Origin: Fibrobacter sp. UWB4
GTDB taxonomy: Bacteria > Fibrobacterota > Fibrobacteria > Fibrobacterales > Fibrobacteraceae
Assembly (NCBI RefSeq): GCF_002210345.1
Contig: NZ_MWQI01000008.1
Coordinates: forward strand, 1 to 64,000
Direction: 5' to 3'
Length of the DNA: 64,000 nt
This document shows, piece by piece, positions 1 through 64,000 of the stretch (positions are counted from its first letter, which is position 1; every line of letters begins with the position of its first letter). Under the pieces are notes generated by a model that had not been told where the DNA came from, made no database searches, and worked only from the letters and a program-made list of their open reading frames with translations. Both the position numbers and the translations under genes were made by a program.

Positions 1-164
1 TCGAAGTGATGAACTCGCTCGGGCAAGTCGTGACGAAGGGCGCCATCAACAACGCTTCGGATAACGCGGCAACACTTAACCTTTCCGCTCTCGATGCCGG
101 AATTTATATGGTGCGTGTGAACGCAAAAAACATCAATTTTGCAAAGAAGATCGTGCTGAGGTAA
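1..164 (+). CDS. Secreted protein, C-terminal T9SS sorting domain (partial)
   Basis: Only the last 53 codons are in the window, read from base 3 to the TAA at 162-164. The peptide contains NSLGQVV, then LNLSALDAGIYMVRV, and ends in a basic stretch FAKKIVLR. This is the pattern of type IX secretion system type A C-terminal domains: a beta-sandwich with a 'G.Y.v.v' strand and a terminal K/R-rich strand. By family knowledge such a tail directs export across the outer membrane and is then removed. The catalytic or binding part lies outside the window, so the function is unknown. Confidence 0.75.
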   Translation, partial: EVMNSLGQVVTKGAINNASDNAATLNLSALDAGIYMVRVNAKNINFAKKIVLR

Positions 165-180
165 AGCTATAGAATGGTGA

Positions 181-204
181 TGCCCGGTCAAGCCGGGCAT
201 GACA
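181..204. repeat. Dispersed palindrome ending in ATGACA
   Basis: TGCCCGG-TCAAG-CCGGGCA followed by TGACA, just after the T9SS-tail gene. It is one member of the family of short GC-rich palindromes that recurs in intergenic gaps throughout this window. Confidence 0.7.
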
Positions 205-229
205 TGTAACGGGTTCGATAAGAACACAA

Positions 230-270
230 CAAAAACGCCCACGGGTTCATTACCCGCGGGCTGTTTTGTT
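230..270. terminator. Rho-independent terminator
   Basis: The stem GCCCACGGGT / ACCCGCGGGC (one G-T pair) has a TCATT loop and is followed by TGTTTTGTT. A run of A's precedes it on the other side. It lies between the end of the T9SS-tail gene (+) and the end of mdh (-), so it can serve both converging genes. Confidence 0.75.
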
Positions 271-274
271 AAGA

Positions 275-305
275 AGGAGATTCCCGCTCGGAGGCGGGAA
301 TGACA
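275..305. repeat. Dispersed palindrome ending in ATGACA
   Basis: GGAGATTCCCGC-TCGGAG-GCGGGAATGACA, immediately downstream of the mdh stop codon. It has the same architecture as the copies at 2898, 50924 and 51922. Confidence 0.7.
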
Positions 306-314
306 TTTCTTAAA

Positions 315-1346
<1,032 letters not shown>

Positions 1347-1539
1347 TTATTTATTTGGCATCCGGGACGTTGAAAATGAACCCAATCCGACCGTCCAGGA
1401 CTGTTTTTCGGAAGTATCCGTCAATTTTTCGGGAACACCAGTTCTAGCGGGATTTCTCCTCATTACATCCAAGCCAGTAATTATATATAAATTAAATAAA
1501 ATCACTTTGATGCCAAAGACGTCCGTAACGATTACTTTT

Positions 1540-1570
1540 CTACTAACTAGTAACTAAAAACAAGTAACTA
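1540..1570. repeat. Heptad repeat array (AGTAACT type)
   Basis: Consecutive 7-base units CTAACT, AGTAACT, AAAAACA, AGTAACT follow one another in strict 7-base register directly before the hisS promoter box. It is one of about eleven such arrays in the window. Confidence 0.6.
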
Positions 1571-1592
1571 TTTTTCTAAATTTCACCGCACT

Positions 1593-2897
1593 ATGAGTAT
1601 TGCTATTCCTCAGTTGCCCAAAGGCACACGCGATTTTTACCCGGAAGCCGAGCGCATCCAGAACTACATTTTTGACACATGGCGCAAAGTCGCCGAAAGC
1701 TTCGCCTACGAAGAATACGAAGGTCCGATGTTTGAACATCTGGAACTTTACACCGGCAAGTCCGGCGAAGAAATCGTAAGCCAGCTTTATAACTTCAAGG
1801 ACAAGGGCGACCGCGAAATCGCTCTCCGCCCCGAAATGACGCCGACACTCGCCCGCCTCGTGATCCAGAAGGCCCGCGAACTCAAGAAGCCGTTCAAGTG
1901 GTTCTCCATGCCGCGCCTGTTCCGTTACGAAAAGGCTCAGAAGGGTCGCCTCCGCGAATTCTTCCAGCTGAACATGGACATCATCGGCACCGAAAGCATT
2001 TACGCCGAAGCAGACTTGCTCGCCTCCATCGCCACAATGTTGCGCAAATTCGGTCTCAAGGACGCGGACTTTGCGATTGGCGTTTCGAGCCGCAAGCTCC
2101 TCGCCACCTACCTCGAAGAAATTGGCGCCCCGAACCCGGCCCTCGTTTACCCGGTTCTCGACCGTCGCTTGAAAATCGGCCCGGAAGCTTTTGCCAAGGC
2201 TCTTACCGAAGCCGGCCTCACCGAAGCGCAGATCAAACAGCTCGACGACTTCATGAGCTGCAAGTCCATCGAAGAAGTGAAGGCCGCCGTCAAGAGCGAA
2301 AACGCAACAGCCGCTCTCGCCGAAATCGAAGACCTCTTTGCAACGCTTGCCGCAGCAGGCTTTAGCGAATGCGTGAACCTCGACCTCTCCATCGTGCGCG
2401 GTCTCGCCTACTACACGGGCATCGTGTTCGAAGTATTCGACAAGGGCAAATCCATGCGCGCCATCGCTGGTGGCGGACGTTACGACAGCCTCACCGAAAA
2501 GCTCGGTGGCGACCGCATCCCGGGCGTTGGCTTTGGCATGGGCGACGTCGTGCTCGCCGACCTCCTCCGCGAACGTGGACTTTTGCCAAGCCCGAAGCAG
2601 CATGTGGATTTCTACATCGCAAGCTTCACGAACGACATGAAGAAGATCTTCGAAACGGCTCAGGTGTTCCGCGCAAACGGCAACGCTGTTTCTCACCCGC
2701 TCGCCACAATGAAGATGGGCAAGCAGCTGGAACAGGCCAACTACCAGGGCGCAAGCATCGTCGTATATGTCGATGGTGACAAGGCGGCTGCCGGTCAGTT
2801 CGAATACAAGGACCTCCGCGACGGCACCATGCACGTGGGCGACGTCGCCGCGATTGTCGAACGCAGCAAGCAGAACATCGAAACAAAAAAGGCATAA
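1593..2897 (+). CDS. hisS: Histidine--tRNA ligase
   Basis: 434-residue class II histidyl-tRNA synthetase charging tRNA-His in the cytosol. Near the N-terminus is KGTRDFYPEA. Motif 2 is seen as RPEMTPTLAR and FSMPRLFRYEKAQKGRLREF (about 80-125). The histidine-binding loop is GLAYYTG (about 270-276), and a C-terminal anticodon-binding alpha/beta domain follows. No Shine-Dalgarno is evident: the box CTAAATTTC ends only 8 bases before the ATG, so the message may be nearly leaderless. The SGNH gene follows after a 37-base gap filled by a palindromic repeat. Confidence 0.95.
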   Translation: MSIAIPQLPKGTRDFYPEAERIQNYIFDTWRKVAESFAYEEYEGPMFEHLELYTGKSGEEIVSQLYNFKDKGDREIALRPEMTPTLARLVIQKARELKKPFKWFSMPRLFRYEKAQKGRLREFFQLNMDIIGTESIYAEADLLASIATMLRKFGLKDADFAIGVSSRKLLATYLEEIGAPNPALVYPVLDRRLKIGPEAFAKALTEAGLTEAQIKQLDDFMSCKSIEEVKAAVKSENATAALAEIEDLFATLAAAGFSECVNLDLSIVRGLAYYTGIVFEVFDKGKSMRAIAGGGRYDSLTEKLGGDRIPGVGFGMGDVVLADLLRERGLLPSPKQHVDFYIASFTNDMKKIFETAQVFRANGNAVSHPLATMKMGKQLEQANYQGASIVVYVDGDKAAAGQFEYKDLRDGTMHVGDVAAIVERSKQNIETKKA

Positions 2898-2926
2898 AGG
2901 AGATCCCCGGTCAAGCCGGGGATGAC
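2898..2926. repeat. Dispersed palindrome ending in ATGACA
   Basis: AGGAGATCCCCGG-TCAAG-CCGGGGATGACA fills the gap between hisS and the next gene. Only nine bases separate its end from the next ATG, so it would be at the 5' end of that gene's message or between two cistrons. Confidence 0.7.
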
Positions 2927-2934
2927 ATCTCTGC

Positions 2935-4551
2935 ATGACTCCAGTAAAAGTATTACTCAGCATCATTTCTCTGTACCTCGTTCTCGGGCTGATGGCGCTC
3001 GCCTACCCTGAAGACGGCATCCATGTTGGCGATACGACGCTCCGCTACCCAAAGCTTTCCCAGGTTTTCGAGAAGGCCGAGACAACAACGGACTCCGCCG
3101 GGAACAAGGTCAAGGTCGAACAGGTCGATCCGGAAGACGCCATCCGCCAGATGATGGAAGAGACCAAGGCAAAGCAATTTGCGGCGTTCTCGGACTCGCT
3201 CAAGTACTACGAAGACTTCTTTAGAGAAGGCCGTACGCGCTTCGACTTGCCCAACAACGACCCTACGTGGTTTGACCGATTCTTCCAGAATCTCCTGTTG
3301 GCAAAGAAGGATTCAAGCGTTGTCCACGTGATCCATTACGGTGACTCGCAGCTCGAAGAAGACCGCATCTCGTCTACGATCCGCGAAGACTTGCAGACTG
3401 AATTTGGCGGCAACGGCCCGGGCATGCTCCCCGCCGTGATGCACATTCCGTCGCAATCGACATCGCAGTGGAACAACGGCGACTTGCAGCGATACATCAT
3501 CTTTGGCCCCAAGGAAGAACACGCGACGCACAACCGCTATGGTCCATTGGCCCAGGTGGGTGAACTCAACGGTTCTGCCGTTATCGGCGTCAAGAAGCGC
3601 GAAGGCCGTAAGGACATGTTCCCGCATGTCGGCGGATACTCGACCATCAAGGTTCTCGCAAGCAACAAGGGCAGTCTCAAGCTCCGCCTCACCTATGAAC
3701 ACGAGATTTCAGAACAGGTTGGAACAAACGCCGACGGAACGCCCAAGTTCAAGACAAAGAACAAGAAGGAAACCGCCGAAGCCCCTGCCGTCGAAAAGCT
3801 CACTAAGCTGAACGTTTACACGTGGAAGCTCCCGGACACGACTTCGAACATCAAGCTCTACCTGAGCGGCCGCACAGAAATCTATGCCATTTCTGTGGAC
3901 GGTTCTTACGGTGTTGCGGTGGACAACGTAGCCATGCGCGGTAGCTCGGGCACGGTATTCCACAAGATCGATAGCCAGCTTCTCGCCGAATCGTACAAGG
4001 CCATGAATGCAAAACTCATCATCATGGAGTACGGCGGAAACATGGTACCGAGCATGACGCCCAAGACTCTTGACTGGAGCAAAAAGCTCATCACCAGACA
4101 AATTCAGGCCATACAGAAAGCAAATCCCGATGCTGACATTTTGTTCATTGGGCCTGCCGACATGGCCAAACAAATTAATGGAAGGTGGCAAACGTACCCG
4201 GGTCTTGGCATCACCATCAAGATGCTTCGTGAAGTGGCTCTTGAAAACGGGCTTGCCTACTGGGATATGCACCGCGTGATGGGAGGCGAAAGCTCCATGA
4301 TCAAGTGGGTCAAAAAATCCCCGCCGCTTGGCTTTACCGACCACGTTCACTTTACGCGTCGCGGTGCCGCATACATGGGCGACCTGTTCTGCTCTTCACT
4401 CCATATGTACTACGATTACTTCCAGTTCCGCGAAAGGCACAAGCTGAACGATTCAAAGCTTAAGGACATCCGAAAGTTTTCGGATAAAAAGCAGGCTAGC
4501 GCCGACACGACCAAAGTAATCGACTTGAATTCTGATAAGCTAAATCCTTAA
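2935..4551 (+). CDS. SGNH-fold acyltransferase/esterase accessory protein
   Basis: 538 residues with an N-terminal hydrophobic anchor (about 5-24) and an extracytoplasmic body. An SGNH hydrolase core is visible: IHYGDSQLEED (block I with the nucleophilic Ser), EYGGN (block III) and FTDHVHFTRRGAAYMGDLF (block V Asp and His). A second SGNH gene and an MBOAT acyltransferase follow in the same direction. By analogy with AlgI/AlgJ/AlgX and PatA/PatB, the SGNH proteins would receive acyl groups moved across the membrane by the MBOAT protein and place them on a surface glycan. The acceptor cannot be told from this window, because no glycan synthesis genes are adjacent. Confidence 0.75.
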   Translation: MTPVKVLLSIISLYLVLGLMALAYPEDGIHVGDTTLRYPKLSQVFEKAETTTDSAGNKVKVEQVDPEDAIRQMMEETKAKQFAAFSDSLKYYEDFFREGRTRFDLPNNDPTWFDRFFQNLLLAKKDSSVVHVIHYGDSQLEEDRISSTIREDLQTEFGGNGPGMLPAVMHIPSQSTSQWNNGDLQRYIIFGPKEEHATHNRYGPLAQVGELNGSAVIGVKKREGRKDMFPHVGGYSTIKVLASNKGSLKLRLTYEHEISEQVGTNADGTPKFKTKNKKETAEAPAVEKLTKLNVYTWKLPDTTSNIKLYLSGRTEIYAISVDGSYGVAVDNVAMRGSSGTVFHKIDSQLLAESYKAMNAKLIIMEYGGNMVPSMTPKTLDWSKKLITRQIQAIQKANPDADILFIGPADMAKQINGRWQTYPGLGITIKMLREVALENGLAYWDMHRVMGGESSMIKWVKKSPPLGFTDHVHFTRRGAAYMGDLFCSSLHMYYDYFQFRERHKLNDSKLKDIRKFSDKKQASADTTKVIDLNSDKLNP

Positions 4552-4570
4552 ATACCGGAGGGGGTGTTAA

Positions 4571-6607
4571 GTGAAGAAAAAGCTTGCCGTCATTGCTGCC
4601 ATTCTTGGCATCGTTAGCATGGGATCCATGGTTTCTGCCAAGGACATGGAAATCACCCCGGGCTATTATGACGTTGACTTTACGAAATACGATTTTATCG
4701 ATACATCCTTGAATACCATCCAGTTTCCGCAAGGGAGCGCGAGTTTCGAGCCGTTCTTCAAGAAGCTCGACACGCTCGTTTTCGAGAACAGGGGCAAGGT
4801 GCGCATCCTCCACATTGGCGGTTCGCACTTGCAGGCAGACGTTATCTCGGGCCGTATCCGCGAGCACCTGGTGAAGGAATACCCGGGTGCATCAGCTGGT
4901 CGCGGTTTCGTATTCCCGTATTCGGCAGCAAGGACAAACACCCCTGCAAGTTACGCTAGCTATTATAAGGGCATCTGGGACAAGAACAAGAACGTCCAGC
5001 ACGAAATCACAAAACCGCTCGGACTCCTTGGCATTGCGGTAAGCACCCGCGACCCGCGCGCCGAAATTACGCTCCTTTTGGACAAGTACAACACCGAACC
5101 GATTTGGGGCGAAACAAGCTTTAGAGTTTTCGGCTATAGCGACAGCAATGACGTGGAACCAGTGCTCCGCATCGATTCGATGGATGTTTTTGGAACGTTC
5201 GACGCCTCAAGCCAGAGCTACGTTTTCACTAGCCCGCGTCCAATTGACACGATCCAGATTGCGTTCCGCTGGGCAGACACGACCAAGCAAGCCGAAGTCG
5301 CCGCGTTCATCACGGACTCGCTATTCAAGGATTCTGTAGCCCGCGCAGACTCGCTCGCCCGCGTCGCCGATTCACTCCGCATGGATTCGCTCGGCATCAC
5401 GCCTCCGGCAAGTTCTTCACAGCAAATGGCACAGGCCGTTGCCGCAGACTCGATGTTCCAGGGCGACTGCGAAGACGTTCTCGACACGAACTGCCTGAAC
5501 CGCGACGAAGACATGCAAGCCGCACTAGATTCCGTTGCCGCAGATACGGTTCCGCCTCGCCCGCACTTTACGCTCACAGGCATCCTGGCAGAGAACAACG
5601 CGCCCGGCATCACGTACACGAATGTCGGAATCAACGGCGCCAAGGTCGCAAACTACTTCGAAGAAATTTGTCCGCTATTTGAAAAGGAAATGTCCTACTA
5701 CAAGCCGGACCTCGTCATTTTTGCCATCGGCATCAACGATGCAAACGTAGAAGTCTTTAACGACAAGCAATTCCGCGAAGAATACGACAAACTCATCAAG
5801 CGCATCCGCAAGGTCAGCCCCAAGACGGCGTTCATTTTCGAGACTAACAACGATTCCTATCGCAAAGTCCGCAAGAAAAAATACGTGCAGCACCCGAACG
5901 GCGAAGTCGCTCGCAAAGCTTTCTTTATGCTCGCTGACAAGCACAAGGCTGGCGTCTGGGACAAGTTCTCCATCATGGGCGGGCTTGGCTCCATGGCCAA
6001 GTGGGAAAAGGCGGACCTCGCCAAGAAAGACAAGGTCCACTTCAAGACCGCCGGTTACCATCTGCTAGGAGACATGTTCTACAAGGCGTTGATGCAGGCC
6101 TACTTCGACCACATTGCAAACCTCCCCGCAGAAGCTCCGGTCGTAGCCCAGGCAAAACCCGTTCAAGCAAAGCCCGCTCCGGCACCAACCACAATTCCTG
6201 CCGCATCAAGCGTTGCCCCCAAGACGCAAGCGCCATCGGCCAAGACAGCATCAAGCACAGCTCCGGCCACAGCAACAGCCCCTGCAAACGCAAAGGCCGC
6301 AGCCGCCATCCAAGCTAAAGTCGCAGCCCCCGCACCTACAGCAACTTCCGCAAAGACAGCCGCTCCGGCCAAACCAGAAACAACAGCCCAAACGGAAGTT
6401 CCCGCAAAACAGCCTGTTGCAAAAACGGTCGCCCCACCGCAAATGCCAAAGATTGCAGCCGCAGCCCATAAAGATGTCCCGATGCCTGAAGTCGTAAAGC
6501 AAACAGCACAACCCACACAGCCCAAAATTCAGGTTCCGCTAAAGCCGATTCCACAAGCCGCAGAAAAGCCTACAGCACCAGCACCCAGCACGACGGACTC
6601 CAAATAA
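4571..6607 (+). CDS. SGNH-fold protein with Ala/Pro-rich tail
   Basis: 678 residues, GTG start supported by a GGAGGGGG ribosome site a few bases upstream. It has a signal peptide (about 1-23) and then an SGNH-like domain: ILHIGGSHLQAD (the usual GDS is GGS here), FAIGINDANV (block III with Asn) and KDKVHFKTAGYHLLGDMF (block V Asp and His). An insert at about 255-320 is rich in Asp, Ser and Ala. The last 160 residues are almost entirely Ala, Pro, Lys and Thr, probably a flexible or wall-spanning tail. It is the second gene of the SGNH-SGNH-MBOAT set, 19 bases after the first. It probably cooperates in glycan O-acylation; this is inferred from context. Confidence 0.7.
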   Translation: MKKKLAVIAAILGIVSMGSMVSAKDMEITPGYYDVDFTKYDFIDTSLNTIQFPQGSASFEPFFKKLDTLVFENRGKVRILHIGGSHLQADVISGRIREHLVKEYPGASAGRGFVFPYSAARTNTPASYASYYKGIWDKNKNVQHEITKPLGLLGIAVSTRDPRAEITLLLDKYNTEPIWGETSFRVFGYSDSNDVEPVLRIDSMDVFGTFDASSQSYVFTSPRPIDTIQIAFRWADTTKQAEVAAFITDSLFKDSVARADSLARVADSLRMDSLGITPPASSSQQMAQAVAADSMFQGDCEDVLDTNCLNRDEDMQAALDSVAADTVPPRPHFTLTGILAENNAPGITYTNVGINGAKVANYFEEICPLFEKEMSYYKPDLVIFAIGINDANVEVFNDKQFREEYDKLIKRIRKVSPKTAFIFETNNDSYRKVRKKKYVQHPNGEVARKAFFMLADKHKAGVWDKFSIMGGLGSMAKWEKADLAKKDKVHFKTAGYHLLGDMFYKALMQAYFDHIANLPAEAPVVAQAKPVQAKPAPAPTTIPAASSVAPKTQAPSAKTASSTAPATATAPANAKAAAAIQAKVAAPAPTATSAKTAAPAKPETTAQTEVPAKQPVAKTVAPPQMPKIAAAAHKDVPMPEVVKQTAQPTQPKIQVPLKPIPQAAEKPTAPAPSTTDSK

Positions 6608-6634
6608 TTTTTCTAATTTACAAGCCCAAAAATC

Positions 6635-8485
6635 ATGCTTGACTATATCATCCCCTACCTGACCCGCACATTTGCGTTTGACCCGAACTCCCCGTTACTC
6701 TTCACCCAGTTCTATTTCTGGGGTTTCTTCGCGGTCGTCTTTGCCATCTTCTCGCTAGTCCACAGCAAGCTTTTACTCCGCAACGCGTTCCTGTTCGCGA
6801 CGAGCTTGTTCTTCTACTACAAGACGAGCGGCAGCTACGTGTGCATCCTCATCTTCTGCGTGATAGCAAACTTCTTCATCGGCAAGTGGATCGAGAAGTC
6901 CGAGGTCAAGTGGAAAAAGAAACTTTTGATGATTATCGTCGTGATTATCGACTTGCTGGTGCTCTGCTATTATAAGTACTCCTACTTCTTCCTGGACGCA
7001 CTTTACGACTTTACCGGCATCGAACTCCACGTGTACAACTTCTTTGCCGCCGCAAGCAACGCGATGTTCAACACGCACTCGCTCGTCGATACGATTATCC
7101 TCCCGGTGGGCATTTCGTTCTTCACGTTCCAGGCGATGAGCTATTGCATCGACATTTACCGCGGCAAGATCAAGGCTGTAGACAACATTTTGAACTTCGG
7201 CTTTTACCTCTCGTTCTTCCCGCAGCTTGTGGCTGGCCCGATTGTGCGTGCAGACAAGTTTGTACCGCAGCTTTACAAGCCGTATTTCCTCCCCCGCCGC
7301 GCCTTCGGCATGGCTGTGTTCTGGATTTTGAACGGACTTGCCAAGAAGATCATCTTGAGCGACTACCTCGCCACGAACTTTGTGGACCGCGTTTTCGATA
7401 CGCCGCTCCTCTTTACCGGCCTCGAGAACCTGATTGCACTTTTCGCTTATTCGTTACAGGTTTACGCAGACTTCTCGGGTTACACGGATATCGCCATTGG
7501 CGTTGCACTTTTGATGGGCTTCCGTCTGCCGCAGAACTTCAACAGCCCGTACAAGGCAAAAAGCCCGACCGAATTCTGGCGTCGTTGGCACATCAGCCTT
7601 TCTAGCTGGTGGCGCGATTACTTGTACATCCCCCTTGGCGGCAACAGGAATGCAACCGTCGGCACGTTCTTCTGGATGGGATTCTTGAGCCTTGTGGCCA
7701 TTCTCCTTTCTGGCAGCATGTGGGTCGGCATCGCACTTGGCGTTTTCTTTGTCTACATCGCAATTTTTGCATACTTCAAGCCGGAATCCCGCAAGACGAT
7801 TACCACGAACATGAACGCCATGGCAACGCAGATTGTCGGCGGTTGGTGGCATGGCGCAAGCTGGAACTTTATCATCTGGGGCGGTTTGAATGGTTTTGGA
7901 CAAGTGTTCAACAAGCTCTGGGTGAAGCGCAGCGCAACGGTTCGCGCCTCGATTGCTCTTGGTTTCTTTGCTTTGAGTGCGATCCTCTACAAGCACTACA
8001 CGATTCCTATATGCGCCATTACCGCCGTATGGTTCGGAGTGCTTTTCGTGGGCATCTACTCGACCATCATTTATCACTTGTTCTGCAAAAAGCAACTGCC
8101 GTGGCTCACGACCGCCTGGAATGTGACACTCACGTTTGTGTTCATCACGTTCACGCGCCTCTTCTTCCGTGCAGGTTCGAACCTCGACCCAGCAGAAGCA
8201 AACGAAGTTGCATGGAACACGGCTAAGAACATGGTGCACCAGATGGGCACCGCCTGGCGCTGGGACACGATTCTCCCGATTGCATGGGAACACATCAATA
8301 TCATCCTCGTGTTCATCGCCGGTATGCTTATCCACTGGATCCCGAAGCGCGTGAAGTCCCGTTACCGCATCACGTTTGCATCGCTCCCGATTCCTGGAAT
8401 GGTTCTGGCGACGGCGTTCATCATCTTCGTGATTTACCAGTTCATGAGCGCAGACAGCTGCCCGTTCATTTACTTCCAATTCTAG
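6635..8485 (+). CDS. MBOAT family membrane O-acyltransferase (AlgI/DltB-like)
   Basis: 616-residue polytopic membrane protein. Family signatures are ILPVGISFFTFQAMSYCIDIYRG, FWRRWHISLSSWWRDYLYIPLGGN (about 310-333) and the catalytic His in WWHGASWNFIIWGG (about 408-421). Between the PLGGN motif and the WHG motif lie about 75 residues with an extra hydrophobic hairpin, longer than in AlgI. The expected role is to move an acyl group, usually acetyl, from the cytoplasmic face to the SGNH partners encoded just upstream. A CTAATTT box at 6613-6619 may give the gene its own promoter. Confidence 0.88.
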   Translation: MLDYIIPYLTRTFAFDPNSPLLFTQFYFWGFFAVVFAIFSLVHSKLLLRNAFLFATSLFFYYKTSGSYVCILIFCVIANFFIGKWIEKSEVKWKKKLLMIIVVIIDLLVLCYYKYSYFFLDALYDFTGIELHVYNFFAAASNAMFNTHSLVDTIILPVGISFFTFQAMSYCIDIYRGKIKAVDNILNFGFYLSFFPQLVAGPIVRADKFVPQLYKPYFLPRRAFGMAVFWILNGLAKKIILSDYLATNFVDRVFDTPLLFTGLENLIALFAYSLQVYADFSGYTDIAIGVALLMGFRLPQNFNSPYKAKSPTEFWRRWHISLSSWWRDYLYIPLGGNRNATVGTFFWMGFLSLVAILLSGSMWVGIALGVFFVYIAIFAYFKPESRKTITTNMNAMATQIVGGWWHGASWNFIIWGGLNGFGQVFNKLWVKRSATVRASIALGFFALSAILYKHYTIPICAITAVWFGVLFVGIYSTIIYHLFCKKQLPWLTTAWNVTLTFVFITFTRLFFRAGSNLDPAEANEVAWNTAKNMVHQMGTAWRWDTILPIAWEHINIILVFIAGMLIHWIPKRVKSRYRITFASLPIPGMVLATAFIIFVIYQFMSADSCPFIYFQF

Positions 8486-8497
8486 CGGCTTCGCCGC

Positions 8498-8527
8498 AGT
8501 AGGCGGTAGGAAGTAGGCAGTAAATTA
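8498..8527. repeat. Heptad repeat array (AGTAGGA type)
   Basis: Units AGTAGGC, GGTAGGA, AGTAGGC, AGTAAAT in exact 7-base register, just after the MBOAT gene. A small perfect hairpin (GCGGC-TTCG-CCGC) precedes it. Confidence 0.65.
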
Positions 8528-8601
8528 TAGGTTGTCAGGTATGGGGTCGCACAGAAGTGCTCTGAGGTCGCTTCGCTTTAGGCAATGAAGTCGAGGCATG
8601 C

Positions 8602-8629
8602 TTGACTTTGTTAAAAATTAACTTATATT
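8602..8629 (+). promoter_or_regulatory. Predicted promoter giving a leaderless message
   Basis: TTGACT (8602-8607), 16-base spacer, TATATT (8624-8629). The ATG of the next gene begins 8 bases after the -10 hexamer, where transcription would be expected to start, so the message would have essentially no 5' leader. Confidence 0.6.
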
Positions 8630-8636
8630 CATTTTT

Positions 8637-9188
8637 ATGAATATAAGATTACGCAAATTATTGGGGAAATTGTTCCTTTCGGGGGCTTCGTTCTTTTGGG
8701 CAAGCTGCGATTCTGGTACGTCAGCCGAAAAGCCTTCAGCATTTATCGACATTGACCAAGAACTCGCCAAAATAACACCAACGGACACAACCGGACTCAG
8801 AGGGAAATGCATTCCCGAATATCAATATTGCGAAACGACAGATAGCTGGAGTAGCTATTATTCCGCACAAGCTCACGCTGCATCAATCGCCATTGAAAAG
8901 CTCAATGAACAGCACAAGGATGATCCAGACTATTGGTACGGCTATAACAGATGTTATAGGGATATCTTAGGACATCTAGGGAATGCGCCTGTATATGGTG
9001 TTCCAGAATGTCCCACAGACCTGACACCTTGTGAAACAGACGGATCGACCTACAGCGTTTATAACCAAGTCCGCATCGACGAAGCTTATATCGAAGCTCT
9101 GCAACGCAAAGAACAAAACTATTACGAAACCGTTAAAAGCACTCTCGAAGAAATCAACGAAGGCATGGAAAAATGCGGAGTGCAATAA
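8637..9188 (+). CDS. Predicted lipoprotein, unknown function
   Basis: 183 residues. A basic N-terminus and hydrophobic stretch end in WASCDSGTS, a plausible though imperfect lipobox with Cys at 24. The mature part has several further Cys residues and a charged, helix-prone C-terminal half (about 120-180) suggesting a short coiled coil. I do not recognise the family. The gene stands alone behind its own promoter and has no Shine-Dalgarno. It is less GC-rich than its neighbours. Confidence 0.65.
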   Translation: MNIRLRKLLGKLFLSGASFFWASCDSGTSAEKPSAFIDIDQELAKITPTDTTGLRGKCIPEYQYCETTDSWSSYYSAQAHAASIAIEKLNEQHKDDPDYWYGYNRCYRDILGHLGNAPVYGVPECPTDLTPCETDGSTYSVYNQVRIDEAYIEALQRKEQNYYETVKSTLEEINEGMEKCGVQ

Positions 9189-9361
9189 CGAATTTTTGAC
9201 CATTTTTATAGAAATTTGCACATTCAAGGGTTTTCATAAGTTTACAAGAATACTACACAAAGTTTTCTTGTTAATATCTCGTGAAAAAATATCCTAAACA
9301 TAGTGACAAAAAGTCCAAAATTGAGTATTATTTAGCCCATATATATAGACCCCCTATTTTT

Positions 9362-10429
9362 ATGAAGATTAAAACTATACTCATTGCAGGAGTCCTGCCG
9401 ATCGCGCTTTTTGCAAAAGACGACGATATGGCCGGAAAAATCGTTCCTCGCCTCGTTGACTCTAAAAGTACTGAATTAAACCAGACTATCGATGGAATCA
9501 ACGACTTTGCATCCGAAGCCGAAGCTCAGACTGTCGGAAAATTCGTCATCAACGAAAGCAATTTTACCCATAAAAAGACAAAGTCTCGCAAGGCTAAGGC
9601 CGCGCCGAAAGTCGAAAAAATCGAAATAATCGCCAAGCAAGACCTGATTAACGATTCCGTCACAGCAAATCTCGGTACCGAAGATGGCATTAACAGCGAC
9701 AGCCTCGATACCGAAGAAGCCGTCCGCGAATACGCCGAAGCCGATGCCGACATCAAGGCTACGACAGACTCCGCCTCTACAGGCGCTCCGGCCAAGCTGT
9801 TCGTCCTCGACATGACGACGTCCATCATCCCGACGGAAAGCCGCCGCATTGCAGGTCATTACGGTCCGCGCAAGCACCGCATGCATCGCGGTGTTGACCT
9901 CGGCCTCTGCCACGGCGAAAACCGCACGATCGTCGCCGCATTTGCAGGCAAAGTCGTCAAGGTCCGCAACCAGGGCCGCCGCAAGGGTTACGGTCGCTAC
10001 GTGATTCTCGATCACGGCAATGGTCTCACCACACTTTACGCCCACCTCGAACGCTGGAAGGTCAAGGTCGGCGATGAACTCCAGGCCGGCGATACCATCG
10101 GCATCGGAGGCAATTCAGGCCGTTCTTTCGGTGCACACCTGCACTTTGAAATGCGCTACAACGGCATCTACATCAATCCCGAAACCGTTTACGACTTTGC
10201 CGAAGGCACGTTCAGGGATATTTCCGTCACGCTCGACACAGACAAACTCCAAGAAGCTGAAGCCGCCTACCAGAAAGAAATCGGCAAGAGCAAGTTTTAC
10301 AAGGTCCGCCGCGGCGATTGCCTTGGCAAGATTGCCCACAAGTATGGCACATCTGTCGAACGCATCAAGCGCCTGAACAACCTCAAGTCAGACAACATCC
10401 GCCCAGGACAAGTGCTACGCTGCTCGTAA
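9362..10429 (+). CDS. M23 metallopeptidase with C-terminal LysM domain
   Basis: 355 residues from the ATG at 9362; the frame extends 27 codons upstream, but that stretch lacks a signal peptide. Signal peptide MKIKTILIAGVLPIALFA, a low-complexity acidic linker, then an M23 (LytM/NlpD-like) domain with zinc ligands in HRGVDLG and HLHFE, and a C-terminal LysM domain (FYKVRRGDCLGKIAHKYGTS, then NIRPGQVL). The predicted role is a periplasmic peptidoglycan endopeptidase or an activator of amidases during cell division. All zinc-binding motifs are present, so activity is plausible. A strong terminator follows. Confidence 0.9.
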   Translation: MKIKTILIAGVLPIALFAKDDDMAGKIVPRLVDSKSTELNQTIDGINDFASEAEAQTVGKFVINESNFTHKKTKSRKAKAAPKVEKIEIIAKQDLINDSVTANLGTEDGINSDSLDTEEAVREYAEADADIKATTDSASTGAPAKLFVLDMTTSIIPTESRRIAGHYGPRKHRMHRGVDLGLCHGENRTIVAAFAGKVVKVRNQGRRKGYGRYVILDHGNGLTTLYAHLERWKVKVGDELQAGDTIGIGGNSGRSFGAHLHFEMRYNGIYINPETVYDFAEGTFRDISVTLDTDKLQEAEAAYQKEIGKSKFYKVRRGDCLGKIAHKYGTSVERIKRLNNLKSDNIRPGQVLRCS

Positions 10430-10432
10430 AGC

Positions 10433-10450
10433 AGTAGACGGTAGGAAATT
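10433..10450. repeat. Short heptad repeat (AGTAGGA type)
   Basis: AGTAGAC followed by GGTAGGA and AATT, directly after the M23 gene stop. It is a two-unit member of the heptad family. Confidence 0.5.
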
Positions 10451-10465
10451 AATTTTAAGAGAATG

Positions 10466-10490
10466 GCCGCGCGGAAAAGCGCGGCTTTTT
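10466..10490 (+). terminator. Rho-independent terminator
   Basis: A perfect 7-base stem GCCGCGC / GCGCGGC with loop GGAAAA, followed by TTTTT. It ends the M23-LysM gene. Confidence 0.85.
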
Positions 10491-10550
10491 CAATTACATA
10501 CAGCAAACCGCAGCGCGGGCATCTCCTTTTTATAACAAAAGTGCAACTCT

Positions 10551-10587
10551 CTAGTAACTAACGACTAATAACTAAAGACTAATGACC
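10551..10587. repeat. Heptad repeat array (AGTAACT type)
   Basis: Units AGTAACT, AACGACT, AATAACT, AAAGACT, AATGACC in continuous 7-base register, next to the 3' end of the CLC gene. Confidence 0.65.
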
Positions 10588-10598
10588 AACAAAAAACA

Positions 10599-12083
10599 TT
10601 ACTCTTTAGCAATCTTGTCGTACGCTTGAATCAGTTCGCGGTCCATATCACGGCGATGCGCCGGAGACGCAAACTTGTTGAGCACCTGGCTCTTGTAAAT
10701 CGTCCAGTTGCGCGAGAAGGCGATATGCATCACGGCCGCAATCAAGAGGCCCGGCAGCAAGCTGTAGCTGCCCGTCATTTCGCAGACCATCACGACACCC
10801 GCAATCGGGGCCTTCGCAGCACCCGCAAAGAACGACGCCATCCCGACGAGAATAAACATCTCGGGCATGCGGATAACTCCCGGGAACGCAAGTTCGCATA
10901 TTCCAGCAAACATAGCGCCAATAACCCCACCAATAAATAGCGATGGTCCAAAGACACCCCCGGAACCGCCCGAACCGACCGTGAGCGCGGTCGCCACGAT
11001 TTTCGCAAGCACGATACCGAGCAAGAGCATCACGCCCCACAGCGAATGCGGCACAAGCCCAGCCATCAGGTTATCGATAAATTCAAAACCGCCCCCCGAA
11101 ACTTCCGGATACGCAAATACCAAAAGCGAAATGAACGCGCCACCCACAGCAGGCTTGAGCCACGCAGGAATCGTCCACTTGTTAAAGCGACGCTCGGACT
11201 CGTAATAAAGTCGCACATACAAGTATGAAAACGGGAAACATAGAATTCCAAGCAACGCACACGCAAAAAGCTCCACCGCATTCGTAAACGGAAAATCCAT
11301 CGTGCAGCCAATTACTGGCGCCGAGCCGACAAATGCGATATAGACCGTAAACGCCACCACCGACGAGATAATCGAAGTCGCAAAGGCGTTAGACTCAAAG
11401 TCTTCGCGGTAAAGCATCTCGACCGACGTGAGCGCCCCCGCAAGCGGAGCCTTGAAAATGGCGCCAAGCCCTGCCGCCGTGCCCGCCAGCATAAACTGCC
11501 CGCGCATCATCCTCGGCATCTTGAAGAACTTGCAAATCGTTGATGCGATGCCAGATCCGATTTGCGAAATTGGCCCCTCGTAACCCGCCGAGCCGCCCGT
11601 CGCAAGCGTCACGATGCTCGCAATGAACTTCACCGGCGCCACGCGCGCCCGCACATTCCCGCCCTGGTGATGGAACGAATAAATCATCTTGTCGGTGCCC
11701 TGCCCCGCCGTCTCCGGCGCACGTGCCACCTTATAAATGAAAAGCCCGACAACAAGCCCGCCAATCGCAGGCACCGCGGCAAAAGCATACCACGGCAAAA
11801 TTCCAAGCGTCCATGGCTTGCGCACCCATTCAATTGCCGTGCCAAGCCCAAAATGGAACGCAACCGCGACAAGACCCGTCACGCAACCGATTACCGCAGC
11901 AAGCCCAAGCTTCGGCAAGTAACCGTTCACCACGAGAAGTTTCGCAATCGTTCTATGGATTCGCTTCACGCGCCGCAAGATAGAAATTTTAAAAGAGCGC
12001 GACAAGGTTCGCCAAATTCCAGCACCATGCGAGAATAAAGCATTCACTTGAAAAAAAATCTTTTTTTCACAAAAAAAGCCCAT
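10599..12083 (-). CDS. CLC family chloride channel/transporter
   Basis: Up to 494 residues with about ten or more hydrophobic helices. CLC signatures: GGSAGYEGPISQIGSG with the gating Glu, APLAGALTSVEM, and GSGGSGGVFGPSLFIGG (the G-x-F-x-P anion site). The first selectivity loop reads GQGTDK instead of GSGIP. At the position of the inner 'proton' glutamate of ClcA-type exchangers I read Met (SVEML), as in channels or uncoupled transporters; this alignment was made by eye. The start is uncertain: ATG at 12083 gives a Phe/Lys-rich leader, GTG at 12047 is an alternative. No C-terminal CBS domains are present. Confidence 0.88.
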   Translation of the reverse strand: MGFFCEKKIFFQVNALFSHGAGIWRTLSRSFKISILRRVKRIHRTIAKLLVVNGYLPKLGLAAVIGCVTGLVAVAFHFGLGTAIEWVRKPWTLGILPWYAFAAVPAIGGLVVGLFIYKVARAPETAGQGTDKMIYSFHHQGGNVRARVAPVKFIASIVTLATGGSAGYEGPISQIGSGIASTICKFFKMPRMMRGQFMLAGTAAGLGAIFKAPLAGALTSVEMLYREDFESNAFATSIISSVVAFTVYIAFVGSAPVIGCTMDFPFTNAVELFACALLGILCFPFSYLYVRLYYESERRFNKWTIPAWLKPAVGGAFISLLVFAYPEVSGGGFEFIDNLMAGLVPHSLWGVMLLLGIVLAKIVATALTVGSGGSGGVFGPSLFIGGVIGAMFAGICELAFPGVIRMPEMFILVGMASFFAGAAKAPIAGVVMVCEMTGSYSLLPGLLIAAVMHIAFSRNWTIYKSQVLNKFASPAHRRDMDRELIQAYDKIAKE

Positions 12084-12089
12084 TTTCGG

Positions 12090-12120
12090 TTGACAAGACT
12101 TTTAATATTTGTATATTTGG
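12090..12120 (+). promoter_or_regulatory. Strong predicted promoter for DUF3098-like gene and two tRNAs
   Basis: TTGACA (12090-12095), 16-base spacer, TATATTTGG (12112-12120). The -35 element is perfect and the -10 carries the TTTG extension seen at other promoters here. Confidence 0.75.
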
Positions 12121-12144
12121 CTCGTAATCTTGAGGTTGTAGAAA

Positions 12145-12336
12145 ATGTTAAGCAAAAAGAATCTTATTCTTATCGGTATTGGCATTTTGCTACTCGTCAT
12201 TGGCTTTATCTGTCTTGCGACAGGTCCGGCCGATAATCCAGTAAGCCTCTCGGTTGCACCCATTATCTTGACGATTGCTTACGTTGTGATTATTCCTCTC
12301 GGAATTCTCTTCAGCGGCAAGGATGAAAACAAGTAA
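12145..12336 (+). CDS. Small two-helix membrane protein, DUF3098-like
   Basis: 63 residues: KKNLILIGIGILLLVIGFICLATGP, a short loop, then a second helix VAPIILTIAYVVIIPLGILF and a charged end. Length and layout resemble the DUF3098 family of Bacteroidetes; the assignment is by eye and the function of that family is unknown. tRNA-Val starts six bases after its stop codon with no promoter or terminator between, so the gene and two tRNAs very probably share one transcript. Confidence 0.7.
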   Translation: MLSKKNLILIGIGILLLVIGFICLATGPADNPVSLSVAPIILTIAYVVIIPLGILFSGKDENK

Positions 12337-12342
12337 AAATTT

Positions 12343-12417
12343 GGACGATTAGCTCAGCTGGTTCAGAGCGTCTGCCTTACAAGCAGAATGTCAGCGGTTC
12401 GAATCCGTTATCGTCCA
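12343..12417 (+). tRNA. tRNA-Val(TAC)
   Basis: The acceptor stem GGACGAT / ATCGTCC pairs fully, the D stem is GCTC/GAGC, and the anticodon stem TCTGC/GCAGA has loop CTTACAA (anticodon TAC). The T arm carries TTCGAAT and the discriminator is A. The CCA end is not encoded. Confidence 0.95.
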
Positions 12418-12442
12418 CTACCGAAGAATCGGAAACGATTTT

Positions 12443-12518
12443 GGGGTGGTAGCTCAATTTTGGTTAGAGCACCGGCCTGTCACGCCGGAGGTTGCGAGTT
12501 CAAGCCTCGTCTATCCCG
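12443..12518 (+). tRNA. tRNA-Asp(GTC)
   Basis: Acceptor GGGGTGG / CTATCCC (two G-T pairs), D stem GCTC/GAGC, anticodon stem CCGGC/GCCGG with loop CTGTCAC (anticodon GTC), T loop TTCAAGC, discriminator G as expected for Asp. It lies 25 bases after tRNA-Val. Confidence 0.95.
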
Positions 12519-12522
12519 CGAT

Positions 12523-12550
12523 AAAGCACTTCTCTTTGAGAAGTGCTTTT
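12523..12550 (+). terminator. Terminator of the DUF3098-tRNA operon
   Basis: An 11-base perfect stem AAAGCACTTCT / AGAAGTGCTTT with a 5-base loop. A second small dyad (CGTTTGTT / AACAAACG) follows within 30 bases. Confidence 0.75.
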
Positions 12551-12586
12551 CGTTTGTTGAGCATCGCGAAACAAACGAAAAACCCC

Positions 12587-12620
12587 TTCCTACTTCAAAC
12601 TTCCTACTGTCTACTAATTA
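12587..12620. repeat. Heptad repeat array (AGTAGGA type)
   Basis: On the minus strand the units are AGTAGAC, AGTAGGA, AGTTTGA, AGTAGGA in 7-base register, running up to the 3' end of the gene at 12618-13304. Confidence 0.65.
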
Positions 12621-13304
12621 AATCTGGAATCCTATCGCAGCGTTGACATCAATGACAAGGCCCTTATCCATTTCAAAATAGGCCCCTTTGCGCTCTGCAT
12701 CAAAATCACTGACCCATACATAGCCCAAGCCAACATCGACCGTCACCGCAAAGCGCCCAAGAAAACCGGCTCCCCCATTCAATATTTTCTTCACGCCGCC
12801 ATTAAACATAAGGCCAAAGAGCCAACCATCAAAACGCCCGTCATTTTTCGAAGCGACATGCAGATGGTTTAGCAGAAGTCCCGCCTGAAAATACCGCCAG
12901 CGCCTTCCTCCAACGCCATACAAGCGAAAACTTTCTTGCAAGCCAATGTCGTAAATCTTGTACCCGCCATCGTCATCTGTGCGGTCCACACGTACATAAT
13001 GGGGCATCGAGACAAGAGATATTTTCTCGATCAACTTCCATTCAAAAGTCAAGTTGAATATCGGATAATCCGTAAAGCCATTGGGAACATTAATACCGCC
13101 CCAAAAATGCGAATACGGCACAATAAAATTAAACGGATGTATATACAGGGTGAACGTTGAATCAACAATCTCTGTAGAATCATCGTCCTTTACAACAACT
13201 TCCTGTTTTTCTTCTTCTTTCGAACTGGGTTCCGGTTGCGCCTTAGCCGCTTTTGCAAAAGAAAAAACAGACAAAGCAATCAGTAAAAGGACGACTTTTT
13301 TCAT
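12618..13304 (-). CDS. Predicted outer-membrane beta-barrel protein
   Basis: 228 residues. A clear signal peptide (KKVVLLLIALSVFSFAKA) is followed by an acidic linker (SSKEEEKQEVVVKDDD) and then alternating amphipathic strands rich in Gly, Tyr, Phe and Trp. The chain ends in the aromatic/hydrophobic pattern of outer-membrane strands. I do not recognise the family. It is the last of four leftward genes that appear to form one unit. Confidence 0.6.
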   Translation of the reverse strand: MKKVVLLLIALSVFSFAKAAKAQPEPSSKEEEKQEVVVKDDDSTEIVDSTFTLYIHPFNFIVPYSHFWGGINVPNGFTDYPIFNLTFEWKLIEKISLVSMPHYVRVDRTDDDGGYKIYDIGLQESFRLYGVGGRRWRYFQAGLLLNHLHVASKNDGRFDGWLFGLMFNGGVKKILNGGAGFLGRFAVTVDVGLGYVWVSDFDAERKGAYFEMDKGLVIDVNAAIGFQI

Positions 13305-13315
13305 ACCTTCAAAAT

Positions 13316-14125
13316 TTAGTTTATTTTTCGTCTTTCATTATTCAACCACCTTGAAACATGAACTCCATTCCACCCAATTGAATTATGCTTAAAACCTCGC
13401 GCATATGAAACTCCATAATGACTCCCATTAAACGAGAGCTGAACCGCGACTGCAAAATTCGGGAATCTATAGGAGGTGCCTATTTCTACAAATTTCCACC
13501 GGAAATTGGCCCCCACATACAGATATCGAAAATCACATTCAGCAAAGGCAACAATCGCCTCGTCCGAGATCCAGTGTACGCCAAGAATAGACGTAACCCC
13601 CTCGTCCATAAAGCCACTCACCATGCCAGCCACATAAATCTTGCGCCAGTTGAAAAGAGCCGCCCACTTGAACCGGTGCCGTGTCCAAAAATCGCCACCA
13701 GGAATCCACTCCATATCGAGTCCATAGCCCATGCCTAGCGCCAAATGCGGCCACGTTCTCGCATAAGCCGCTTCTGAATATAACTTGCGATAAAGCGAAT
13801 CCATCGACTCATAAGCAACAAAGGCGCCCATGCGGTACGCATCGTTTCCAAATTCAAGCGAGAGGTTCCAGGACGATTCCTCAACGCCATCCAACCAGTA
13901 ATAAGAAACTCCATACGAAGGATCTGCATACCGCGCAGGAGAAGAGCTGAATCCGCCCAGACCGACAGGAGAAAGTCCGCCAGCCAAAAGCGTTGCAAAC
14001 GACGCGCGTCCATCCATTGCACAAGCCATGCTAGGCATAATACATGACAAAATAACAAAAAAAATCCAAATGCATTCTATACAAATGCACTTGCATCTAC
14101 GGGCGAACAAGAATCCCGACCACAT
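13316..14125 (-). CDS. Predicted outer-membrane protein, unknown function
   Basis: About 269 residues from the ATG at 14125. This start gives a good signal peptide (a basic ARRCK stretch, a hydrophobic core IWIFFVILSCIMPSMA, cleavage near ACA-MD) and overlaps the upstream gene by 29 bases; a downstream ATG at 14038 would lose the basic part. The body has repeated Gly/aromatic beta strands (SYYWLD, GMGYGLDMEW, AVQLSFNGSHYGVSYARGF) typical of a barrel of about ten strands. The function is unknown. Confidence 0.55.
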   Translation of the reverse strand: MWSGFLFARRCKCICIECIWIFFVILSCIMPSMACAMDGRASFATLLAGGLSPVGLGGFSSSPARYADPSYGVSYYWLDGVEESSWNLSLEFGNDAYRMGAFVAYESMDSLYRKLYSEAAYARTWPHLALGMGYGLDMEWIPGGDFWTRHRFKWAALFNWRKIYVAGMVSGFMDEGVTSILGVHWISDEAIVAFAECDFRYLYVGANFRWKFVEIGTSYRFPNFAVAVQLSFNGSHYGVSYARGFKHNSIGWNGVHVSRWLNNERRKIN

Positions 14126-15371
14126 TCTCGAAATCCCCCACAGACAAAGAAACAAAACCAGCACCTATTCCAAGATATTCTTGAGCCGGAACCTTCACCC
14201 ATTCATTGGCCATTGCAGGCACAACCGATTTCCACACGCGACGCCCTGCAGAATCCAGAAGCGAAAGAACAACATCTTGTTCGGATTCCACTCGAACTCG
14301 AAGCGGAGAGCCTTTCTTGGAGACCACGCGAGAAGATAGTTTGTATTCAACAGGCGTTTTTGCCGCATCTCGATTAAATGCATCTTGATTCACACCTCCA
14401 GCCCGCGACACATTCCGCGCACTTTTAGGCAAAAATCCGGGCGTAAATTCACGACGCCCCGAGAGCGGATTAAACCCAGAAGGGCATGCCACCGTGCTCT
14501 TGTTCCAGGAAACGCTATCAATGTTCCGATCGCGAAAACAAAGCCGGAGCGCGCCCTCGTTATTGTTCAAGAATCCAAGCGAAACCTGAACCATCCGGAT
14601 CTCAGGAATTTCAAGAGCGGCCCGCAGCGACGTTGTATCCTTGCTCACAAGCACCGCCTGGAACGGCCGAATCGAATCACCCACACCCCCTAACGCGGAT
14701 CCGCGATCGCAAAAGCGGAACGCATCAAGCGGGAGCGGATGCATTCCCGCATTATAGAGTTCCACCCATTCCGGCATCGGTTCCTCTGGGCAGTGATGGA
14801 CCTCCGTCACGCGCAACACCGAGACGCCGTTCACAAGCACCCTGGACTCCAATAACGTGTCCGAAGCACTCGCCTCCCCTGAAGACGCTGTAGCCGCATC
14901 GACAAATTCCCACCGGTCAGTCAATCCAACGCGCTGAATGACTTTCCCAGGCTTTGGATGCGGAACGGTCACGGAATCCACGCACGTTCCCGCCCAGACC
15001 TTCCAGACGGTCTCACGGGAATTCGGCAGCGAAATTTTTCCGAGCGAACCACATGCAACACTCGCTTGCGGCGCTTCCTGAGACAGGACCAAAGGCGCCT
15101 CTTGGGGTTCGCTCCGAACAGGGCATTGCACCGAGTCGTGCACAAGCACAAAGCGTTCCGCTTTTGGCCACGCAAACGAGAGGCTTTCCTTAGATTCAAA
15201 TTGCACAAAAAGCGATTCCGCCCAGAAATCGTCCATACGGATCTCGACGTACTCGCCCTCCCGGTCAGATACATCTTTCGGATCTGGATAGAATTCAACA
15301 AAGCGCGGACACGAAAATGCCCACGAAAAAAGCGCCAGGCCCACAGCCGGCACAACAACATATTTTTTCAC
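14097..15371 (-). CDS. Secreted lamin-tail-domain protein
   Basis: 424 residues, GTG start with GGAGG five bases upstream. After a signal peptide (VVVPAVGLALFSWAFS) come two stretches of lamin-tail-domain type: RFVEFYPDPKDVSDREGEYV (about 23-42) and VTEVHHCPEEPMPEWVELYN (about 210-230). The C-terminal 85 residues look like a beta-sandwich sorting domain (VLSLLDSAGRRVWKS, then a final hydrophobic strand). By family, bacterial lamin-tail domains are extracellular anchoring or binding modules. It is probably exported to the surface together with the two barrel-like proteins encoded just downstream. Confidence 0.7.
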   Translation of the reverse strand: MKKYVVVPAVGLALFSWAFSCPRFVEFYPDPKDVSDREGEYVEIRMDDFWAESLFVQFESKESLSFAWPKAERFVLVHDSVQCPVRSEPQEAPLVLSQEAPQASVACGSLGKISLPNSRETVWKVWAGTCVDSVTVPHPKPGKVIQRVGLTDRWEFVDAATASSGEASASDTLLESRVLVNGVSVLRVTEVHHCPEEPMPEWVELYNAGMHPLPLDAFRFCDRGSALGGVGDSIRPFQAVLVSKDTTSLRAALEIPEIRMVQVSLGFLNNNEGALRLCFRDRNIDSVSWNKSTVACPSGFNPLSGRREFTPGFLPKSARNVSRAGGVNQDAFNRDAAKTPVEYKLSSRVVSKKGSPLRVRVESEQDVVLSLLDSAGRRVWKSVVPAMANEWVKVPAQEYLGIGAGFVSLSVGDFENVVGILVRP

Positions 15372-15421
15372 GACACCCTCCCCGGGCGCGCCCCTCCAAG
15401 CGTAAAAAACGCTAGCGAGAA

Positions 15422-16342
15422 TCAGTCGACTTCATAGTCGTTAGGGAGAATATAAGGAAGAGGGTTCACCGGGTTGCCATTTTTCCAGACCTCATAATGA
15501 AGGTGCGGACCAACAGATCGACCCGTGTTGCCCATATAGCCAAGAATCTGATAACGATGTACAAACTGCCCCGGAGTCACGGCTGACATCTGCATGTGCC
15601 CATAACGGGTCTTGAAGCCGTTGCCATGGTTCAGGACTACAAAATTCCCAAAAGAGGAACTCAGCTGGGAAATTTCAACAACGCCATCCGCCGGAGCATA
15701 AATCGGAGTCCAACGGTCATTGGCAATGTCAATCCCCTGGTGCATCTTGCCCACTTCGCCCGTCACAGGATGGATACGCGGTCCAAAAGCAGATGCATAG
15801 CGACCTGTCGTCGGAGAAATAGAGGGGATGTAACGCAAAACGGAACGGCTCTGGTCAATGTACTTGGTCAAAGCGCCAAAAGACTTTTCATTATTCTGGA
15901 TTTTACCAAAAATACGCCAAACGTCTTCGTGCATCTTGGCGGTACGCTCAAAAACAGGAGAACTCTTGCGCAATAACTGCACTTCAGGTTCAATATGTCC
16001 ACCAGTCGACAAATTACGGGAAGCGTCATCCGGCAGCGGAAGTCCAAGCTTTGCATGGAGCATCTTTTCAGCCGAGAAAAAATCCTTCGACGTACTGGAG
16101 ATATAGTCAACCGTGCTCTGGATCTGCGAAAGTTCCTTATTCAACTTCTGACGGCTTGCAAAAGCATGCCTCAATACGCCATCATAAACGGAAGTCGAGA
16201 GCACTTGCACAAGGAAAAGGACAAAGCCAATGACAACGACAATTCGCAAGAAAAGCGATCCACGAAGAACAAACGAAGGCACTTTCACGGTCAATGCCCG
16301 TGACGACTTCTGAAAGTGTATGGATGCCTTAACGAAATTCAT
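15422..16342 (-). CDS. M23 metallopeptidase with N-terminal membrane anchor
   Basis: 306 residues from the ATG at 16342. One transmembrane segment (about 30-53), a helical region (about 60-165, probable coiled coil), then an M23 domain with zinc ligands in MHQGIDIA and PHLHYEVW. The last residues NPLPYIL are characteristic of this type. Predicted: a peptidoglycan endopeptidase, or a cell-shape factor like the M23 proteins associated with bactofilins. It is the first of four leftward genes; about 50 bases separate it from the lamin-tail gene. Confidence 0.88.
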   Translation of the reverse strand: MNFVKASIHFQKSSRALTVKVPSFVLRGSLFLRIVVVIGFVLFLVQVLSTSVYDGVLRHAFASRQKLNKELSQIQSTVDYISSTSKDFFSAEKMLHAKLGLPLPDDASRNLSTGGHIEPEVQLLRKSSPVFERTAKMHEDVWRIFGKIQNNEKSFGALTKYIDQSRSVLRYIPSISPTTGRYASAFGPRIHPVTGEVGKMHQGIDIANDRWTPIYAPADGVVEISQLSSSFGNFVVLNHGNGFKTRYGHMQMSAVTPGQFVHRYQILGYMGNTGRSVGPHLHYEVWKNGNPVNPLPYILPNDYEVD

Positions 16343-16397
16343 CAAAGGATAATGTAAATAAATGGCACAGAAATTTCAAAGGATTTATCCCTATTTT

Positions 16398-16443
16398 TTT
16401 ATTACAAGCCATATATAGAAATTTGTATGATTCTTGTAATAAA
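16398..16443. repeat. Long-spaced perfect inverted repeat upstream of an M23 gene
   Basis: TTTATTACAAG and CTTGTAATAAA, 11 bases each and perfectly complementary, with 24 AT-rich bases between. It lies 55-100 bases upstream of the M23 start. It could be an operator or a hairpin; there is no T-run placement to make it a convincing terminator. Confidence 0.4.
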
Positions 16444-16517
16444 CAAACAGCCATTTAACGCGCTTCAAGCCATCAACAACAAAAGTTTACACGAAATTTG
16501 AAGACGCGCCATCATCC

Positions 16518-17282
16518 CTAAATCGGGTTGTCCAGATCGACAAATTTCGACGGAATGCCCAGTTCAGTCTGGATTTTTTCCGCAAGAGCACATACGCCAA
16601 AAATTTCCGAACGGTGGTGCCCGCACGAAACCAAGTTCACTCCGTTTTCCTGGCAGAATATAGGAACGCTTTCCTTAATGCTTCCCGTGACAAAAGCGTC
16701 ACAGTTCATCTCCACGGCTTCTCGAATGCCTTCCTCGCCGCAGCTGCCACTGCATATGGCCACACGCCTAATTTGTTCTGGACCGAAAAAGAACTTGTTC
16801 TGTACGCCATGTTCAAAAGACGTGTCCAGGCAGTCCAAAAATTCTTCCCTCGTCGCAGGAGTATTCCATTCGGCAATGACACCGATAGCCCTCGTGCCTT
16901 CGTACATAAATTCATGAACCGGCTTTAGCCCTAGAATTTTCGCGATCATGGCGTTGTTGCCGATTTCTCGATGGCCATCCAGCGGCAAATGGAAACCGAA
17001 CACGGAAATACCGTTGCACATAAGCTTGCGGAGGCGTTCCCCAAACTTCCCAACCGGGATTTGAGACTCTCCCTTCCAGAATCCATTGGGATGGTGAACG
17101 ATGATGCAATCCGCCTTTTCTTCTATAGCGGCATCAATCAGCTGGTCGCGCAGGCTCACGCCCGTCACAATCCTGGTCACTTTGTCGTTCGCTTCAACAC
17201 ATAGACCATTCACACAAAAATCATTAAAAGACTTTGGATCGAGCAAATCGTCAAGCCAAGCGGTCATAAAAGGCAAATCCAT
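16518..17282 (-). CDS. NIF3-like dinuclear metal centre protein
   Basis: 254 residues of the NIF3/YbgI (DUF34) family. Metal-binding motifs: VHHPNGFW (about 62-69), HLPLDGH (about 98-104) and the C-terminal CGHHRSE (about 222-228). In other bacteria the family is a toroidal hexamer with a di-iron or di-zinc site; its biochemical role is unsettled, though it is often annotated as GTP cyclohydrolase type 2. The start at 17282 has an AAGGAG site. It reads leftward away from metK and stands alone. Confidence 0.88.
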   Translation of the reverse strand: MDLPFMTAWLDDLLDPKSFNDFCVNGLCVEANDKVTRIVTGVSLRDQLIDAAIEEKADCIIVHHPNGFWKGESQIPVGKFGERLRKLMCNGISVFGFHLPLDGHREIGNNAMIAKILGLKPVHEFMYEGTRAIGVIAEWNTPATREEFLDCLDTSFEHGVQNKFFFGPEQIRRVAICSGSCGEEGIREAVEMNCDAFVTGSIKESVPIFCQENGVNLVSCGHHRSEIFGVCALAEKIQTELGIPSKFVDLDNPI

Positions 17283-17426
17283 AAAATCTCCTTGTTGATT
17301 TAGCCTCCATCCAACTCGTCTTTATAGAAACTATTAGCAGTTATAAAAAATATAGATATATAATAATTATTTACAACCAGAAAAAGCGTTTTAGGGTACA
17401 AAAAAGCCTTTTAGAGTTTTTTCTCG

Positions 17427-17466
17427 TTGCCACATTCTATGCATTTAAATAAATTTACGCATAGAA
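17427..17466 (+). promoter_or_regulatory. metK promoter with dyad around the -10
   Basis: TTGCCA (17427-17432), a 17-base spacer, TAAATT (17450-17455). An 8-base perfect inverted repeat, TTCTATGC (17435-17442) and GCATAGAA (17459-17466), brackets the -10 element, so a dimeric repressor there would block transcription. Confidence 0.5.
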
Positions 17467-17497
17467 AGAAAATAGAAGATTTATTATAGGAGCCCCA

Positions 17498-18691
17498 ATG
17501 GCACATTATCTTTTTACCTCTGAATCCGTTTCTAAAGGCCACCCGGATAAGGTTGCCGACCAGATTTCCGACTCCATCCTCGACGCTTGCCTCGCCCAAG
17601 ACCCGAAAAGCCGTGTCGCTTGCGAAACTCTCGTGAACACAGGCCTCGTCGTTATCTCTGGTGAAATTACCACCAAGGCTGTTGTTGACTTCCAGGAAGT
17701 GGCACGCAACACCATCAAGAACATTGGCTACGTGAACCCGGACCTCCAGTTCGACTACAAGGGCTGCGCCGTGCTCGTCGCCATGGACAAGCAGTCTCCG
17801 GATATCGCCCAGGGCGTTGACGCCAAGGCTGCCGAAGGCAAGGAAGACGACAAGCAGGGTGCTGGCGACCAGGGCATGATGTTCGGTTACGCCGTGAAGG
17901 AAACTAAGGAACTCATGCCGCTCCCGATCAGCCTCGCCCACAAGCTCATGGAAGAAATCCAGAACCTCCGCGAAAAGGGCAAGATCAAGTGGCTCCGCCC
18001 GGATGCCAAGTCCCAGGTCACCGTCGAATACGACGAAAACGACAAGCCGGTTCGCGTTGACACTGTCGTTATCTCCACCCAGCACGACGAAAAGGTGAAC
18101 GGCAAGGAACTCAAGCATTCCGTGATCGAAAAGGAAATCATCGAAAAGCTCATCAAGAAGGTCATCCCGGCCAAGCTCTTGGACAAGAAGACCCGTTACC
18201 TCGTGAACCCGACCGGCAAGTTCGTTGTCGGTGGCCCGCACGGCGACTGCGGCCTCACAGGCCGTAAGATCATCGTCGATACCTACGGCGGCATGGGCCG
18301 TCATGGCGGTGGAGCATTCAGCGGCAAGGACCCGTCCAAGGTTGACCGCAGCGCAGCTTATGCAGCCCGCTATGTGGCAAAGAACATCGTGGCTGCCGGC
18401 CTCGCCTACCGTTGCGAAGTGCAGCTCGCCTACGCTATCGGCTACTCCAAGCCGGTCTCCGTGCTCGTGAACACGTTTGGCACAGGCAAGATTGACGACC
18501 GCAAGATCGAAGCTATTGTCGCACAGAACTTCGACCTCTCTCCGGCCGGCATCGAAAAGATGCTCGACCTCCGCAAGCCGGGCTACGTCGCTACCGCCGC
18601 CCTCGGTCACTTTGGCCGTACCGGCGCTCGCTTCACGTGGGAAAAGACCGACAAGGCAGAAGCTCTGAAGAAGGCTGCTGAAGCGGTATAG
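17498..18691 (+). CDS. metK: S-adenosylmethionine synthase
   Basis: 397-residue methionine adenosyltransferase making S-adenosylmethionine from ATP and methionine. N-terminal [20 protein letters not shown], signature 1 [12 protein letters not shown] (about 120-131), a glycine-rich loop [19 protein letters not shown] (signature 2, about 270-288). Compared with E. coli MetK there is a short charged insertion before GAGDQG (EGKEDDKQ). AGGAG lies 5 bases before the ATG. The leader is too short to hold a SAM riboswitch of a known class. A structured repeat region follows the stop directly. Confidence 0.96.
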
Positions 18692-18711
18692 AGACCGCTC
18701 GGCTCTATAGC
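18692..18711 (+). repeat. 3'-flank repeat of metK (copy 1)
   Basis: AGACCGCTCGGCTCTATAGC begins on the base after the metK stop codon. The same sequence with one change begins 2 bases after the gdhA stop codon on the other strand (54944-54925). A further copy with one change is at 18862-18881. Confidence 0.65.
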
Positions 18712-18747
18712 AAAAAGAACCGACGTCTTCGCCTCGCTCTCGTCTCC

Positions 18748-18847
18748 ACGACTCGTTAAATAAACCTAAGCCGAATACAGCAGAAACAAGTTTACTTGTT
18801 TCTATTGTTGAGGCGCTGGTTTATGCAATCATTGCAATACGAGTCGT
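18748..18847 (+). ncRNA. Candidate structured RNA downstream of metK
   Basis: Nested perfect helices: ACGACTCGT (18748-18756) with ACGAGTCGT (18839-18847); ATAAACC (18760-18766) with GGTTTAT (18818-18824); an inner hairpin AGAAACAAG-TTTA-CTTGTTTCT (18782-18803); and a side hairpin TGCA-ATCAT-TGCA (18824-18836). There is no ORF. The inner hairpin followed after six bases by GAGGCG recurs at 51990 and 52068 with altered but still paired stems. Whether it is an independent RNA or part of the metK 3' UTR cannot be told. Confidence 0.4.
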
Positions 18848-18912
18848 TTGAGACTCACAGAAGACCGCCCGGCTCTATAGCCGCACCAAGATCGCGACAA
18901 AAAGCATTTAGC

Positions 18913-18944
18913 AAAAAATGACGGATGAAGATCCGTCATTTTTT
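18913..18944 (+). terminator. Rho-independent terminator of metK
   Basis: AAAAAATGACGGAT-GAAG-ATCCGTCATTTTTT: a 14-base perfect stem with a tetraloop, usable from both sides. Confidence 0.85.
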
Positions 18945-18960
18945 AGTTTGTTTCAAATAC

Positions 18961-18989
18961 AAAAAAAAAGACTGCCGTTAAGCAGTCTT
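18961..18989 (-). terminator. Rho-independent terminator of the atp operon
   Basis: On the minus strand: AAGACTGC-TTAACG-GCAGTCTT followed by a run of T's. It lies about 60 bases past the stop of the last atpK. Confidence 0.85.
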
Positions 18990-19001
18990 CTTTTGTTGTC
19001 T

Positions 19002-19045
19002 AGATCCTTCGACTTCGAGGCTTGCGCCTCTTCGCTCAGGATGAC
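19002..19045. repeat. Dispersed palindrome ending in ATGACA
   Basis: AGATCCTTCGA at the left and TCGCTCAGGATGACA at the right, with an inner GAGGC-TTGC-GCCTC hairpin. It is a longer variant of the family, just after the atp operon. Confidence 0.6.
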
Positions 19046-19050
19046 ACAAG

Positions 19051-19506
19051 CTACGAAACAAGCATCATCGAGAATACCATGACGAACAGTGCGACCGTTT
19101 CGCCGACACCGAGCACCATGAGGTAGTTCACGAGGCCCTTGCCCGTTTCGCCAAGAGCGTTGCAAGCGTCAGCAGCGGACTTACCCACGTACCAAGCGCT
19201 AGCCATCATGCCGATGCCACCGAAGATGCCTACGCCAAGGTAAGCAGCCCAGTTGCCAGGATTTGCCTGCGACTTGTTCAAGATATACATCATCAGGAGC
19301 ATGCCGTAAATCGTCTGCGCAATCGGCGCACCCACGAAGATGAGCAGCGTAAAGAGCGCGTTCTTACCCTTGAGATACGCCTTCTTCCAGGCACCGATGG
19401 CCGCCATGCCGGCAGTCCCGCAGCCCAGCGCAGAACCCACTGCAGCAAGGCCAAGAGCCGCCACCGCACCGAGCTTTGCGAGCGTTAAAAGTTGTGATTG
19501 ATCCAT
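19051..19506 (-). CDS. atpK: V-type ATPase subunit K (membrane rotor ring), paralogue 1
   Basis: 151-residue proteolipid with four transmembrane helices arranged as two hairpins. The ion-carrying Glu is in helix 4 (VLGVGETVALF). Helix 2 reads GAPIAQTIYG. In helix 3, where Enterococcus NtpK has Gln110, this copy has Val (WYVGKSA); the tandem paralogue has Gln. It is the last gene of the V-ATPase operon, 18 bases after the first copy, with an AGAGG ribosome site. Both copies may mix in one ring or replace each other under different conditions. Confidence 0.92.
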   Translation of the reverse strand: MDQSQLLTLAKLGAVAALGLAAVGSALGCGTAGMAAIGAWKKAYLKGKNALFTLLIFVGAPIAQTIYGMLLMMYILNKSQANPGNWAAYLGVGIFGGIGMMASAWYVGKSAADACNALGETGKGLVNYLMVLGVGETVALFVMVFSMMLVS

Positions 19507-19524
19507 AAGTGCAACCTCTTTCGA

Positions 19525-19980
19525 TTAAAGCACCATCATGGAGAACACGAGCACGAACAAAGCGACAGTTTCGACGATACCGAGAACCATCAAGTAGTTC
19601 ACCATGCCCTTGCCGGTTTCACCGAGAGCATCGCAAGCCACAGCAGCAGACTTGCCCTGGTACCAAGCAGAAGCCATCATGCCGAGGCCACCGAAGATAC
19701 CTGCACCGAGGCAGCCGCCCCAGTTCGTAAAGCCCTGTTCAGCAGCCTTGCTCAAGATGAAGTTCATGAGCAACATGCCGTAAATCGTCTGGGAAATCGG
19801 AGCACCGACGAACACGAGAAGCGTGAAGAGAGCGGACTTACCCTGAGCGTAAGCCTTCTTCCACATCGTAATAGCAGACATACCAGCCGTTCCGCAACCA
19901 AGGGCAGAGCCCATAGCCGCAATGCCAAGCGCAGCTGCAGCACCCATTTTAGCGAGAGTCACCATTGTATTCGGTTCCAT
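19525..19980 (-). CDS. atpK: V-type ATPase subunit K (membrane rotor ring), paralogue 2
   Basis: 151 residues, same length and layout as the copy at 19051-19506. It keeps the helix-4 Glu (VLGIVETVALF), Gln and Tyr in helix 2 (APISQTIYG) and Gln in helix 3 (WYQGKSA), i.e. most ligands of the Na+ site in NtpK; the NtpK Thr64 position is Ser here. A GAGGA site precedes the ATG. It is preceded by atpI with about 40 bases between. The ion specificity (H+ or Na+) cannot be settled from these residues alone. Confidence 0.92.
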   Translation of the reverse strand: MEPNTMVTLAKMGAAAALGIAAMGSALGCGTAGMSAITMWKKAYAQGKSALFTLLVFVGAPISQTIYGMLLMNFILSKAAEQGFTNWGGCLGAGIFGGLGMMASAWYQGKSAAVACDALGETGKGMVNYLMVLGIVETVALFVLVFSMMVL

Positions 19981-20019
19981 TATATTATCCTCATTAAGTA
20001 GCGGGATTTAACCCTTGGT

Positions 20020-21951
20020 TTAATTTTTTTGCTTGGCGAAGGGGCTGAACGCAAATCCGCTCCATTCAAGACCAAGTCCATTTGAAAATTCGAGTGTGTT
20101 AAGACGTACGGCATGCACTGCAACACCCATCACGGCAAGTGCAATGTTCAAACCATGAACGCCCAAAAGAACTAGAGCAGCACCAGCAACGCCAACAGCA
20201 GAGCCAAACAGCGGCGAGAGCATTCCATTGAACGCTTCGGCGATGGCGGCACCAGACATACCCACTGCAAAAAGACGGATATAGCTGATGACGTCGGTGA
20301 AGCTATTCACGATGTCAAGCACGAGCATCGGGATGCTGATGAAGTCCTGTTTGAGGCGGCTTGGCGGCACCGTAAAGAGCACGAGAAGCACGACTTCCAC
20401 GATAAACATCGGGATGACGAACTTCGGCATGTCGATTCCAAGCACCATGTTGCATGCAAGGAAGAACATGACCCAAGCGCCCATGAGCCAACCCACCTGC
20501 GCCATGAACGTCGAAGACTTGCGTTTGAGACGCACAACGACATTCCACGCATGAGCAATGCTCAAGTGCACAACGGCAATGCAGAAGCAGAACAACTGAA
20601 TATGCTGCATCTGGGATGCCCCAGCGGCATTCGGCACAAAGCTAGCCGGCAAGAACGTAAACGTTTCGCAGAACTGCTTGTATGCTTCAAAGCGCGTCGG
20701 ATCCGTCGGAGCAGAGCTGCGAATCCAATAGAGCACGTTGCGCACACCTTCCGGTAAAAAGTTATAGTTAGCGATATCGAGGTAGTAGCTCCACCCTGCA
20801 AGTTCCGGAGTAAGTCCAAGGAAGTTCGCATTGATGGCGCCCCAAATGATAGTCGCCCAGCTCATCAAATACACAAAGTGGAATCCGGCACTACTTGCCT
20901 TCGGCATTTTCGAGCGAGCAAACATCGCAAGACCGAGGAACAACAGGCCGTAAGCCATATCGCCCACAATCATCGCAAAGAAAATGCTAAAGAAGCAGAG
21001 GAACACAGAGCTCACGTCAACTTCGTTGTAGCCCGGCGAGATGCCAATGATGTCATAGAGGCACTGCATCGGGCGTGAAAGCTTGTTGTAGCCGAGAAGC
21101 GTCGGGACGCTATCTTCGTCCGTCGGATCTTCAACGCGGATGCCCCAGCCGTTTGCCTTCGCTGCCGCACTGATTTCAGCAACGCGCGGTTCCGGGCAAA
21201 ATCCCTGGAGGGCTGCAAGGCCCTTGTTCTGGAGCATGCTTGCAGAAGCTTCCACGAGATTGTAACGGTCCGTCACTTCCAAGAGGCGGTCTTCGAGATC
21301 GTCCTTCACGGAGGCAAGCTGGGCAAAGCGTTCGTCCACAGCAGAAATCGTCGTGTTTGATTCCTCTTCGATCATTCGATATTCTTCGAGCGACTTGAGA
21401 GGCATGGCGAGTTCCGTAAACGCACCCTTCACAGATGCAGGAGCATCGCCCTTTGTGAACACGGCAATGTACGTGCCATTTTCATCCTTGCCAAAGACAT
21501 GCTTGTAAGCGTTATCGCCTTCGACTTCAAAAGGTTCCTTTGAAAGGTCCACAAGATAAAGGCGAACAAAGATGCCCTTTGCGGCGAGTTCCTTGACCGT
21601 ACGCGGATCGAGATTTCCAAAAGCGTGGAGCTTTTCAAGTTCTTCCTTGGCCTGCTCCAGCTGGATTTCGGCATTTTTCTTGTCCGTAATGAGAGTCTGG
21701 ATCTCTTCGACAAGCGTTACACCGCTTGCACCTTTTTCGGCAGGTGTCACACCCTTGCGAAGCTTATCCGGAACGACTTCCATCGCCTTCTGCACTCGGG
21801 CCACAGCACCCTTTGCACCGTTCACAGATGCACCAGCGGCGTTCTGGAGCGGAGTCAAATGGATAATTTCCATTTCGCGCAGAGCCTTAAGAGTTTCTTC
21901 CTTATGGCTTGCAAGCGTAAGAATGGTCACCTTCTTCATAGGAGTAATCAT
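20020..21951 (-). CDS. atpI: V-type ATPase subunit I (stator, a-subunit homologue)
   Basis: 643 residues. The N-terminal half (about 1-320) is cytoplasmic with long charged helices; the C-terminal half has about seven to eight transmembrane helices, including DVISYIRLFAVGMSGAAIAEAFN with the essential Arg facing the rotor ring. Its ATG overlaps the atpD stop (ATGA), indicating translational coupling. A second in-frame ATG lies four codons downstream. It would hold the peripheral stalk and form the ion half-channels. Confidence 0.93.
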   Translation of the reverse strand: MITPMKKVTILTLASHKEETLKALREMEIIHLTPLQNAAGASVNGAKGAVARVQKAMEVVPDKLRKGVTPAEKGASGVTLVEEIQTLITDKKNAEIQLEQAKEELEKLHAFGNLDPRTVKELAAKGIFVRLYLVDLSKEPFEVEGDNAYKHVFGKDENGTYIAVFTKGDAPASVKGAFTELAMPLKSLEEYRMIEEESNTTISAVDERFAQLASVKDDLEDRLLEVTDRYNLVEASASMLQNKGLAALQGFCPEPRVAEISAAAKANGWGIRVEDPTDEDSVPTLLGYNKLSRPMQCLYDIIGISPGYNEVDVSSVFLCFFSIFFAMIVGDMAYGLLFLGLAMFARSKMPKASSAGFHFVYLMSWATIIWGAINANFLGLTPELAGWSYYLDIANYNFLPEGVRNVLYWIRSSAPTDPTRFEAYKQFCETFTFLPASFVPNAAGASQMQHIQLFCFCIAVVHLSIAHAWNVVVRLKRKSSTFMAQVGWLMGAWVMFFLACNMVLGIDMPKFVIPMFIVEVVLLVLFTVPPSRLKQDFISIPMLVLDIVNSFTDVISYIRLFAVGMSGAAIAEAFNGMLSPLFGSAVGVAGAALVLLGVHGLNIALAVMGVAVHAVRLNTLEFSNGLGLEWSGFAFSPFAKQKN

Positions 21952-22580
21952 GCGGCAACCTCCTTACTCTGGGCGTCAAGTGCAAGCGCCTTAGCCGTAG
22001 CCTTGCCCTTTGCAAGCTTACTACGGGCCACACCGCTTGTCTGCTGGTCACCCAAGAAGATATTGATTTTGCGGATGTTATCCTTAGACTCGGGAATTTT
22101 CACCTTTTCGAACAGGTTCACACGCTGGCTCGTAGTACGCAGTTCCTTCGAAAGGAGTTCGTACTGCTTTTCGAGCACACGGCGTTCCAGGCGCAAGGAA
22201 ATCAAACCTTGCAAGCTGCGGATACCATCGTCGAGCCACACCGGAGTCGTAAAGAAGTCCGGAATGTTCACGTTGAATTCCACACCGCTAAACGTCGGAA
22301 TTTTCACGCCGGCAATGTTACCCTCGCCCTGTTCGACACTCTTCACCGAGAGATAGTTTTTCCACTCAATGGGATCGGCAAAAAGCGAAATCCACGAAGC
22401 CATACTCTTGCGGAGCTTATCCTCTTCTTCGCGTTTCGCCATCACCTTCTCCTGGAGCGTACGCATTTCCATCTGCAACTGCTGCTTTTTCAAAAGCAAC
22501 GTCGGCAGATAGCGCTGGAAGCGCTTCAGTGCGTCACGTTCCGCCTTGAGGGCGTTTTTAGTTAACTTGACCTTAGCCAT
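21948..22580 (-). CDS. atpD: V-type ATPase subunit D (central stalk)
   Basis: 210 residues starting at the ATG at 22580, two bases after the atpB stop. It is almost entirely helical with two long heptad stretches (about 1-70 and 120-185) and begins VKLTKNALKAERDALKRFQRYLPTLLLKK, close to the canonical D-subunit start. It forms the coiled-coil rotor shaft inside the A3B3 head. Confidence 0.92.
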   Translation of the reverse strand: MAKVKLTKNALKAERDALKRFQRYLPTLLLKKQQLQMEMRTLQEKVMAKREEEDKLRKSMASWISLFADPIEWKNYLSVKSVEQGEGNIAGVKIPTFSGVEFNVNIPDFFTTPVWLDDGIRSLQGLISLRLERRVLEKQYELLSKELRTTSQRVNLFEKVKIPESKDNIRKINIFLGDQQTSGVARSKLAKGKATAKALALDAQSKEVAA

Positions 22581-22582
22581 AA

Positions 22583-23884
22583 TTACCACTTCTTCGGCCA
22601 GTACTGATTGATCATCTTGGTGGGGATACCGGTTTCTTCAGGAGTGAAGCAATCGGCGAGGATTTCCCATCCGAGATCCAAAGCCTTTTCAAGAGGGATG
22701 TTCACAGAAAGGTCCATCATTTCCTTTTCGAAGCGTACGCCGTACTTCAACAGCTTCTGGTCCCAGTTGCTCATGTTGAAGCCCATGGATTGCTTTTCCA
22801 AGGTTTCCTTGTAGCTTGCGTACAGCTGAATCATGGTGTTCATGATGGTACGGTGGTCGCTACGGGTCTTGCCGTTCACCTGCTGCTTCAAGCGGCTCAA
22901 AGAACCGAACGGTTCGATACGGCCCTTGCGCAAGTAGAACTGACCTTCGGTAATGTAACCCGTGTTGTCCGGAACCGGGTGCGTCACGTCGTCGCCCGGC
23001 ATGGTGGTCACAGCCAAAATCGTGATAGAACCAGCATCGCTAAAGTCCACAGCCTTTTCGTAGCGGCTTGCGAGCTGAGAGTAAAGGTCGCCTGGATAAC
23101 CACGGTTCGACGGAATCTGTTCCATCGTAATAGCGATTTCCTTCATGGCGTCGGCAAAGTTCGTCATGTCCGTGAGGAGCACGAGCACGTTCTTGCCTTC
23201 GGTTGCAAACTTTTCAGCAACAGCGAGGGATGCATCCGGAACGAGCAAGCATTCCACAATCGGGTCAGATGCGGTATGCATGAACATCACCGTGCGGGAA
23301 AGAGCACCATTCTTTTCGAGGTAATCCTTGAGGTAGAGGTAGTCATCGTGCTTGAGGCCCATGCCGCCGAGGATAATCACGTCAACTTCGGCCTGCAAGG
23401 CGATACGTGCCAAAAGTTCGTTATACGGTTCACCAGCAATCGAGAAAATCGGGAGCTTCTGCGAAACGACAAGCGTGTTGAACACGTCAATCATCGGGAT
23501 ACCCGTACGCACCATCGTCTTCGGGATGATACGCTTAGCAGGGTTCACAGAGGGGCCGCCAATCGTGATGCGTTCGCCATCGACTTCCGGGCCGTTGTCA
23601 CGCGGCTTGCCAGCACCGTTAAACACGCGGCCAAGCAAAGCATCGCTGTACGGGACCTTCATCGGTTCACCGAGGAATCGCACTTCGGAGTCCGTAGAAA
23701 TACCACGAGCACCTGCAAAGACCTGCAAGTCCACGAGGTCACCGTCAATGCGGATCACACGGGCAAGAGAAGTACCGAAAGAGCTCGTTACCTGAGCCAG
23801 TTCCTGGTTTGCAACGCCTTCGGCTCTCAAAGTAATCACAGAACCGGCAATGCGTTCAATACGATGGTAAGCAACATTATGCAT
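22583..23884 (-). CDS. atpB: V-type ATPase subunit B (non-catalytic head subunit)
   Basis: 433 residues. It has the nucleotide-binding fold of ATPase head subunits but no Walker A: where A has GPFGAGKT this has [12 protein letters not shown] (about 150-160). Other family stretches: [21 protein letters not shown] and [23 protein letters not shown]. It overlaps the end of atpA by eight bases. It alternates with A subunits in the A3B3 hexamer. Confidence 0.94.
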
Positions 23885-25634
23885 TAGCAGAAACCTCCTT
23901 TACGGAAGCAAAAATACTGGATTCGAGATCCTTGAATTCCTGAGAGTCAAATGCCACGCGGTTCCAGTCCTTGGTTGCCTGCGTGAGCTTGAGGAAGAAC
24001 GTACGGGCGACATCCTTTTCGGTAAACGTCATCGGCGTCATGAGGATGGTGTAAATCTTGTCGAACACGTACTTCTGGCGTTCTGCAGAGCAAGCGGCGT
24101 CGATTTCGTTATAGGCGTCCTGCTGCAGATAAACGGCATCAAGATATTCAGATTTCAGATAAACAATGAAGTCTTCGATCGAAGTACCTTCTTCGCCCAC
24201 AACCTTCATCATGTTGTTCACGTCCACGCCATTAGCGAGGATAGAACGGGCCTGAGCGACCTTCTTGGAATCGATGATACCTTCGTACTTGGACCAGGAA
24301 TCCAACGGATGGATTGCCGGGAAGCGGCGCTGGTCAGAACGTTCACGGGAAAGCCCGAGGAATGCGCCCACCACCTTGAGGGTTGCCTGGGTCACCGGTT
24401 CTTCGAAGTTACCACCTGCCGGAGACACGGAACCGCAAATCGTCACGGAACCGGTCGAACCGTCCTTGAGGCGGACAACGCCACCGCGTTCGTAGAAGGA
24501 TGCAATCACCGATTCGAGGTAAGCCGGGAATGCTTCTTCGCCCGGAATTTCTTCCAAACGGCCACTCATTTCACGGAGAGCCTGAGCCCAACGGGAAGTG
24601 GAGTCAGCGAGGAGGAGCACGTTGAGGCCCATCTGGCGATAGTATTCAGCGAGCGTCACGCCGGTATAAACGGAAGCTTCACGAGCAGCCACCGGCATCG
24701 AAGACGTGTTACAAATGATAAGCGTACGTTCCATCAAGGACTTGCCCGTACGCGGGTCAATCAATTCCGGGAATTCGCGAAGGGTTTCCACCACTTCACC
24801 TGCACGTTCACCGCAAGCGGCCAAAATCACGATGTCCACGTCGGCATAACGGCTCATGAGCTGCTGGAGCACGGTCTTACCGGCACCGAATGGACCCGGC
24901 GTACAGAACGTACCGCCCTGCATCACAGGGAAGAACGTATCGATAATGCGCTGCTGCATGGTAAGCGGCTTGGAGGGGCGCAAGCGTTCTTCATAAGCCT
25001 TGATAGGCATCTTCACCGGCCAGGTCTGCACCATCGTCACGTCAACAGATTCGCCGTGATCGTTCTTGAGCTTTGCGACAACATCTTCGACAACGCGGTC
25101 ACCGGCAGTCGTGATGTAATCCACAGTCCACTTGCCGAGGAGCTTGAACGGCACCATGATGCGGTGCGAGAAAACACCTTCCGGAACCGTACCGAGCGTA
25201 TCACCAGCGACAACAACATCGCCAGCCTTAGCGACCGGAGTAAAAGCCCACTTCTTGTCACGCGGGAGAGCCTTCAGGTACTTACCGCGCTGGAGGAAGA
25301 AGCCGCATTCGTCAGCGAGCTTCGGCAGCGGGTTCTGAAGACCATCAAAAACTTGAGTAAGGAGACCCGGACCAAGTTCAACAGAAAGAAGTTCACCCGT
25401 AAATTCGACTTCGTCGCCAGCCTTGAGGCCAGTCGTATCTTCGAACACCTGGAGTTCAGCGTAATCACCACGGATACGAATCACTTCGCTCTTAAGGGGG
25501 ATGATTTCTGTCTTACCTGCTTCGTTCTTCGAAATGAGCTTTGCATAAGCCACTTCGTTCTGGGAAACGGCGCTTTCAAACTTGACACGAATCAGGTTTC
25601 CGTTCACGCCGGTTATTTTTCCGATACTAGCCAT
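23877..25634 (-). CDS. atpA: V-type ATPase subunit A (catalytic)
   Basis: 585 residues from the ATG at 25634, with GGAGG ten bases upstream; a start seven codons earlier overlaps the previous gene and is less likely. Walker [13 protein letters not shown] (about 230-241), the long 'non-homologous' insert before it, and the Walker B region [20 protein letters not shown]. It hydrolyses or makes ATP in the head. The length is normal for bacterial V/A-type A subunits. Confidence 0.95.
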
Positions 25635-25651
25635 TGAAAATGGACCTCCAC

Positions 25652-26188
25652 TCATTCCTGCCTGTATGCAGGATCGTTTTCATTAATAATATTGATGACG
25701 GCCTTGTCGCCTGCGATATCGTTCAAGCGAGCCCAACGCTCGCAGATTCTAAGCTTAATCGCATAGGCGTAGACGTGCTTGATGGTCCCCTCGCCTACAC
25801 CGGCAAGGCTATCCACAAGCCAAAAACGGGCGCGGTCGATATCCTGTTCCTTTTCAAGCGGATTTGACTTCATGAACGCGTCCTGGATCATCTTCGCAAA
25901 GGTGACGTCATAACCAGAGAATGAACGTTCCGCAAAACGCACTTCAGGGCCCCACGCCTGGGCGCGGAGCCTTCCTGAAACATTTCTCATCTGGGTTTCG
26001 CGGGACTGGTATTCCCTAACAAATTCATCATCGCTCTCTTCGCCCGCTAAGAGGGCGTCGAGCGCTTCGAGTTCTGGGGCATCCAGCACACCTTCGCAAC
26101 GGCCACGGAACTCGGCCATGCTAAGGGGCGGAACGTCGCCCAGTTCTAGCATCGGAAGCGATGCCATCAAATATGCTGGACTGCTCAT
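25652..26188 (-). CDS. DUF2764 family protein of the V-ATPase operon
   Basis: 178 residues, mostly helical and charged, beginning SSPAYLMASLPMLELGDVPPLS, typical of DUF2764. In Chlamydia, spirochaetes and Bacteroidetes a gene of this type sits at the same place, between subunits E and A. No recognisable C or F subunit gene is in this operon, so this protein may replace subunit C, joining the central stalk to the ring; that is inference from gene order. Confidence 0.8.
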   Translation of the reverse strand: MSSPAYLMASLPMLELGDVPPLSMAEFRGRCEGVLDAPELEALDALLAGEESDDEFVREYQSRETQMRNVSGRLRAQAWGPEVRFAERSFSGYDVTFAKMIQDAFMKSNPLEKEQDIDRARFWLVDSLAGVGEGTIKHVYAYAIKLRICERWARLNDIAGDKAVINIINENDPAYRQE

Positions 26189-26197
26189 TGGACCGCC

Positions 26198-26800
26198 TTA
26201 TTTGCCCTGGGCGGCCTTGTTTACAATCTTTGCAAGTTGCGGTCTGAGCAAGGCAGAAAGAGATTCCGCCATTGCCTGTTCTGTAAATTCGTGGCTGACC
26301 TTGCCGCCATCGAGCTTCACGCGGAAGCCAAACTTGACGCCCTTGTCGCTTTCGACCTTGACGCCAGCCTTGAGCTGCTTTGCAAACTCGCCCATCACGA
26401 AGCTCGTGAGGGCCTTGGCATCGGCTTCGGAGAAGTTGATTTCGATGTCGGAGGTATAGCTCTTTGCAACTGTGAGGAGCATGTTCTTCACGGTCGATTC
26501 ATCGAGAGACTTGTCAATCTGGAGGCTGAGAAGATCAAGAATCATCTTTTCGAGGTTCTTGCCCACCGAGAGGAGCAAATCGCGAGCAGACTGTTCCAAT
26601 GTGCGTTCGCTGCGTTCTGTAAATGCTTGAGCTTCCTTGTCGGCGTTTTCGAGTTTTGCTTTGGCTTCGTCTTCGGCTGCCCTGACAATTTCGGCCGCCT
26701 TGTCCTTTGCCTTAGAAATAATATCTGCTGCTGCGAGTTCTGCCTTTTCGACAGCATCCTTCTGGATGCGTTCCATAAGGGCTTGCAAATCTTCTGCCAT
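26198..26800 (-). CDS. atpE: V-type ATPase subunit E (peripheral stalk)
   Basis: 200 residues. The N-terminal 85 are a long Ala/Glu/Lys helix (ISKAKDKAAEIVRAAEDEAKAKLENADKEAQ region) that would form the peripheral stalk coiled coil; the C-terminal half is a mixed domain. GGAG lies eight bases before the ATG. It is the first gene of the operon. A partner subunit G/H is not visible within it. Confidence 0.9.
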   Translation of the reverse strand: MAEDLQALMERIQKDAVEKAELAAADIISKAKDKAAEIVRAAEDEAKAKLENADKEAQAFTERSERTLEQSARDLLLSVGKNLEKMILDLLSLQIDKSLDESTVKNMLLTVAKSYTSDIEINFSEADAKALTSFVMGEFAKQLKAGVKVESDKGVKFGFRVKLDGGKVSHEFTEQAMAESLSALLRPQLAKIVNKAAQGK

Positions 26801-27053
26801 TTAAATCTCCAAATTGAACCAAAACACCCCTTGGTAGGGCATTTTTATTAAACACAGAAAAGAATATACTAGGAAAATTTGGAAAAAGACAAGAAAATCG
26901 ACAAAAATTTGCGAAAATATTGTTTACTTACACAAATGGAGGATAAAAAGACCAAAAGGAGCGACAAAAGGTGGAAAACCGCGACAGAAAATGGAAAGCG
27001 CTTTACAAAATTGGGAGAAAAATGCGTATCTTATAAGCGACAAAGGTTTTTCC
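26801..27053. other. Divergent intergenic region atpE / membrane protein
   Basis: AT-rich. The atp operon promoter is probably near 26861-26868 (minus strand TATATTCT, about 65 bases upstream of atpE). Many short A-rich direct repeats (GACAAAA, GACAAGAAAA) lie on the right side. I cannot assign a clear promoter to the rightward gene. Confidence 0.35.
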
Positions 27054-27638
27054 ATGCGCAAAGAAAAAAGCGAAGCAGAAAAGATTCAAGAGGCCAAGGA
27101 ATGCTGTGAAAAGTTCAATAAGAACCCAGCAGGACCTCTCTTTTTATCCGTCATCTACATCATCGTAATTGCCATTTTTATTAGGCCCGTATGGAACCAC
27201 ATATACATCGATTTCAATTTGATTAAAGTTGTGGACGCATACATTTCCGGCATAATCGTATTATCCGCCATGACCCTATTATATATGCAATGTTCCAATT
27301 TTTTCAAAGGAACTGAAGATAAACCCAATAAGGGAAAACTGCGCATTACAGGCGTAATCTTACTCTGCGCCGGAATTCTGGCAGCACTCATTTCGGGGTA
27401 CACAACAGATAAATACGGCTGGATAGAAGACGAAGCCATAGCTAGTCTTAACGGAAACTTGTTAAACTATGCACTAATAAAATGCACAGGAGTAGACATC
27501 GACAGACACAACGGCAACACGTATTACGGGACAGCCAAACTCTCAGACGGAACAACGAGACCTACTGTCGTATACTACATGCGAGGTGCGTATCGCAGAC
27601 ACGGTGTTGAATATAGGATCGTAGCAAAGTTCATGTAA
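27054..27638 (+). CDS. Hypothetical membrane protein
   Basis: 194 residues from the ATG at 27054. A charged N-terminus (about 1-25) is followed by three hydrophobic helices (about 32-50, 60-80 and 100-118) and a soluble C-terminal domain of about 75 residues with several Tyr and Arg. I recognise no family. Its AT-richness and codon use differ from the neighbouring atp and aspS genes, which is common for low-expression or recently gained genes. Confidence 0.55.
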   Translation: MRKEKSEAEKIQEAKECCEKFNKNPAGPLFLSVIYIIVIAIFIRPVWNHIYIDFNLIKVVDAYISGIIVLSAMTLLYMQCSNFFKGTEDKPNKGKLRITGVILLCAGILAALISGYTTDKYGWIEDEAIASLNGNLLNYALIKCTGVDIDRHNGNTYYGTAKLSDGTTRPTVVYYMRGAYRRHGVEYRIVAKFM

Positions 27639-27646
27639 AGCAAAAC

Positions 27647-28225
27647 TCAAACGTTATTCAATATCCAATATATTATTTGATGGTTCTTTTTCAACCGACG
27701 ATATTTGTCAGCGAGTTGCCAGATTCGATCTCTGTATTCAGGTTTCATTTTTTCATACGGGATGTTTTCATCTATGAAAATAATGAGGTCTAAAAAATTT
27801 CTGCAGAAAAAGAATGCTATCGAACGTCGATAGGGTATATTGTCTGGACTAAGATCATAATCTCCCCCATAAGGGTAAGGATTGTCCTGACGTAGGAATG
27901 CAAACATATAGTAAAAAGGAAATACGCCGCGGACTTGAAGAATTTCATAATTCCATGGCGTAAACTTACGTCTTTTCGATGGACTTAGCGCAGGCCCAAA
28001 CATCAACTGCCATCGGATTCCATCCTTCGTGACAACATAAATAGAACAGGCGGAAAAAAATATGAAGGTCATGCATGCAAGAGCAGCAAAGGGAAGAAAC
28101 CAGTGAAACTGGAACATTTCTACTATATTAAGGACTGCGCTAAAAAAGTAAAAACCATAAAGAAAGGCCGCCCCATGAAACAGCCTCAACCCAAGACGTA
28201 AGCTCAAAACGACATGTTTTTCCAT
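27647..28225 (-). CDS. Hypothetical membrane protein
   Basis: 192 residues from the ATG at 28225 (the frame extends 13 codons further). Two transmembrane helices (about 15-40 and 50-75), then a basic, aromatic-rich cytoplasmic part of about 115 residues. No known motif is seen. It converges on the previous gene with only eight bases between stop codons and has a similar AT-rich character. Confidence 0.55.
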   Translation of the reverse strand: MEKHVVLSLRLGLRLFHGAAFLYGFYFFSAVLNIVEMFQFHWFLPFAALACMTFIFFSACSIYVVTKDGIRWQLMFGPALSPSKRRKFTPWNYEILQVRGVFPFYYMFAFLRQDNPYPYGGDYDLSPDNIPYRRSIAFFFCRNFLDLIIFIDENIPYEKMKPEYRDRIWQLADKYRRLKKNHQIIYWILNNV

Positions 28226-28292
28226 AATACAACCCAATGTGGGTATATAGAAATATATAGTCAATCAATCAGGAAATCAAAAAGGCTTTTTC

Positions 28293-28322
28293 TAGTAACC
28301 ACTAACTAATAACTAGGAACTA
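28293..28322. repeat. Heptad repeat array (AGTAACT type)
   Basis: Units AGTAACC, ACTAACT, AATAACT, AGGAACT in 7-base register, ending immediately before the aspS promoter box, as at hisS. Confidence 0.65.
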
Positions 28323-28328
28323 TTTTTT

Positions 28329-28338
28329 CTATATTTTG
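28329..28338 (+). promoter_or_regulatory. Predicted aspS -10 box
   Basis: CTATATTTTG, matching the TAnnTTTG pattern, 31 bases before the aspS ATG. I see no good -35 hexamer; the heptad array ends six bases upstream. Confidence 0.45.
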
Positions 28339-28369
28339 CCCCGAAAAAATTATCTTCAAGGATACAACC

Positions 28370-30163
28370 ATGAAACGTACACATAACTGCGGCCAGCTTC
28401 GCAAGGAAGATGTTGGCCAGATCGTAACACTCGCCGGTTGGGTGGATCGCCGCCGCGACCATGGTGGTGTGATTTTCGTTGACCTCCGCGACAAGTATGG
28501 CAAGACCCAGATCGTTTTCAATCCGGATTACAATGCCGATGTTTTGAAGACTGCCGAACAGCTCCGTAACGAATACGTTATTTACGTGACTGGTAAGGTC
28601 TACGCCCGCGAAGAAGGCAACACGAACGAAAAGCTCGCCACGGGTGAAATCGAAGTCAAGGCTGACAAGCTCGAAATTTTGAACGCCGCCCTCACCTCTC
28701 CGCTCGCCATTAACGACCCGAACGAAGAATGCAAGGAAAACGACGACCTCCGCTTGCAGTACCGCTATTTGGACCTCCGCCGTCCGTGGATCCAGAAGAA
28801 GCTCCTCCTCAAGAGCCGCTTCCTCAAGGCCGTGTACGATTTCTTCTACGCTAACGGTTTTGAAAACATTGAAACTCCGTGCCTTTGCAAGTCCACTCCG
28901 GAAGGCGCACGTGACTACCTCGTGCCGTCCCGCGTGAACCCGGGCAAGTTCTACGCCCTCCCGCAGTCTCCGCAGCAGTACAAGCAGCTCTTGATGATTG
29001 CAGGCATGGACCGCTACTTCCAGATCGCCAAGTGCTTCCGCGACGAAGACCTCCGCGCTGACCGTCAGCCGGAATTCACGCAGATTGACGTTGAAATGTC
29101 TTTCGTCAACCAGGACGAAGTGATGGAAATGTTCGACAAGTTCGTGACTGAAGTTTTGGGCAAGGTTTGGAACTTCGAACCGCCGCGTCACATCCGCCGT
29201 ATGAAGTGGGCAGAAGCTATGCTCAAGTACGGTTCCGATAAGCCGGACCTTCGCTTCGACCTCGAAATTCACGACGTGTCTGAAATCGGTGCAAAGTCCA
29301 ACTTTGGCGTGTTCAAGAACTGCGTTGCCGCTGGTGGCAAGATCCGCGGTATCGCTGCTAAGGGTTGCGTTGACTTTACTCGTAAGCAGATTGACGAACT
29401 CACCGCTTACGTTGCTAAGTACGGTTCCAAGGGCCTCGTGTGGATGCGCGTCAAGGAAAATGACGAAGTTGAAACTCAGGTTGGCAAGTTCTTCACGACC
29501 GAACAACTTAACGAACTCCGCGACGCTGTTGGCGCTAAGTGCGGCGACATGATGTTCTTCATCGCAGGTCCGGAAAAGATTGCAGCTACGGCTATGGGTC
29601 AGCTCCGCTTGGAAGTCGCCCGTATCAAGGGTCTCCGCGATCCGAAGAAGCGTGAATTTGTTTGGATTACCGAATTCCCGATGTTCGAATACAGCGACAC
29701 GGAAGGCCGCTACATGGCTATGCACCACCCGTTCACGAACCCGCTTCCGGAACACTTGGACATGATGCTCGGTGGCAACCTCAAGGATTGCAACGCTGAA
29801 GCTTATGACCTTGTTCTTAACGGTGTGGAAATCGGCGGTGGTTCTATCCGTATTCACAACCCGGAAGTTCAGGAAAAGGTGTTCCGCTTGCTCGGTCTCT
29901 CCGAAGAACAGGTGAAGACCAAGTTCGGCTTCTTCGTCGATGCATTCAAGTACGGTGCTCCTCCGCACGGTGGTTTGGCCTTCGGTCTCGACCGCGTTGT
30001 TGCTACGATGGAAGGTGAAGAATCTATCCGTGACTACATCGCATTCCCGAAGAACACGAGTGCTTCTAGCCCGATGGACCAGTGCCCGAGTGAAGTGGAC
30101 CTCCAGCAGTTGCAGGACATCCACATCTCCGTGCAGATGCCTAAGGGTAACGAGAAAAAGTAA
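28370..30163 (+). CDS. aspS: Aspartate--tRNA ligase
   Basis: 597-residue bacterial-type aspartyl-tRNA synthetase. An N-terminal OB-fold anticodon domain (about 1-110, WVDRRRDHGGVIFVDLRD), class II core motif 2 (FRDEDLRADRQPEFTQIDVE, about 223-242), the bacterial GAD insertion domain (about 290-400) and motif 3 (GLAFGLDRVVATMEG, about 525-539). The C-terminus carries the tRNA-acceptor contact region SPMDQCPSEVD. AAGGA lies seven bases before the ATG. Single gene, ended by a strong terminator. Confidence 0.96.
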   Translation: MKRTHNCGQLRKEDVGQIVTLAGWVDRRRDHGGVIFVDLRDKYGKTQIVFNPDYNADVLKTAEQLRNEYVIYVTGKVYAREEGNTNEKLATGEIEVKADKLEILNAALTSPLAINDPNEECKENDDLRLQYRYLDLRRPWIQKKLLLKSRFLKAVYDFFYANGFENIETPCLCKSTPEGARDYLVPSRVNPGKFYALPQSPQQYKQLLMIAGMDRYFQIAKCFRDEDLRADRQPEFTQIDVEMSFVNQDEVMEMFDKFVTEVLGKVWNFEPPRHIRRMKWAEAMLKYGSDKPDLRFDLEIHDVSEIGAKSNFGVFKNCVAAGGKIRGIAAKGCVDFTRKQIDELTAYVAKYGSKGLVWMRVKENDEVETQVGKFFTTEQLNELRDAVGAKCGDMMFFIAGPEKIAATAMGQLRLEVARIKGLRDPKKREFVWITEFPMFEYSDTEGRYMAMHHPFTNPLPEHLDMMLGGNLKDCNAEAYDLVLNGVEIGGGSIRIHNPEVQEKVFRLLGLSEEQVKTKFGFFVDAFKYGAPPHGGLAFGLDRVVATMEGEESIRDYIAFPKNTSASSPMDQCPSEVDLQQLQDIHISVQMPKGNEKK

Positions 30164-30170
30164 TAGTGGT

Positions 30171-30197
30171 TGTCATGCCCGCGAAGGCGGGCATCAC
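30171..30197. repeat. Dispersed palindrome (TGTCATGCCCGC form)
   Basis: TGTCATGCCCGC-GAAG-GCGGGCATCACC: the ATGACA-ending family in the opposite orientation, between the aspS stop and its terminator. Confidence 0.65.
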
Positions 30198-30216
30198 CCT
30201 TTTATTAATGCTTTTG

Positions 30217-30249
30217 AAAAATGGCGGGTTTCGACCCGCCATTTTTTTT
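30217..30249 (+). terminator. Rho-independent terminator of aspS
   Basis: ATGGCGGGT-TTCG-ACCCGCCAT: perfect stem with a UUCG tetraloop, A-run before, eight T's after. Confidence 0.9.
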
Positions 30250-30280
30250 GCAAAAAAAGATATGACAAATGCGTAAGGTG

Positions 30281-30305
30281 ATTCCGGCCGGTGGCCGGAA
30301 TGACA
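30281..30305. repeat. Dispersed palindrome ending in ATGACA
   Basis: ATTCCGGCC-GGT-GGCCGGAATGACA, between aspS and the convergent small ORF. Confidence 0.65.
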
Positions 30306-30340
30306 GCTTCCGCGAGAGTCGCGGCACTCAAGATTCAGAA

Positions 30341-30373
30341 AAGAGCCGTCGGTATTGCTACCGGCGGTTCTTT
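30341..30373. terminator. Possible terminator hairpin
   Basis: AGCCGTCGGTA-TTGC-TACCGGCGGTT, an 11-base stem with two wobble pairs, flanked by AAAAG and TTTG. It could end the leftward acetolactate-synthase transcript. Confidence 0.45.
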
Positions 30374-30398
30374 GATTACTGGATATGGAGGAGTCTTT

Positions 30399-30572
30399 TT
30401 ATAAGTTCTTTTTCTGCGGTTTGTGTTCATCGACATTGCCGCAGGGTTTTAGATGGCGGTAAACGGCGGGGTGCCCCGAGATGCTGTCGATGGATAGAAA
30501 ATGCGATGATTCGGAGACGGCAACACCGAACAATTCCGATTGCCCCGTAAATAGGCTATTGATGTATCCCAT
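30399..30572 (-). CDS. Small ORF, 57 residues, downstream of acetolactate-synthase-like gene
   Basis: An ATG at 30572 with a good AGGAGA site five bases upstream opens a 57-codon frame, MGYINSLFTGQSELFG..., ending KKNL. It starts nine bases after the stop of the acetolactate-synthase-like gene, in the same direction, so it would be translated from the same message. It has no obvious membrane segment and does not resemble the small regulatory (ACT) subunit of acetolactate synthase. I do not recognise it; the case rests on the ribosome site and spacing. Confidence 0.45.
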   Translation of the reverse strand: MGYINSLFTGQSELFGVAVSESSHFLSIDSISGHPAVYRHLKPCGNVDEHKPQKKNL

Positions 30573-30581
30573 GTCGTTCTC

Positions 30582-32222
30582 CTATATTTTCAAATTCTTC
30601 AGGTATTGCGAAAGTTCCATGTTCGCGGAGTAATCCACCGGACACTCGATGATGCTCGGCACGTTCTGACGGAAGGCTTCGCGCAAGGTGCTCGGCAAGT
30701 CCTCGGTGCGTTCGATGCGGTAGCCCTTCAAGTGCATGGATTCAGCGTACTTGACGTAATCCGGGTTCGTGAATTCGACCGCATAGCTGTCGCCGTAGCG
30801 TTCTTCTTGTTTCCACTTGATGAGACCGTAACCGCCATCAGTAAAAATCAGCGTCACGAAGGGGATGTGTTCGCGGTAAGCCGTTTCGAGTTCCTGGCTG
30901 TTCATCATGAAGCCGCCGTCCCCCGTGACCGCCAAGACCTTTTTCTTGGGGTTCAAGAGTTTTGCCGCAATGGCGCCTGGCACTGCAATTCCCATGGTCG
31001 CAAAACCGTTAGAAATGATGCAGGTGTTCGGATGGTCGCAATTGTACTGGCGAGCGATCCACATCTTGTGCGCCCCCACGTCCGAAATCAGAATGTCATC
31101 TTCATCCAGAACGAGGCGGATATCGTGCAGCACCTTCTGCGGTGTCGGCGGGAAGCTCGTGTCGTGATCATAACGCGAGTGGTCGGCCACCATCATCTCC
31201 CGGATTTGCATAGCCCATTCCGGTTCCCAGGAGTTCGGACAAACGCTACTGAGCGCATCAAGAGACGCGGAGATGTCGCCAATGATTTCTTCGTCGGGTT
31301 GATAGAATTTGTTCACATGGTTCGGCGTTTCGTCGATGTGAATAATCATCTTGTCGCCATTTGGATTCCACTTGGCAGGCGCATATTCCACAACGTCATA
31401 GCCCACAGCAATCACGAGATCAGCCTGTTCCATGACAATGTTCGGGAAATCCCTTTGCGGCATACCGATGCAGCCCATGAAATATTTTTCACAAGAGGGA
31501 ATCACGCCCTTCGCCATCATGGTGCAGACCACGGGAATCTTGGACGAAGAGACAAATGATCGCAAAGCCTCGGAAGCGTGGTTACGCACAGCGGAATGGC
31601 CCACAAGAACCACCGGGCGCTTTGCATTCGCAAAGACCCCGCCCGCCGCAAGAATCGCATCGGTGCTAGCGTACACGGTGTTTTCGCGATGGTGCTTCAG
31701 CGGAGTCTGAGCGACCTCGCCATCCACTTCCATAGCGGCAATGTTGCACGGCAAGTCGATGTGGCATGCACCAGGCTTTTCCATTTCGGCATACTTGAAA
31801 GCAATACGAACAATTTCATTTACAGTATCCGGGCGGACAACCTGCTTACTGCGCTTGGTAATCGGCGTAAACATGTTCACCAAATCCAAATATTGATGGC
31901 TCGTCAAGTGCATACGTTCAGTACCCACCTGCCCCGTAATTGCAATCAGCGGAGCACCATCGGAATTCGCATCGGCAACGCCTGTCACAAGGTTTGTAGC
32001 GCCTGGACCAAGAGTCGAAAGACAGACACCCGCCTTACCCGTCAAACGTCCATAGACATCAGCCATGAAAGCAGCGCCCTGCTCGTGACGCACCGTAATG
32101 AACTTGATGGACGACTTCTTAATCGCTTCCATCAGTTCGAGAGTTTCTTCACCGGGGATTCCAAAAATGTACTTGACGCCTTCGCTTTCTAAGGACTTGA
32201 TCAAAACTTCAGCAGTGTTCAT
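30582..32222 (-). CDS. Acetolactate synthase-like thiamine diphosphate enzyme
   Basis: 546 residues with the three domains of the pyruvate oxidase/acetolactate synthase family: N-terminal pyrimidine-binding domain with the activating Glu in VRHEQGAAFMADVYGR (about 44-60), middle domain, and C-terminal diphosphate-binding domain with GDGGFMMNSQELETA (about 425-439). No regulatory small subunit gene is next to it, which favours a catabolic (AlsS-like) or specialised role. The substrate is not proven: related decarboxylases share these motifs. A perfect sigma-54 promoter lies just upstream. Confidence 0.8.
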   Translation of the reverse strand: MNTAEVLIKSLESEGVKYIFGIPGEETLELMEAIKKSSIKFITVRHEQGAAFMADVYGRLTGKAGVCLSTLGPGATNLVTGVADANSDGAPLIAITGQVGTERMHLTSHQYLDLVNMFTPITKRSKQVVRPDTVNEIVRIAFKYAEMEKPGACHIDLPCNIAAMEVDGEVAQTPLKHHRENTVYASTDAILAAGGVFANAKRPVVLVGHSAVRNHASEALRSFVSSSKIPVVCTMMAKGVIPSCEKYFMGCIGMPQRDFPNIVMEQADLVIAVGYDVVEYAPAKWNPNGDKMIIHIDETPNHVNKFYQPDEEIIGDISASLDALSSVCPNSWEPEWAMQIREMMVADHSRYDHDTSFPPTPQKVLHDIRLVLDEDDILISDVGAHKMWIARQYNCDHPNTCIISNGFATMGIAVPGAIAAKLLNPKKKVLAVTGDGGFMMNSQELETAYREHIPFVTLIFTDGGYGLIKWKQEERYGDSYAVEFTNPDYVKYAESMHLKGYRIERTEDLPSTLREAFRQNVPSIIECPVDYSANMELSQYLKNLKI

Positions 32223-32249
32223 AATTTTAAAAGTCTCCGCAATCGTTTT

Positions 32250-32264
32250 GCAAAAATCGTGCCA
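32250..32264 (-). promoter_or_regulatory. Sigma-54 promoter of the acetolactate-synthase-like gene
   Basis: On the minus strand TGGCAC-GATTT-TTGC, an exact match to the -24/-12 consensus with GG and GC ten bases apart. The start site would be near 32238, giving a 16-base leader before the ATG at 32222. Confidence 0.75.
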
Positions 32265-32413
32265 ATAAGTGATTTTGCCGTAAAAAAGCCAAATTTTGAA
32301 AGAAACAGGACTCTAGAGAGCATTTTTTAGAGCAATTTGAGCATTTTAAATGATTTAAAGCTACCGATTATACAAATAATGGAATACGTCTTTACACAAC
32401 ATTTTCCGTAACA

Positions 32414-32430
32414 ATTACAAGAAATGTAAT
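32414..32430. promoter_or_regulatory. Inverted repeat, candidate enhancer site
   Basis: ATTACA-AGAAA-TGTAAT, a perfect 6-base dyad about 77 bases upstream of the predicted rightward sigma-54 start and about 185 bases from the leftward one. Those distances suit an upstream activator site. Similar TTACA/TGTAA dyads lie upstream of gdhA. Confidence 0.45.
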
Positions 32431-32472
32431 AGACGGATTATAAAAATACGCGATTTTAAGCATTACAAGTCT

Positions 32473-32487
32473 TGGCACATTTTTTGC
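32473..32487 (+). promoter_or_regulatory. Sigma-54 promoter of the ATP-grasp/alpha-E operon
   Basis: TGGCAC-ATTTT-TTGC, an exact -24/-12 match with correct spacing. Counting the -12 C at 32487 puts +1 at about 32499, next to the second in-frame ATG (32500), so the message may be leaderless. Confidence 0.78.
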
Positions 32488-32493
32488 GACTAA

Positions 32494-34959
32494 ATGAACA
32501 TGGAATGTGTAGAGACTGAAGATACTTTTATCAAATCTATTTCGGCATTGTCGAAAGTGGAGTTCGAGCACCGCTGCAGGCGTTTGCATAACGTTCTTGA
32601 CGAGAACGATCTTTCGTCGAGCATGGGAGGCAACCACAAGGGTACAGACCCCATCCCTCTCGTGATTACGGCTGAAGAATGGAAAACGCTAGAAACGGGC
32701 ATTGCGCAAAGGGCAAGACTTTTCAATGCTCTCGCAAAAGACATTTATGGCGAACAAAGTCTTTGGAAAAAAGGAAAATTGCCCGCCGCGCTGCTGTTTG
32801 CGAACCCGGATTTTTTGCAGGTCGTCTGGAAAGTTAGGCCAGTTGGCGATGTTTTTGTGAACTTGACTTCGACCGATGTGGCAAGGCTCAAAGACGGATC
32901 ATTCGTGGCTGTGTCGGACCATTTGCAAGTGCCCGAAGGCTTGGGACGTGCGCTGGAGAATCGCATTGGCGTGAGCCGAGCGTTCCCGGAACTATTCCGC
33001 AGCATGCAAACGGAACGGCTGGCGGGATTTTTCAAGAAACTGATGGATGGCCTAGACGCCATGCACAAGAACATAGGAGGTGAAGGTGAAACCAGCAAGG
33101 TGGTACTTTTGGCATCGAGTCCGGACAATCCGCGTCGCGCAGAAGATGCCGTAATAGCCCGTTACCTCGGGATCCCGCTTGTCGAAAACGACGACCTCGC
33201 GATTCGTAACATGCAGGTGTACATGAAGACGCTTATGGGACTCAAGAAGATTGGGACCATTTTCCGCCGAGTGGAAGACGGCATGTGCGACCCGCTGGAG
33301 TTGCGAATCGATAGCGGCGAAGGCGCCGTGGGCTTAATCAGCTCTGTGCGCGCAGGGAATGTCGCGATAGCGAACTTTCTCGGGACAGGAGTTCTGGAGA
33401 CGCCCGTATTCAAGCCGTTTTTGCCGGAGATTTGCCGTGAGCTGTTGGGCGAAAAACTGCTGTTGCGCGATGTGGAAACGCTTTGGCTCGGTAACGCAGT
33501 TGATACGGAACGCGTGTTGGCAGAACCCGAAAAATGGATTTTCAAGAAAGCTTTCCGCGACGAAGGGAACTTCAAGGAGGCAGAACCCAAGACTTATGCG
33601 ACCATGACGACAACGGCACAGCTCGCCCTGCTGCAAGCTGTCGAAAACGCGCCCGAGCAATGGGTCGCAGAAAAATCTATGGAGGTTTCAACAGTTTATG
33701 CTTACCGTGGCGAGTTCACTCCGGTGGTTTCGCTGATGCGATTCTTTGCAGTCAATACGGCAAAGGAAACTTCGGTGATGCCGGGTGGTCTCGGGATATT
33801 CAAGTTCGCGGATTCCAACGCCACAAATGATGCGAGCGCTTCAACGGTTTGTGCGAAGAACGAATACCTTGGAGAAAAAGACATCTGGGTGCTTTCGGAA
33901 AATCCTGTGGCGAACTTTTCTTTGCTCGCTCCAGCAAGTCAGGCGATTACGCCGTCGAGAGCTGGAGGCGATTTGCCTAGCCGTGCGGCCGAGAACTTGT
34001 TCCGGCTGGGGCGAGCATTGTCATCATCAAACATGATGGCCCGTATTGCAAGGGGCATCGCGGTAAGGCTTTCGGACGAATCCTGGATGGATATGCCGGA
34101 ACTGCCGTGGATACTGAAGGCGGGGCTTACAGACGAATCGCAATCCAGACTCGCGCAAGATCCCGAAAACGCACTCCGTTACTTCATCTTGCGCAAGGAC
34201 AACAAGAATGGCATGCAATGTGTGCTGACGGAAATTCGAGAACTCGGCATGCAATTGCGAGACCGCATCTCGGAGGATTTATGGCTTTATCTGAACGGAT
34301 TTGGCATTGCAGAAATGCCGGCAGGCACAGGTGCAGCAGCTCTGTTGCCATACCTAAAGGAGGTTCTGTCGGACAGCGCTGCAGTGGCCGGGCTTGCCGC
34401 AGATTCCATGACGCGCGGCCACGAATGGCGCTTTTTGGAACTCGGTCGTGAAATCGAGTGCGCCATCCGCACCTTACAGCTGGTCAAGAGTCTGCTTTAC
34501 ACAGCCCCCACTGACGAGATGACAAACTTGCGCTTGTTACAAGCAGTTCTTGAAATCGGCGATGGGCTTATGACATACCACCGCCGCTATGGAGGCCGTT
34601 TGCAAGTTGTCCCCGTCATTGACTTGCTATTGTCGGACGAATCCAACCCGCGAAGCGTCGCCTACCAGGTGGCAAAATTGCGGAAAGCAGCAAAGCACTT
34701 GCCCGGAAACGACCAGAGCGAAGCGACATTCTCGCCGCTCGACCGTGAACTGATGCGTGTGCTCGCCGAACTCCGCCTCGCAAACATTGAACAACTTGCA
34801 GAAACTGTTGACAACAAAAGGGAGACCCTCATAAAACTCATAGATGCACAGATAAACTCTATTGAACGGATTGCAGAAATCGTGAACAGGCTCTACTTAA
34901 GCCACGCCCCACGCGCAGATGTTTTCCACGCGACAACCACGGATGTGTCGGAGGTTTAA
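32494..34959 (+). CDS. Circularly permuted ATP-grasp fused to alpha-E domain
   Basis: 821 residues (819 if ATG 32500 is used). Residues about 1-470 match the circularly permuted type 2 ATP-grasp family: ENDDLAIRN, IFRRVEDGMCDPLE, GNVAIANFLGTG. Residues about 505-810 are an alpha-helical alpha-E (DUF403) domain, e.g. RAAENLFRLGRALSSSNMMARI and RIAEIVNRLYLSH. Compared with the separate copy at 35984, conserved ATP-grasp positions are changed: VLEDNMRCPSG becomes AVSDHLQVPEG and KAASESGGYG becomes KKAFRDEGNF. So this half may have weak or altered catalysis. It is the first gene of the sigma-54 operon, and its 3' end carries the ribosome site for the next gene. Confidence 0.82.
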   Translation: MNMECVETEDTFIKSISALSKVEFEHRCRRLHNVLDENDLSSSMGGNHKGTDPIPLVITAEEWKTLETGIAQRARLFNALAKDIYGEQSLWKKGKLPAALLFANPDFLQVVWKVRPVGDVFVNLTSTDVARLKDGSFVAVSDHLQVPEGLGRALENRIGVSRAFPELFRSMQTERLAGFFKKLMDGLDAMHKNIGGEGETSKVVLLASSPDNPRRAEDAVIARYLGIPLVENDDLAIRNMQVYMKTLMGLKKIGTIFRRVEDGMCDPLELRIDSGEGAVGLISSVRAGNVAIANFLGTGVLETPVFKPFLPEICRELLGEKLLLRDVETLWLGNAVDTERVLAEPEKWIFKKAFRDEGNFKEAEPKTYATMTTTAQLALLQAVENAPEQWVAEKSMEVSTVYAYRGEFTPVVSLMRFFAVNTAKETSVMPGGLGIFKFADSNATNDASASTVCAKNEYLGEKDIWVLSENPVANFSLLAPASQAITPSRAGGDLPSRAAENLFRLGRALSSSNMMARIARGIAVRLSDESWMDMPELPWILKAGLTDESQSRLAQDPENALRYFILRKDNKNGMQCVLTEIRELGMQLRDRISEDLWLYLNGFGIAEMPAGTGAAALLPYLKEVLSDSAAVAGLAADSMTRGHEWRFLELGREIECAIRTLQLVKSLLYTAPTDEMTNLRLLQAVLEIGDGLMTYHRRYGGRLQVVPVIDLLLSDESNPRSVAYQVAKLRKAAKHLPGNDQSEATFSPLDRELMRVLAELRLANIEQLAETVDNKRETLIKLIDAQINSIERIAEIVNRLYLSHAPRADVFHATTTDVSEV

Positions 34960-34960
34960 G

Positions 34961-35842
34961 ATGCCCATTTATCAAGTTGACCATGAGACCGTCTACGACT
35001 ACCGACTCCCCGTTCTTTACAGCAACCACCTCGCCCATATGCTCCCACGAACTGTCAGCCGACAGCACTGGCTCAGCCACAGCATCGAAGTGGAGCCGAA
35101 CCCGACAATTCAGCAGGAACGCATCGACATTTTCGGGAACAGGGTGTTGGCATTTAGCATCGAGCAGGAGCACACGCACTTTAGATTCAAAACGACGGGC
35201 ATCGTGGATGTTCAAAATGACGAGCCGCCAAAGAAAGGTGAAACAATGAAATGGGAAGATGTCGCAAAACTTTTGGAACGCCCGACAAGCGACGAGACGC
35301 TAGACGCCGCGATGTACGCCTACGCCTCCCCTTTCGCCAAGTTTGACGAATCGGTCCGCAATTACGCGCTCGAAAGCTTTGAGCAGGGCCGCCCCATTTT
35401 TGACGCCGCCTACGAGCTGATGACGCGCATCTACACGGATTGCAAGTACACGCCGGGAGCCACGAGAATCGGGGCGCAGCCGCAAGAGATCTTGCGCGGA
35501 CGAAAAGGCGTCTGCCAGGACTTTGCGCACCTGATGATAGGCTGTTTGCGCTCACTGTACTTGCCCTGCCGTTATGTGAGCGGCTACCTCCGCACACACC
35601 CATGCGAAGGGCAACCCAAACTCGTCGGAGCCGACGCGACCCACGCCTGGGTCAGCACCTACATTCCCGGCCACGGCTGGGTAGAACTGGACCCCACCAA
35701 TAATGTGCTTGGAGGTGACGAGCACATCATACTCGCCTGGGGCAGAGACTTCGGAGATGTTAGCCCGTTAAAGGGCGTCATCACCGGAGGTGGCGAGCAT
35801 ACCTTGAAAGTGTCCGTGAACGTGGATACGAAGAGTTACTGA
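34961..35842 (+). CDS. Transglutaminase-like cysteine protease family protein
   Basis: 293 residues from the ATG at 34961, one base after the previous stop, with GGAGG just upstream. An N-terminal beta-rich domain (VDHETVYDYRLPVLYSNHLAHM) is the 'bacterial transglutaminase-like N-terminal region'. The catalytic triad is visible: Cys in GRKGVCQDFAHLM (about 180), His in ATHAWVSTYIPGHGW (about 227) and Asp in VELDPTNN (about 244). There is no signal peptide, so it acts in the cytoplasm. In this genomic setting such proteins are predicted to trim or transfer peptide bonds formed by the ATP-grasp ligase. Confidence 0.88.
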   Translation: MPIYQVDHETVYDYRLPVLYSNHLAHMLPRTVSRQHWLSHSIEVEPNPTIQQERIDIFGNRVLAFSIEQEHTHFRFKTTGIVDVQNDEPPKKGETMKWEDVAKLLERPTSDETLDAAMYAYASPFAKFDESVRNYALESFEQGRPIFDAAYELMTRIYTDCKYTPGATRIGAQPQEILRGRKGVCQDFAHLMIGCLRSLYLPCRYVSGYLRTHPCEGQPKLVGADATHAWVSTYIPGHGWVELDPTNNVLGGDEHIILAWGRDFGDVSPLKGVITGGGEHTLKVSVNVDTKSY

Positions 35843-35856
35843 GGCCGCTTCGCGGC

Positions 35857-35932
35857 AGTTACTAGTTCCGAGTTACTAGAAATGTTTATATAGCAATCTC
35901 TAATAACTACCAACTATTAACTAGCAACTAGA
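35857..35932. repeat. Two heptad repeat arrays (AGTAACT type)
   Basis: Left array on the minus strand: AGTAACT, CGGAACT, AGTAACT (35857-35880). Right array on the plus strand: AATAACT, ACCAACT, ATTAACT, AGCAACT (35898-35932). They face each other across 17 bases in the 141-base gap between two genes of the ATP-grasp operon. Confidence 0.65.
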
Positions 35933-35983
35933 AAAGCCCGAAGGGCGAAGTAACTAACACATAAAAGCATAAGGAAACAAAAC

Positions 35984-37477
35984 ATGCGATTTGGAAATTA
36001 CGACACCGAAGGCTTTTACGACGAGCTTTGCTTACCTGACGGGACTCCCCGCCCGGCAGCAGAGCCGTTGTTTACGAAAATCAACGAGCTTCCCGAAGGA
36101 GAACTGCAACGCCGTCAAATCATTGCGGAATCTGCGTTTTACGATAACGGCATTACATTCGCGGTTTACGGCAACAAGGACGGCAAGGACAAAATCATCC
36201 CCTTTGACGTCATCCCGCGTATTGTAAGCGCAGCCGACTGGAAGCACCTCGAAGCAGGCCTCAAACAGCGTACAGAAGCACTGAACTGCTTTTTGACGGA
36301 CATCTACAACGATCGCAAGATTTTGCGTGACAAGGTCGTCCCTGAAAGTCTCATCAACACCTGCACCGCATACAGAGCGCAGATGGAAGGCTTTGTGCCG
36401 CCCAAGGGAATCTGGGCGCACATTACCGGCACTGACCTTGTGCGCGATACCGACGGCACGTTCTACGTGCTTGAAGACAACATGCGTTGCCCGAGTGGCG
36501 TCTCGTACGTGTTGCAGAACCGCCAGATTCTCAAGAGGACATTCCCGCAGGTTTTCTCCAACTGCTCCATTCGCCCTGTAGACGAATACTGCACTCGTTT
36601 GCGCCACGCGCTGGAATACTTGGCAGATTCCACAGCATCGCCTAAAGTTGTGGTGTTGACTCCCGGCATCTACAATTCGGCGTACTACGAGCATTCCTAT
36701 TTGGCACAGCAGATGGGCGTGGACCTCGTGACCGGCGACGACCTCGTCGTGCAGGACAAGAAGGTCTATGCACGTACGACGCGCGGCCTCAAGCAGGTTC
36801 ACGTGATTTACCGCCGTGTCGATGATGAATTCTTGGACCCGAAAGTGTTCCGTCCGGATTCTTGCCTCGGCGTGTCCGGACTCATCGAAGCGTACAAGGC
36901 AGGTAACGTTGCGCTTGCGAATGCGCCCGGTTGCGGCGTCGCGGACGATAAAGCGATTTATACCTACGTGCCGCAGATTATCAAGTACTACCTCGGCGAA
37001 GAGGCGATTATCCCGAACGTGCCGACATTTGTCTGCGAGAACCCGAAGCACATGCAGCATGTATTGGATCACATCGAGAACATGGTCGTCAAGGCTGCTA
37101 GCGAATCCGGCGGCTACGGGATGCTCGTCGGTCCAAAATCGACGAAGGAGGAATGTGAAGCTTTCAAGAGCAAGATCATCGCAAATCCGCGTAACTACAT
37201 CGCGCAGCCCATGATTTCGCTCAGCCGCGTACCATGCATTGTCGATGGCGGTTTCGAAGGTCGCCATGTGGACTTGCGCCCCTACATCGTGCAAGGGCGT
37301 GAGACCTACATTCTCCCTGGCGGTCTCACCCGTGTGGCGCTCCGCAAGGGGTCTATCGTGGTAAACAGTTCGCAGGGCGGTGGATGCAAGGACACCTGGG
37401 TCATTGCCGAAAACGAAAAGGCTCCAGAACTCGGACAAGCTAAACTCTGGATGGAACAACAACAGCAGCAACAGTAG
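35984..37477 (+). CDS. Circularly permuted type 2 ATP-grasp protein
   Basis: 497 residues, stand-alone. Conserved stretches: DGTFYVLEDNMRCPSGVSYV (about 160-180), LTPGIYNSAYYEHSYLAQQM, IYRRVDDEFLDP, GNVALANAPGCGVADDK, VVKAASESGGYGMLVGP and VVNSSQGGGCKDTWV. All ATP-grasp positions look intact. By family knowledge these enzymes are predicted to form amide or peptide bonds using ATP. The chain ends in a run of six Gln encoded by CAA/CAG, and its stop codon lies inside a heptad array. The paired alpha-E gene follows after 31 bases. Confidence 0.86.
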   Translation: MRFGNYDTEGFYDELCLPDGTPRPAAEPLFTKINELPEGELQRRQIIAESAFYDNGITFAVYGNKDGKDKIIPFDVIPRIVSAADWKHLEAGLKQRTEALNCFLTDIYNDRKILRDKVVPESLINTCTAYRAQMEGFVPPKGIWAHITGTDLVRDTDGTFYVLEDNMRCPSGVSYVLQNRQILKRTFPQVFSNCSIRPVDEYCTRLRHALEYLADSTASPKVVVLTPGIYNSAYYEHSYLAQQMGVDLVTGDDLVVQDKKVYARTTRGLKQVHVIYRRVDDEFLDPKVFRPDSCLGVSGLIEAYKAGNVALANAPGCGVADDKAIYTYVPQIIKYYLGEEAIIPNVPTFVCENPKHMQHVLDHIENMVVKAASESGGYGMLVGPKSTKEECEAFKSKIIANPRNYIAQPMISLSRVPCIVDGGFEGRHVDLRPYIVQGRETYILPGGLTRVALRKGSIVVNSSQGGGCKDTWVIAENEKAPELGQAKLWMEQQQQQQ

Positions 37478-37507
37478 ACTGTAGGAAGTTAGAAGTAGGA
37501 AGTAGAT
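37473..37507. repeat. Heptad repeat array overlapping a stop codon
   Basis: Five units in exact register: AGTAGAC, TGTAGGA, AGTTAGA, AGTAGGA, AGTAGAT. The first contains the TAG stop of the ATP-grasp gene; the last ends one base before the next ATG codon. The array is therefore the entire intergenic spacer. Confidence 0.75.
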
Positions 37508-37508
37508 T

Positions 37509-38438
37509 ATGTTAAGTAGAGTCGCAAATTCCATTTATTGGCTCGCCCGCTATATAGAACGCGCCGAAAACGTCGCGCGAAGCATCGACGTGAACCTCCA
37601 GCTGCAACTGGATTTGCCCGGTGAAGAGCGCCCTTGGGAACCGGTGATTCAGATTGCCGGCAATGCCGATGACTTCTTCAAAAAATACGCGCACGTTTCC
37701 ATCGAAAACGCGCTCATGTTCTTGACGTTCGATAAGGAAAATCCGAACAGCATCATTTCGTGCGTCGGGGCCGCCCGCGAAAACGCCCGCTGCGTCCGCG
37801 AAAGAATTTCTTCGGAGCTATGGATTGCCATCAACCAGTTCTATCTGAAACTGAACGATCCTGAAATGCCTAAAGAAGCGTTGGCAGGTCCGCACGCATT
37901 TTACAACAGCGTCAAGGAATTCAGTCAGCTCACCGCGGGCATCATTCAAGGCACGATGAACCACGATGTCGCTTGGAACTTCACGCATCTCGGCACATTG
38001 CTCGAACGCGCTGACCAGACTTCGCGAATTCTGGACGTCAAGTACTACATCTTGCTTCCGGACGTGAGCATGGTGGGCATGGCGCTCGATACCGTGCAGT
38101 GGAACGCCGTTCTCAAGAGCGTCGGTGCGTACGAAATGTTTCACCGTCGCAATTCGAATGTGACACCGCATAACGTCGCGGAATTTCTCCTGCTCTCCGA
38201 AGACTTTCCGCGTTCCTTGCGCTACTGCCTAGAAAAAGCAGAGCAATGCCTCAAGAACATCGCCTACCCTGTCAAGAGCAAGGCAGAATCCATCCGCCTC
38301 CTAGGAAAGTTGCGTTCCGACATTGCGTTCACCACCATCGAAGAAATCATCGATCAAGGGCTTCACGAACAAATTGAAAAAGTTCAGATTCGCTTGAACG
38401 AACTTGGCAACCAGATCTGGAAAGATTTCTTCTGCTAA
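37509..38438 (+). CDS. Alpha-E (DUF403) domain protein
   Basis: 309 residues, entirely helical. N-terminal LSRVANSIYWLARYIERAENVARSIDVNLQLQLDL is the family signature (Y-W-x-x-R-Y-x-E-R-A). Further: FTHLGTLLERADQTSRILDVKYY (about 155-178), and SLRYCLEKAEQCL near the C-terminus. Alpha-E proteins nearly always accompany circularly permuted ATP-grasp genes, separately or fused; both forms occur in this operon. No catalytic function is established. A terminator follows. Confidence 0.86.
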   Translation: MLSRVANSIYWLARYIERAENVARSIDVNLQLQLDLPGEERPWEPVIQIAGNADDFFKKYAHVSIENALMFLTFDKENPNSIISCVGAARENARCVRERISSELWIAINQFYLKLNDPEMPKEALAGPHAFYNSVKEFSQLTAGIIQGTMNHDVAWNFTHLGTLLERADQTSRILDVKYYILLPDVSMVGMALDTVQWNAVLKSVGAYEMFHRRNSNVTPHNVAEFLLLSEDFPRSLRYCLEKAEQCLKNIAYPVKSKAESIRLLGKLRSDIAFTTIEEIIDQGLHEQIEKVQIRLNELGNQIWKDFFC

Positions 38439-38755
38439 AAAAATTCCATTACACTCAAATAAAATCACAATGGCGGGTTTCGGCTCGCCATTTCTTTTTG
38501 ATAAAAAAACGCCGAACTTATGCTATATAACCAAAATCAATTTAAAAAGCAATCATTTAAATCATATAAAAAAAATACTTCTTTCATGCAAAAAAAAATT
38601 TTCTGAGCGTTTTCGCCCCACTCGTTTTTTAAAATTCTCAATTTTGACAACAGTCAATAAAATTTTTTGACAAATATTATCAAATGCAAGATAAACCACT
38701 ATATATTCCATTATGAAGGTGTTGGTATGTTTGTTAATTCATTATGGGATGAGAT
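38439..38755. other. Intergenic region before CotH gene
   Basis: 317 bases. After the terminator the sequence is very AT-rich with long A and T runs. Two TTGACA hexamers (38644-38649 and 38667-38672) lie about 85-110 bases before the CotH gene, but neither has a good -10 at the right spacing. No ORF is supported. Confidence 0.4.
38469..38499 (+). terminator. Terminator of the ATP-grasp operon
   Basis: AATGGCG / CGCCATT stem with a GGGTTTCGGCT loop region, followed by TCTTTTT. It resembles the aspS terminator. Confidence 0.75.
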
Positions 38756-40996
38756 ATGCAAAATAAACACATAGTTTGGTTTCTTGCGTTTGCGAGCACA
38801 TATTTTTGTAGTTGCACAGACGACAATGTCGCAGCTCCGTTTGACGACACACCTCAAATCAGCGAAAGTTCGTCATCTATTGGCCCCCAGGAAAATTCAA
38901 GCAACCTTCCTCCAGCACAATTTTTGTCTTCTTCTGTCGAATTTTCCGAAGTTTCAAGTTCACAGACCGCTCCTGTTCCAGGCTCATCTAGCGTAAACAA
39001 CCTCAGCAGTTCTTCCTCGCCTATCGCACTTTCAAGTTCCGTCATTTCAGAGACGAGCAGTTCGACTACACCAGAGCAGCCAGCACTTTCCTCAAGCTCC
39101 ACAGCAACATCAAATACATCGACAGCACAATCATCATCTAGCAGTCTTCAGGATTATGGCGATAACCACAAGCCTAAAGCAACATTCCTCCCGAAAGCAG
39201 GGTTCTACAAGAGTTTAACCATTGAACCGCCCACGCCTCAAAAAGGCGGCGAAATCCGTTGCACATTTGACGGTTCATTCCCGACAGCAAATTCCAAACA
39301 AATTACATCAGCCACCCCAATTACAGAAAACTCAGTTGTACGTTGTTCTGAATTTGTAAACGGCATGGCTGTGGATACCACGACACAGACGTACTTCATC
39401 AACGAAAGCGTTTCGATGCCGGTTATCGCACTCACCGTCAATCACCACGACATGTTCGACTCTACAGACGGTCTCTATGCAACAGGGAACCTCACTGGCG
39501 GCGGATTTGGCGGTGGCATGTGGGACATTGGCGGAGGTGGCAACATAACAGACAACAGCAATCCCAAATGTACAGAACCTTGCAAGGCCGCAAACTTCTG
39601 GAAAGACACGGAGCTTCCCGTACACGTGGAATACTTTGAAAAAGGAAGTTCTACCACTGAAAAGACTTGGGAAATTGATGCAGGCATTTCAATTATCGGG
39701 AACTGGAGCCGCTACAAGCCAAAGAAAAGCGTGGCCATAAAAATGGACAACGACACATACGGCGACAAAGTTATCAAATACTCTTTGTTCAAGACGCGCC
39801 CAGAAGCCAAGAAATTCAAAAGTTTCAACTTGCGCAACAACGGCAACCGTTTCTGGACGGATTACATCGGTGACGCCATGATGACATCACTCATGGAAGG
39901 CACGGAAGTCGATTACCAGCGCAGCCGCCAAGTCGTCGTGTTCTTCAATGGCGAATACTTCGGCATCCATGACATGCGTGAACGATTGAACAGACACTTT
40001 GTCGAAACAAACTACGGCATTGATTCAAAGTCCATCAACATGATCAAGATCGCCGGTACAAGCTACGAAGCAAGCGGTACAAACGGAGCTTCAACTAGCG
40101 ATTACCAGCAACTTGTAAACAGCATTTCTAGTGCAAATTTTGCAGGCGAAAACAACGCTCAGTACGAACAGATTAAGAGCAAGCTCAATGTCAACAGTTT
40201 TGCCCAGTACATGTTCGCCGAAATGTACTACCACAACGGTGACTGGCCAAACAACAATATTCGCGCCTGGGGCGGCAACGGACACCCGTTCAAATTCGTC
40301 GCATTCGACACAGATCACGGCTTTGGTTTTACACCGGGCATTAGCGGTTTCGATGTTCAAAATCAGAATATGTTTGACTGGGTTCTCGGTTCAAAATCAA
40401 GCAATCAAGGCGGAAACGGTGGCATGTGGGGCGGTTTCGGCGGCTTTGGCGGCGGCAGCTCCGTTGACAGCAGGTCTCCAGGCGGCATGCTCAAGAAGCT
40501 CCTTGAAAATCCTGATTTCAAGCGCATGTTCATCAACAACGCCTGCATCCTCCTCAACAGCTACTTGACTTACGAAAAGGTGCAGAGCACTGTGCAGTCC
40601 ATGATGGCAACCATACCATCTTCGGAACAGCAGCGCGACGAAAAACGCTGGCCGCGCAATCAGAGCAATTTCAAGTGGGATCCGACAGGCAATACACTTA
40701 TATCCTACGCCAAGAATCGCGGCGAAACGCTCAAGAAAGAAATGGCTGAACGCTTTGACCTTGAGAACGAAGTTTCCGTGACGATCGGCGTCAGCGGAAA
40801 CGGCAGCGTACAGGTGGACGGCATGAAACTTCCGAGCAACAATTATCAGTGCAAGTTCTTCAGCAACAACGAGCTTCAATTGACAGCTGCGGCAAGCGCC
40901 GGTGCAGTATTCACGGGATGGTCTGACGGTTCAACAGAAAACCCTCACAAGGTTACGCCCACCGCAGGTATGACAATTACGGCTGTGTTCAAGTAA
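38756..40996 (+). CDS. CotH kinase-like surface lipoprotein with Ser-rich linker
   Basis: 746 residues. Signal sequence ending in FCSC (probable lipoprotein Cys), then a Ser/Thr-rich linker (about 30-140) containing repeated SSSS runs, a short beta domain (GFYKSLTIEPPTPQKGGEIR, chitobiase/FN3-like, about 155-225), the CotH domain (about 225-640: RSRQVVVFFNGEYFGIHDMR, FVAFDTDHGFGF) and a C-terminal InlB-type bacterial repeat (about 680-746: ELQLTAAASAGAVFTGWSDG). Two Gly-rich loops (GGGFGGGMW and GGMWGGFGGFGGG) are inserted in the CotH domain. CotH proteins are atypical secreted kinases; in Fibrobacter-like fibre degraders they occur among cell-surface proteins. The target is unknown. Confidence 0.85.
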   Translation: MQNKHIVWFLAFASTYFCSCTDDNVAAPFDDTPQISESSSSIGPQENSSNLPPAQFLSSSVEFSEVSSSQTAPVPGSSSVNNLSSSSSPIALSSSVISETSSSTTPEQPALSSSSTATSNTSTAQSSSSSLQDYGDNHKPKATFLPKAGFYKSLTIEPPTPQKGGEIRCTFDGSFPTANSKQITSATPITENSVVRCSEFVNGMAVDTTTQTYFINESVSMPVIALTVNHHDMFDSTDGLYATGNLTGGGFGGGMWDIGGGGNITDNSNPKCTEPCKAANFWKDTELPVHVEYFEKGSSTTEKTWEIDAGISIIGNWSRYKPKKSVAIKMDNDTYGDKVIKYSLFKTRPEAKKFKSFNLRNNGNRFWTDYIGDAMMTSLMEGTEVDYQRSRQVVVFFNGEYFGIHDMRERLNRHFVETNYGIDSKSINMIKIAGTSYEASGTNGASTSDYQQLVNSISSANFAGENNAQYEQIKSKLNVNSFAQYMFAEMYYHNGDWPNNNIRAWGGNGHPFKFVAFDTDHGFGFTPGISGFDVQNQNMFDWVLGSKSSNQGGNGGMWGGFGGFGGGSSVDSRSPGGMLKKLLENPDFKRMFINNACILLNSYLTYEKVQSTVQSMMATIPSSEQQRDEKRWPRNQSNFKWDPTGNTLISYAKNRGETLKKEMAERFDLENEVSVTIGVSGNGSVQVDGMKLPSNNYQCKFFSNNELQLTAAASAGAVFTGWSDGSTENPHKVTPTAGMTITAVFK

Positions 40997-41021
40997 GATA
41001 TCACACAATCCACATCCTCCT

Positions 41022-41051
41022 CCCTGCGAACAAGCGTCGCGGGGATTTTTT
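41022..41051 (+). terminator. Rho-independent terminator of the CotH gene
   Basis: CCCTGCGA / TCGCGGGG (one wobble pair) with a 7-base loop, then ATTTTTTAT. Confidence 0.75.
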
Positions 41052-41062
41052 ATATTGAGAAC

Positions 41063-41734
41063 ATGTCCAGAGCCGCCAAAAGACGCAGAAAACTCATGAT
41101 GATGGAAAGTCAACCTCTCCCACCGTCCGAAGTGAAGTCAACTATTTCTAAAAAAAATTCATTCAAAAAAAAGACGCTAATTACTTTATCCATATTAGAA
41201 GTATGTTTCATTGCAACATTTTTCCTTCTAAGAGCAAAAACACATTCGTTTAATCTCGGCTATATCATCGATGATGCATTTTTAGACAAACTTGCCGAGC
41301 GTGAGTTATACAGAACATTGCTTAGAATTTCACTAGCCTTCTGTGTAAGCTTTGGAATGGGCATCATTTTACACTTCTTTAAAGTATTGCCAATAAAAAA
41401 AAACAACAAAGTGCCATCTACAAAAAATTTTATTACTGAATTATTTCTCCTAGTCTTACTTGCCATTCTCGTTTCTATTCCGCAAGTTATTGAACTCCAT
41501 GCAAGGTTCACAAAAAAGCCAATACTTCAAAAAGAAATCCTTATTGATAAAGATACTTGGACAACAAAATCAGGGATGCATTACGACCTTATATTCAGTA
41601 GCAAATCGAACATAACGGTCAGCAAACGCACTTATTTAGCAACGAATATTGGAACTGAATTTTACACAGTTTACCAAGGGTCATTTCTTATAGATTATTT
41701 CCCGACGGATAGATATTTTCTCAAGAAAGATTAG
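41063..41734 (+). CDS. Hypothetical membrane protein, AT-rich
   Basis: 223 residues. A basic N-terminus (RAAKRRRK) is followed by three transmembrane helices (about 38-56, 83-105 and 122-142) and an extracytoplasmic tail of about 75 residues. No family is recognised. It is clearly more AT-rich than its neighbours, and starts only 19 bases after the T-run of the CotH terminator. The layout (three helices, soluble tail) is like that of the 27054 gene, though sequence similarity is not evident by eye. Confidence 0.55.
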   Translation: MSRAAKRRRKLMMMESQPLPPSEVKSTISKKNSFKKKTLITLSILEVCFIATFFLLRAKTHSFNLGYIIDDAFLDKLAERELYRTLLRISLAFCVSFGMGIILHFFKVLPIKKNNKVPSTKNFITELFLLVLLAILVSIPQVIELHARFTKKPILQKEILIDKDTWTTKSGMHYDLIFSSKSNITVSKRTYLATNIGTEFYTVYQGSFLIDYFPTDRYFLKKD

Positions 41735-41890
41735 AGAACTAGGCTTGAACTATATACAGACTTATTCAGCAAGGGATTTTGATTAGAAACACCGAAATAC
41801 AATCGATACGGTCATATCATTTGGGGAAGTAAAAAGCAATATTTTAAAGATATTGAATAACTATATTAAGCACATATCCCCCAAACAACA

Positions 41891-41928
41891 AAAATCTGCG
41901 TAGCTTACAGCTGCGTAGATTTTTTTAT
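41891..41928 (+). terminator. Strong terminator hairpin
   Basis: AAAATCTGCGTAGC-TTACA-GCTGCGTAGATTTT, a 14-base stem with two wobble pairs, followed by T's. It presumably ends the transcript of the 41063 gene. Confidence 0.75.
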
Positions 41929-41944
41929 GGAATGGAAAGGGGTT

Positions 41945-42301
41945 CGGGATGGCCAGATGGCCAAAACACTCACTTCGTTTCGCGTTTTGCCCTCCGGGCG
42001 CTCCGTCATTCCGACGCCGAAGGCGGAGGAATCCAGTCAAGATTTCATTCGCGAAAAAACATTTTCATCGGGGTAGCCAGATTGTTCTTGCCGCTATTCG
42101 GCTACGCCGAGCGGCGCGAACCCTACGGGCTACGTCTTACGACGTAGCGCAAAATTCTCCATACGATTTCTCTCCGTTTAATCATTGGCGAATTTTGTGG
42201 CAGCGCCGGCTTCGGTTTCGCTGCGCTACCCTACTTTGCACATCGGGGTAGCCAGATTGCCAAAACACTCACTTCGTTTTTATGCTAGGGGTAGCCAGAT
42301 T
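41945..42301. repeat. Direct repeats of the tRNA-Pro 3' end
   Basis: CGGGGTAGCCAGATT, the last 15 bases of tRNA-Pro (reverse complement), occurs at 42069-42083 and 42244-42258, with a first-base change at 42287-42301, and degenerately at 41945-41959. The gene's own copy is at 42427-42441. An inverted partial copy, GATCTGGCTACC, is at 42373-42384. Confidence 0.8.
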
Positions 42302-42387
42302 GGCGGCGCCGGCTTCGGTTTCGCTTCGCTCACTTCCCGGCTTGCCCTTCGGGCTTCACCTTCGGTGAAGCTGATCTGGCTACCTAA

Positions 42388-42427
42388 GATACGAAAAAAG
42401 GACCCACAAGGGGTCCTTTTTCGTATC
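42388..42427 (-). terminator. Terminator of tRNA-Pro
   Basis: A long dyad (GATACGAAAAA... / ...TTTTTCGTATC) with the core GGACCC / GGGTCC. On the minus strand it gives AAAGGACCCC-TTGT-GGGTCCTTTTTT directly after the tRNA. Confidence 0.85.
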
Positions 42428-42499
42428 GGGGTAGCCAGATTCGAACTGACGACATTCTGCTCCCAAAGCAGACGCTCTACCAGGCTGAGCTACACCCCG
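42426..42499 (-). tRNA. tRNA-Pro(TGG)
   Basis: Minus strand: acceptor CGGGGTG / TACCCCG, D stem GCTC/GAGC, anticodon stem TCTGC/GCAGA with loop TTTGGGA (anticodon TGG), T loop TTCGAAT, discriminator A. The promoter box GCTATATTTGG lies at 42516-42506, about seven bases upstream of its 5' end. Confidence 0.95.
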
Positions 42500-42506
42500 A
42501 AGTGCT

Positions 42507-42516
42507 CCAAATATAG
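42507..42516 (-). promoter_or_regulatory. Predicted tRNA-Pro -10 box
   Basis: CTATATTTGG on the minus strand, identical to the mdh promoter box. Transcription would start at or next to the tRNA 5' end. Confidence 0.55.
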
Positions 42517-42608
42517 CAAAGATTAACAGAAAATTGAGTCTATTTACAAAAAAAATTTATCTATAATAAAATTTTTCACAAAAACTTCACTTTTGTGCAC
42601 TGAAAATA

Positions 42609-42637
42609 TTGACAATTGCTCAGTTGTGCATTATATT
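42609..42637 (+). promoter_or_regulatory. lexA promoter with embedded LexA box
   Basis: TTGACA (42609-42614), 17-base spacer, TATATT (42632-42637). The spacer contains TGCTCAGTTGTGCA (42617-42630), a partial palindrome filling the gap between -35 and -10. It differs by one base from the F. succinogenes LexA box as I remember it from the literature (TGCCCAGTTGTGCA). LexA bound there would exclude RNA polymerase: autorepression. Confidence 0.82.
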
Positions 42638-42681
42638 TATATTGTATATATTCCAGCATCCTTTATGACGAGAGGCAAACC

Positions 42682-43335
42682 ATGGAAAACAATAACGAAA
42701 AACGCAAAGAGATGACCGCAAGGCAAGAAGAAATCTACGAATACATCAAGAAGTATTCTAAAGAAAATCACATGCCGCCAACAGTCCGCGAAATCGGCAA
42801 CCACTTCGACATTTCTTCCACGAACGGCGTACGTTCCATTCTCGCCGCCCTCATCAAGAAAGGCTACATCAACCGCTCTCCGCGCCTCAGCCGCGGCATC
42901 GAAATCTTGAGCGACGACAAAGAATCCAGCAAGGAAGTCGCAAACAACACTATCGAGATTCCTATCGTCGGTCGCGTTGCCGCCGGTACGCCGATTCTCG
43001 CCGTGCAGAACCTCGAAGGCACAGTCACAATCGACAGAGACTTTCTCGCTTGCCGTAGCGACGTCTTTGCGCTTCGCGTCAAAGGCGATTCCATGATCAA
43101 TGCAGGCATTTTCGATGGAGACCTGATTTTTGCACGTCAGCAAAAGACCGCCGACCTTGGCGAAATCGTCGTTGCACAAATCGATAACGAAGCGACGGTC
43201 AAGTACTACCACCCGAGCGCAGACCATGTGGAACTACGCCCGGCCAACCCGAAGTACAAGCCAATCATTGTGAACAACAAAAAAGACTTCTCCATTGCAG
43301 GCCGCGTCATCGGCGTCATGAGAAAAGTCAACTAA
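42682..43335 (+). CDS. lexA: LexA repressor
   Basis: 217 residues from the ATG at 42682 (AGAGG upstream; an earlier in-frame ATG lies inside the promoter). An N-terminal winged helix ([32 protein letters not shown] region, 32-64) is followed by the S24 peptidase domain: cleavage site A101-G102 in VAAGTPIL, nucleophile S137 in KGDSM and K174 in EATVKYY. It represses SOS genes and cleaves itself when RecA filaments form. All catalytic residues are present. Single gene with its own terminator. Confidence 0.96.
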
Positions 43336-43414
43336 TTTATCTACAACACTTTACTGGATCCATCGTCGTTTCACATCCTCTGGATGACGAATTGATGCGA
43401 ACAGTAAACAACAA

Positions 43415-43445
43415 AAACCGAGGTTCAACGCCTCGGCTTTTTTTT
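43415..43445 (+). terminator. Rho-independent terminator of lexA
   Basis: CCGAGG-TTCAACG-CCTCGG followed by C and eight T's. Confidence 0.85.
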
Positions 43446-43514
43446 CGTTCGTATAATTTAATGGATGCGACTCTCGCCTATCGAGGTTGTCCGTCGCTAC
43501 GTTCCAGGACGACA

Positions 43515-44606
43515 TTAATCGTCGAAATCGGCGAGTTCTTCTTCAGCTTCCTTGAGGTCAGCTGCGTCCGGTCCTTCGATATCGTCGTCCTCCACTTCAT
43601 CCAAAGAGTCTCCACCCATGGCGCCCAGCTGGTATTCCACCTTGCGGGCTTCCTTGGACTGGCCCAAGTGCAAAATAGCGGCACATTCTTCGCAGTAACC
43701 GAGGTGCTTATCGACCCAAAATTCCGGAGAAACAAGGTTCTTGTTGCAACGAGTGCAAATCTGCGTTGCAGCTTCGCGCGTGAACGCAGCGTTCTGTTCT
43801 TCGAGTTCCTTCAAGATGCGTTCCGTCAGTTCTTCCTGAGTTTCTTCAGCAAGAGAGATCTTGTGGCGGATAGCGGAAGTCGGCTTCTTTTCGAGGTTCT
43901 TCATTTCAGAAGTCACCTTCTTCTTGTTGGCGCGTTCTTCCTGCTCATCAATTTCTACAAACATAATGAACTTGCAAGGCTTCTTACCGCCTTCAAGCAA
44001 AACAGCATACGGATAATCAGATTTCACAGCGGACTTTTTGGGTTCAGACTTTTCAACAACTTCAGCTTTTTCAAGAACTTTTTCAGGAGCCTTTTCTACA
44101 GTCTCCTTAACCGGTTCCTTTTCGATTTTCTTTTCGACTTCCTTTACAACTTCTTTTTCGACAACCTTTTTCGGAGCTACTGGAGCCTTAGCCTCGACTG
44201 CCGGTTCAACCTTCTTTTCGGGAGCTGGTTTCTTGGATGTTTCGGCAACAGCCTTTGCCGGAGCTGCCTTTGCTGGAGCCTTCGTCGGGGCGGCCTTCAC
44301 CACTTTTGCGGGTTCCTTCTTTGCCGGAACATCCTTCTTTGCGACAGGCTTTTTGGCCGAAGCAGCCGGGGCAGCCTTTGCAGGAGCCTTCGCCGGCGCA
44401 GCCTTCTTTGCCGGAGCCGGAGCGGCCTTTGCTACAGGCTTTTTGGCCGGGGCGGCCTTTGCAGGAGCCTTGGCAGGGGCTGCCTTCTTAGCCGGTGCCG
44501 GAGCAGCCTTTGCTACAGGCTTTTTGGCCGGAGCGGCCTTTGCCGCTTTCTTTTCAGAAGTACTAGCCTTTGCAGGCGCTTTTGATGTCGCTTTTTTTGA
44601 ACTCAT
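43515..44606 (-). CDS. DksA/TraR-type zinc-finger protein with H1-like Ala/Lys/Pro tail
   Basis: 363 residues. The N-terminal 110 are Ala, Lys and Pro repeats, including a 27-residue unit (KKPVAKAAPAPAKKAAPAK...) present twice almost back to back, then more Pro/Lys/Val/Glu-rich sequence to about 200. The C-terminal part is a helical region followed by a four-cysteine zinc finger, CTRC and CEEC with exactly 17 residues between as in DksA, and an acidic end. Basic AAPAK tails bind DNA in histone H1-like bacterial proteins, while DksA-type fingers contact RNA polymerase. The combination suggests a nucleoid- or polymerase-associated regulator. It is preceded by a cyclophilin gene two bases upstream. 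Confidence 0.75.
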   Translation of the reverse strand: MSSKKATSKAPAKASTSEKKAAKAAPAKKPVAKAAPAPAKKAAPAKAPAKAAPAKKPVAKAAPAPAKKAAPAKAPAKAAPAASAKKPVAKKDVPAKKEPAKVVKAAPTKAPAKAAPAKAVAETSKKPAPEKKVEPAVEAKAPVAPKKVVEKEVVKEVEKKIEKEPVKETVEKAPEKVLEKAEVVEKSEPKKSAVKSDYPYAVLLEGGKKPCKFIMFVEIDEQEERANKKKVTSEMKNLEKKPTSAIRHKISLAEETQEELTERILKELEEQNAAFTREAATQICTRCNKNLVSPEFWVDKHLGYCEECAAILHLGQSKEARKVEYQLGAMGGDSLDEVEDDDIEGPDAADLKEAEEELADFDD

Positions 44607-44608
44607 AT

Positions 44609-45133
44609 TTACTTCTTTTCCACAATTTTAATGTTTAAAATCGGATCGTTCAGGTCAATACGGCAGACAACATCATGTCCTTCGATAACCTTACCAAATA
44701 CGGTATGATGGCCGTCCAAATGCGGCTGCGGGAGATGAGTGATGAAGAACTGAGAGCCGCCAGTATTCGGACCCTTGTTCGCCATAGAAATCACACCAGT
44801 CTCATGCTTAAGATCGTTTTTTTCATCGTCGATAGTGTAACCGGGACCGCCCGTTCCATCGCCATTCGGGTCGCCGCCCTGGATCATGAATCCTGGAACA
44901 ACGCGGTGAAACACAAGACCGTTGTAGAACCCCTGATTCGCAAGTTCAACAAAGTTCGCTACGGTATTCGGAGCGGCCTTGAAGTTCAAGTCCACCACGA
45001 TTTTCCCCTCATGGGTTGTAATTTCGGCAAGAATCTGGGAAACACCCGTATAATCCTTGTTAAAAACTTTTCCCGCAGCAAAAGCATTTGCGGCAAGGCA
45101 CAAGGCACTGCAAATAATGAGTTTTCTAAACAA
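44609..45133 (-). CDS. Exported cyclophilin-type peptidyl-prolyl isomerase
   Basis: 174 residues. A signal peptide ([15 protein letters not shown]) then a complete cyclophilin domain: [15 protein letters not shown] with the catalytic Arg (about 76), GGSQFFIT, and [12 protein letters not shown]. It catalyses cis-trans isomerisation of Xaa-Pro bonds in the periplasm. The DksA-like gene starts two bases after its stop, so the two share a message. The family length is normal. Confidence 0.92.
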
Positions 45134-45275
45134 AACTTAACTTCCGTCGTTATACCGTTCTAAAAGAACAAATTGTTAAACAAGAATATAGTTTTTTTTT
45201 AAAGGGTTCACAGCGAATTACAATAAACAGGCACAAGATTTCTATATTTATGCAAAAACTCTTCAACATCTTAAT

Positions 45276-47096
45276 ATGCCGCAAAACAACAATATCCGTA
45301 ATTTTAGCATTATCGCCCACATCGATCACGGCAAATCCACCTTGGCCGACAGAATGATTGAACTGACCAAGACTGTCTCCAAAAACGAAATGATGAACCA
45401 GCTCCTGGACGACATGGATCTGGAACGCGAACGCGGCATTACCATCAAGGCTCACGCCATCCGCATGGTCTACGAAAAAGATGGCGAAGAATACATTTTA
45501 AACATGATCGATACGCCGGGGCACGTGGACTTCACTTACGAAGTCAGCCGTTCCCTCGCCGCATGCGAAGGTGCAATCCTCGTGGTGGATGCAAGCCAGG
45601 GCATCGAAGCCCAGACGCTTTCGAACCTCTACCTTGCGATTGAAAACGACCTCACGATCATCCCGGTTTTGAACAAAGTAGACCTTCCGGGTGCACAGCC
45701 CGATCACGTGGCGCAGCTCGTCGGCGACCTACTCGGCTACGACCCGGACAAAATCCCGCGCATTTCCGCCAAGACGGGCCTCAACGTGGAACAGGTACTC
45801 GACAAGATTGTCGATGAAATCCCGGCCCCCAAGGGCGATTCCGGCAAGCCGCTCAAGGCCCTCATCTTTGACTCCGTTTACGATTCCTACCGTGGCGTCA
45901 TCAACTACATCCGCATCGTCGAAGGCACACTCAAGGCGGGCATGAAAATCCGCATGATGAAGACGGGCGGCGAATATGTAGTCACGGAAGTCGGTACATT
46001 CAGCATGCGCCGCGACCCGCGCCCGGAACTCACCGAAGGCATGGTCGGCTACGTGCTCGCCAACGTGAAGACGATTAGCGACGTGAAGATCGGCGATACG
46101 CTTACCGATGCCGCTAATCCGGCCGAAGAACCGCTCCCGGGCTACAAGGACGTGCTCCCGATGATCTACTCGGGTATCTACCCCATCGACCCGGAAGACT
46201 ACAAGGACTTGCGCGAAGCCCTTGAAAAGCTCCGCCTCAACGACTCCGCCCTCTGCTGGGAACCGGAAACTTCCGAAGCGCTCGGCTTTGGCTTCCGCAC
46301 GGGCTTCCTCGGACTTTTGCACATGGAAATCGTGCAGGAACGATTGGACCGCGAATTCAACGTGGACATCATCACAACTGTGCCGAACGTGGAATATCAT
46401 GTTTACATGAGCGATGGCTCCATGGTGAAAATCGAAAGCCCGTCCAAGCTCCCCGACGCTAGCCGCTACGACTACATCGAAGAGCCATACGTGAAGGCTC
46501 AGATCTTTACGCCGAAAGAATACGTCGGCGCCATGATGACACTTTGCGAAGAAAAGCGCGGCACGTTCGAAACGATGGAATACATCGACGAAACGAAGGT
46601 CATCCTCAAGTACGACCTCCCGCTTGCCGAAATCATGTTCGACTTCTACGACCGCCTCAAATCCTTAAGCCGCGGTTACGCAGGTCTCGACTACACGCCG
46701 AGCGAATACAAGCGCAACAACCTCGTCAAGCTCGACATTCTCTTGAACGGTGACCCGGTCGACGCCTTCTCCGTGATTATCCACCGCGACAAGGCCAACA
46801 CCTACGCTAACGCCATCTGCGTAAAGCTCAAGGACCTCATTCCGCGCCAACAGTTCGACGTGGCCATCCAGGGGGCAATCGGCGGAAAGATCATCAGCCG
46901 CTCCACCGTGAAGGCTGTGCGCAAGGACGTGCTTGCCAAGTGCTACGGCGGTGACATCACCCGCAAGCGTAAGCTACTCGAAAAGCAGAAGGAAGGTAAG
47001 AAGCGCATGAAGAGCATCGGCTCTGTCGAAGTGCCGCAGAAGGCGTTCCTCGCAGTCCTCTCGCTCAGCGACGATTCCACCGGCGGCAACGACTAA
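45276..47096 (+). CDS. lepA: Elongation factor 4 (LepA)
   Basis: 606 residues. GTPase domain with G1 [10 protein letters not shown]3 DTPGH and G4 NKVD; domain II; an EF-G-like domain III; and the LepA-specific C-terminal domain ([23 protein letters not shown]). It acts on ribosomes during initiation or stalled elongation. The ATG at 45276 has no Shine-Dalgarno; a CTATATTT box lies 25-34 bases upstream. The signal peptidase homologue follows after 14 bases, the common lepA-lepB order. Confidence 0.95.
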
Positions 47097-47110
47097 TCGC
47101 AATTCGAACC

Positions 47111-48052
47111 ATGTCAGCACTCGATCGTAAAGTCAAGTCACTGCAACGACGCCATTCCAGGGCGCACGTGTTCTTTCTCGTCTTTATCCTCGGTGTTGTA
47201 CTCGCCGCCATGATTGCAGTACGCTACTACATCATGGAACCCGTCCGAGTCCTGGACAATTCTCTCTATCCAAAATTCAAGAAGAACAGCATTTTGTGGA
47301 TGTGCAAGCTTCCAAGCTGCACTGAAAAAATTGCAGATGGAGACTTTGTCTGGGGAATCATGCGGAACCAGGACAACATGGTGCGCAGGGTTTTGGGCAT
47401 TCCAGGCGATTCGATCACGATTACAAACAACGGCAAAGTCTATACACCTCATCGCAATTTTAAGTGGAGAGGAGAAGATGCCTTTATCGAAACGCGAAGC
47501 ATCTACGTTCCGCGCAAGGGAGACACGCTCCGATTCGACCAGTTAAACGATGTAGAACAAGACTACCTGATTTCGCTCATGCACGAGCAGAACGAAAAAA
47601 TCTATGTCAAGTCGAGTCTCTGGCAAGGCAATCGAGAAATGCCCATAGAGCGCATCGGTTCCACCAAACTTGGAAACCGCCTTGTTAGTTTACAGGAAAT
47701 CGACTACATGCCATGGCAAGATCGATTCCTCGTAGAACTGCAAATATTCCTTGCAGAACCGGGCAACACGCCCATCCACATCAAGCGCGAACTCTTCAGC
47801 GCCACAGATTCGTCCAAGATTTCTTATTACGTTGTACCAGAAGATTGCTACTACCTCGTTTGCGAAAAGGCAAGCCACTGCGCGGATTCAAGAGAAATCG
47901 GATTCTTTACAAAAAACCGCCTTCTCGGCCGAGCAAACAAAGTCGCCAATAAAATTCAATCGCAAATCGACAACCGTATTTTAAATTTCCAGAAATCGAT
48001 TCAGCAGCAAATAAAGAAAAACAAGAAAAAAACGAACAAGAAAAAGCAATAA
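47111..48052 (+). CDS. lepB: Signal peptidase I homologue, Lys-to-Arg at the active site
   Basis: 313 residues. One N-terminal transmembrane segment (about 20-42), then S26 family boxes: box B NSLYP with S51 in the nucleophile position; box D VRRVLGIPGDSI where the general-base Lys (KR.VG.PGD in E. coli) is R92; and box E SHCADSREIGFFTKNRLLGRA. The middle contains an insertion of about 60 residues and the C-terminus is a Lys/Asn-rich tail. Position after lepA supports a LepB origin. Because known S26A enzymes use Lys and relatives use His, activity is doubtful; it may be a divergent or non-catalytic paralogue. Confidence 0.8.
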   Translation: MSALDRKVKSLQRRHSRAHVFFLVFILGVVLAAMIAVRYYIMEPVRVLDNSLYPKFKKNSILWMCKLPSCTEKIADGDFVWGIMRNQDNMVRRVLGIPGDSITITNNGKVYTPHRNFKWRGEDAFIETRSIYVPRKGDTLRFDQLNDVEQDYLISLMHEQNEKIYVKSSLWQGNREMPIERIGSTKLGNRLVSLQEIDYMPWQDRFLVELQIFLAEPGNTPIHIKRELFSATDSSKISYYVVPEDCYYLVCEKASHCADSREIGFFTKNRLLGRANKVANKIQSQIDNRILNFQKSIQQQIKKNKKKTNKKKQ

Positions 48053-48355
48053 GTTACCAAAACTTAAAAAATCTAAATTTCCAGAAAACAGCCAAGCGCA
48101 ACAAATTTAAAAATCTCAACAATTTATTCATTTGTCTTAACATTCCATTCCAAGATTTTTTTACGCTTTGGTAATTTAGAATCCTATTTTAAGAAAAGCA
48201 GAAGAAAGCCGAATTTTGCAACCAACCGTTTGCAAGAACACAAAAATAAAAGCATTGCGTATTAAAAGCAAAAACGCACCCGAGCCGGGTGCGTTTTGCA
48301 AATCCTCATTAGAAGTCCGCGCGTCTCGCACTACATCAAGCGCGCGTTCCACTAA
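48053..48355. other. Intergenic region lepB / DUF2062-DUF1015
   Basis: 303 AT-rich bases between convergent genes. The only clear element is the hairpin at 48271-48297. I see no ORF or RNA gene. Confidence 0.5.
48271..48297. terminator. Bidirectional terminator
   Basis: AAAACGCACCCG-AGC-CGGGTGCGTTTT: perfect stem with A- and T-runs on both sides, between convergent genes. Confidence 0.9.
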
Positions 48356-50182
48356 TTAGTCGAGCGTGTGGACCAAGAGACCGTCGCGGAGCTTCGGTTC
48401 AAACCACGTGCTCTTCGGCGGCATGATTTCGCCAGCATCGGCAATGCTCATGAGCTGATCGAGAGTGGTCGGGTACATGGCAAAGGCGCAAGCGCATTCA
48501 CCACTATCGACGCGCTTCACAAGTTCGCCAAGACCACGGATGCCACCGACAAAGTCGATGCGCTTGGAAGTACGCGGATCGTCAATATCGAAAAGCGGCT
48601 TCAAGATGAGCTTCTGGAGGAGAGCCACATCGAGGCCATCGACCGGGCCAAGATTCTTGAGGAACTTGTCCTTGAACGTGCAAGCATACCACTTGCCGCC
48701 CATGTAGAAGTTCACCTGGTTCTGCTTGGCCGGGCTCTGCATGCTCGGCAATTCTTCGATGTCGAACACAAGCTTCATTTCTTCCATGAGCTGTTCCGGC
48801 GTACGGCCGTTCAAGTCCTTAAGCACGCGGTTGTAGTCCAAAATCTTGAGCTGGGTGCTCGGGAAGAGGATAGCGAGGTAACGGTTGTATTCTTCGTCGC
48901 CCGTGTTCTTCGGATTCTGTTCGGCGCGATAGCTGGCAGCGCGAGCGCCAGCAGCACTGCGGTGGTGACCGTCAGCGATGTAGCTCACCGGAATTTCTTC
49001 GAAGGACTTGCGGATAGCTTCGATTTCAGCGTCATCGTCGATGACCCAAACCGTGTGGCCAAAGCCGTCGCCCTTGCTCACGAAGTCGTAAACAGGCTTG
49101 CGCTTCGTCACGGCACCGAAGATATCAAACTGGCCGTTGTCGCGGTAAGTGAGGAACACCGGACCCGTATTGGCGTTCGTAGCAAGCACATGGCGCAAAC
49201 GGTCTTCTTCCTTGTCAGCGCGGGTAAGTTCGTGCTTCTTGATGGTGCCGTTGAAGTAGTCAGCAGCCGGAACGCAGCACACAAGACCGTACTGTTCGCG
49301 ACCGTTCATCGTCTGGCGATAAACGTAGAGGCACGGCTTCGGGTCGAAAGCGATCACGCCGTCTTCGATCATCTTGTCGAGATTTTCACGAGCGTGGGCA
49401 TAAACCTTCGGATCGTAAGCATCGACAGAATCCGGAAGTTCGAGTTCGGCACGCGTCACGCGCAAGTAGGAGTGCGGAAGGCCCTCAGCCATAGCCTTGG
49501 CTTCGGCGCGATTCATCACGTCGTAAGGGAGCGCAGAGATAGTCTCAGCTTCAGCCGGGTTCACCGGACGCAAAGCCTTGAACGGATAGATGTGCATCAT
49601 AGGTTTCTTTCCTTTGTGTGCTTCTTTGATTAAAACTTCGTCTTCGGCAATCAAGTTATGGATATAACCCGTCTTTGCCTCAATCCATTTTTTCTTTCTG
49701 TAACTTACGATGAAATAAGCTAGAAAAAAGAAGATGGCGCCGCCAATAGCAGCGACAATTGTAATGCCAATCATGAACGCCAACAGGTGGTCCGCAGCAT
49801 CATTCCACAAATGCCCGATCACCGTCGTGAAATTCTTGAACGATAGCCCCTGGAATTCTTCCAAAAAGTCAAACTTAATCGCCGCCGGATGGACAATCTT
49901 GCACCCGAGCATGTAGCCCGTCGGGTAGAAAAATCCGAACTGAGTCAGCGGGTTTGCCACAAACGACGAGACAATCCCCGGAACCTTCGGAAGGCGGAAC
50001 AACGCACAGAACGCAACCGTCAAAATAATGGCGACACCAATCGTCGGCCAAATACCAATAAAGACGCCCGCCGCCACAGACCACGCCACACGCATGGCAT
50101 CCTGACGCCTCGGGAACATCCTATTGTAATAAATACGGCTTAAGCGTTTGTACTTCGATTCGTTCCTTCTCAATTTAACCAT
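48356..50182 (-). CDS. DUF2062-DUF1015 fusion protein
   Basis: 608 residues. Residues 1 to about 185 form a DUF2062 membrane domain with three or four helices (FIGIWPTIGVAIILTVAFCA; NPLTQFGFFYPTGYMLG). Residues about 195-608 form a complete DUF1015 domain, starting HIYPFKALRP and containing YIADGHHRSAAG, a motif typical of that family. DUF1015 proteins are usually separate and about 410 long. Inside the fusion, ATGATG (49600-49595) is preceded by AAAGGAAAG, a good ribosome site, so a free DUF1015 protein could also be made. Both functions are unknown. A TATCTTTGG promoter box lies at 50204-50213. Confidence 0.82.
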   Translation of the reverse strand: MVKLRRNESKYKRLSRIYYNRMFPRRQDAMRVAWSVAAGVFIGIWPTIGVAIILTVAFCALFRLPKVPGIVSSFVANPLTQFGFFYPTGYMLGCKIVHPAAIKFDFLEEFQGLSFKNFTTVIGHLWNDAADHLLAFMIGITIVAAIGGAIFFFLAYFIVSYRKKKWIEAKTGYIHNLIAEDEVLIKEAHKGKKPMMHIYPFKALRPVNPAEAETISALPYDVMNRAEAKAMAEGLPHSYLRVTRAELELPDSVDAYDPKVYAHARENLDKMIEDGVIAFDPKPCLYVYRQTMNGREQYGLVCCVPAADYFNGTIKKHELTRADKEEDRLRHVLATNANTGPVFLTYRDNGQFDIFGAVTKRKPVYDFVSKGDGFGHTVWVIDDDAEIEAIRKSFEEIPVSYIADGHHRSAAGARAASYRAEQNPKNTGDEEYNRYLAILFPSTQLKILDYNRVLKDLNGRTPEQLMEEMKLVFDIEELPSMQSPAKQNQVNFYMGGKWYACTFKDKFLKNLGPVDGLDVALLQKLILKPLFDIDDPRTSKRIDFVGGIRGLGELVKRVDSGECACAFAMYPTTLDQLMSIADAGEIMPPKSTWFEPKLRDGLLVHTLD

Positions 50183-50203
50183 ATCACCTCTTAAATAACC
50201 GAG

Positions 50204-50213
50204 CCAAAGATAG
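50204..50213 (-). promoter_or_regulatory. Predicted -10 box of the DUF2062-DUF1015 gene
   Basis: CTATCTTTGG on the minus strand, matching TAnnTTTG, about 21 bases before the start, with AGAGG(T) serving as ribosome site. Confidence 0.5.
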
Positions 50214-50217
50214 TAAA

Positions 50218-50248
50218 AGTAGGAAGTAAGCAGTAGACAGTAGGAAGG
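50218..50248. repeat. Heptad repeat array (AGTAGGA type)
   Basis: AGTAGGA, AGTAAGC, AGTAGAC, AGTAGGA in exact 7-base register, directly upstream of the promoter of the leftward gene. Confidence 0.7.
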
Positions 50249-50282
50249 GGGAAGCCTCCCCCTGATTGCAGCCTTGCCCTAT

Positions 50283-50307
50283 TGTCATGCCCGCCACCGA
50301 GCGGGCA
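50283..50307. repeat. Dispersed palindrome (TGTCATGCCCGC form)
   Basis: TGTCATGCCCGC-CACCGA-GCGGGCA; an identical copy is at 50879-50903. Confidence 0.7.
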
Positions 50308-50387
50308 CCTCCTTCTAGGGCAAGTCTTCCATCACCCCTACGCCTAGGGACTACGCCCCTAAGACCCCATGAACAAGTTTTAAACAC

Positions 50388-50400
50388 ATTTTCTAAATTT
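50388..50400 (+). promoter_or_regulatory. Predicted promoter of the gre gene, near-leaderless
   Basis: TGAACA (50370-50375), 18-base spacer, TAAATT (50394-50399). The ATG begins seven bases after the -10 hexamer, so transcription would start at the start codon. No Shine-Dalgarno is present. Confidence 0.45.
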
Positions 50401-50406
50401 CCGCCC

Positions 50407-50874
50407 ATGAAACACTTGATTTCGAAAGAAGGCTTTGAAAAATTCAAGGCAGAATGGGAACATCTCAAATACGTCGAACGCCCGGCAATGATCAACCAGG
50501 TACAAGCCGCCGCTGCCGAAGGCGACCGCAGCGAAAACGCCGCCTACACTTACGGACGCATGCGCGTACGCGAAATTGACCGCCGCCTGCGTGAACTAGA
50601 CCGCATTCTGGATGGCGCACAGATTGTCGAAAACGCCGCCACCAAGGACGGATCCATTCGCTTTGGCGCTACCGTCAAGATGCTCGACAAGAAGACCAAA
50701 CGCGAAAAGGTTTACAGCATCGTCGGAGACAAGGAAATCGACCCGCTCCAGGGCCGCATCAGCATGAAGTCCCCCATCGGCGAAGCCTTGCAAGGCAAAA
50801 AAGCCGGCGACACCGTCGAAGTCCAAGCCCCCCGCGGAAAGATTACGTACGAAATTCTAGAAGTTAATTATTGA
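50407..50874 (+). CDS. greB: Transcription elongation factor GreB-like
   Basis: 155 residues from the ATG at 50407. An N-terminal coiled-coil hairpin with EGDRSENAAYTYGRMRVREIDRR (about 38-60) matches GreB more than GreA (which has GDLSENAEY). The acidic residues at the hairpin tip (E, D) that rescue backtracked polymerase by stimulating RNA cleavage are present. The C-terminal FKBP-like domain (GKKAGDTVEVQAPRG) is complete. Single gene between intergenic repeats. Confidence 0.88.
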   Translation: MKHLISKEGFEKFKAEWEHLKYVERPAMINQVQAAAAEGDRSENAAYTYGRMRVREIDRRLRELDRILDGAQIVENAATKDGSIRFGATVKMLDKKTKREKVYSIVGDKEIDPLQGRISMKSPIGEALQGKKAGDTVEVQAPRGKITYEILEVNY

Positions 50875-50878
50875 ACAT

Positions 50879-50977
50879 GTCATGCCCGCCACCGAGCGGG
50901 CACCTCCATTTCATTAAAAGAGAAGGAGATTCCCGCTGGAGTTTATCCCGGACTCTGTTCCGGGGCGGGAATGACAA
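50879..50977. repeat. Two dispersed palindromes in tandem
   Basis: First TGTCATGCCCGC-CACCGA-GCGGGCA (50879-50903), then GGAGATTCCCGC... ...GGCGGGAATGACA (50924-50977) with a nested inner dyad CCCGGA / TTCCGGGG. Together they fill the gap after the gre gene. Confidence 0.7.
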
Positions 50978-50999
50978 CTCAGCTTCTAAGCATCAACCA

Positions 51000-51032
51000 C
51001 TTCCTACCGCCTACTTCCTACTGTCTACTAAA
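51000..51032. repeat. Heptad repeat array (AGTAGGA type)
   Basis: Minus strand units AGTAGAC, AGTAGGA, AGTAGGC, GGTAGGA, in register, ending two bases before the tatD start. Confidence 0.7.
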
Positions 51033-51034
51033 CT

Positions 51035-51868
51035 ATGTTCATCGATACTCATTGTCATATAGACTCTTACGAGCGCCATGCGGGCGAATCCTTTGACGCA
51101 CTTCTAGAGCGTTTCCAGAGCGCCAGTTTCACGACCGAACGCAGCACAGCCAAGGAAAAGGCGGCAGCCTCCAAGATTGCACAGCCCGAAGCATTCATTC
51201 ACGTTGCCTGCGACCCGGCCGACTTCGACCGCGCCCGAGAACTCAGCGAAAAATATCCGTTCGTCTACACTGCATACGGCATCCATCCCGAGTACGTCGA
51301 AACAGAGACCGCCGAAGATGAAGCACGAATGATGGAATTTTTGAAGCACCCGAAGTGCGTTGCCTGCGGTGAATTCGGCCTTGATTACCATTACGGTGCC
51401 GAAACAAAGGCCGCCCAAGTCAAGCTTTTCGAACGCCATTTGCAGCTCGGCATCGAAAGCGGCAAGCCTCTCGTACTCCACCTGCGTGAAGCCGATAACG
51501 ACGCCCTCGCCGTGCTCCACTCTGCGAGCCTCCACGACCGCAACATCCATGTCCATTGCTTTACAGGTACACCAGAATTCGTCGAGCAGCTTCTTCAGCT
51601 AGACGCAAACATCTTCGTCGGATTCACGGGAATCGTCACGTTCAACAACGCGCAAAACGTCCGGGATGCAGCAGCGCTCGTACCGCTCGACCAGATGCTT
51701 TTGGAGACCGACGCCCCTTACATGGCGCCCGTCCCCTTCCGCGGCAAGCCCTGCCATTCCGGCTACATCCCGTTTATTGCCGACAAGCTCGCCGAAATAA
51801 AAAACGTGACGGTAGAAGAACTCTACCATCACTGTCGTGAAAATACGAAAAAATGCTATAGAATCTGA
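51035..51868 (+). CDS. tatD: TatD family metal-dependent deoxyribonuclease
   Basis: 277 residues with the TatD TIM-barrel metal ligands: THCHID (H6, H8 region), GEFGLDYH (Glu), LHLREA (His), HCFTG (His) and LLETDAPY (Asp). Members are 3'-5' exonucleases or hydrolases acting on DNA or D-aminoacyl bonds. Compared with E. coli TatD there is an extra helical segment of about 30 residues near the N-terminus (about 15-50). No ribosome site is visible: a heptad array abuts the start codon. Confidence 0.9.
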   Translation: MFIDTHCHIDSYERHAGESFDALLERFQSASFTTERSTAKEKAAASKIAQPEAFIHVACDPADFDRARELSEKYPFVYTAYGIHPEYVETETAEDEARMMEFLKHPKCVACGEFGLDYHYGAETKAAQVKLFERHLQLGIESGKPLVLHLREADNDALAVLHSASLHDRNIHVHCFTGTPEFVEQLLQLDANIFVGFTGIVTFNNAQNVRDAAALVPLDQMLLETDAPYMAPVPFRGKPCHSGYIPFIADKLAEIKNVTVEELYHHCRENTKKCYRI

Positions 51869-51878
51869 ATAACTTTAT

Positions 51879-51972
51879 TTGTCATGCCCGCCTCCGAGCG
51901 GGCATTTCCCAAGACTATAAAAAGGAGATTCCCGGTCATCCCCGTCAAGCGAGGACAAGCGCCGGGAATGAC
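51879..51972. repeat. Two dispersed palindromes in tandem
   Basis: TGTCATGCCCGC-CTCCGA-GCGGGCA (51879-51904) followed by GGAGATTCCCGG... ...GCCGGGAATGACA (51922-51972), the same arrangement as after the gre gene. Confidence 0.7.
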
Positions 51973-51989
51973 AACGAAGCCGAGAGTAG

Positions 51990-52133
51990 CGCGAAAGCAT
52001 ACTTTCGCATTACCGAGGCGATCAAATCAAGCCCCGTTAGGGGAATGACAAAGGAGTCGAGTGATGCAGAAACATGCTTGCATGTTTCTATATCCGAGGC
52101 GATCAAGTCAAGCCCCGTTAGGGGAATGACAAA
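51990..52133. repeat. Duplicated hairpin-GAGGCG-palindrome unit
   Basis: Unit 1: stem GCGAAAG-CATA-CTTTCGC, ATTACC, GAGGCG, then ATCAAATCAAGCCCC-GTTA-GGGG-AATGACAAAGG. Unit 2 (from 52068): stem AGAAACATG-CTTG-CATGTTTCT, ATATCC, GAGGCG, then the same palindrome with one base change. The flanking parts are near-identical while the two hairpin stems are unrelated in sequence but both perfect. Confidence 0.75.
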
Positions 52134-52138
52134 GGCAT

Positions 52139-54142
52139 TTATGCTTTAACGGCTTCCGGTTCTGTTTCGAAGCTGGATCCCTGCGCCGGAACATTATAAT
52201 GTTCCTTCATGTACTCTAGCGCTTTATCTGTATTGAGCGGCCTGCTAAAGTAGTACCCCTGAATCAAGTGGCAGCCTTCGCGATACAAGAAGTCGAGCTG
52301 TTCCTTCGTTTCAACGCCTTCGGCGATGAGGTCCAAGTTCAATGACCTCGCAATGCCAATCACCATGCGTGCAAACGAAGCATCTTCTTCATTATCCGCC
52401 ACGTGATCCACAAAGTACTTGTCCATCTTGAGCGTATGCACCGGATAACGCTTCAAGTAAGATAGCGAGCTGTAACCCGTGCCAAAGTCATCAATCGAAA
52501 TCTGGATGCCCATGTTCGAAAGCGCACGCATGATTTCAATCGTCTTGTCAGCCTCGCACATAGCCGTGTATTCAGTGATTTCAAGCTTCAAGTTGCGCGG
52601 ATTCAAGTTCGTCTCCGTCAGCACGCGACGCACATCATCGACCATGGAATCCATCGAGAACTGCTTAGCCGAGAAGTTCACCGCCACCTGGATATCCTTG
52701 TAGCCCATATCGACCCATTGCTTGGTCTGCCTACAGGCCATGCGCAAAATAAGTGCACCCATAGGCACAATGAGGCCGGTTTCTTCGGCAATCGGGATAA
52801 ATTCAGCCGGCGAAATAATGCCTCGTTCCGACTGATTCCAGCGCACAAGCGCTTCAAAGCCCACAATCTTGTTGCCCGCCTGGATATCGACAATCGGCTG
52901 GTACATCAGCACAAATTCTTGGGCCTGGATTGCCCTGCGAATTTCAAATTCGAGCTTGTAAAGCTTCATCGCCTTTTCGCGAATGCCGCCGCTAAAGAAC
53001 TGGATACCGCCATGGTTAATGCCCTTCTTCATATCGCGAAGGCTCGCGTTTGCATTGGCAAGAATGTCCTCGACGCAATCGACATCCTGGTTTACGACAA
53101 TCGACATCGAAACGCTGATGTAAAGGTCTTTGCCTTCCAGCGCAATCGGAGATTTTACCTTGTTATGAATATTACGTACAAGCGGTATCAAATCATCATT
53201 CGGATCGCGGCTCTGGATGTTATGCAAAATGACCGCAAAAACATCAGGTCCAATACGAGCCACGCAGTCATCCGGGCGGGCAACAGACTTTAAACGGTCG
53301 GCAATCGTGCGGAGGACATTATCACCGATATTGATGGAATAAGAAGCATTGATAGCGCCAAAGCTATCGACATCCAAAAGCGCTACGGCAAAAACATAAC
53401 CCGGGCGCTTCGCTGCGATATCCACATCGGTCTTAAGCTTTTCCAAGAAATACTTGCGATTGAAGATGCCCGTGAGCGCATCCTGGTAAACGTAATTATA
53501 GCGTTCACGTTCCGCAGACTTGCGATCGACAGATTCAGTCAGGGAACCGATTACGCGAATCGGGCGACCCATTTCATTGCTCTGGACACGGCCGCTAATC
53601 ACGAGCTTTGCATTTTTCTTGGAAGCATCCAGCAACGTCAGATTGCACGAGAACGTACCTGAGGTCTGCAAAGCGGCATTGAGCTGTTCACGGAAAGCAT
53701 TCCAGTCGCTTTCGATCACCCTGTTTTTTAGAGGTTCAAAAGAATCTTCAAGGTTCGCACTTTCAGCAGCAAGCAACTTCGCTATGCGGTTAGACCAGTA
53801 AACCTTCCCGGACGCCACATCAAATGTCCAGAATCCATCAGACGACACATCGATCATCATCTGGAAGAGTTCATCTTTTTCAAGAAGATCCTTCTTAAGA
53901 TCGCGAATCGGCTCTACGACCTTCGGTTCAGGGATTTCAACATCGTTGCGGATCTTCCGACCATCTTTTGGAAACTTGTAGAAAAGAGCAACATACGCCA
54001 AAAAAACTATCGCCAAAAAGTACGGTATGAAATTATAGACGTGCTCAGTAAAATTCAGAATATCGGGAATCGATTCTGCAAATAGGAAACACGCTAACAA
54101 TAGCGAAAAACGCAACACCACATGTTCATCAAAAAGTCTCAT
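52139..54142 (-). CDS. Membrane cyclic-di-GMP phosphodiesterase (PAS, degenerate GGDEF, EAL)
   Basis: 667 residues. Two transmembrane helices (about 10-60), a PAS domain (about 95-210, DGFWTFDVASGKVYWSNRIA), a GGDEF domain (about 220-390) whose signature reads IGPDVF rather than GGDEF and so should not make cyclic-di-GMP, and an EAL domain (about 400-650). The EAL has every catalytic motif: FEALVRW, DDFGTGYSSLSYLK, KMDKYFVDHV and EGVETKEQ. The expected activity is hydrolysis of cyclic-di-GMP, tuned by a PAS signal. It stands alone. Confidence 0.9.
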   Translation of the reverse strand: MRLFDEHVVLRFSLLLACFLFAESIPDILNFTEHVYNFIPYFLAIVFLAYVALFYKFPKDGRKIRNDVEIPEPKVVEPIRDLKKDLLEKDELFQMMIDVSSDGFWTFDVASGKVYWSNRIAKLLAAESANLEDSFEPLKNRVIESDWNAFREQLNAALQTSGTFSCNLTLLDASKKNAKLVISGRVQSNEMGRPIRVIGSLTESVDRKSAERERYNYVYQDALTGIFNRKYFLEKLKTDVDIAAKRPGYVFAVALLDVDSFGAINASYSINIGDNVLRTIADRLKSVARPDDCVARIGPDVFAVILHNIQSRDPNDDLIPLVRNIHNKVKSPIALEGKDLYISVSMSIVVNQDVDCVEDILANANASLRDMKKGINHGGIQFFSGGIREKAMKLYKLEFEIRRAIQAQEFVLMYQPIVDIQAGNKIVGFEALVRWNQSERGIISPAEFIPIAEETGLIVPMGALILRMACRQTKQWVDMGYKDIQVAVNFSAKQFSMDSMVDDVRRVLTETNLNPRNLKLEITEYTAMCEADKTIEIMRALSNMGIQISIDDFGTGYSSLSYLKRYPVHTLKMDKYFVDHVADNEEDASFARMVIGIARSLNLDLIAEGVETKEQLDFLYREGCHLIQGYYFSRPLNTDKALEYMKEHYNVPAQGSSFETEPEAVKA

Positions 54143-54626
54143 GTCAACCCAATCTTTTATTTACACCTAAAATAGGTAGAATATTTCAAAACGGAACACC
54201 ATGGAAGAATTTAGTAATGATTTCTTTACTCCAATTCCTAGTATTCCAATTTGGAATATTTATCGTGTTAATTAACATGGATACTTACATTTGAAATTTT
54301 GCAGGTATCCACATCAACTATAATTGAATATAGGCTTAAAATATCGAAAAAGCTCATTATAGATAAAATATTTTTCAACATTTGGATAAATTATTTTTTA
54401 CCATTTATCAACACCGTTAAATACTGCGTTTTGTGAGGGGCATCACTCTTTTTCGTATCGCAAGATGATCCAAATTGTTCCAAAAAATTGGAAAAAAGAT
54501 ACATCCCCGACAATCATTTTCCTAAAATTTTATGATCAAAAAAATGGCCCAGGCACCCCTACCCCGCGGCAAAATGTAAACAAGCAACATTCCGTAATGT
54601 AAAAACAAGCAAACATTCAAAGCAAA

Positions 54627-54658
54627 AAAGAACACTTGGTATCAACCAAGCGTTCTTT
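54627..54658 (-). terminator. Terminator-like hairpin 3 downstream of gdhA
   Basis: Minus strand: AAAGAACGCTTGGT-TGAT-ACCAAGTGTTCTTTTTT, one internal mismatch, T-run after. It lies about 300 bases past the gdhA stop. Confidence 0.6.
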
Positions 54659-54693
54659 AATTCCTATGCAATTAGCATTTGGGAAAGGAGGGG

Positions 54694-54739
54694 CCGTGAG
54701 CGAAAAACGCCTCGTATTAACGAGGCGTGATTGCGAGAG
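54694..54739 (-). repeat. 46-base covarying hairpin module, copy 1
   Basis: Stem ACGCCTCG (54707-54714) / CGAGGCGT (54721-54728), loop TATTAA. On the minus strand it is preceded by CTCTCGCAATC and followed by TTTTTCGCTCACGG. See copy 2 at 54853-54898. Confidence 0.8.
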
Positions 54740-54852
54740 AATCCGCCAGCCTGCATATTTCATCCAGATTCTAGCGGATTCGGTCTAATGTTTTGGAGGG
54801 CGGAGCCTTCCCTAGTCTAAAGCGATGCCTTGCGTTAAGCAAGGCATTGCAT

Positions 54853-54898
54853 CCGTGAGCAAAAAGCGACCGGTATTAACCGGTCGCGATTGCGAGAG
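54853..54898 (-). repeat. 46-base covarying hairpin module, copy 2 (gdhA terminator)
   Basis: Stem GCGACCGG (54866-54873) / CCGGTCGC (54880-54887), same TATTAA loop and flanks as copy 1. Four of eight stem pairs differ from copy 1, all compensated, while only one of 30 unpaired bases differs. The minus-strand T-run makes it a good gdhA terminator. Confidence 0.8.
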
Positions 54899-54924
54899 CG
54901 AGGCGATATCACATTGTATTGAAT

Positions 54925-54944
54925 GCGATAGAGCCGAGCGGTCT
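54925..54944 (-). repeat. 3'-flank repeat of gdhA
   Basis: Minus strand AGACCGCTCGGCTCTATCGC, starting two bases after the gdhA stop. The metK stop is followed by the same sequence with one change. CGCCTCGCTCTCG lies 19 bases further on (54905-54893); at metK the distance is 18. Confidence 0.7.
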
Positions 54945-54946
54945 TA

Positions 54947-56739
<1,793 letters not shown>

Positions 56740-57588
56740 CTAGATTTCCATGAAGGCTTTGAGGTCGCCCATGCGGCGCTTGGCATATTCAAAGCCCATG
56801 TTATAAGTTTCATCGAGCTTTTCACGGTCGGTCTCGAAAAGGTCACAGACCTTGCTCTCCGGGCGGAAAATCAAAAGATTGCCCGTCTTTTCGAGTTTTT
56901 CCATTTCAGCAAACATCTTCTCGTAACGCTTGTAACGCAACATAAGCGCACGGAAGAAATCTGGATACTTGCGCTTGAACACCGGATTCAAGACCATCCG
57001 GAACTTGCGAAAGTCCGTCACACTTTCACCGGGGTAATGCGTCGAGACGACAACGACCTTGTCACAGCCCTTTTCAAAGGCGCGCTTGTACGGAATTGGA
57101 GAAGTGACACAGCCATCCGCATAATGCTTGCCATCAATTTCAGCAATCGGGAAAAGAATCGGAAGTGCGCTACTCGCGTTAACAATGTCGAGCAACCGCT
57201 TTTCGCTCATGTACTCCTGGAAGAATTCCGAGCGGCCCGTTTCACAGCACGTAAGGCCAAATTCGCATTCAACGCCCGAACCAAAGAACAGGTGAAAATC
57301 GAACGGAATATCGCCATACGCAGCATTGTAATGGAGCGCATGGCACTCTTTCTGGATCCCATCAAGAATGCGGTTGGCGTGATCCATCCCGTGCTGGATT
57401 TTAGTCGGCTGAATGATATGGCGGAAACGTCCACGCTGACGCGTGACAAAATTCATCGCGGCATGGCAACCGGCACTCACACCCGTAAAATACGAGAAAT
57501 AAATATCCTCGTCCATCCAGGCATCTAGAACACCTGCCGTAAAAATGGTCTGACGCGAACCACCTTCAAGAGCCAAGCCAATCTTCAC
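56740..57588 (-). CDS. Patatin-like phospholipase (RssA/YjjU type)
   Basis: 282 residues. Oxyanion loop LEGGSRQTIFTAGVL (about 7-21), nucleophile elbow GVSAGC with the catalytic Ser (about 38), and catalytic Asp in YADGCVTSPIPY (about 158). It is cytoplasmic with no signal peptide. GTG start overlapping the plsC stop by one base, so the two are translationally coupled. The expected activity is release of fatty acids from (lyso)phospholipids; its place at the end of an acyl-chain cluster suggests lipid remodelling or product release. Confidence 0.88.
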   Translation of the reverse strand: MKIGLALEGGSRQTIFTAGVLDAWMDEDIYFSYFTGVSAGCHAAMNFVTRQRGRFRHIIQPTKIQHGMDHANRILDGIQKECHALHYNAAYGDIPFDFHLFFGSGVECEFGLTCCETGRSEFFQEYMSEKRLLDIVNASSALPILFPIAEIDGKHYADGCVTSPIPYKRAFEKGCDKVVVVSTHYPGESVTDFRKFRMVLNPVFKRKYPDFFRALMLRYKRYEKMFAEMEKLEKTGNLLIFRPESKVCDLFETDREKLDETYNMGFEYAKRRMGDLKAFMEI

Positions 57589-58298
57589 TACTTGCTCTCC
57601 TCAGGAATGATTTCTTCAGGAGTTTCAGCCGCGACAGGAAGAATAGCCCCCTGCTGTCCTAAAGCAATCTGCTTCAGGTTCCAGACCTTCTGGCGGAAGT
57701 ATTCGCTGCGTTCTGCCAGATGCTTGGATGACGGGATCCCCTTGACTCGTTCAATCTTTTCGGGTTCGTCCACCACAATCTGCGTGCGGTGCCCAATCTT
57801 GTAAATGCCATCAATGCCAACAGAAAGAACCGGTGCGCCCGTACTGCGGGCGAGGAACGCAAATCCCGTCTTGAACTCGTTCAACAAGCCGTCATAGCGG
57901 CACTTGCCTTCCGGGAAAATAATAACGGAATTGCCCTTTTCAAGTTCCTTCTTTGCAATCAAGGCCCATTCGGTATCGAGATTAAAGCGATCGCAAGGAA
58001 TAACATTCTTAAAGCGGGATAGAGCCCAATGAAAATGCGGGTCTTCGACCTGGTCCTTGGCGACAACGATACTGCGCTTATGGAAGAACAAAGACTGCAC
58101 CAACAACGGGTCAAGCATACTCGTGTGATTTACAATGATAATCATCGGCTCCTTAAGGTCAGTCGACTTGACCGACCCTAAGAACTTCATCTTGGGACGA
58201 TAAAATACTAACAAGTAAGTGCGCACCAAGTGAACAACCAGGAAGAGCACAAACTTCCAGAACAAATCAGCAATTATTTTTTTCGATTTTTCAATCAT
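57588..58298 (-). CDS. plsC: 1-acyl-sn-glycerol-3-phosphate acyltransferase-like (PlsC family)
   Basis: 236 residues from the ATG at 58298. One N-terminal hydrophobic helix (about 10-35), acyltransferase motif 1 NHTSMLD (H-x4-D, about 56-62) and motif 3 FPEGKCRYDG (about 135-144). It would transfer acyl groups from ACP or CoA to a lysophospholipid or other acceptor at the membrane. Here it sits between FabZ and patatin, so an acceptor other than lysophosphatidate is possible. Confidence 0.86.
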   Translation of the reverse strand: MIEKSKKIIADLFWKFVLFLVVHLVRTYLLVFYRPKMKFLGSVKSTDLKEPMIIIVNHTSMLDPLLVQSLFFHKRSIVVAKDQVEDPHFHWALSRFKNVIPCDRFNLDTEWALIAKKELEKGNSVIIFPEGKCRYDGLLNEFKTGFAFLARSTGAPVLSVGIDGIYKIGHRTQIVVDEPEKIERVKGIPSSKHLAERSEYFRQKVWNLKQIALGQQGAILPVAAETPEEIIPEESK

Positions 58299-58323
58299 CC
58301 GCAAACGTATTTTTCTATTTGAA

Positions 58324-58361
58324 GATTCCGGCTAGGTTCCGGCTCGGGGGCCGGAATGACG
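58324..58361. repeat. Dispersed palindrome ending in ATGACG
   Basis: GATTCCGGC... ...GGGGGCCGGAATGACG in the gap between fabZ and plsC. A separate hairpin ATGGCGGA-CTAGA-TCCGCCAT (58404-58424) lies just after the fabZ stop, without a T-run. Confidence 0.6.
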
Positions 58362-58429
58362 TTGCTAAATGACGTTTCGTCACTGCAACGTTATACCAGC
58401 GTCATGGCGGACTAGATCCGCCATCTAAA

Positions 58430-58873
58430 TCACTTTCCGAGGCTTTCCTTAGGAATGGACGTAAACGTAAGGGAACCCTTGGCGTGGACATTGCCGTTCA
58501 CCTTGACAACGCAGTCAAAGCCGACGATAACTCCACCGCCCTTCGTCTTGTTGACGGAGATTTCGAGCTGGTCGCCCGGAATCACAGGCTTCACGAACTT
58601 GAAACCGTCAATCTTCAAAAGAACGTACAAGTTCTTTTCGAGGTCTTCGGCCGGCTTCTCGATAACGAGAGAGCAGAGCTGGGCGCAGGCTTCGCAAATG
58701 AGGACGCCCGGCATAATCGGGGTGCCCGGGAAGTGGCCCATGAAGTACGGTTCGTTCACGGAAACATTCTTAATGCCCGTTGCAGATTCGTTCGGAACGA
58801 GTTCCGTGACCTTTTCGATCATCTGGAAAGGCGGACGCTGGGCAATCTTTTCGCTGATCTGGTAAATGTTCAT
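58430..58873 (-). CDS. fabZ: 3-hydroxyacyl-ACP dehydratase (FabZ)
   Basis: 147 residues from the ATG at 58873, which overlaps the fabG stop (TGATG). Hot-dog fold with catalytic His in GHFPGTPIMPGVL (about 47-59) and Glu in EACAQLCSL. It removes water from 3-hydroxyacyl-ACP to give the trans-2-enoyl chain. Together with FabG and the KS fusion it completes an elongation cycle up to the enoyl stage. No enoyl reductase is in view, so the chain could stay unsaturated or be reduced by an enzyme encoded elsewhere. Confidence 0.92.
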   Translation of the reverse strand: MNIYQISEKIAQRPPFQMIEKVTELVPNESATGIKNVSVNEPYFMGHFPGTPIMPGVLICEACAQLCSLVIEKPAEDLEKNLYVLLKIDGFKFVKPVIPGDQLEISVNKTKGGGVIVGFDCVVKVNGNVHAKGSLTFTSIPKESLGK

Positions 58874-59604
58874 CACAGGGAAAGACCTCCATCCAAAACG
58901 ATGACCTGCCCCGTCACATAAGCGAACTGGTCAGAAGCAAGTGCAGAAACGACGTTTGCGACTTCGTCAGCAGAAGCAAAGCGCTTGAGAGGCACCTTTT
59001 CGAGGTAGCCCTTGCGGGTTTCTTCCGGGATGGCTTCGATCATTTCTGTAGCGACAAAGCCCGGAGCGACAGCGTTCACGCGGATACCGTAACCGCCAAG
59101 TTCCTTGGCAAGCGTCTGCGTAAAGGAGTTCACGGCGCCCTTCGTGGCACTGTAAACAGCCTGGCCAGCGAGAGCGAACTTGGAAGAAACAGAAGACATG
59201 TTGATGATCACGCCAGACTTCTGCTTGTACATCTTGACAGCGACCTGCTGTGCGCAGTAGAAGTAGCCCTTCACGTTCAAGTCAAAGCACTTGTCGAGCG
59301 TATCTGGGTTCATCATCAAAAGATATTCGTCACGGACAATGCCTGCGTTGTTCACGAGCACGTCGATACGGCCATAAGCCTTGAAAACATCGCGCACCAT
59401 CTGCTTGACTTCGGAAAGCACGGCGACGTTTGCCTTGTAGACCATGCCATCGCCACCTTCGGCCTTAATTTGTTCAAGCGTCTGGAGTGCAGCGTCATCA
59501 GAGCTGGAGTAGTTTACGACGACCGTGTAGCCGTCACGAGCGAGGCGGAGGGCACAAGCCTTGCCAATCCCCTTAGAAGAACCAGTAACGATTGCAACTT
59601 TCAT
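58873..59604 (-). CDS. fabG: 3-oxoacyl-ACP reductase (FabG)
   Basis: 243-residue short-chain dehydrogenase. TGSSKGIG cofactor loop (7-14), NNAG (about 88-91), catalytic Ser-Tyr-Lys with YSATK (about 151-155), and the C-terminal GQVIVLDGGLSL. It reduces 3-oxoacyl-ACP with NADPH. It lies 21 bases after the KS fusion, with AAGGAG before the ATG. Confidence 0.94.
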   Translation of the reverse strand: MKVAIVTGSSKGIGKACALRLARDGYTVVVNYSSSDDAALQTLEQIKAEGGDGMVYKANVAVLSEVKQMVRDVFKAYGRIDVLVNNAGIVRDEYLLMMNPDTLDKCFDLNVKGYFYCAQQVAVKMYKQKSGVIINMSSVSSKFALAGQAVYSATKGAVNSFTQTLAKELGGYGIRVNAVAPGFVATEMIEAIPEETRKGYLEKVPLKRFASADEVANVVSALASDQFAYVTGQVIVLDGGLSL

Positions 59605-59625
59605 TATAAATTCTCCTTCAAAAAA

Positions 59626-62019
59626 TTATTTACCGAGAACGACGGCGCTGTAAGAACCGCCCGTAGCAAAAGACGTGACCAGGATCTTCTTGAAGCCCGC
59701 TGTTGCGACCTTCTTCTTGGACACTTCGCCATTTGCAATAAAGTAGGCGTTTTCTTCGGCAAGTTCACCACCGAGCATGAGAGCGGCTTCGGCAGCGGCG
59801 AGTGTCGCAGAAGCGGCACGGCCTTCGCCCACGCGTTCCTTCACCTGGAAGAGCGGGAGGCTTGCGAGCTTGTCGCCAAACACGCGAGCGTATGCGCCCT
59901 TTTCGATATCGTCAATCTTCTTGAAGCCGTTTGCAAAACCGCAGACAGCGTCAATTTCGTCAATGCTGACGCCTGCATCGTTGAGGGCATCCTTGATAGC
60001 GATGTCGAGAGCTTCGTCAGAACCGGAGATGTGACCGAACTTCACGTTCTTGCGGCCATTGCCGTAACCGAGGGCGTAGCAGTAAACCTTTGCACCACGG
60101 GACTTGGCGTAGTCTTCGGTTTCCATGATGATAGAAACGGAGCCATCGCCCACCACAAAGCCATTGGAGTTGGAATACGGTTCCACCACCTTGTCGGCAG
60201 CGACGTTCATCTTCTGGCAGAGTTCGGTGATGATCGGGAGATTTTCGTCCGTACCCGTAGCCATCATAGCCTCTTCCTGACCGTCGTGGATGACGTTCAT
60301 GGAGTAGCCGATGCTATCGAGACCGGAGAGCGGACCCGTCGTGATGGTGACGCCGTAGCCCTTGATTCCAGAGAGGATCGAGAGATAGCCACCGGCGGCA
60401 TTATAAACTGTGTGAGGGAACTTGAAGGCGCTACCGCCTGCATTACCGGCTTCGGCAATGAGTTCCTCGAAATCGTAAGTGGCACCGAGGCCGCCTTCGC
60501 TGGTACCCACGATGATACCGATCTGCTTGGCGTTATCTTCAGTGACCGTAAAGTTTGCATCCTTGAGGGCGCGCATGCCGGACACAGTCTGGAGCTGTCC
60601 CAGATTGTCGAGCTTGCGGTAGAAGGCCATCTTGATGCCGAGTTCCTTGTAATCGTCGTTCGTGACGGTAGAGCAAATGGAAGCGGATTCCGGGAGCTTA
60701 CCGTTCTTGACGGCGTCAAGGTAAATTTCCTTGCTGTTTCCGATTGGGCTAACAATGCCAATACCTGTCACAGCAATCTTCTTATCCTTAGCGACCTGGC
60801 TCTGCACATCGCCCGGCTTCTTGCTGAACACGATACTTGCGTTCGTGCCGCCGAAAGCGACGTTGTTGCTCATGACGCATTCGAGTTCCTTAGTACGCGG
60901 GGTGTTCTGCACGTAGTCCATTGTGCCGACCTTGGCCTTGAGGGCTTCGGAATCTTCGGCAGAGTAATGGAGCGTCGGCAAAACGGTGTTCGTCGTGAGA
61001 GCCTTGATGCTGAACACGGCTTCGATTGCACCGGCAGCGCCGAGGCAGTGGCCCGTCATTACCTTGGTCGAACTGACACTCAAGGTCGGATTTTCTTCGT
61101 CGAAGAACTTGTGGAATGCATTGATTTCTGCATTGTCGTTCTTGCCCGTACCCGTACCGTGAGCGTTCAGGTAACCGATGTCAGACTTCTTGATGCCAGA
61201 ATTCTTGACAGCGCGGTTCATCGCTTCGAGGAGGCAGACGCCATCTTCGCGAGGAGCAGTAATGTGGTGGGCGTCGCTTGTAACACCTGCGCCGAGAACT
61301 TCGCAATAACGCTTGGCGTTACGCTTTTCGGCGTGTTCCAGAGATTCGACAATCACGATGCCGGCACCTTCACCGAGGGTGATGCCGTTGCAGTGGTTGA
61401 ACGGAGAGCAACCGTTTTCGTCCAAGGCATGGAGCGAAAGGAAGCCGGAATACGGAACAGAAGCAAAGGAGTCAGAGCCACCGGCGATCACGACATCGGC
61501 TTTGCCTGCGCGGATAAGGTCGCAAGCAAGAGCAATGGAAATCGTACCGGCAGCGCAAGCGTTACCCACGTTTGTGACAATGCCGCCCGCATGGCAAGCT
61601 TCTGCCACCTGGGAGGCGATTGCGGCAATGGGCATCTTCGGAATTTCGTTGACATTCTTACCGTGGCGATGGTACTGTTCAATGCTGAGGACGCCACCCA
61701 CGCAGCTACCGATGATGACGCTTACGCGGCTGCTATCGGCAAAGTCACCGAGACCAGCATCGTTCAGGGCTTCTTTCATAGCCTTGATGCAGAGCTTGGA
61801 GGCGCGGTCCTTTTCGTCCGGGCATTCAATATCGTCCAGCGTATCACAGTTCACTTCGGCAGCGAGGTCTGCATAGCAGTTCTTGGTATCGAGAGAAGTG
61901 GTCTTGTGAATGCCGGAGACGGAATTCAGGGCGTTTTTCCAGGTTTCTTCAACATTGTTGCCTACAGCGCAGATAACGCCAAGGCCAGAAACAACACAGC
62001 GACGATTATTAGATGTCAT
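59626..62019 (-). CDS. Ketosynthase fused to a catalytically dead ketosynthase (KS-CLF-like)
   Basis: 797 residues from the ATG at 62019, twice the length of FabF. Domain 1 (about 8-402) is a complete ketosynthase: Cys155 in GNACAAGT, His287 in NAHGTGTG, Lys319 and His324 in STKVMTGHCLGAAG. Domain 2 (about 413-797) has the same thiolase fold (ITGI start, GTSEGG, FATGGSYSAVVL end), but the nucleophile is Pro563 (TTGPLSG), the first His is replaced (GFANGF) and the second is Glu732 (VGEGRAA). This active/inactive pairing resembles the KS and chain-length factor of type II polyketide and aryl-polyene systems, here on one chain. It lies between acp and fabG. Confidence 0.85.
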   Translation of the reverse strand: MTSNNRRCVVSGLGVICAVGNNVEETWKNALNSVSGIHKTTSLDTKNCYADLAAEVNCDTLDDIECPDEKDRASKLCIKAMKEALNDAGLGDFADSSRVSVIIGSCVGGVLSIEQYHRHGKNVNEIPKMPIAAIASQVAEACHAGGIVTNVGNACAAGTISIALACDLIRAGKADVVIAGGSDSFASVPYSGFLSLHALDENGCSPFNHCNGITLGEGAGIVIVESLEHAEKRNAKRYCEVLGAGVTSDAHHITAPREDGVCLLEAMNRAVKNSGIKKSDIGYLNAHGTGTGKNDNAEINAFHKFFDEENPTLSVSSTKVMTGHCLGAAGAIEAVFSIKALTTNTVLPTLHYSAEDSEALKAKVGTMDYVQNTPRTKELECVMSNNVAFGGTNASIVFSKKPGDVQSQVAKDKKIAVTGIGIVSPIGNSKEIYLDAVKNGKLPESASICSTVTNDDYKELGIKMAFYRKLDNLGQLQTVSGMRALKDANFTVTEDNAKQIGIIVGTSEGGLGATYDFEELIAEAGNAGGSAFKFPHTVYNAAGGYLSILSGIKGYGVTITTGPLSGLDSIGYSMNVIHDGQEEAMMATGTDENLPIITELCQKMNVAADKVVEPYSNSNGFVVGDGSVSIIMETEDYAKSRGAKVYCYALGYGNGRKNVKFGHISGSDEALDIAIKDALNDAGVSIDEIDAVCGFANGFKKIDDIEKGAYARVFGDKLASLPLFQVKERVGEGRAASATLAAAEAALMLGGELAEENAYFIANGEVSKKKVATAGFKKILVTSFATGGSYSAVVLGK

Positions 62020-62055
62020 AGAAATTCCAAACAATACTCAAATAAAAAGGCTTGA

Positions 62056-62301
62056 TTAAGCCTTGTTCTTTTCGATGAAAGCGGCGATGGTATCGATGCT
62101 CTGGAAGTTTTCCTTTGCAACGCCAGTCATGGAAACGCCGAAGTTGTCATCGACGAAGGAGATGATTTCAAGGGAGTCCACGGAGTCAAGACCGATTTCT
62201 TCGCCGAAAAGCGGAGTATCGTAATTCAGGACATCACCATCTACGCCGAGATCGGACATAAAGAATGCCTTGAGTTTGCTCTTGATTTCTTCGTTTGCCA
62301 T
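62056..62301 (-). CDS. Acyl carrier protein
   Basis: 81 residues, acidic, four-helix ACP fold. Ser40 in GLDSVDSLEI is the 4'-phosphopantetheine site. It begins the leftward acyl-chain operon, 36 bases before the KS fusion. A promoter box CTATCTTTG (minus strand, 62343-62335) lies about 34 bases upstream of the ATG, with AGAGGA as ribosome site. It may be the general ACP or one dedicated to this cluster. Confidence 0.92.
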   Translation of the reverse strand: MANEEIKSKLKAFFMSDLGVDGDVLNYDTPLFGEEIGLDSVDSLEIISFVDDNFGVSMTGVAKENFQSIDTIAAFIEKNKA

Positions 62302-62334
62302 ATTTTTGTATCCTCTTTTGATAAAATTTTAGCA

Positions 62335-62343
62335 CAAAGATAG
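62335..62343 (-). promoter_or_regulatory. Predicted -10 box of the acp-fab operon
   Basis: CTATCTTTG on the minus strand, matching TAnnTTTG; same core as the box before the DUF2062-DUF1015 gene. Confidence 0.5.
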
Positions 62344-62539
62344 AAAATTATTCTTTCCAAAACCGCCCCTTTTTCGAAAAACGTATAAAATGCAGTTTTA
62401 GCCGATAAGCGGTAATGGATATTATAAATAGGTTACAGTTAACAATAAAGCGGGAACTCGTTCGAAACTCGTATTGTAAACTTTTTCAAAAAGAAAGCAT
62501 TCTGACACATTTAAATATCATTAACAGAAACATTATTTA

Positions 62540-62549
62540 CTAAATTATG
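62540..62549 (+). promoter_or_regulatory. Predicted fabD -10 box
   Basis: CTAAATTAT: the TAAATT hexamer (62541-62546) ends seven bases before the fabD ATG, so the message would start at or next to the start codon. No Shine-Dalgarno precedes it. Confidence 0.45.
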
Positions 62550-62553
62550 GCGC

Positions 62554-63402
62554 ATGATTTCATACGTATTTCCCGGTCAGGGTTCTCAGTTCCCAGGAAT
62601 GGGCAAAGATTTATTCGAATCGAACGCCGACGTAAAGTCGATGTTCCTCAAGGCAAACGAAATTCTCGGCTTCAACATCACTGACGTGATGTTCAATGGC
62701 ACCGCAGAAGACCTCAAGCAGACGAAAGTCACGCAGCCAGCAGTGTTCCTGCTCTCTGTTGCTATGGCTAAGGTCCAGGGTGGCAAGCCGGATATGGCCG
62801 CAGGGCATTCGCTTGGCGAATTCTCCGCACTCACGGCCACGGGCGCCATCACATTTGAAGCAGGCCTCAAGCTCGTTGCAAAGCGTGCAGAAGCCATGCA
62901 GAAGGCTTGCGAACTCCGCCCGGGTACGATGGCCGCTGTTCTCGGCGGTTCTGATGAACTCGTCGAAGAAGCTTGCGCACAGGTCAAGGACGCAGCCGTT
63001 GTTCCGGCAAACTTCAACAGCCCGGGACAGGTCGTTATCTCTGGCGAAAAGAAGGGCATTGACGAAGTTGCCGCTTACCTCACCGGCAAGGTGAAGCGCG
63101 TCGTTCCGCTGCAGGTCGGTGGTGCATTCCACTCCCCGCTCATGGAAAGCGCCCGTGCAGAACTTGCAAAGGCTATCGAAGAAACTGAATTTTCGACTCC
63201 GGTCTGCCCGGTCTACCAGAACGTAGACGCCAAGCCGCACACGGATCCGAACGAAATTAAGGCTAACCTTCTCACTCAGCTCACCTCCCCCGTCCGCTGG
63301 ACACAGACGGTCAAGAACATGATTGCAGACGGCGCCACAGAATTTAAGGAACTTGGCCCCGGCGAAGTTCTTACCAACCTTATCAAGCGCATTCAGAAGT
63401 AA
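62554..63402 (+). CDS. fabD: Malonyl-CoA:ACP transacylase (FabD)
   Basis: 282 residues. FPGQGSQ start, catalytic Ser86 in GHSLGEFSAL, and His in GGAFHSPLM (about 194-202). It loads malonyl units onto ACP. It diverges from the acp-KS-fabG-fabZ operon across a 250-base AT-rich gap, and the carboxylase gene follows after 21 bases. Length and motifs are standard. Confidence 0.95.
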   Translation: MISYVFPGQGSQFPGMGKDLFESNADVKSMFLKANEILGFNITDVMFNGTAEDLKQTKVTQPAVFLLSVAMAKVQGGKPDMAAGHSLGEFSALTATGAITFEAGLKLVAKRAEAMQKACELRPGTMAAVLGGSDELVEEACAQVKDAAVVPANFNSPGQVVISGEKKGIDEVAAYLTGKVKRVVPLQVGGAFHSPLMESARAELAKAIEETEFSTPVCPVYQNVDAKPHTDPNEIKANLLTQLTSPVRWTQTVKNMIADGATEFKELGPGEVLTNLIKRIQK

Positions 63403-63423
63403 GCGCAAACACACAGGAATACT

Positions 63424-64000
63424 ATGTGGGATAAATCGTATTTAGAAAAGTTGAGCGAACGCAACGCCAAGGCTCAGGCCGGTGGCGGCGCCGCTCGTGT
63501 AGAAAAGCAACATTCCCAGGGTAAGCTCACGGCTCGCGAACGCCTTGAAATCCTTTTTGACAAGGGCACGTTCAAGGAAATCGGTGCCATGCGCCTTTCC
63601 CAGAGCATCGAACTCCCGGAATCCAAGCGCATTTACGGTGACGGTGTCGTAACGGGTTACGGCAAGATCAATGGCCGCCCGGTTTACGCTTGCTCCCAGG
63701 ACTTCACGGTGAGCGGCGGTTCTCTCGGTTCCGCACACGCCAAAAAGATCTGCCACGTGATGGACCTCGCCCTTGATTCCATGGTGCCGTTCATCAGCAT
63801 CAACGATGGCGGTGGCGCCCGTATCGAAGAAGGCGTTAGCTCCCTCGACGGTTACAGTGGCATCTTTGCCCGTAACACTTGGGCAAGCGGCGTGATTCCG
63901 CAGATTTCCGTGATTCTCGGACCGTGCGCAGGTGGTGCTTGCTACTCCCCGGCTATCACAGACTTTATCTTCATGACCGAAAAGACGAGCCAGATGTTCA
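63424..64000 (+). CDS. Acyl-CoA carboxylase carboxyltransferase (beta) chain, partial
   Basis: The first 192 codons; the gene runs off the right edge. N-terminal GKLTARERLEILFDKGTFKE, then FTVSGGSLGSAHAKKICHVMDLA and GGGARIEEGVSSLDGYSGIF, LGPCAGGACYSPAITDFIFM: the carboxyltransferase fold of propionyl-CoA carboxylase beta / methylmalonyl-CoA decarboxylase alpha. An AGGAA site lies before the ATG. Next to fabD it might supply malonyl- or methylmalonyl-CoA, but it could equally belong to propionate or succinate metabolism; the missing downstream genes would decide. Confidence 0.88.
   Translation, partial: MWDKSYLEKLSERNAKAQAGGGAARVEKQHSQGKLTARERLEILFDKGTFKEIGAMRLSQSIELPESKRIYGDGVVTGYGKINGRPVYACSQDFTVSGGSLGSAHAKKICHVMDLALDSMVPFISINDGGGARIEEGVSSLDGYSGIFARNTWASGVIPQISVILGPCAGGACYSPAITDFIFMTEKTSQMF

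Follow-up and report, generated by a model that had tools for sequence, protein, structure and literature searches.

In the ketosynthase/chain-length factor (KS/CLF) pairs of type II polyketide, aryl polyene and polyunsaturated fatty acid (PUFA) systems, an inactive ketosynthase stands beside an active one, and the CLF shapes the pocket and the length of the chain (PMC8358021). Aryl polyene (APE) synthases are built around a core consisting of such a KS-CLF condensing enzyme, a ketoreductase (KR) and a dehydratase (DH) (PMC8358021). PUFA synthases combine KS and CLF in a single chain, and the two have been proposed to dimerise within it (PMC13311796, citing Santin 2020). Fusion of a KS to a CLF is in itself already known from these megasynthases.

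The locus studied here lies in Fibrobacter sp. UWB4, in a stretch of 64,000 nucleotides (the window). It encodes an active KS (D1) and an inactive KS-fold domain (D2) on one chain, within a compact operon that has its own acyl carrier protein (ACP), KR and DH. We propose that the protein is the single-chain KS/CLF of a small type II synthase, which would make a specialised acyl chain, probably unsaturated, destined for a membrane lipid; we assign this reading a probability of roughly 0.55. That the fused protein works in a KS/CLF-like mode can be said with considerable confidence.

The fused protein and its two ketosynthase domains

The coordinates of the features are collected in Table 1. The ATG at 62019 is the favoured start because the start of the Lachnospira eligens orthologue agrees with it. 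An alternative TTG at 62034 would extend the frame to 59626-62034 on the minus strand (802 aa), and residue numbers follow this longer version throughout. Pfam detects ketoacyl-synt and Ketoacyl-synt_C twice each in the 802-aa chain and no other type of domain, bearing out the initial annotation, which had placed two KS domains on one chain. D2 is of full length, according to both Pfam and the AF2 model.

Table 1. Features of the fused ketosynthase gene and its neighbours (positions in the window)
Feature	Position	Strand	Evidence or remark
Fused ketosynthase/inactive ketosynthase	59626..62019	-	797 aa from ATG 62019; single ORF across the genus
D1, active KS domain, residues 11-403	60826..62004	-	Pfam PF00109 and PF02801
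D1 codon Cys160	61555-61557	-	
D1 codon His292	61159-61161	-	
D1 codon Lys324	61063-61065	-	
D1 codon His329	61048-61050	-	
Inter-domain linker, about 14 residues (404-417)	60784..60825	-	Domain boundaries in alignment; composition variable
D2, KS fold lacking catalytic residues (418-802)	59629..60783	-	FabF alignments, AF2, Foldseek
D2 codon Pro568	60331-60333	-	
D2 codon Phe700	59935-59937	-	
D2 codon Lys732	59839-59841	-	
D2 codon Glu737	59824-59826	-	
Dedicated acyl carrier protein, 81 aa	62056..62301	-	PF00550
Dedicated 3-ketoacyl-ACP reductase, FabG-type	58873..59604	-	Pfam/NCBIfam
Dedicated FabZ-type dehydratase	58430..58876	-	NF000582, over cut-off
PlsC-like (LPLAT) acyltransferase	57588..58304	-	PF01553; in most, not all, Fibrobacter operon copies
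Patatin-like lipid hydrolase with DUF6363	56740..57588	-	PF01734, PF19890
FabD malonyl-CoA:ACP transacylase	62554..63402	+	TIGR00128, over cut-off; accessory, at this place in part of the genus only
Predicted acyl-CoA carboxylase carboxyltransferase subunit	63424..64000	+	Exceeds the window; 513 aa when complete (genomic ORF, L005 8425-9966)

D1 has the Cys-His-His set and the lysine that had been read by eye, and C160, H292, K324 and H329 are invariant among 36 distinct sequences of the fused protein, taken from Fibrobacter and a sister genus. A residue-by-residue alignment to the FabF columns places Pro568 of D2 at the cysteine, Phe700 at the first histidine and Glu737 at the second, with Lys732 retained. 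P568, F700, K732 and E737 are likewise invariant in the 36 sequences, and the L. eligens orthologue has Ala at the cysteine position. The original reading of Pro, Ala and Glu at these positions was correct for Pro568 and Glu737 and mistaken for the alanine, A701 lying one column off. Its broader point, that D2 has no catalytic residues, survives the alignment to FabF, with the cysteine and both histidines gone and the lysine left. One partner with Cys-His-His and another without a nucleophile is the arrangement of a KS/CLF pair; judged by its residues, D2 is incapable of catalysis.

A different role for D2 would be that of a priming, decarboxylating (KSQ-like) domain. KSQ-type decarboxylases carry Gln at the Cys position and require the active-site histidines. 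Such a domain would make the acetyl starter and compensate for a missing FabH, and indeed no KAS III domain was found in the genome with PF08541 or PF08545, models that were positive in 10-11 of 14 control genomes. However, the relevant positions of D2 are occupied by Pro (Ala in the L. eligens orthologue), Phe and Glu, and the genomes without the cassette also have to prime. We rejected this candidate and consider such a function very improbable.

The AF2 model of the full chain, from a 12-row alignment of close sequences, had a pLDDT of 34, and that of D2 alone, from 31 rows, a pLDDT of 79.8 and a pTM of 0.85. In a Foldseek search, the D2 model matched FabF-type KSs at query TM values of 0.78-0.84, and the ishigamide KS/CLF came further down; because the alignment rows were mostly FabFs, this ranking informs on fold and not on function. 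FabF-type KSs also gave the best scores in a PDB search with D1, in which an Iga11-type KS was among the matches.

The D1s and the D2s of the Fibrobacter-type di-KS form separate clades (100/100 each) in a tree of 53 rows (LG+C20+F+G4 PMSF). All catalytically intact KSs (FabF, KSalpha, split KSalpha and every D1) stand together on one side of the tree (90/85). D2, the CLFs and the other inactive partners lie outside it, a grouping that could partly be due to attraction, given the long branches. The sister of D2 is the second domain of a di-KS from a Priestia megaterium plasmid (97/95). A common clade of D1 and D2 is rejected (AU p=0.02), so that a recent tandem duplication in place was discarded as the origin of the pair. 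Three other topologies were not rejected: D1 with FabF (p=0.187), D2 with the actinobacterial CLFs (p=0.114), and all fused D1s together (p=0.309).

D2 is under purifying selection, with a dN/dS of 0.07-0.17 compared with 0.05-0.10 for D1 in the same sequence pairs, the more distant of which have a dS close to saturation. This somewhat faster evolution is what might be expected if D2 were a mere structural tail or degenerate passenger and D1 functioned as an ordinary FabF homodimer. Yet the selection on D2 is strong, its former active-site positions are invariant, and every D1 observed in the genus was accompanied by D2, except where a contig break intervenes, making a passenger quite improbable. 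Residues, conservation, selection and phylogeny support the earlier suggestion of an active/inactive pair in one chain, similar to KS/CLF.

We propose that D1 would condense malonyl units, with decarboxylation, on the ACP of the cassette. By analogy, D2 would be its built-in partner, resembling a chain-length factor and taking the place that a second subunit has in the KS dimer (a pseudo-heterodimer). It may contribute to the form of the acyl pocket and of the surface on which ACP docks, and may in this way exert control over chain length.

A dedicated cassette beside housekeeping fatty-acid synthesis

The operon runs on the minus strand in the order ACP, di-KS, FabG, FabZ, PlsC and patatin, with FabD and the carboxylase subunit diverging from it. 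Pfam confirmed all the flanking proteins named at the outset (ACP, FabG, FabZ, PlsC-type transferase and patatin), and the cluster is without an enoyl reductase, as had been claimed. The relatives share the order ACP, di-KS, FabG, FabZ; the upstream side varies, and PlsC-like and patatin genes are found downstream of FabZ in most of them, not all. The cassette is co-inherited: D2 and the cassette FabZ (counted at at least 90% identity) occur together across the genus, with two discordant genomes (G095, and G074, which is 81% complete).

Terminator-like hairpins of unrelated sequence lie between the ACP and di-KS genes in the window (62047-62064) and at two other loci (L049 6676-6800 and L065 7704-7795). 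They could lower the amount of KS relative to ACP. For the window, the terminator scan is not above chance, with terminators in the operon near the shuffled mean; promoters numbered 8 versus 4.8 (sd 2.0), and neither count is taken as a signal. Directly upstream of the ACP, several Fibrobacter cassettes encode a conserved protein of 350-375 aa with a hydrophobic N terminus (L062 6069-7202, L064 11353-12426, L065 6280-7326 and L067 6459-7586); at L062, a 4HBT thioesterase lies between the two. A BamA-like barrel was considered for this protein and dropped, the L064 copy having no Pfam match.

Elsewhere in the same genome there are two stand-alone FabF-type KSs, both on another contig, a housekeeping FabG-ACP locus adjoining PlsX and RNase III, a second FabZ-type gene and the enoyl reductase FabV. 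The fused di-KS scores 474 bits with the housekeeping FabF equivalog TIGR03150, below the cut-off of 493.75, and exceeds the cut-off of the broader FabF subfamily model NF005589. With that score and an inactive second domain, it was not accepted as a housekeeping FabF.

These findings bear on the two alternatives left by the initial annotation. According to the first, the fused protein is the main fatty-acid condensing enzyme of the lineage, a built-in heterodimer that replaces FabF. Its position in the window beside FabD and a carboxylase subunit, in a genome in which no FabH was found, would suit such a role. Nevertheless, a search for a separate, normal fabF gave two, and these genes, FabV, the housekeeping FabG-ACP locus and the fact that 10 of the 40 good-quality Fibrobacter genomes do not have the fused gene disfavour the idea to the point where it is hardly credible. 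The cassette, which a quarter of the good genomes do without, is probably dispensable and not the cell's main fatty-acid machine.

The second alternative, a polyene or specialised acyl chain, is favoured, its product being a proposal. The dedicated FabG would reduce, and the dedicated FabZ dehydrate, each beta-keto group. Since the core common to Fibrobacter and L. eligens (ACP, KS, KR and DH) has KR and DH and no enoyl reductase, an unsaturated chain is most likely, probably polyunsaturated and of polyene type. KR and DH without ER in a dedicated gene set, here with FabV in the host, is also the composition of polyene type II PKSs. The polyene case is not sealed, because Val112 of D1 aligns with Asp113 of Iga11, the residue that gives the polyene KS of ishigamide an acidic notch; the ApeO-ApeC structure is also without an acidic notch (PMC8358021). 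No report of a pigment or polyene from Fibrobacter was found in the open-access literature. The PlsC-like enzyme of Fibrobacter would transfer the acyl chain from ACP to a membrane lipid, and the presence of this transferase in Fibrobacter and of PlsX in L. eligens suggests a lipid destination.

The chain might instead be saturated, given that the host FabV could act in trans. The same single-chain KS/CLF would then serve an accessory fatty-acid synthase supplying an ordinary acyl chain of fixed length for membrane lipids. FabV is encoded by the genome, the L. eligens operon with its FabD, AccD/AccA and PlsX resembles a fatty-acid and phospholipid supply operon, and D1 is closest to FabF-type KSs in the PDB and may be placed with FabF in the tree. 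However, all copies have in common only ACP, KS, KR and DH, and an accessory synthase that is missing from a quarter of the good genomes while duplicating FabF, FabG and FabZ needs a special reason. We regard saturation in trans as less likely and retain the unsaturated chain as the preferred reading.

Distribution, the Lachnospira eligens orthologue and other KS/KS clusters

Within the 168 Fibrobacterota genomes searched, the fused protein is present in most genomes of Fibrobacter and in 6/6 of one sister genus, and it was not found in the remainder of the family. D2 occurs in 52 of the 80 Fibrobacter genomes and in 30 of the 40 of good quality; the other ten lack the fused protein. D2 always shares one open frame with D1 in the 52 carriers, the single exception being a gene split by a contig break. 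Named records carrying the fused gene, from a scan of genome contigs, are Fibrobacter succinogenes and Fibrobacter sp. A sequencing error that joined two ordinary KS genes had been named as a possible refutation. This is excluded: the fusion is genuine, because independent genomes and a second phylum carry it. No relatives of D2 were found in viral contigs.

When each half was compared with plasmids by tblastn, one match was outstanding, on a plasmid of 627 kb from the Bacillota species Lachnospira eligens ([Eubacterium] eligens), which is represented by two records. It reached 55-56% identity per domain, compared with about 24-39% for the others among the matches listed. The fused gene, EUBELI_RS11640, encodes 797 aa with 62% overall identity, and the gene order is TetR-hydrolase-ACP-diKS-FabG-FabZ-FabD-AccD-AccA-flavodoxin-PlsX. 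Identities between Fibrobacter and L. eligens are 64% for ACP, 62% for the di-KS, 72% for FabG and 66% for FabZ, and only 39% for FabD. By comparison, the cassette ACP and FabG are 31% and 40% identical to their housekeeping counterparts in the same genome. By sequence comparison, the ACP-diKS-FabG-FabZ quartet is orthologous between Fibrobacter and the L. eligens megaplasmid, and the high cassette identities beside the low values for FabD and for the host FabG and ACP point to its horizontal movement across phyla.

A more tentative idea, which we hold to be possible rather than probable, is that of an undescribed, gut-specific type II class. In it, a KS/CLF on a single chain, accompanied by a dedicated ACP, KR and DH, would make a polyene membrane lipid, and the cassette would have been transferred as a whole between Fibrobacterota and Lachnospiraceae, the latter represented by the two L. 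eligens plasmid records.

Both the L. eligens cassette (L090 20298-21020) and one Fibrobacter cassette (L065 13025-13786) are adjoined by a flavodoxin-fold protein whose cysteines form a compact CxxCxxCx7C motif, the two proteins being 40% identical. The motif resembles those of iron-sulphur flavoproteins, and relatives lie near other di-KS clusters (L072, L076). It is possible that this protein provides a missing redox step.

Other Fibrobacterota contain adjacent, separate genes for a KS and an inactive-looking KS (L053-L061, e.g. L059 6698-12779). Their neighbours are ACP, FabG, FabZ, B12-type radical SAM proteins and CrtI-like oxidoreductases, a gene content resembling proposed ladderane or polyene clusters, and the best PDB match of the KS is 9s5h chain B. 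They were rejected as unfused ancestors, the inactive partners grouping with other di-KSs and not with Fibrobacter D2. Two fused di-KSs per cluster occur at L071 6589-12710, L072 8325-14422, L073 6633-12703 and L076 7078-13112, where a 1250-aa B12-binding radical SAM-KS-KS protein is followed by a KS-KS of 760-777 aa and then by ACP, GcvT-like, FabG and FabD. Another genus of the same family has a different di-KS of 813 aa with an apparently inactive second domain, adjoining FabG, FabZ and ACP (L068 7517-9958). The plasmid-borne di-KS of P. megaterium pBMG6 (L099 3795-6224) has 809 aa, its second domain being inactive; the cluster around it also encodes PPTase, FabD, FabG, ACP and FabZ, together with a GcvT-like protein and a transporter of the MFS type. 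In the genome of the window itself (G000), several carrier-protein domains were also observed in frames of 967-2124 aa at C4:93547-110292, suggesting a large NRPS or PKS cluster.

Significance and comparison with described systems

No description of a stand-alone fused KS-CLF in a minimal ACP-KR-DH cassette common to Fibrobacter and Lachnospira was found in the open-access literature. If the proposal is correct, type II chain-length control could be studied on one polypeptide with a fixed 1:1 stoichiometry, and the four-gene cassette (ACP, KS-CLF, KR, DH) would be small enough for rebuilding in E. coli. Rumen Fibrobacter and human-gut L. eligens would then share an unreported lipid or pigment. 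The case would also be a warning that the automatic annotation 'beta-ketoacyl-ACP synthase' hides KS/CLF didomains.

The KS-CLF didomain of PUFA synthases (PfaC, or PfaB of thraustochytrids) likewise has an active KS followed by an inactive CLF in one chain. PUFA synthases, however, are type I megasynthases with further domains, whereas the protein described here is an isolated one of 797 aa that accompanies stand-alone ACP, KR and DH. It contains only KS domains and scores 82 bits with the NCBIfam model omega_3_PfaA, far below the cut-off of 1010, and was not assigned to the PfaC type.

ApeO-ApeC of the aryl polyene systems is likewise a KS with an inactive partner, working with KR and DH. 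Unlike the fused protein, these are separate proteins, and ApeC is half-size, with one thiolase fold, whereas D2 is full length. The APE cluster of E. coli CFT073 also includes a second KS (ApeR), an MMPL exporter, an acyl-CoA synthetase and other genes that are absent from the window and its relatives. With a full-length D2 and no ApeR, exporter or acyl-activating neighbours, the cassette was not classified as an APE system.

The type II polyketide KSalpha/KSbeta (CLF) pairs of actinorhodin and of Streptomyces also consist of an active and an inactive KS encoded together, with an ACP partner. They differ in having separate genes, with aromatase/cyclase and monooxygenase neighbours, and D2 stands apart from the actinobacterial CLFs in the best tree, although a common grouping is not rejected. 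Iga11-Iga12 of ishigamide, a polyene-forming KS-CLF, also belongs to a type II system; it is formed of separate subunits and has an acidic-notch Asp113 in Iga11 where D1 has Val112. The di-KSs of P. megaterium and of other Fibrobacterota (L068, L071-L076) similarly join an active and an inactive KS in one chain; they are about 30% identical and are surrounded by other genes, encoding GcvT-like, PPTase, MFS or B12-radical SAM proteins.
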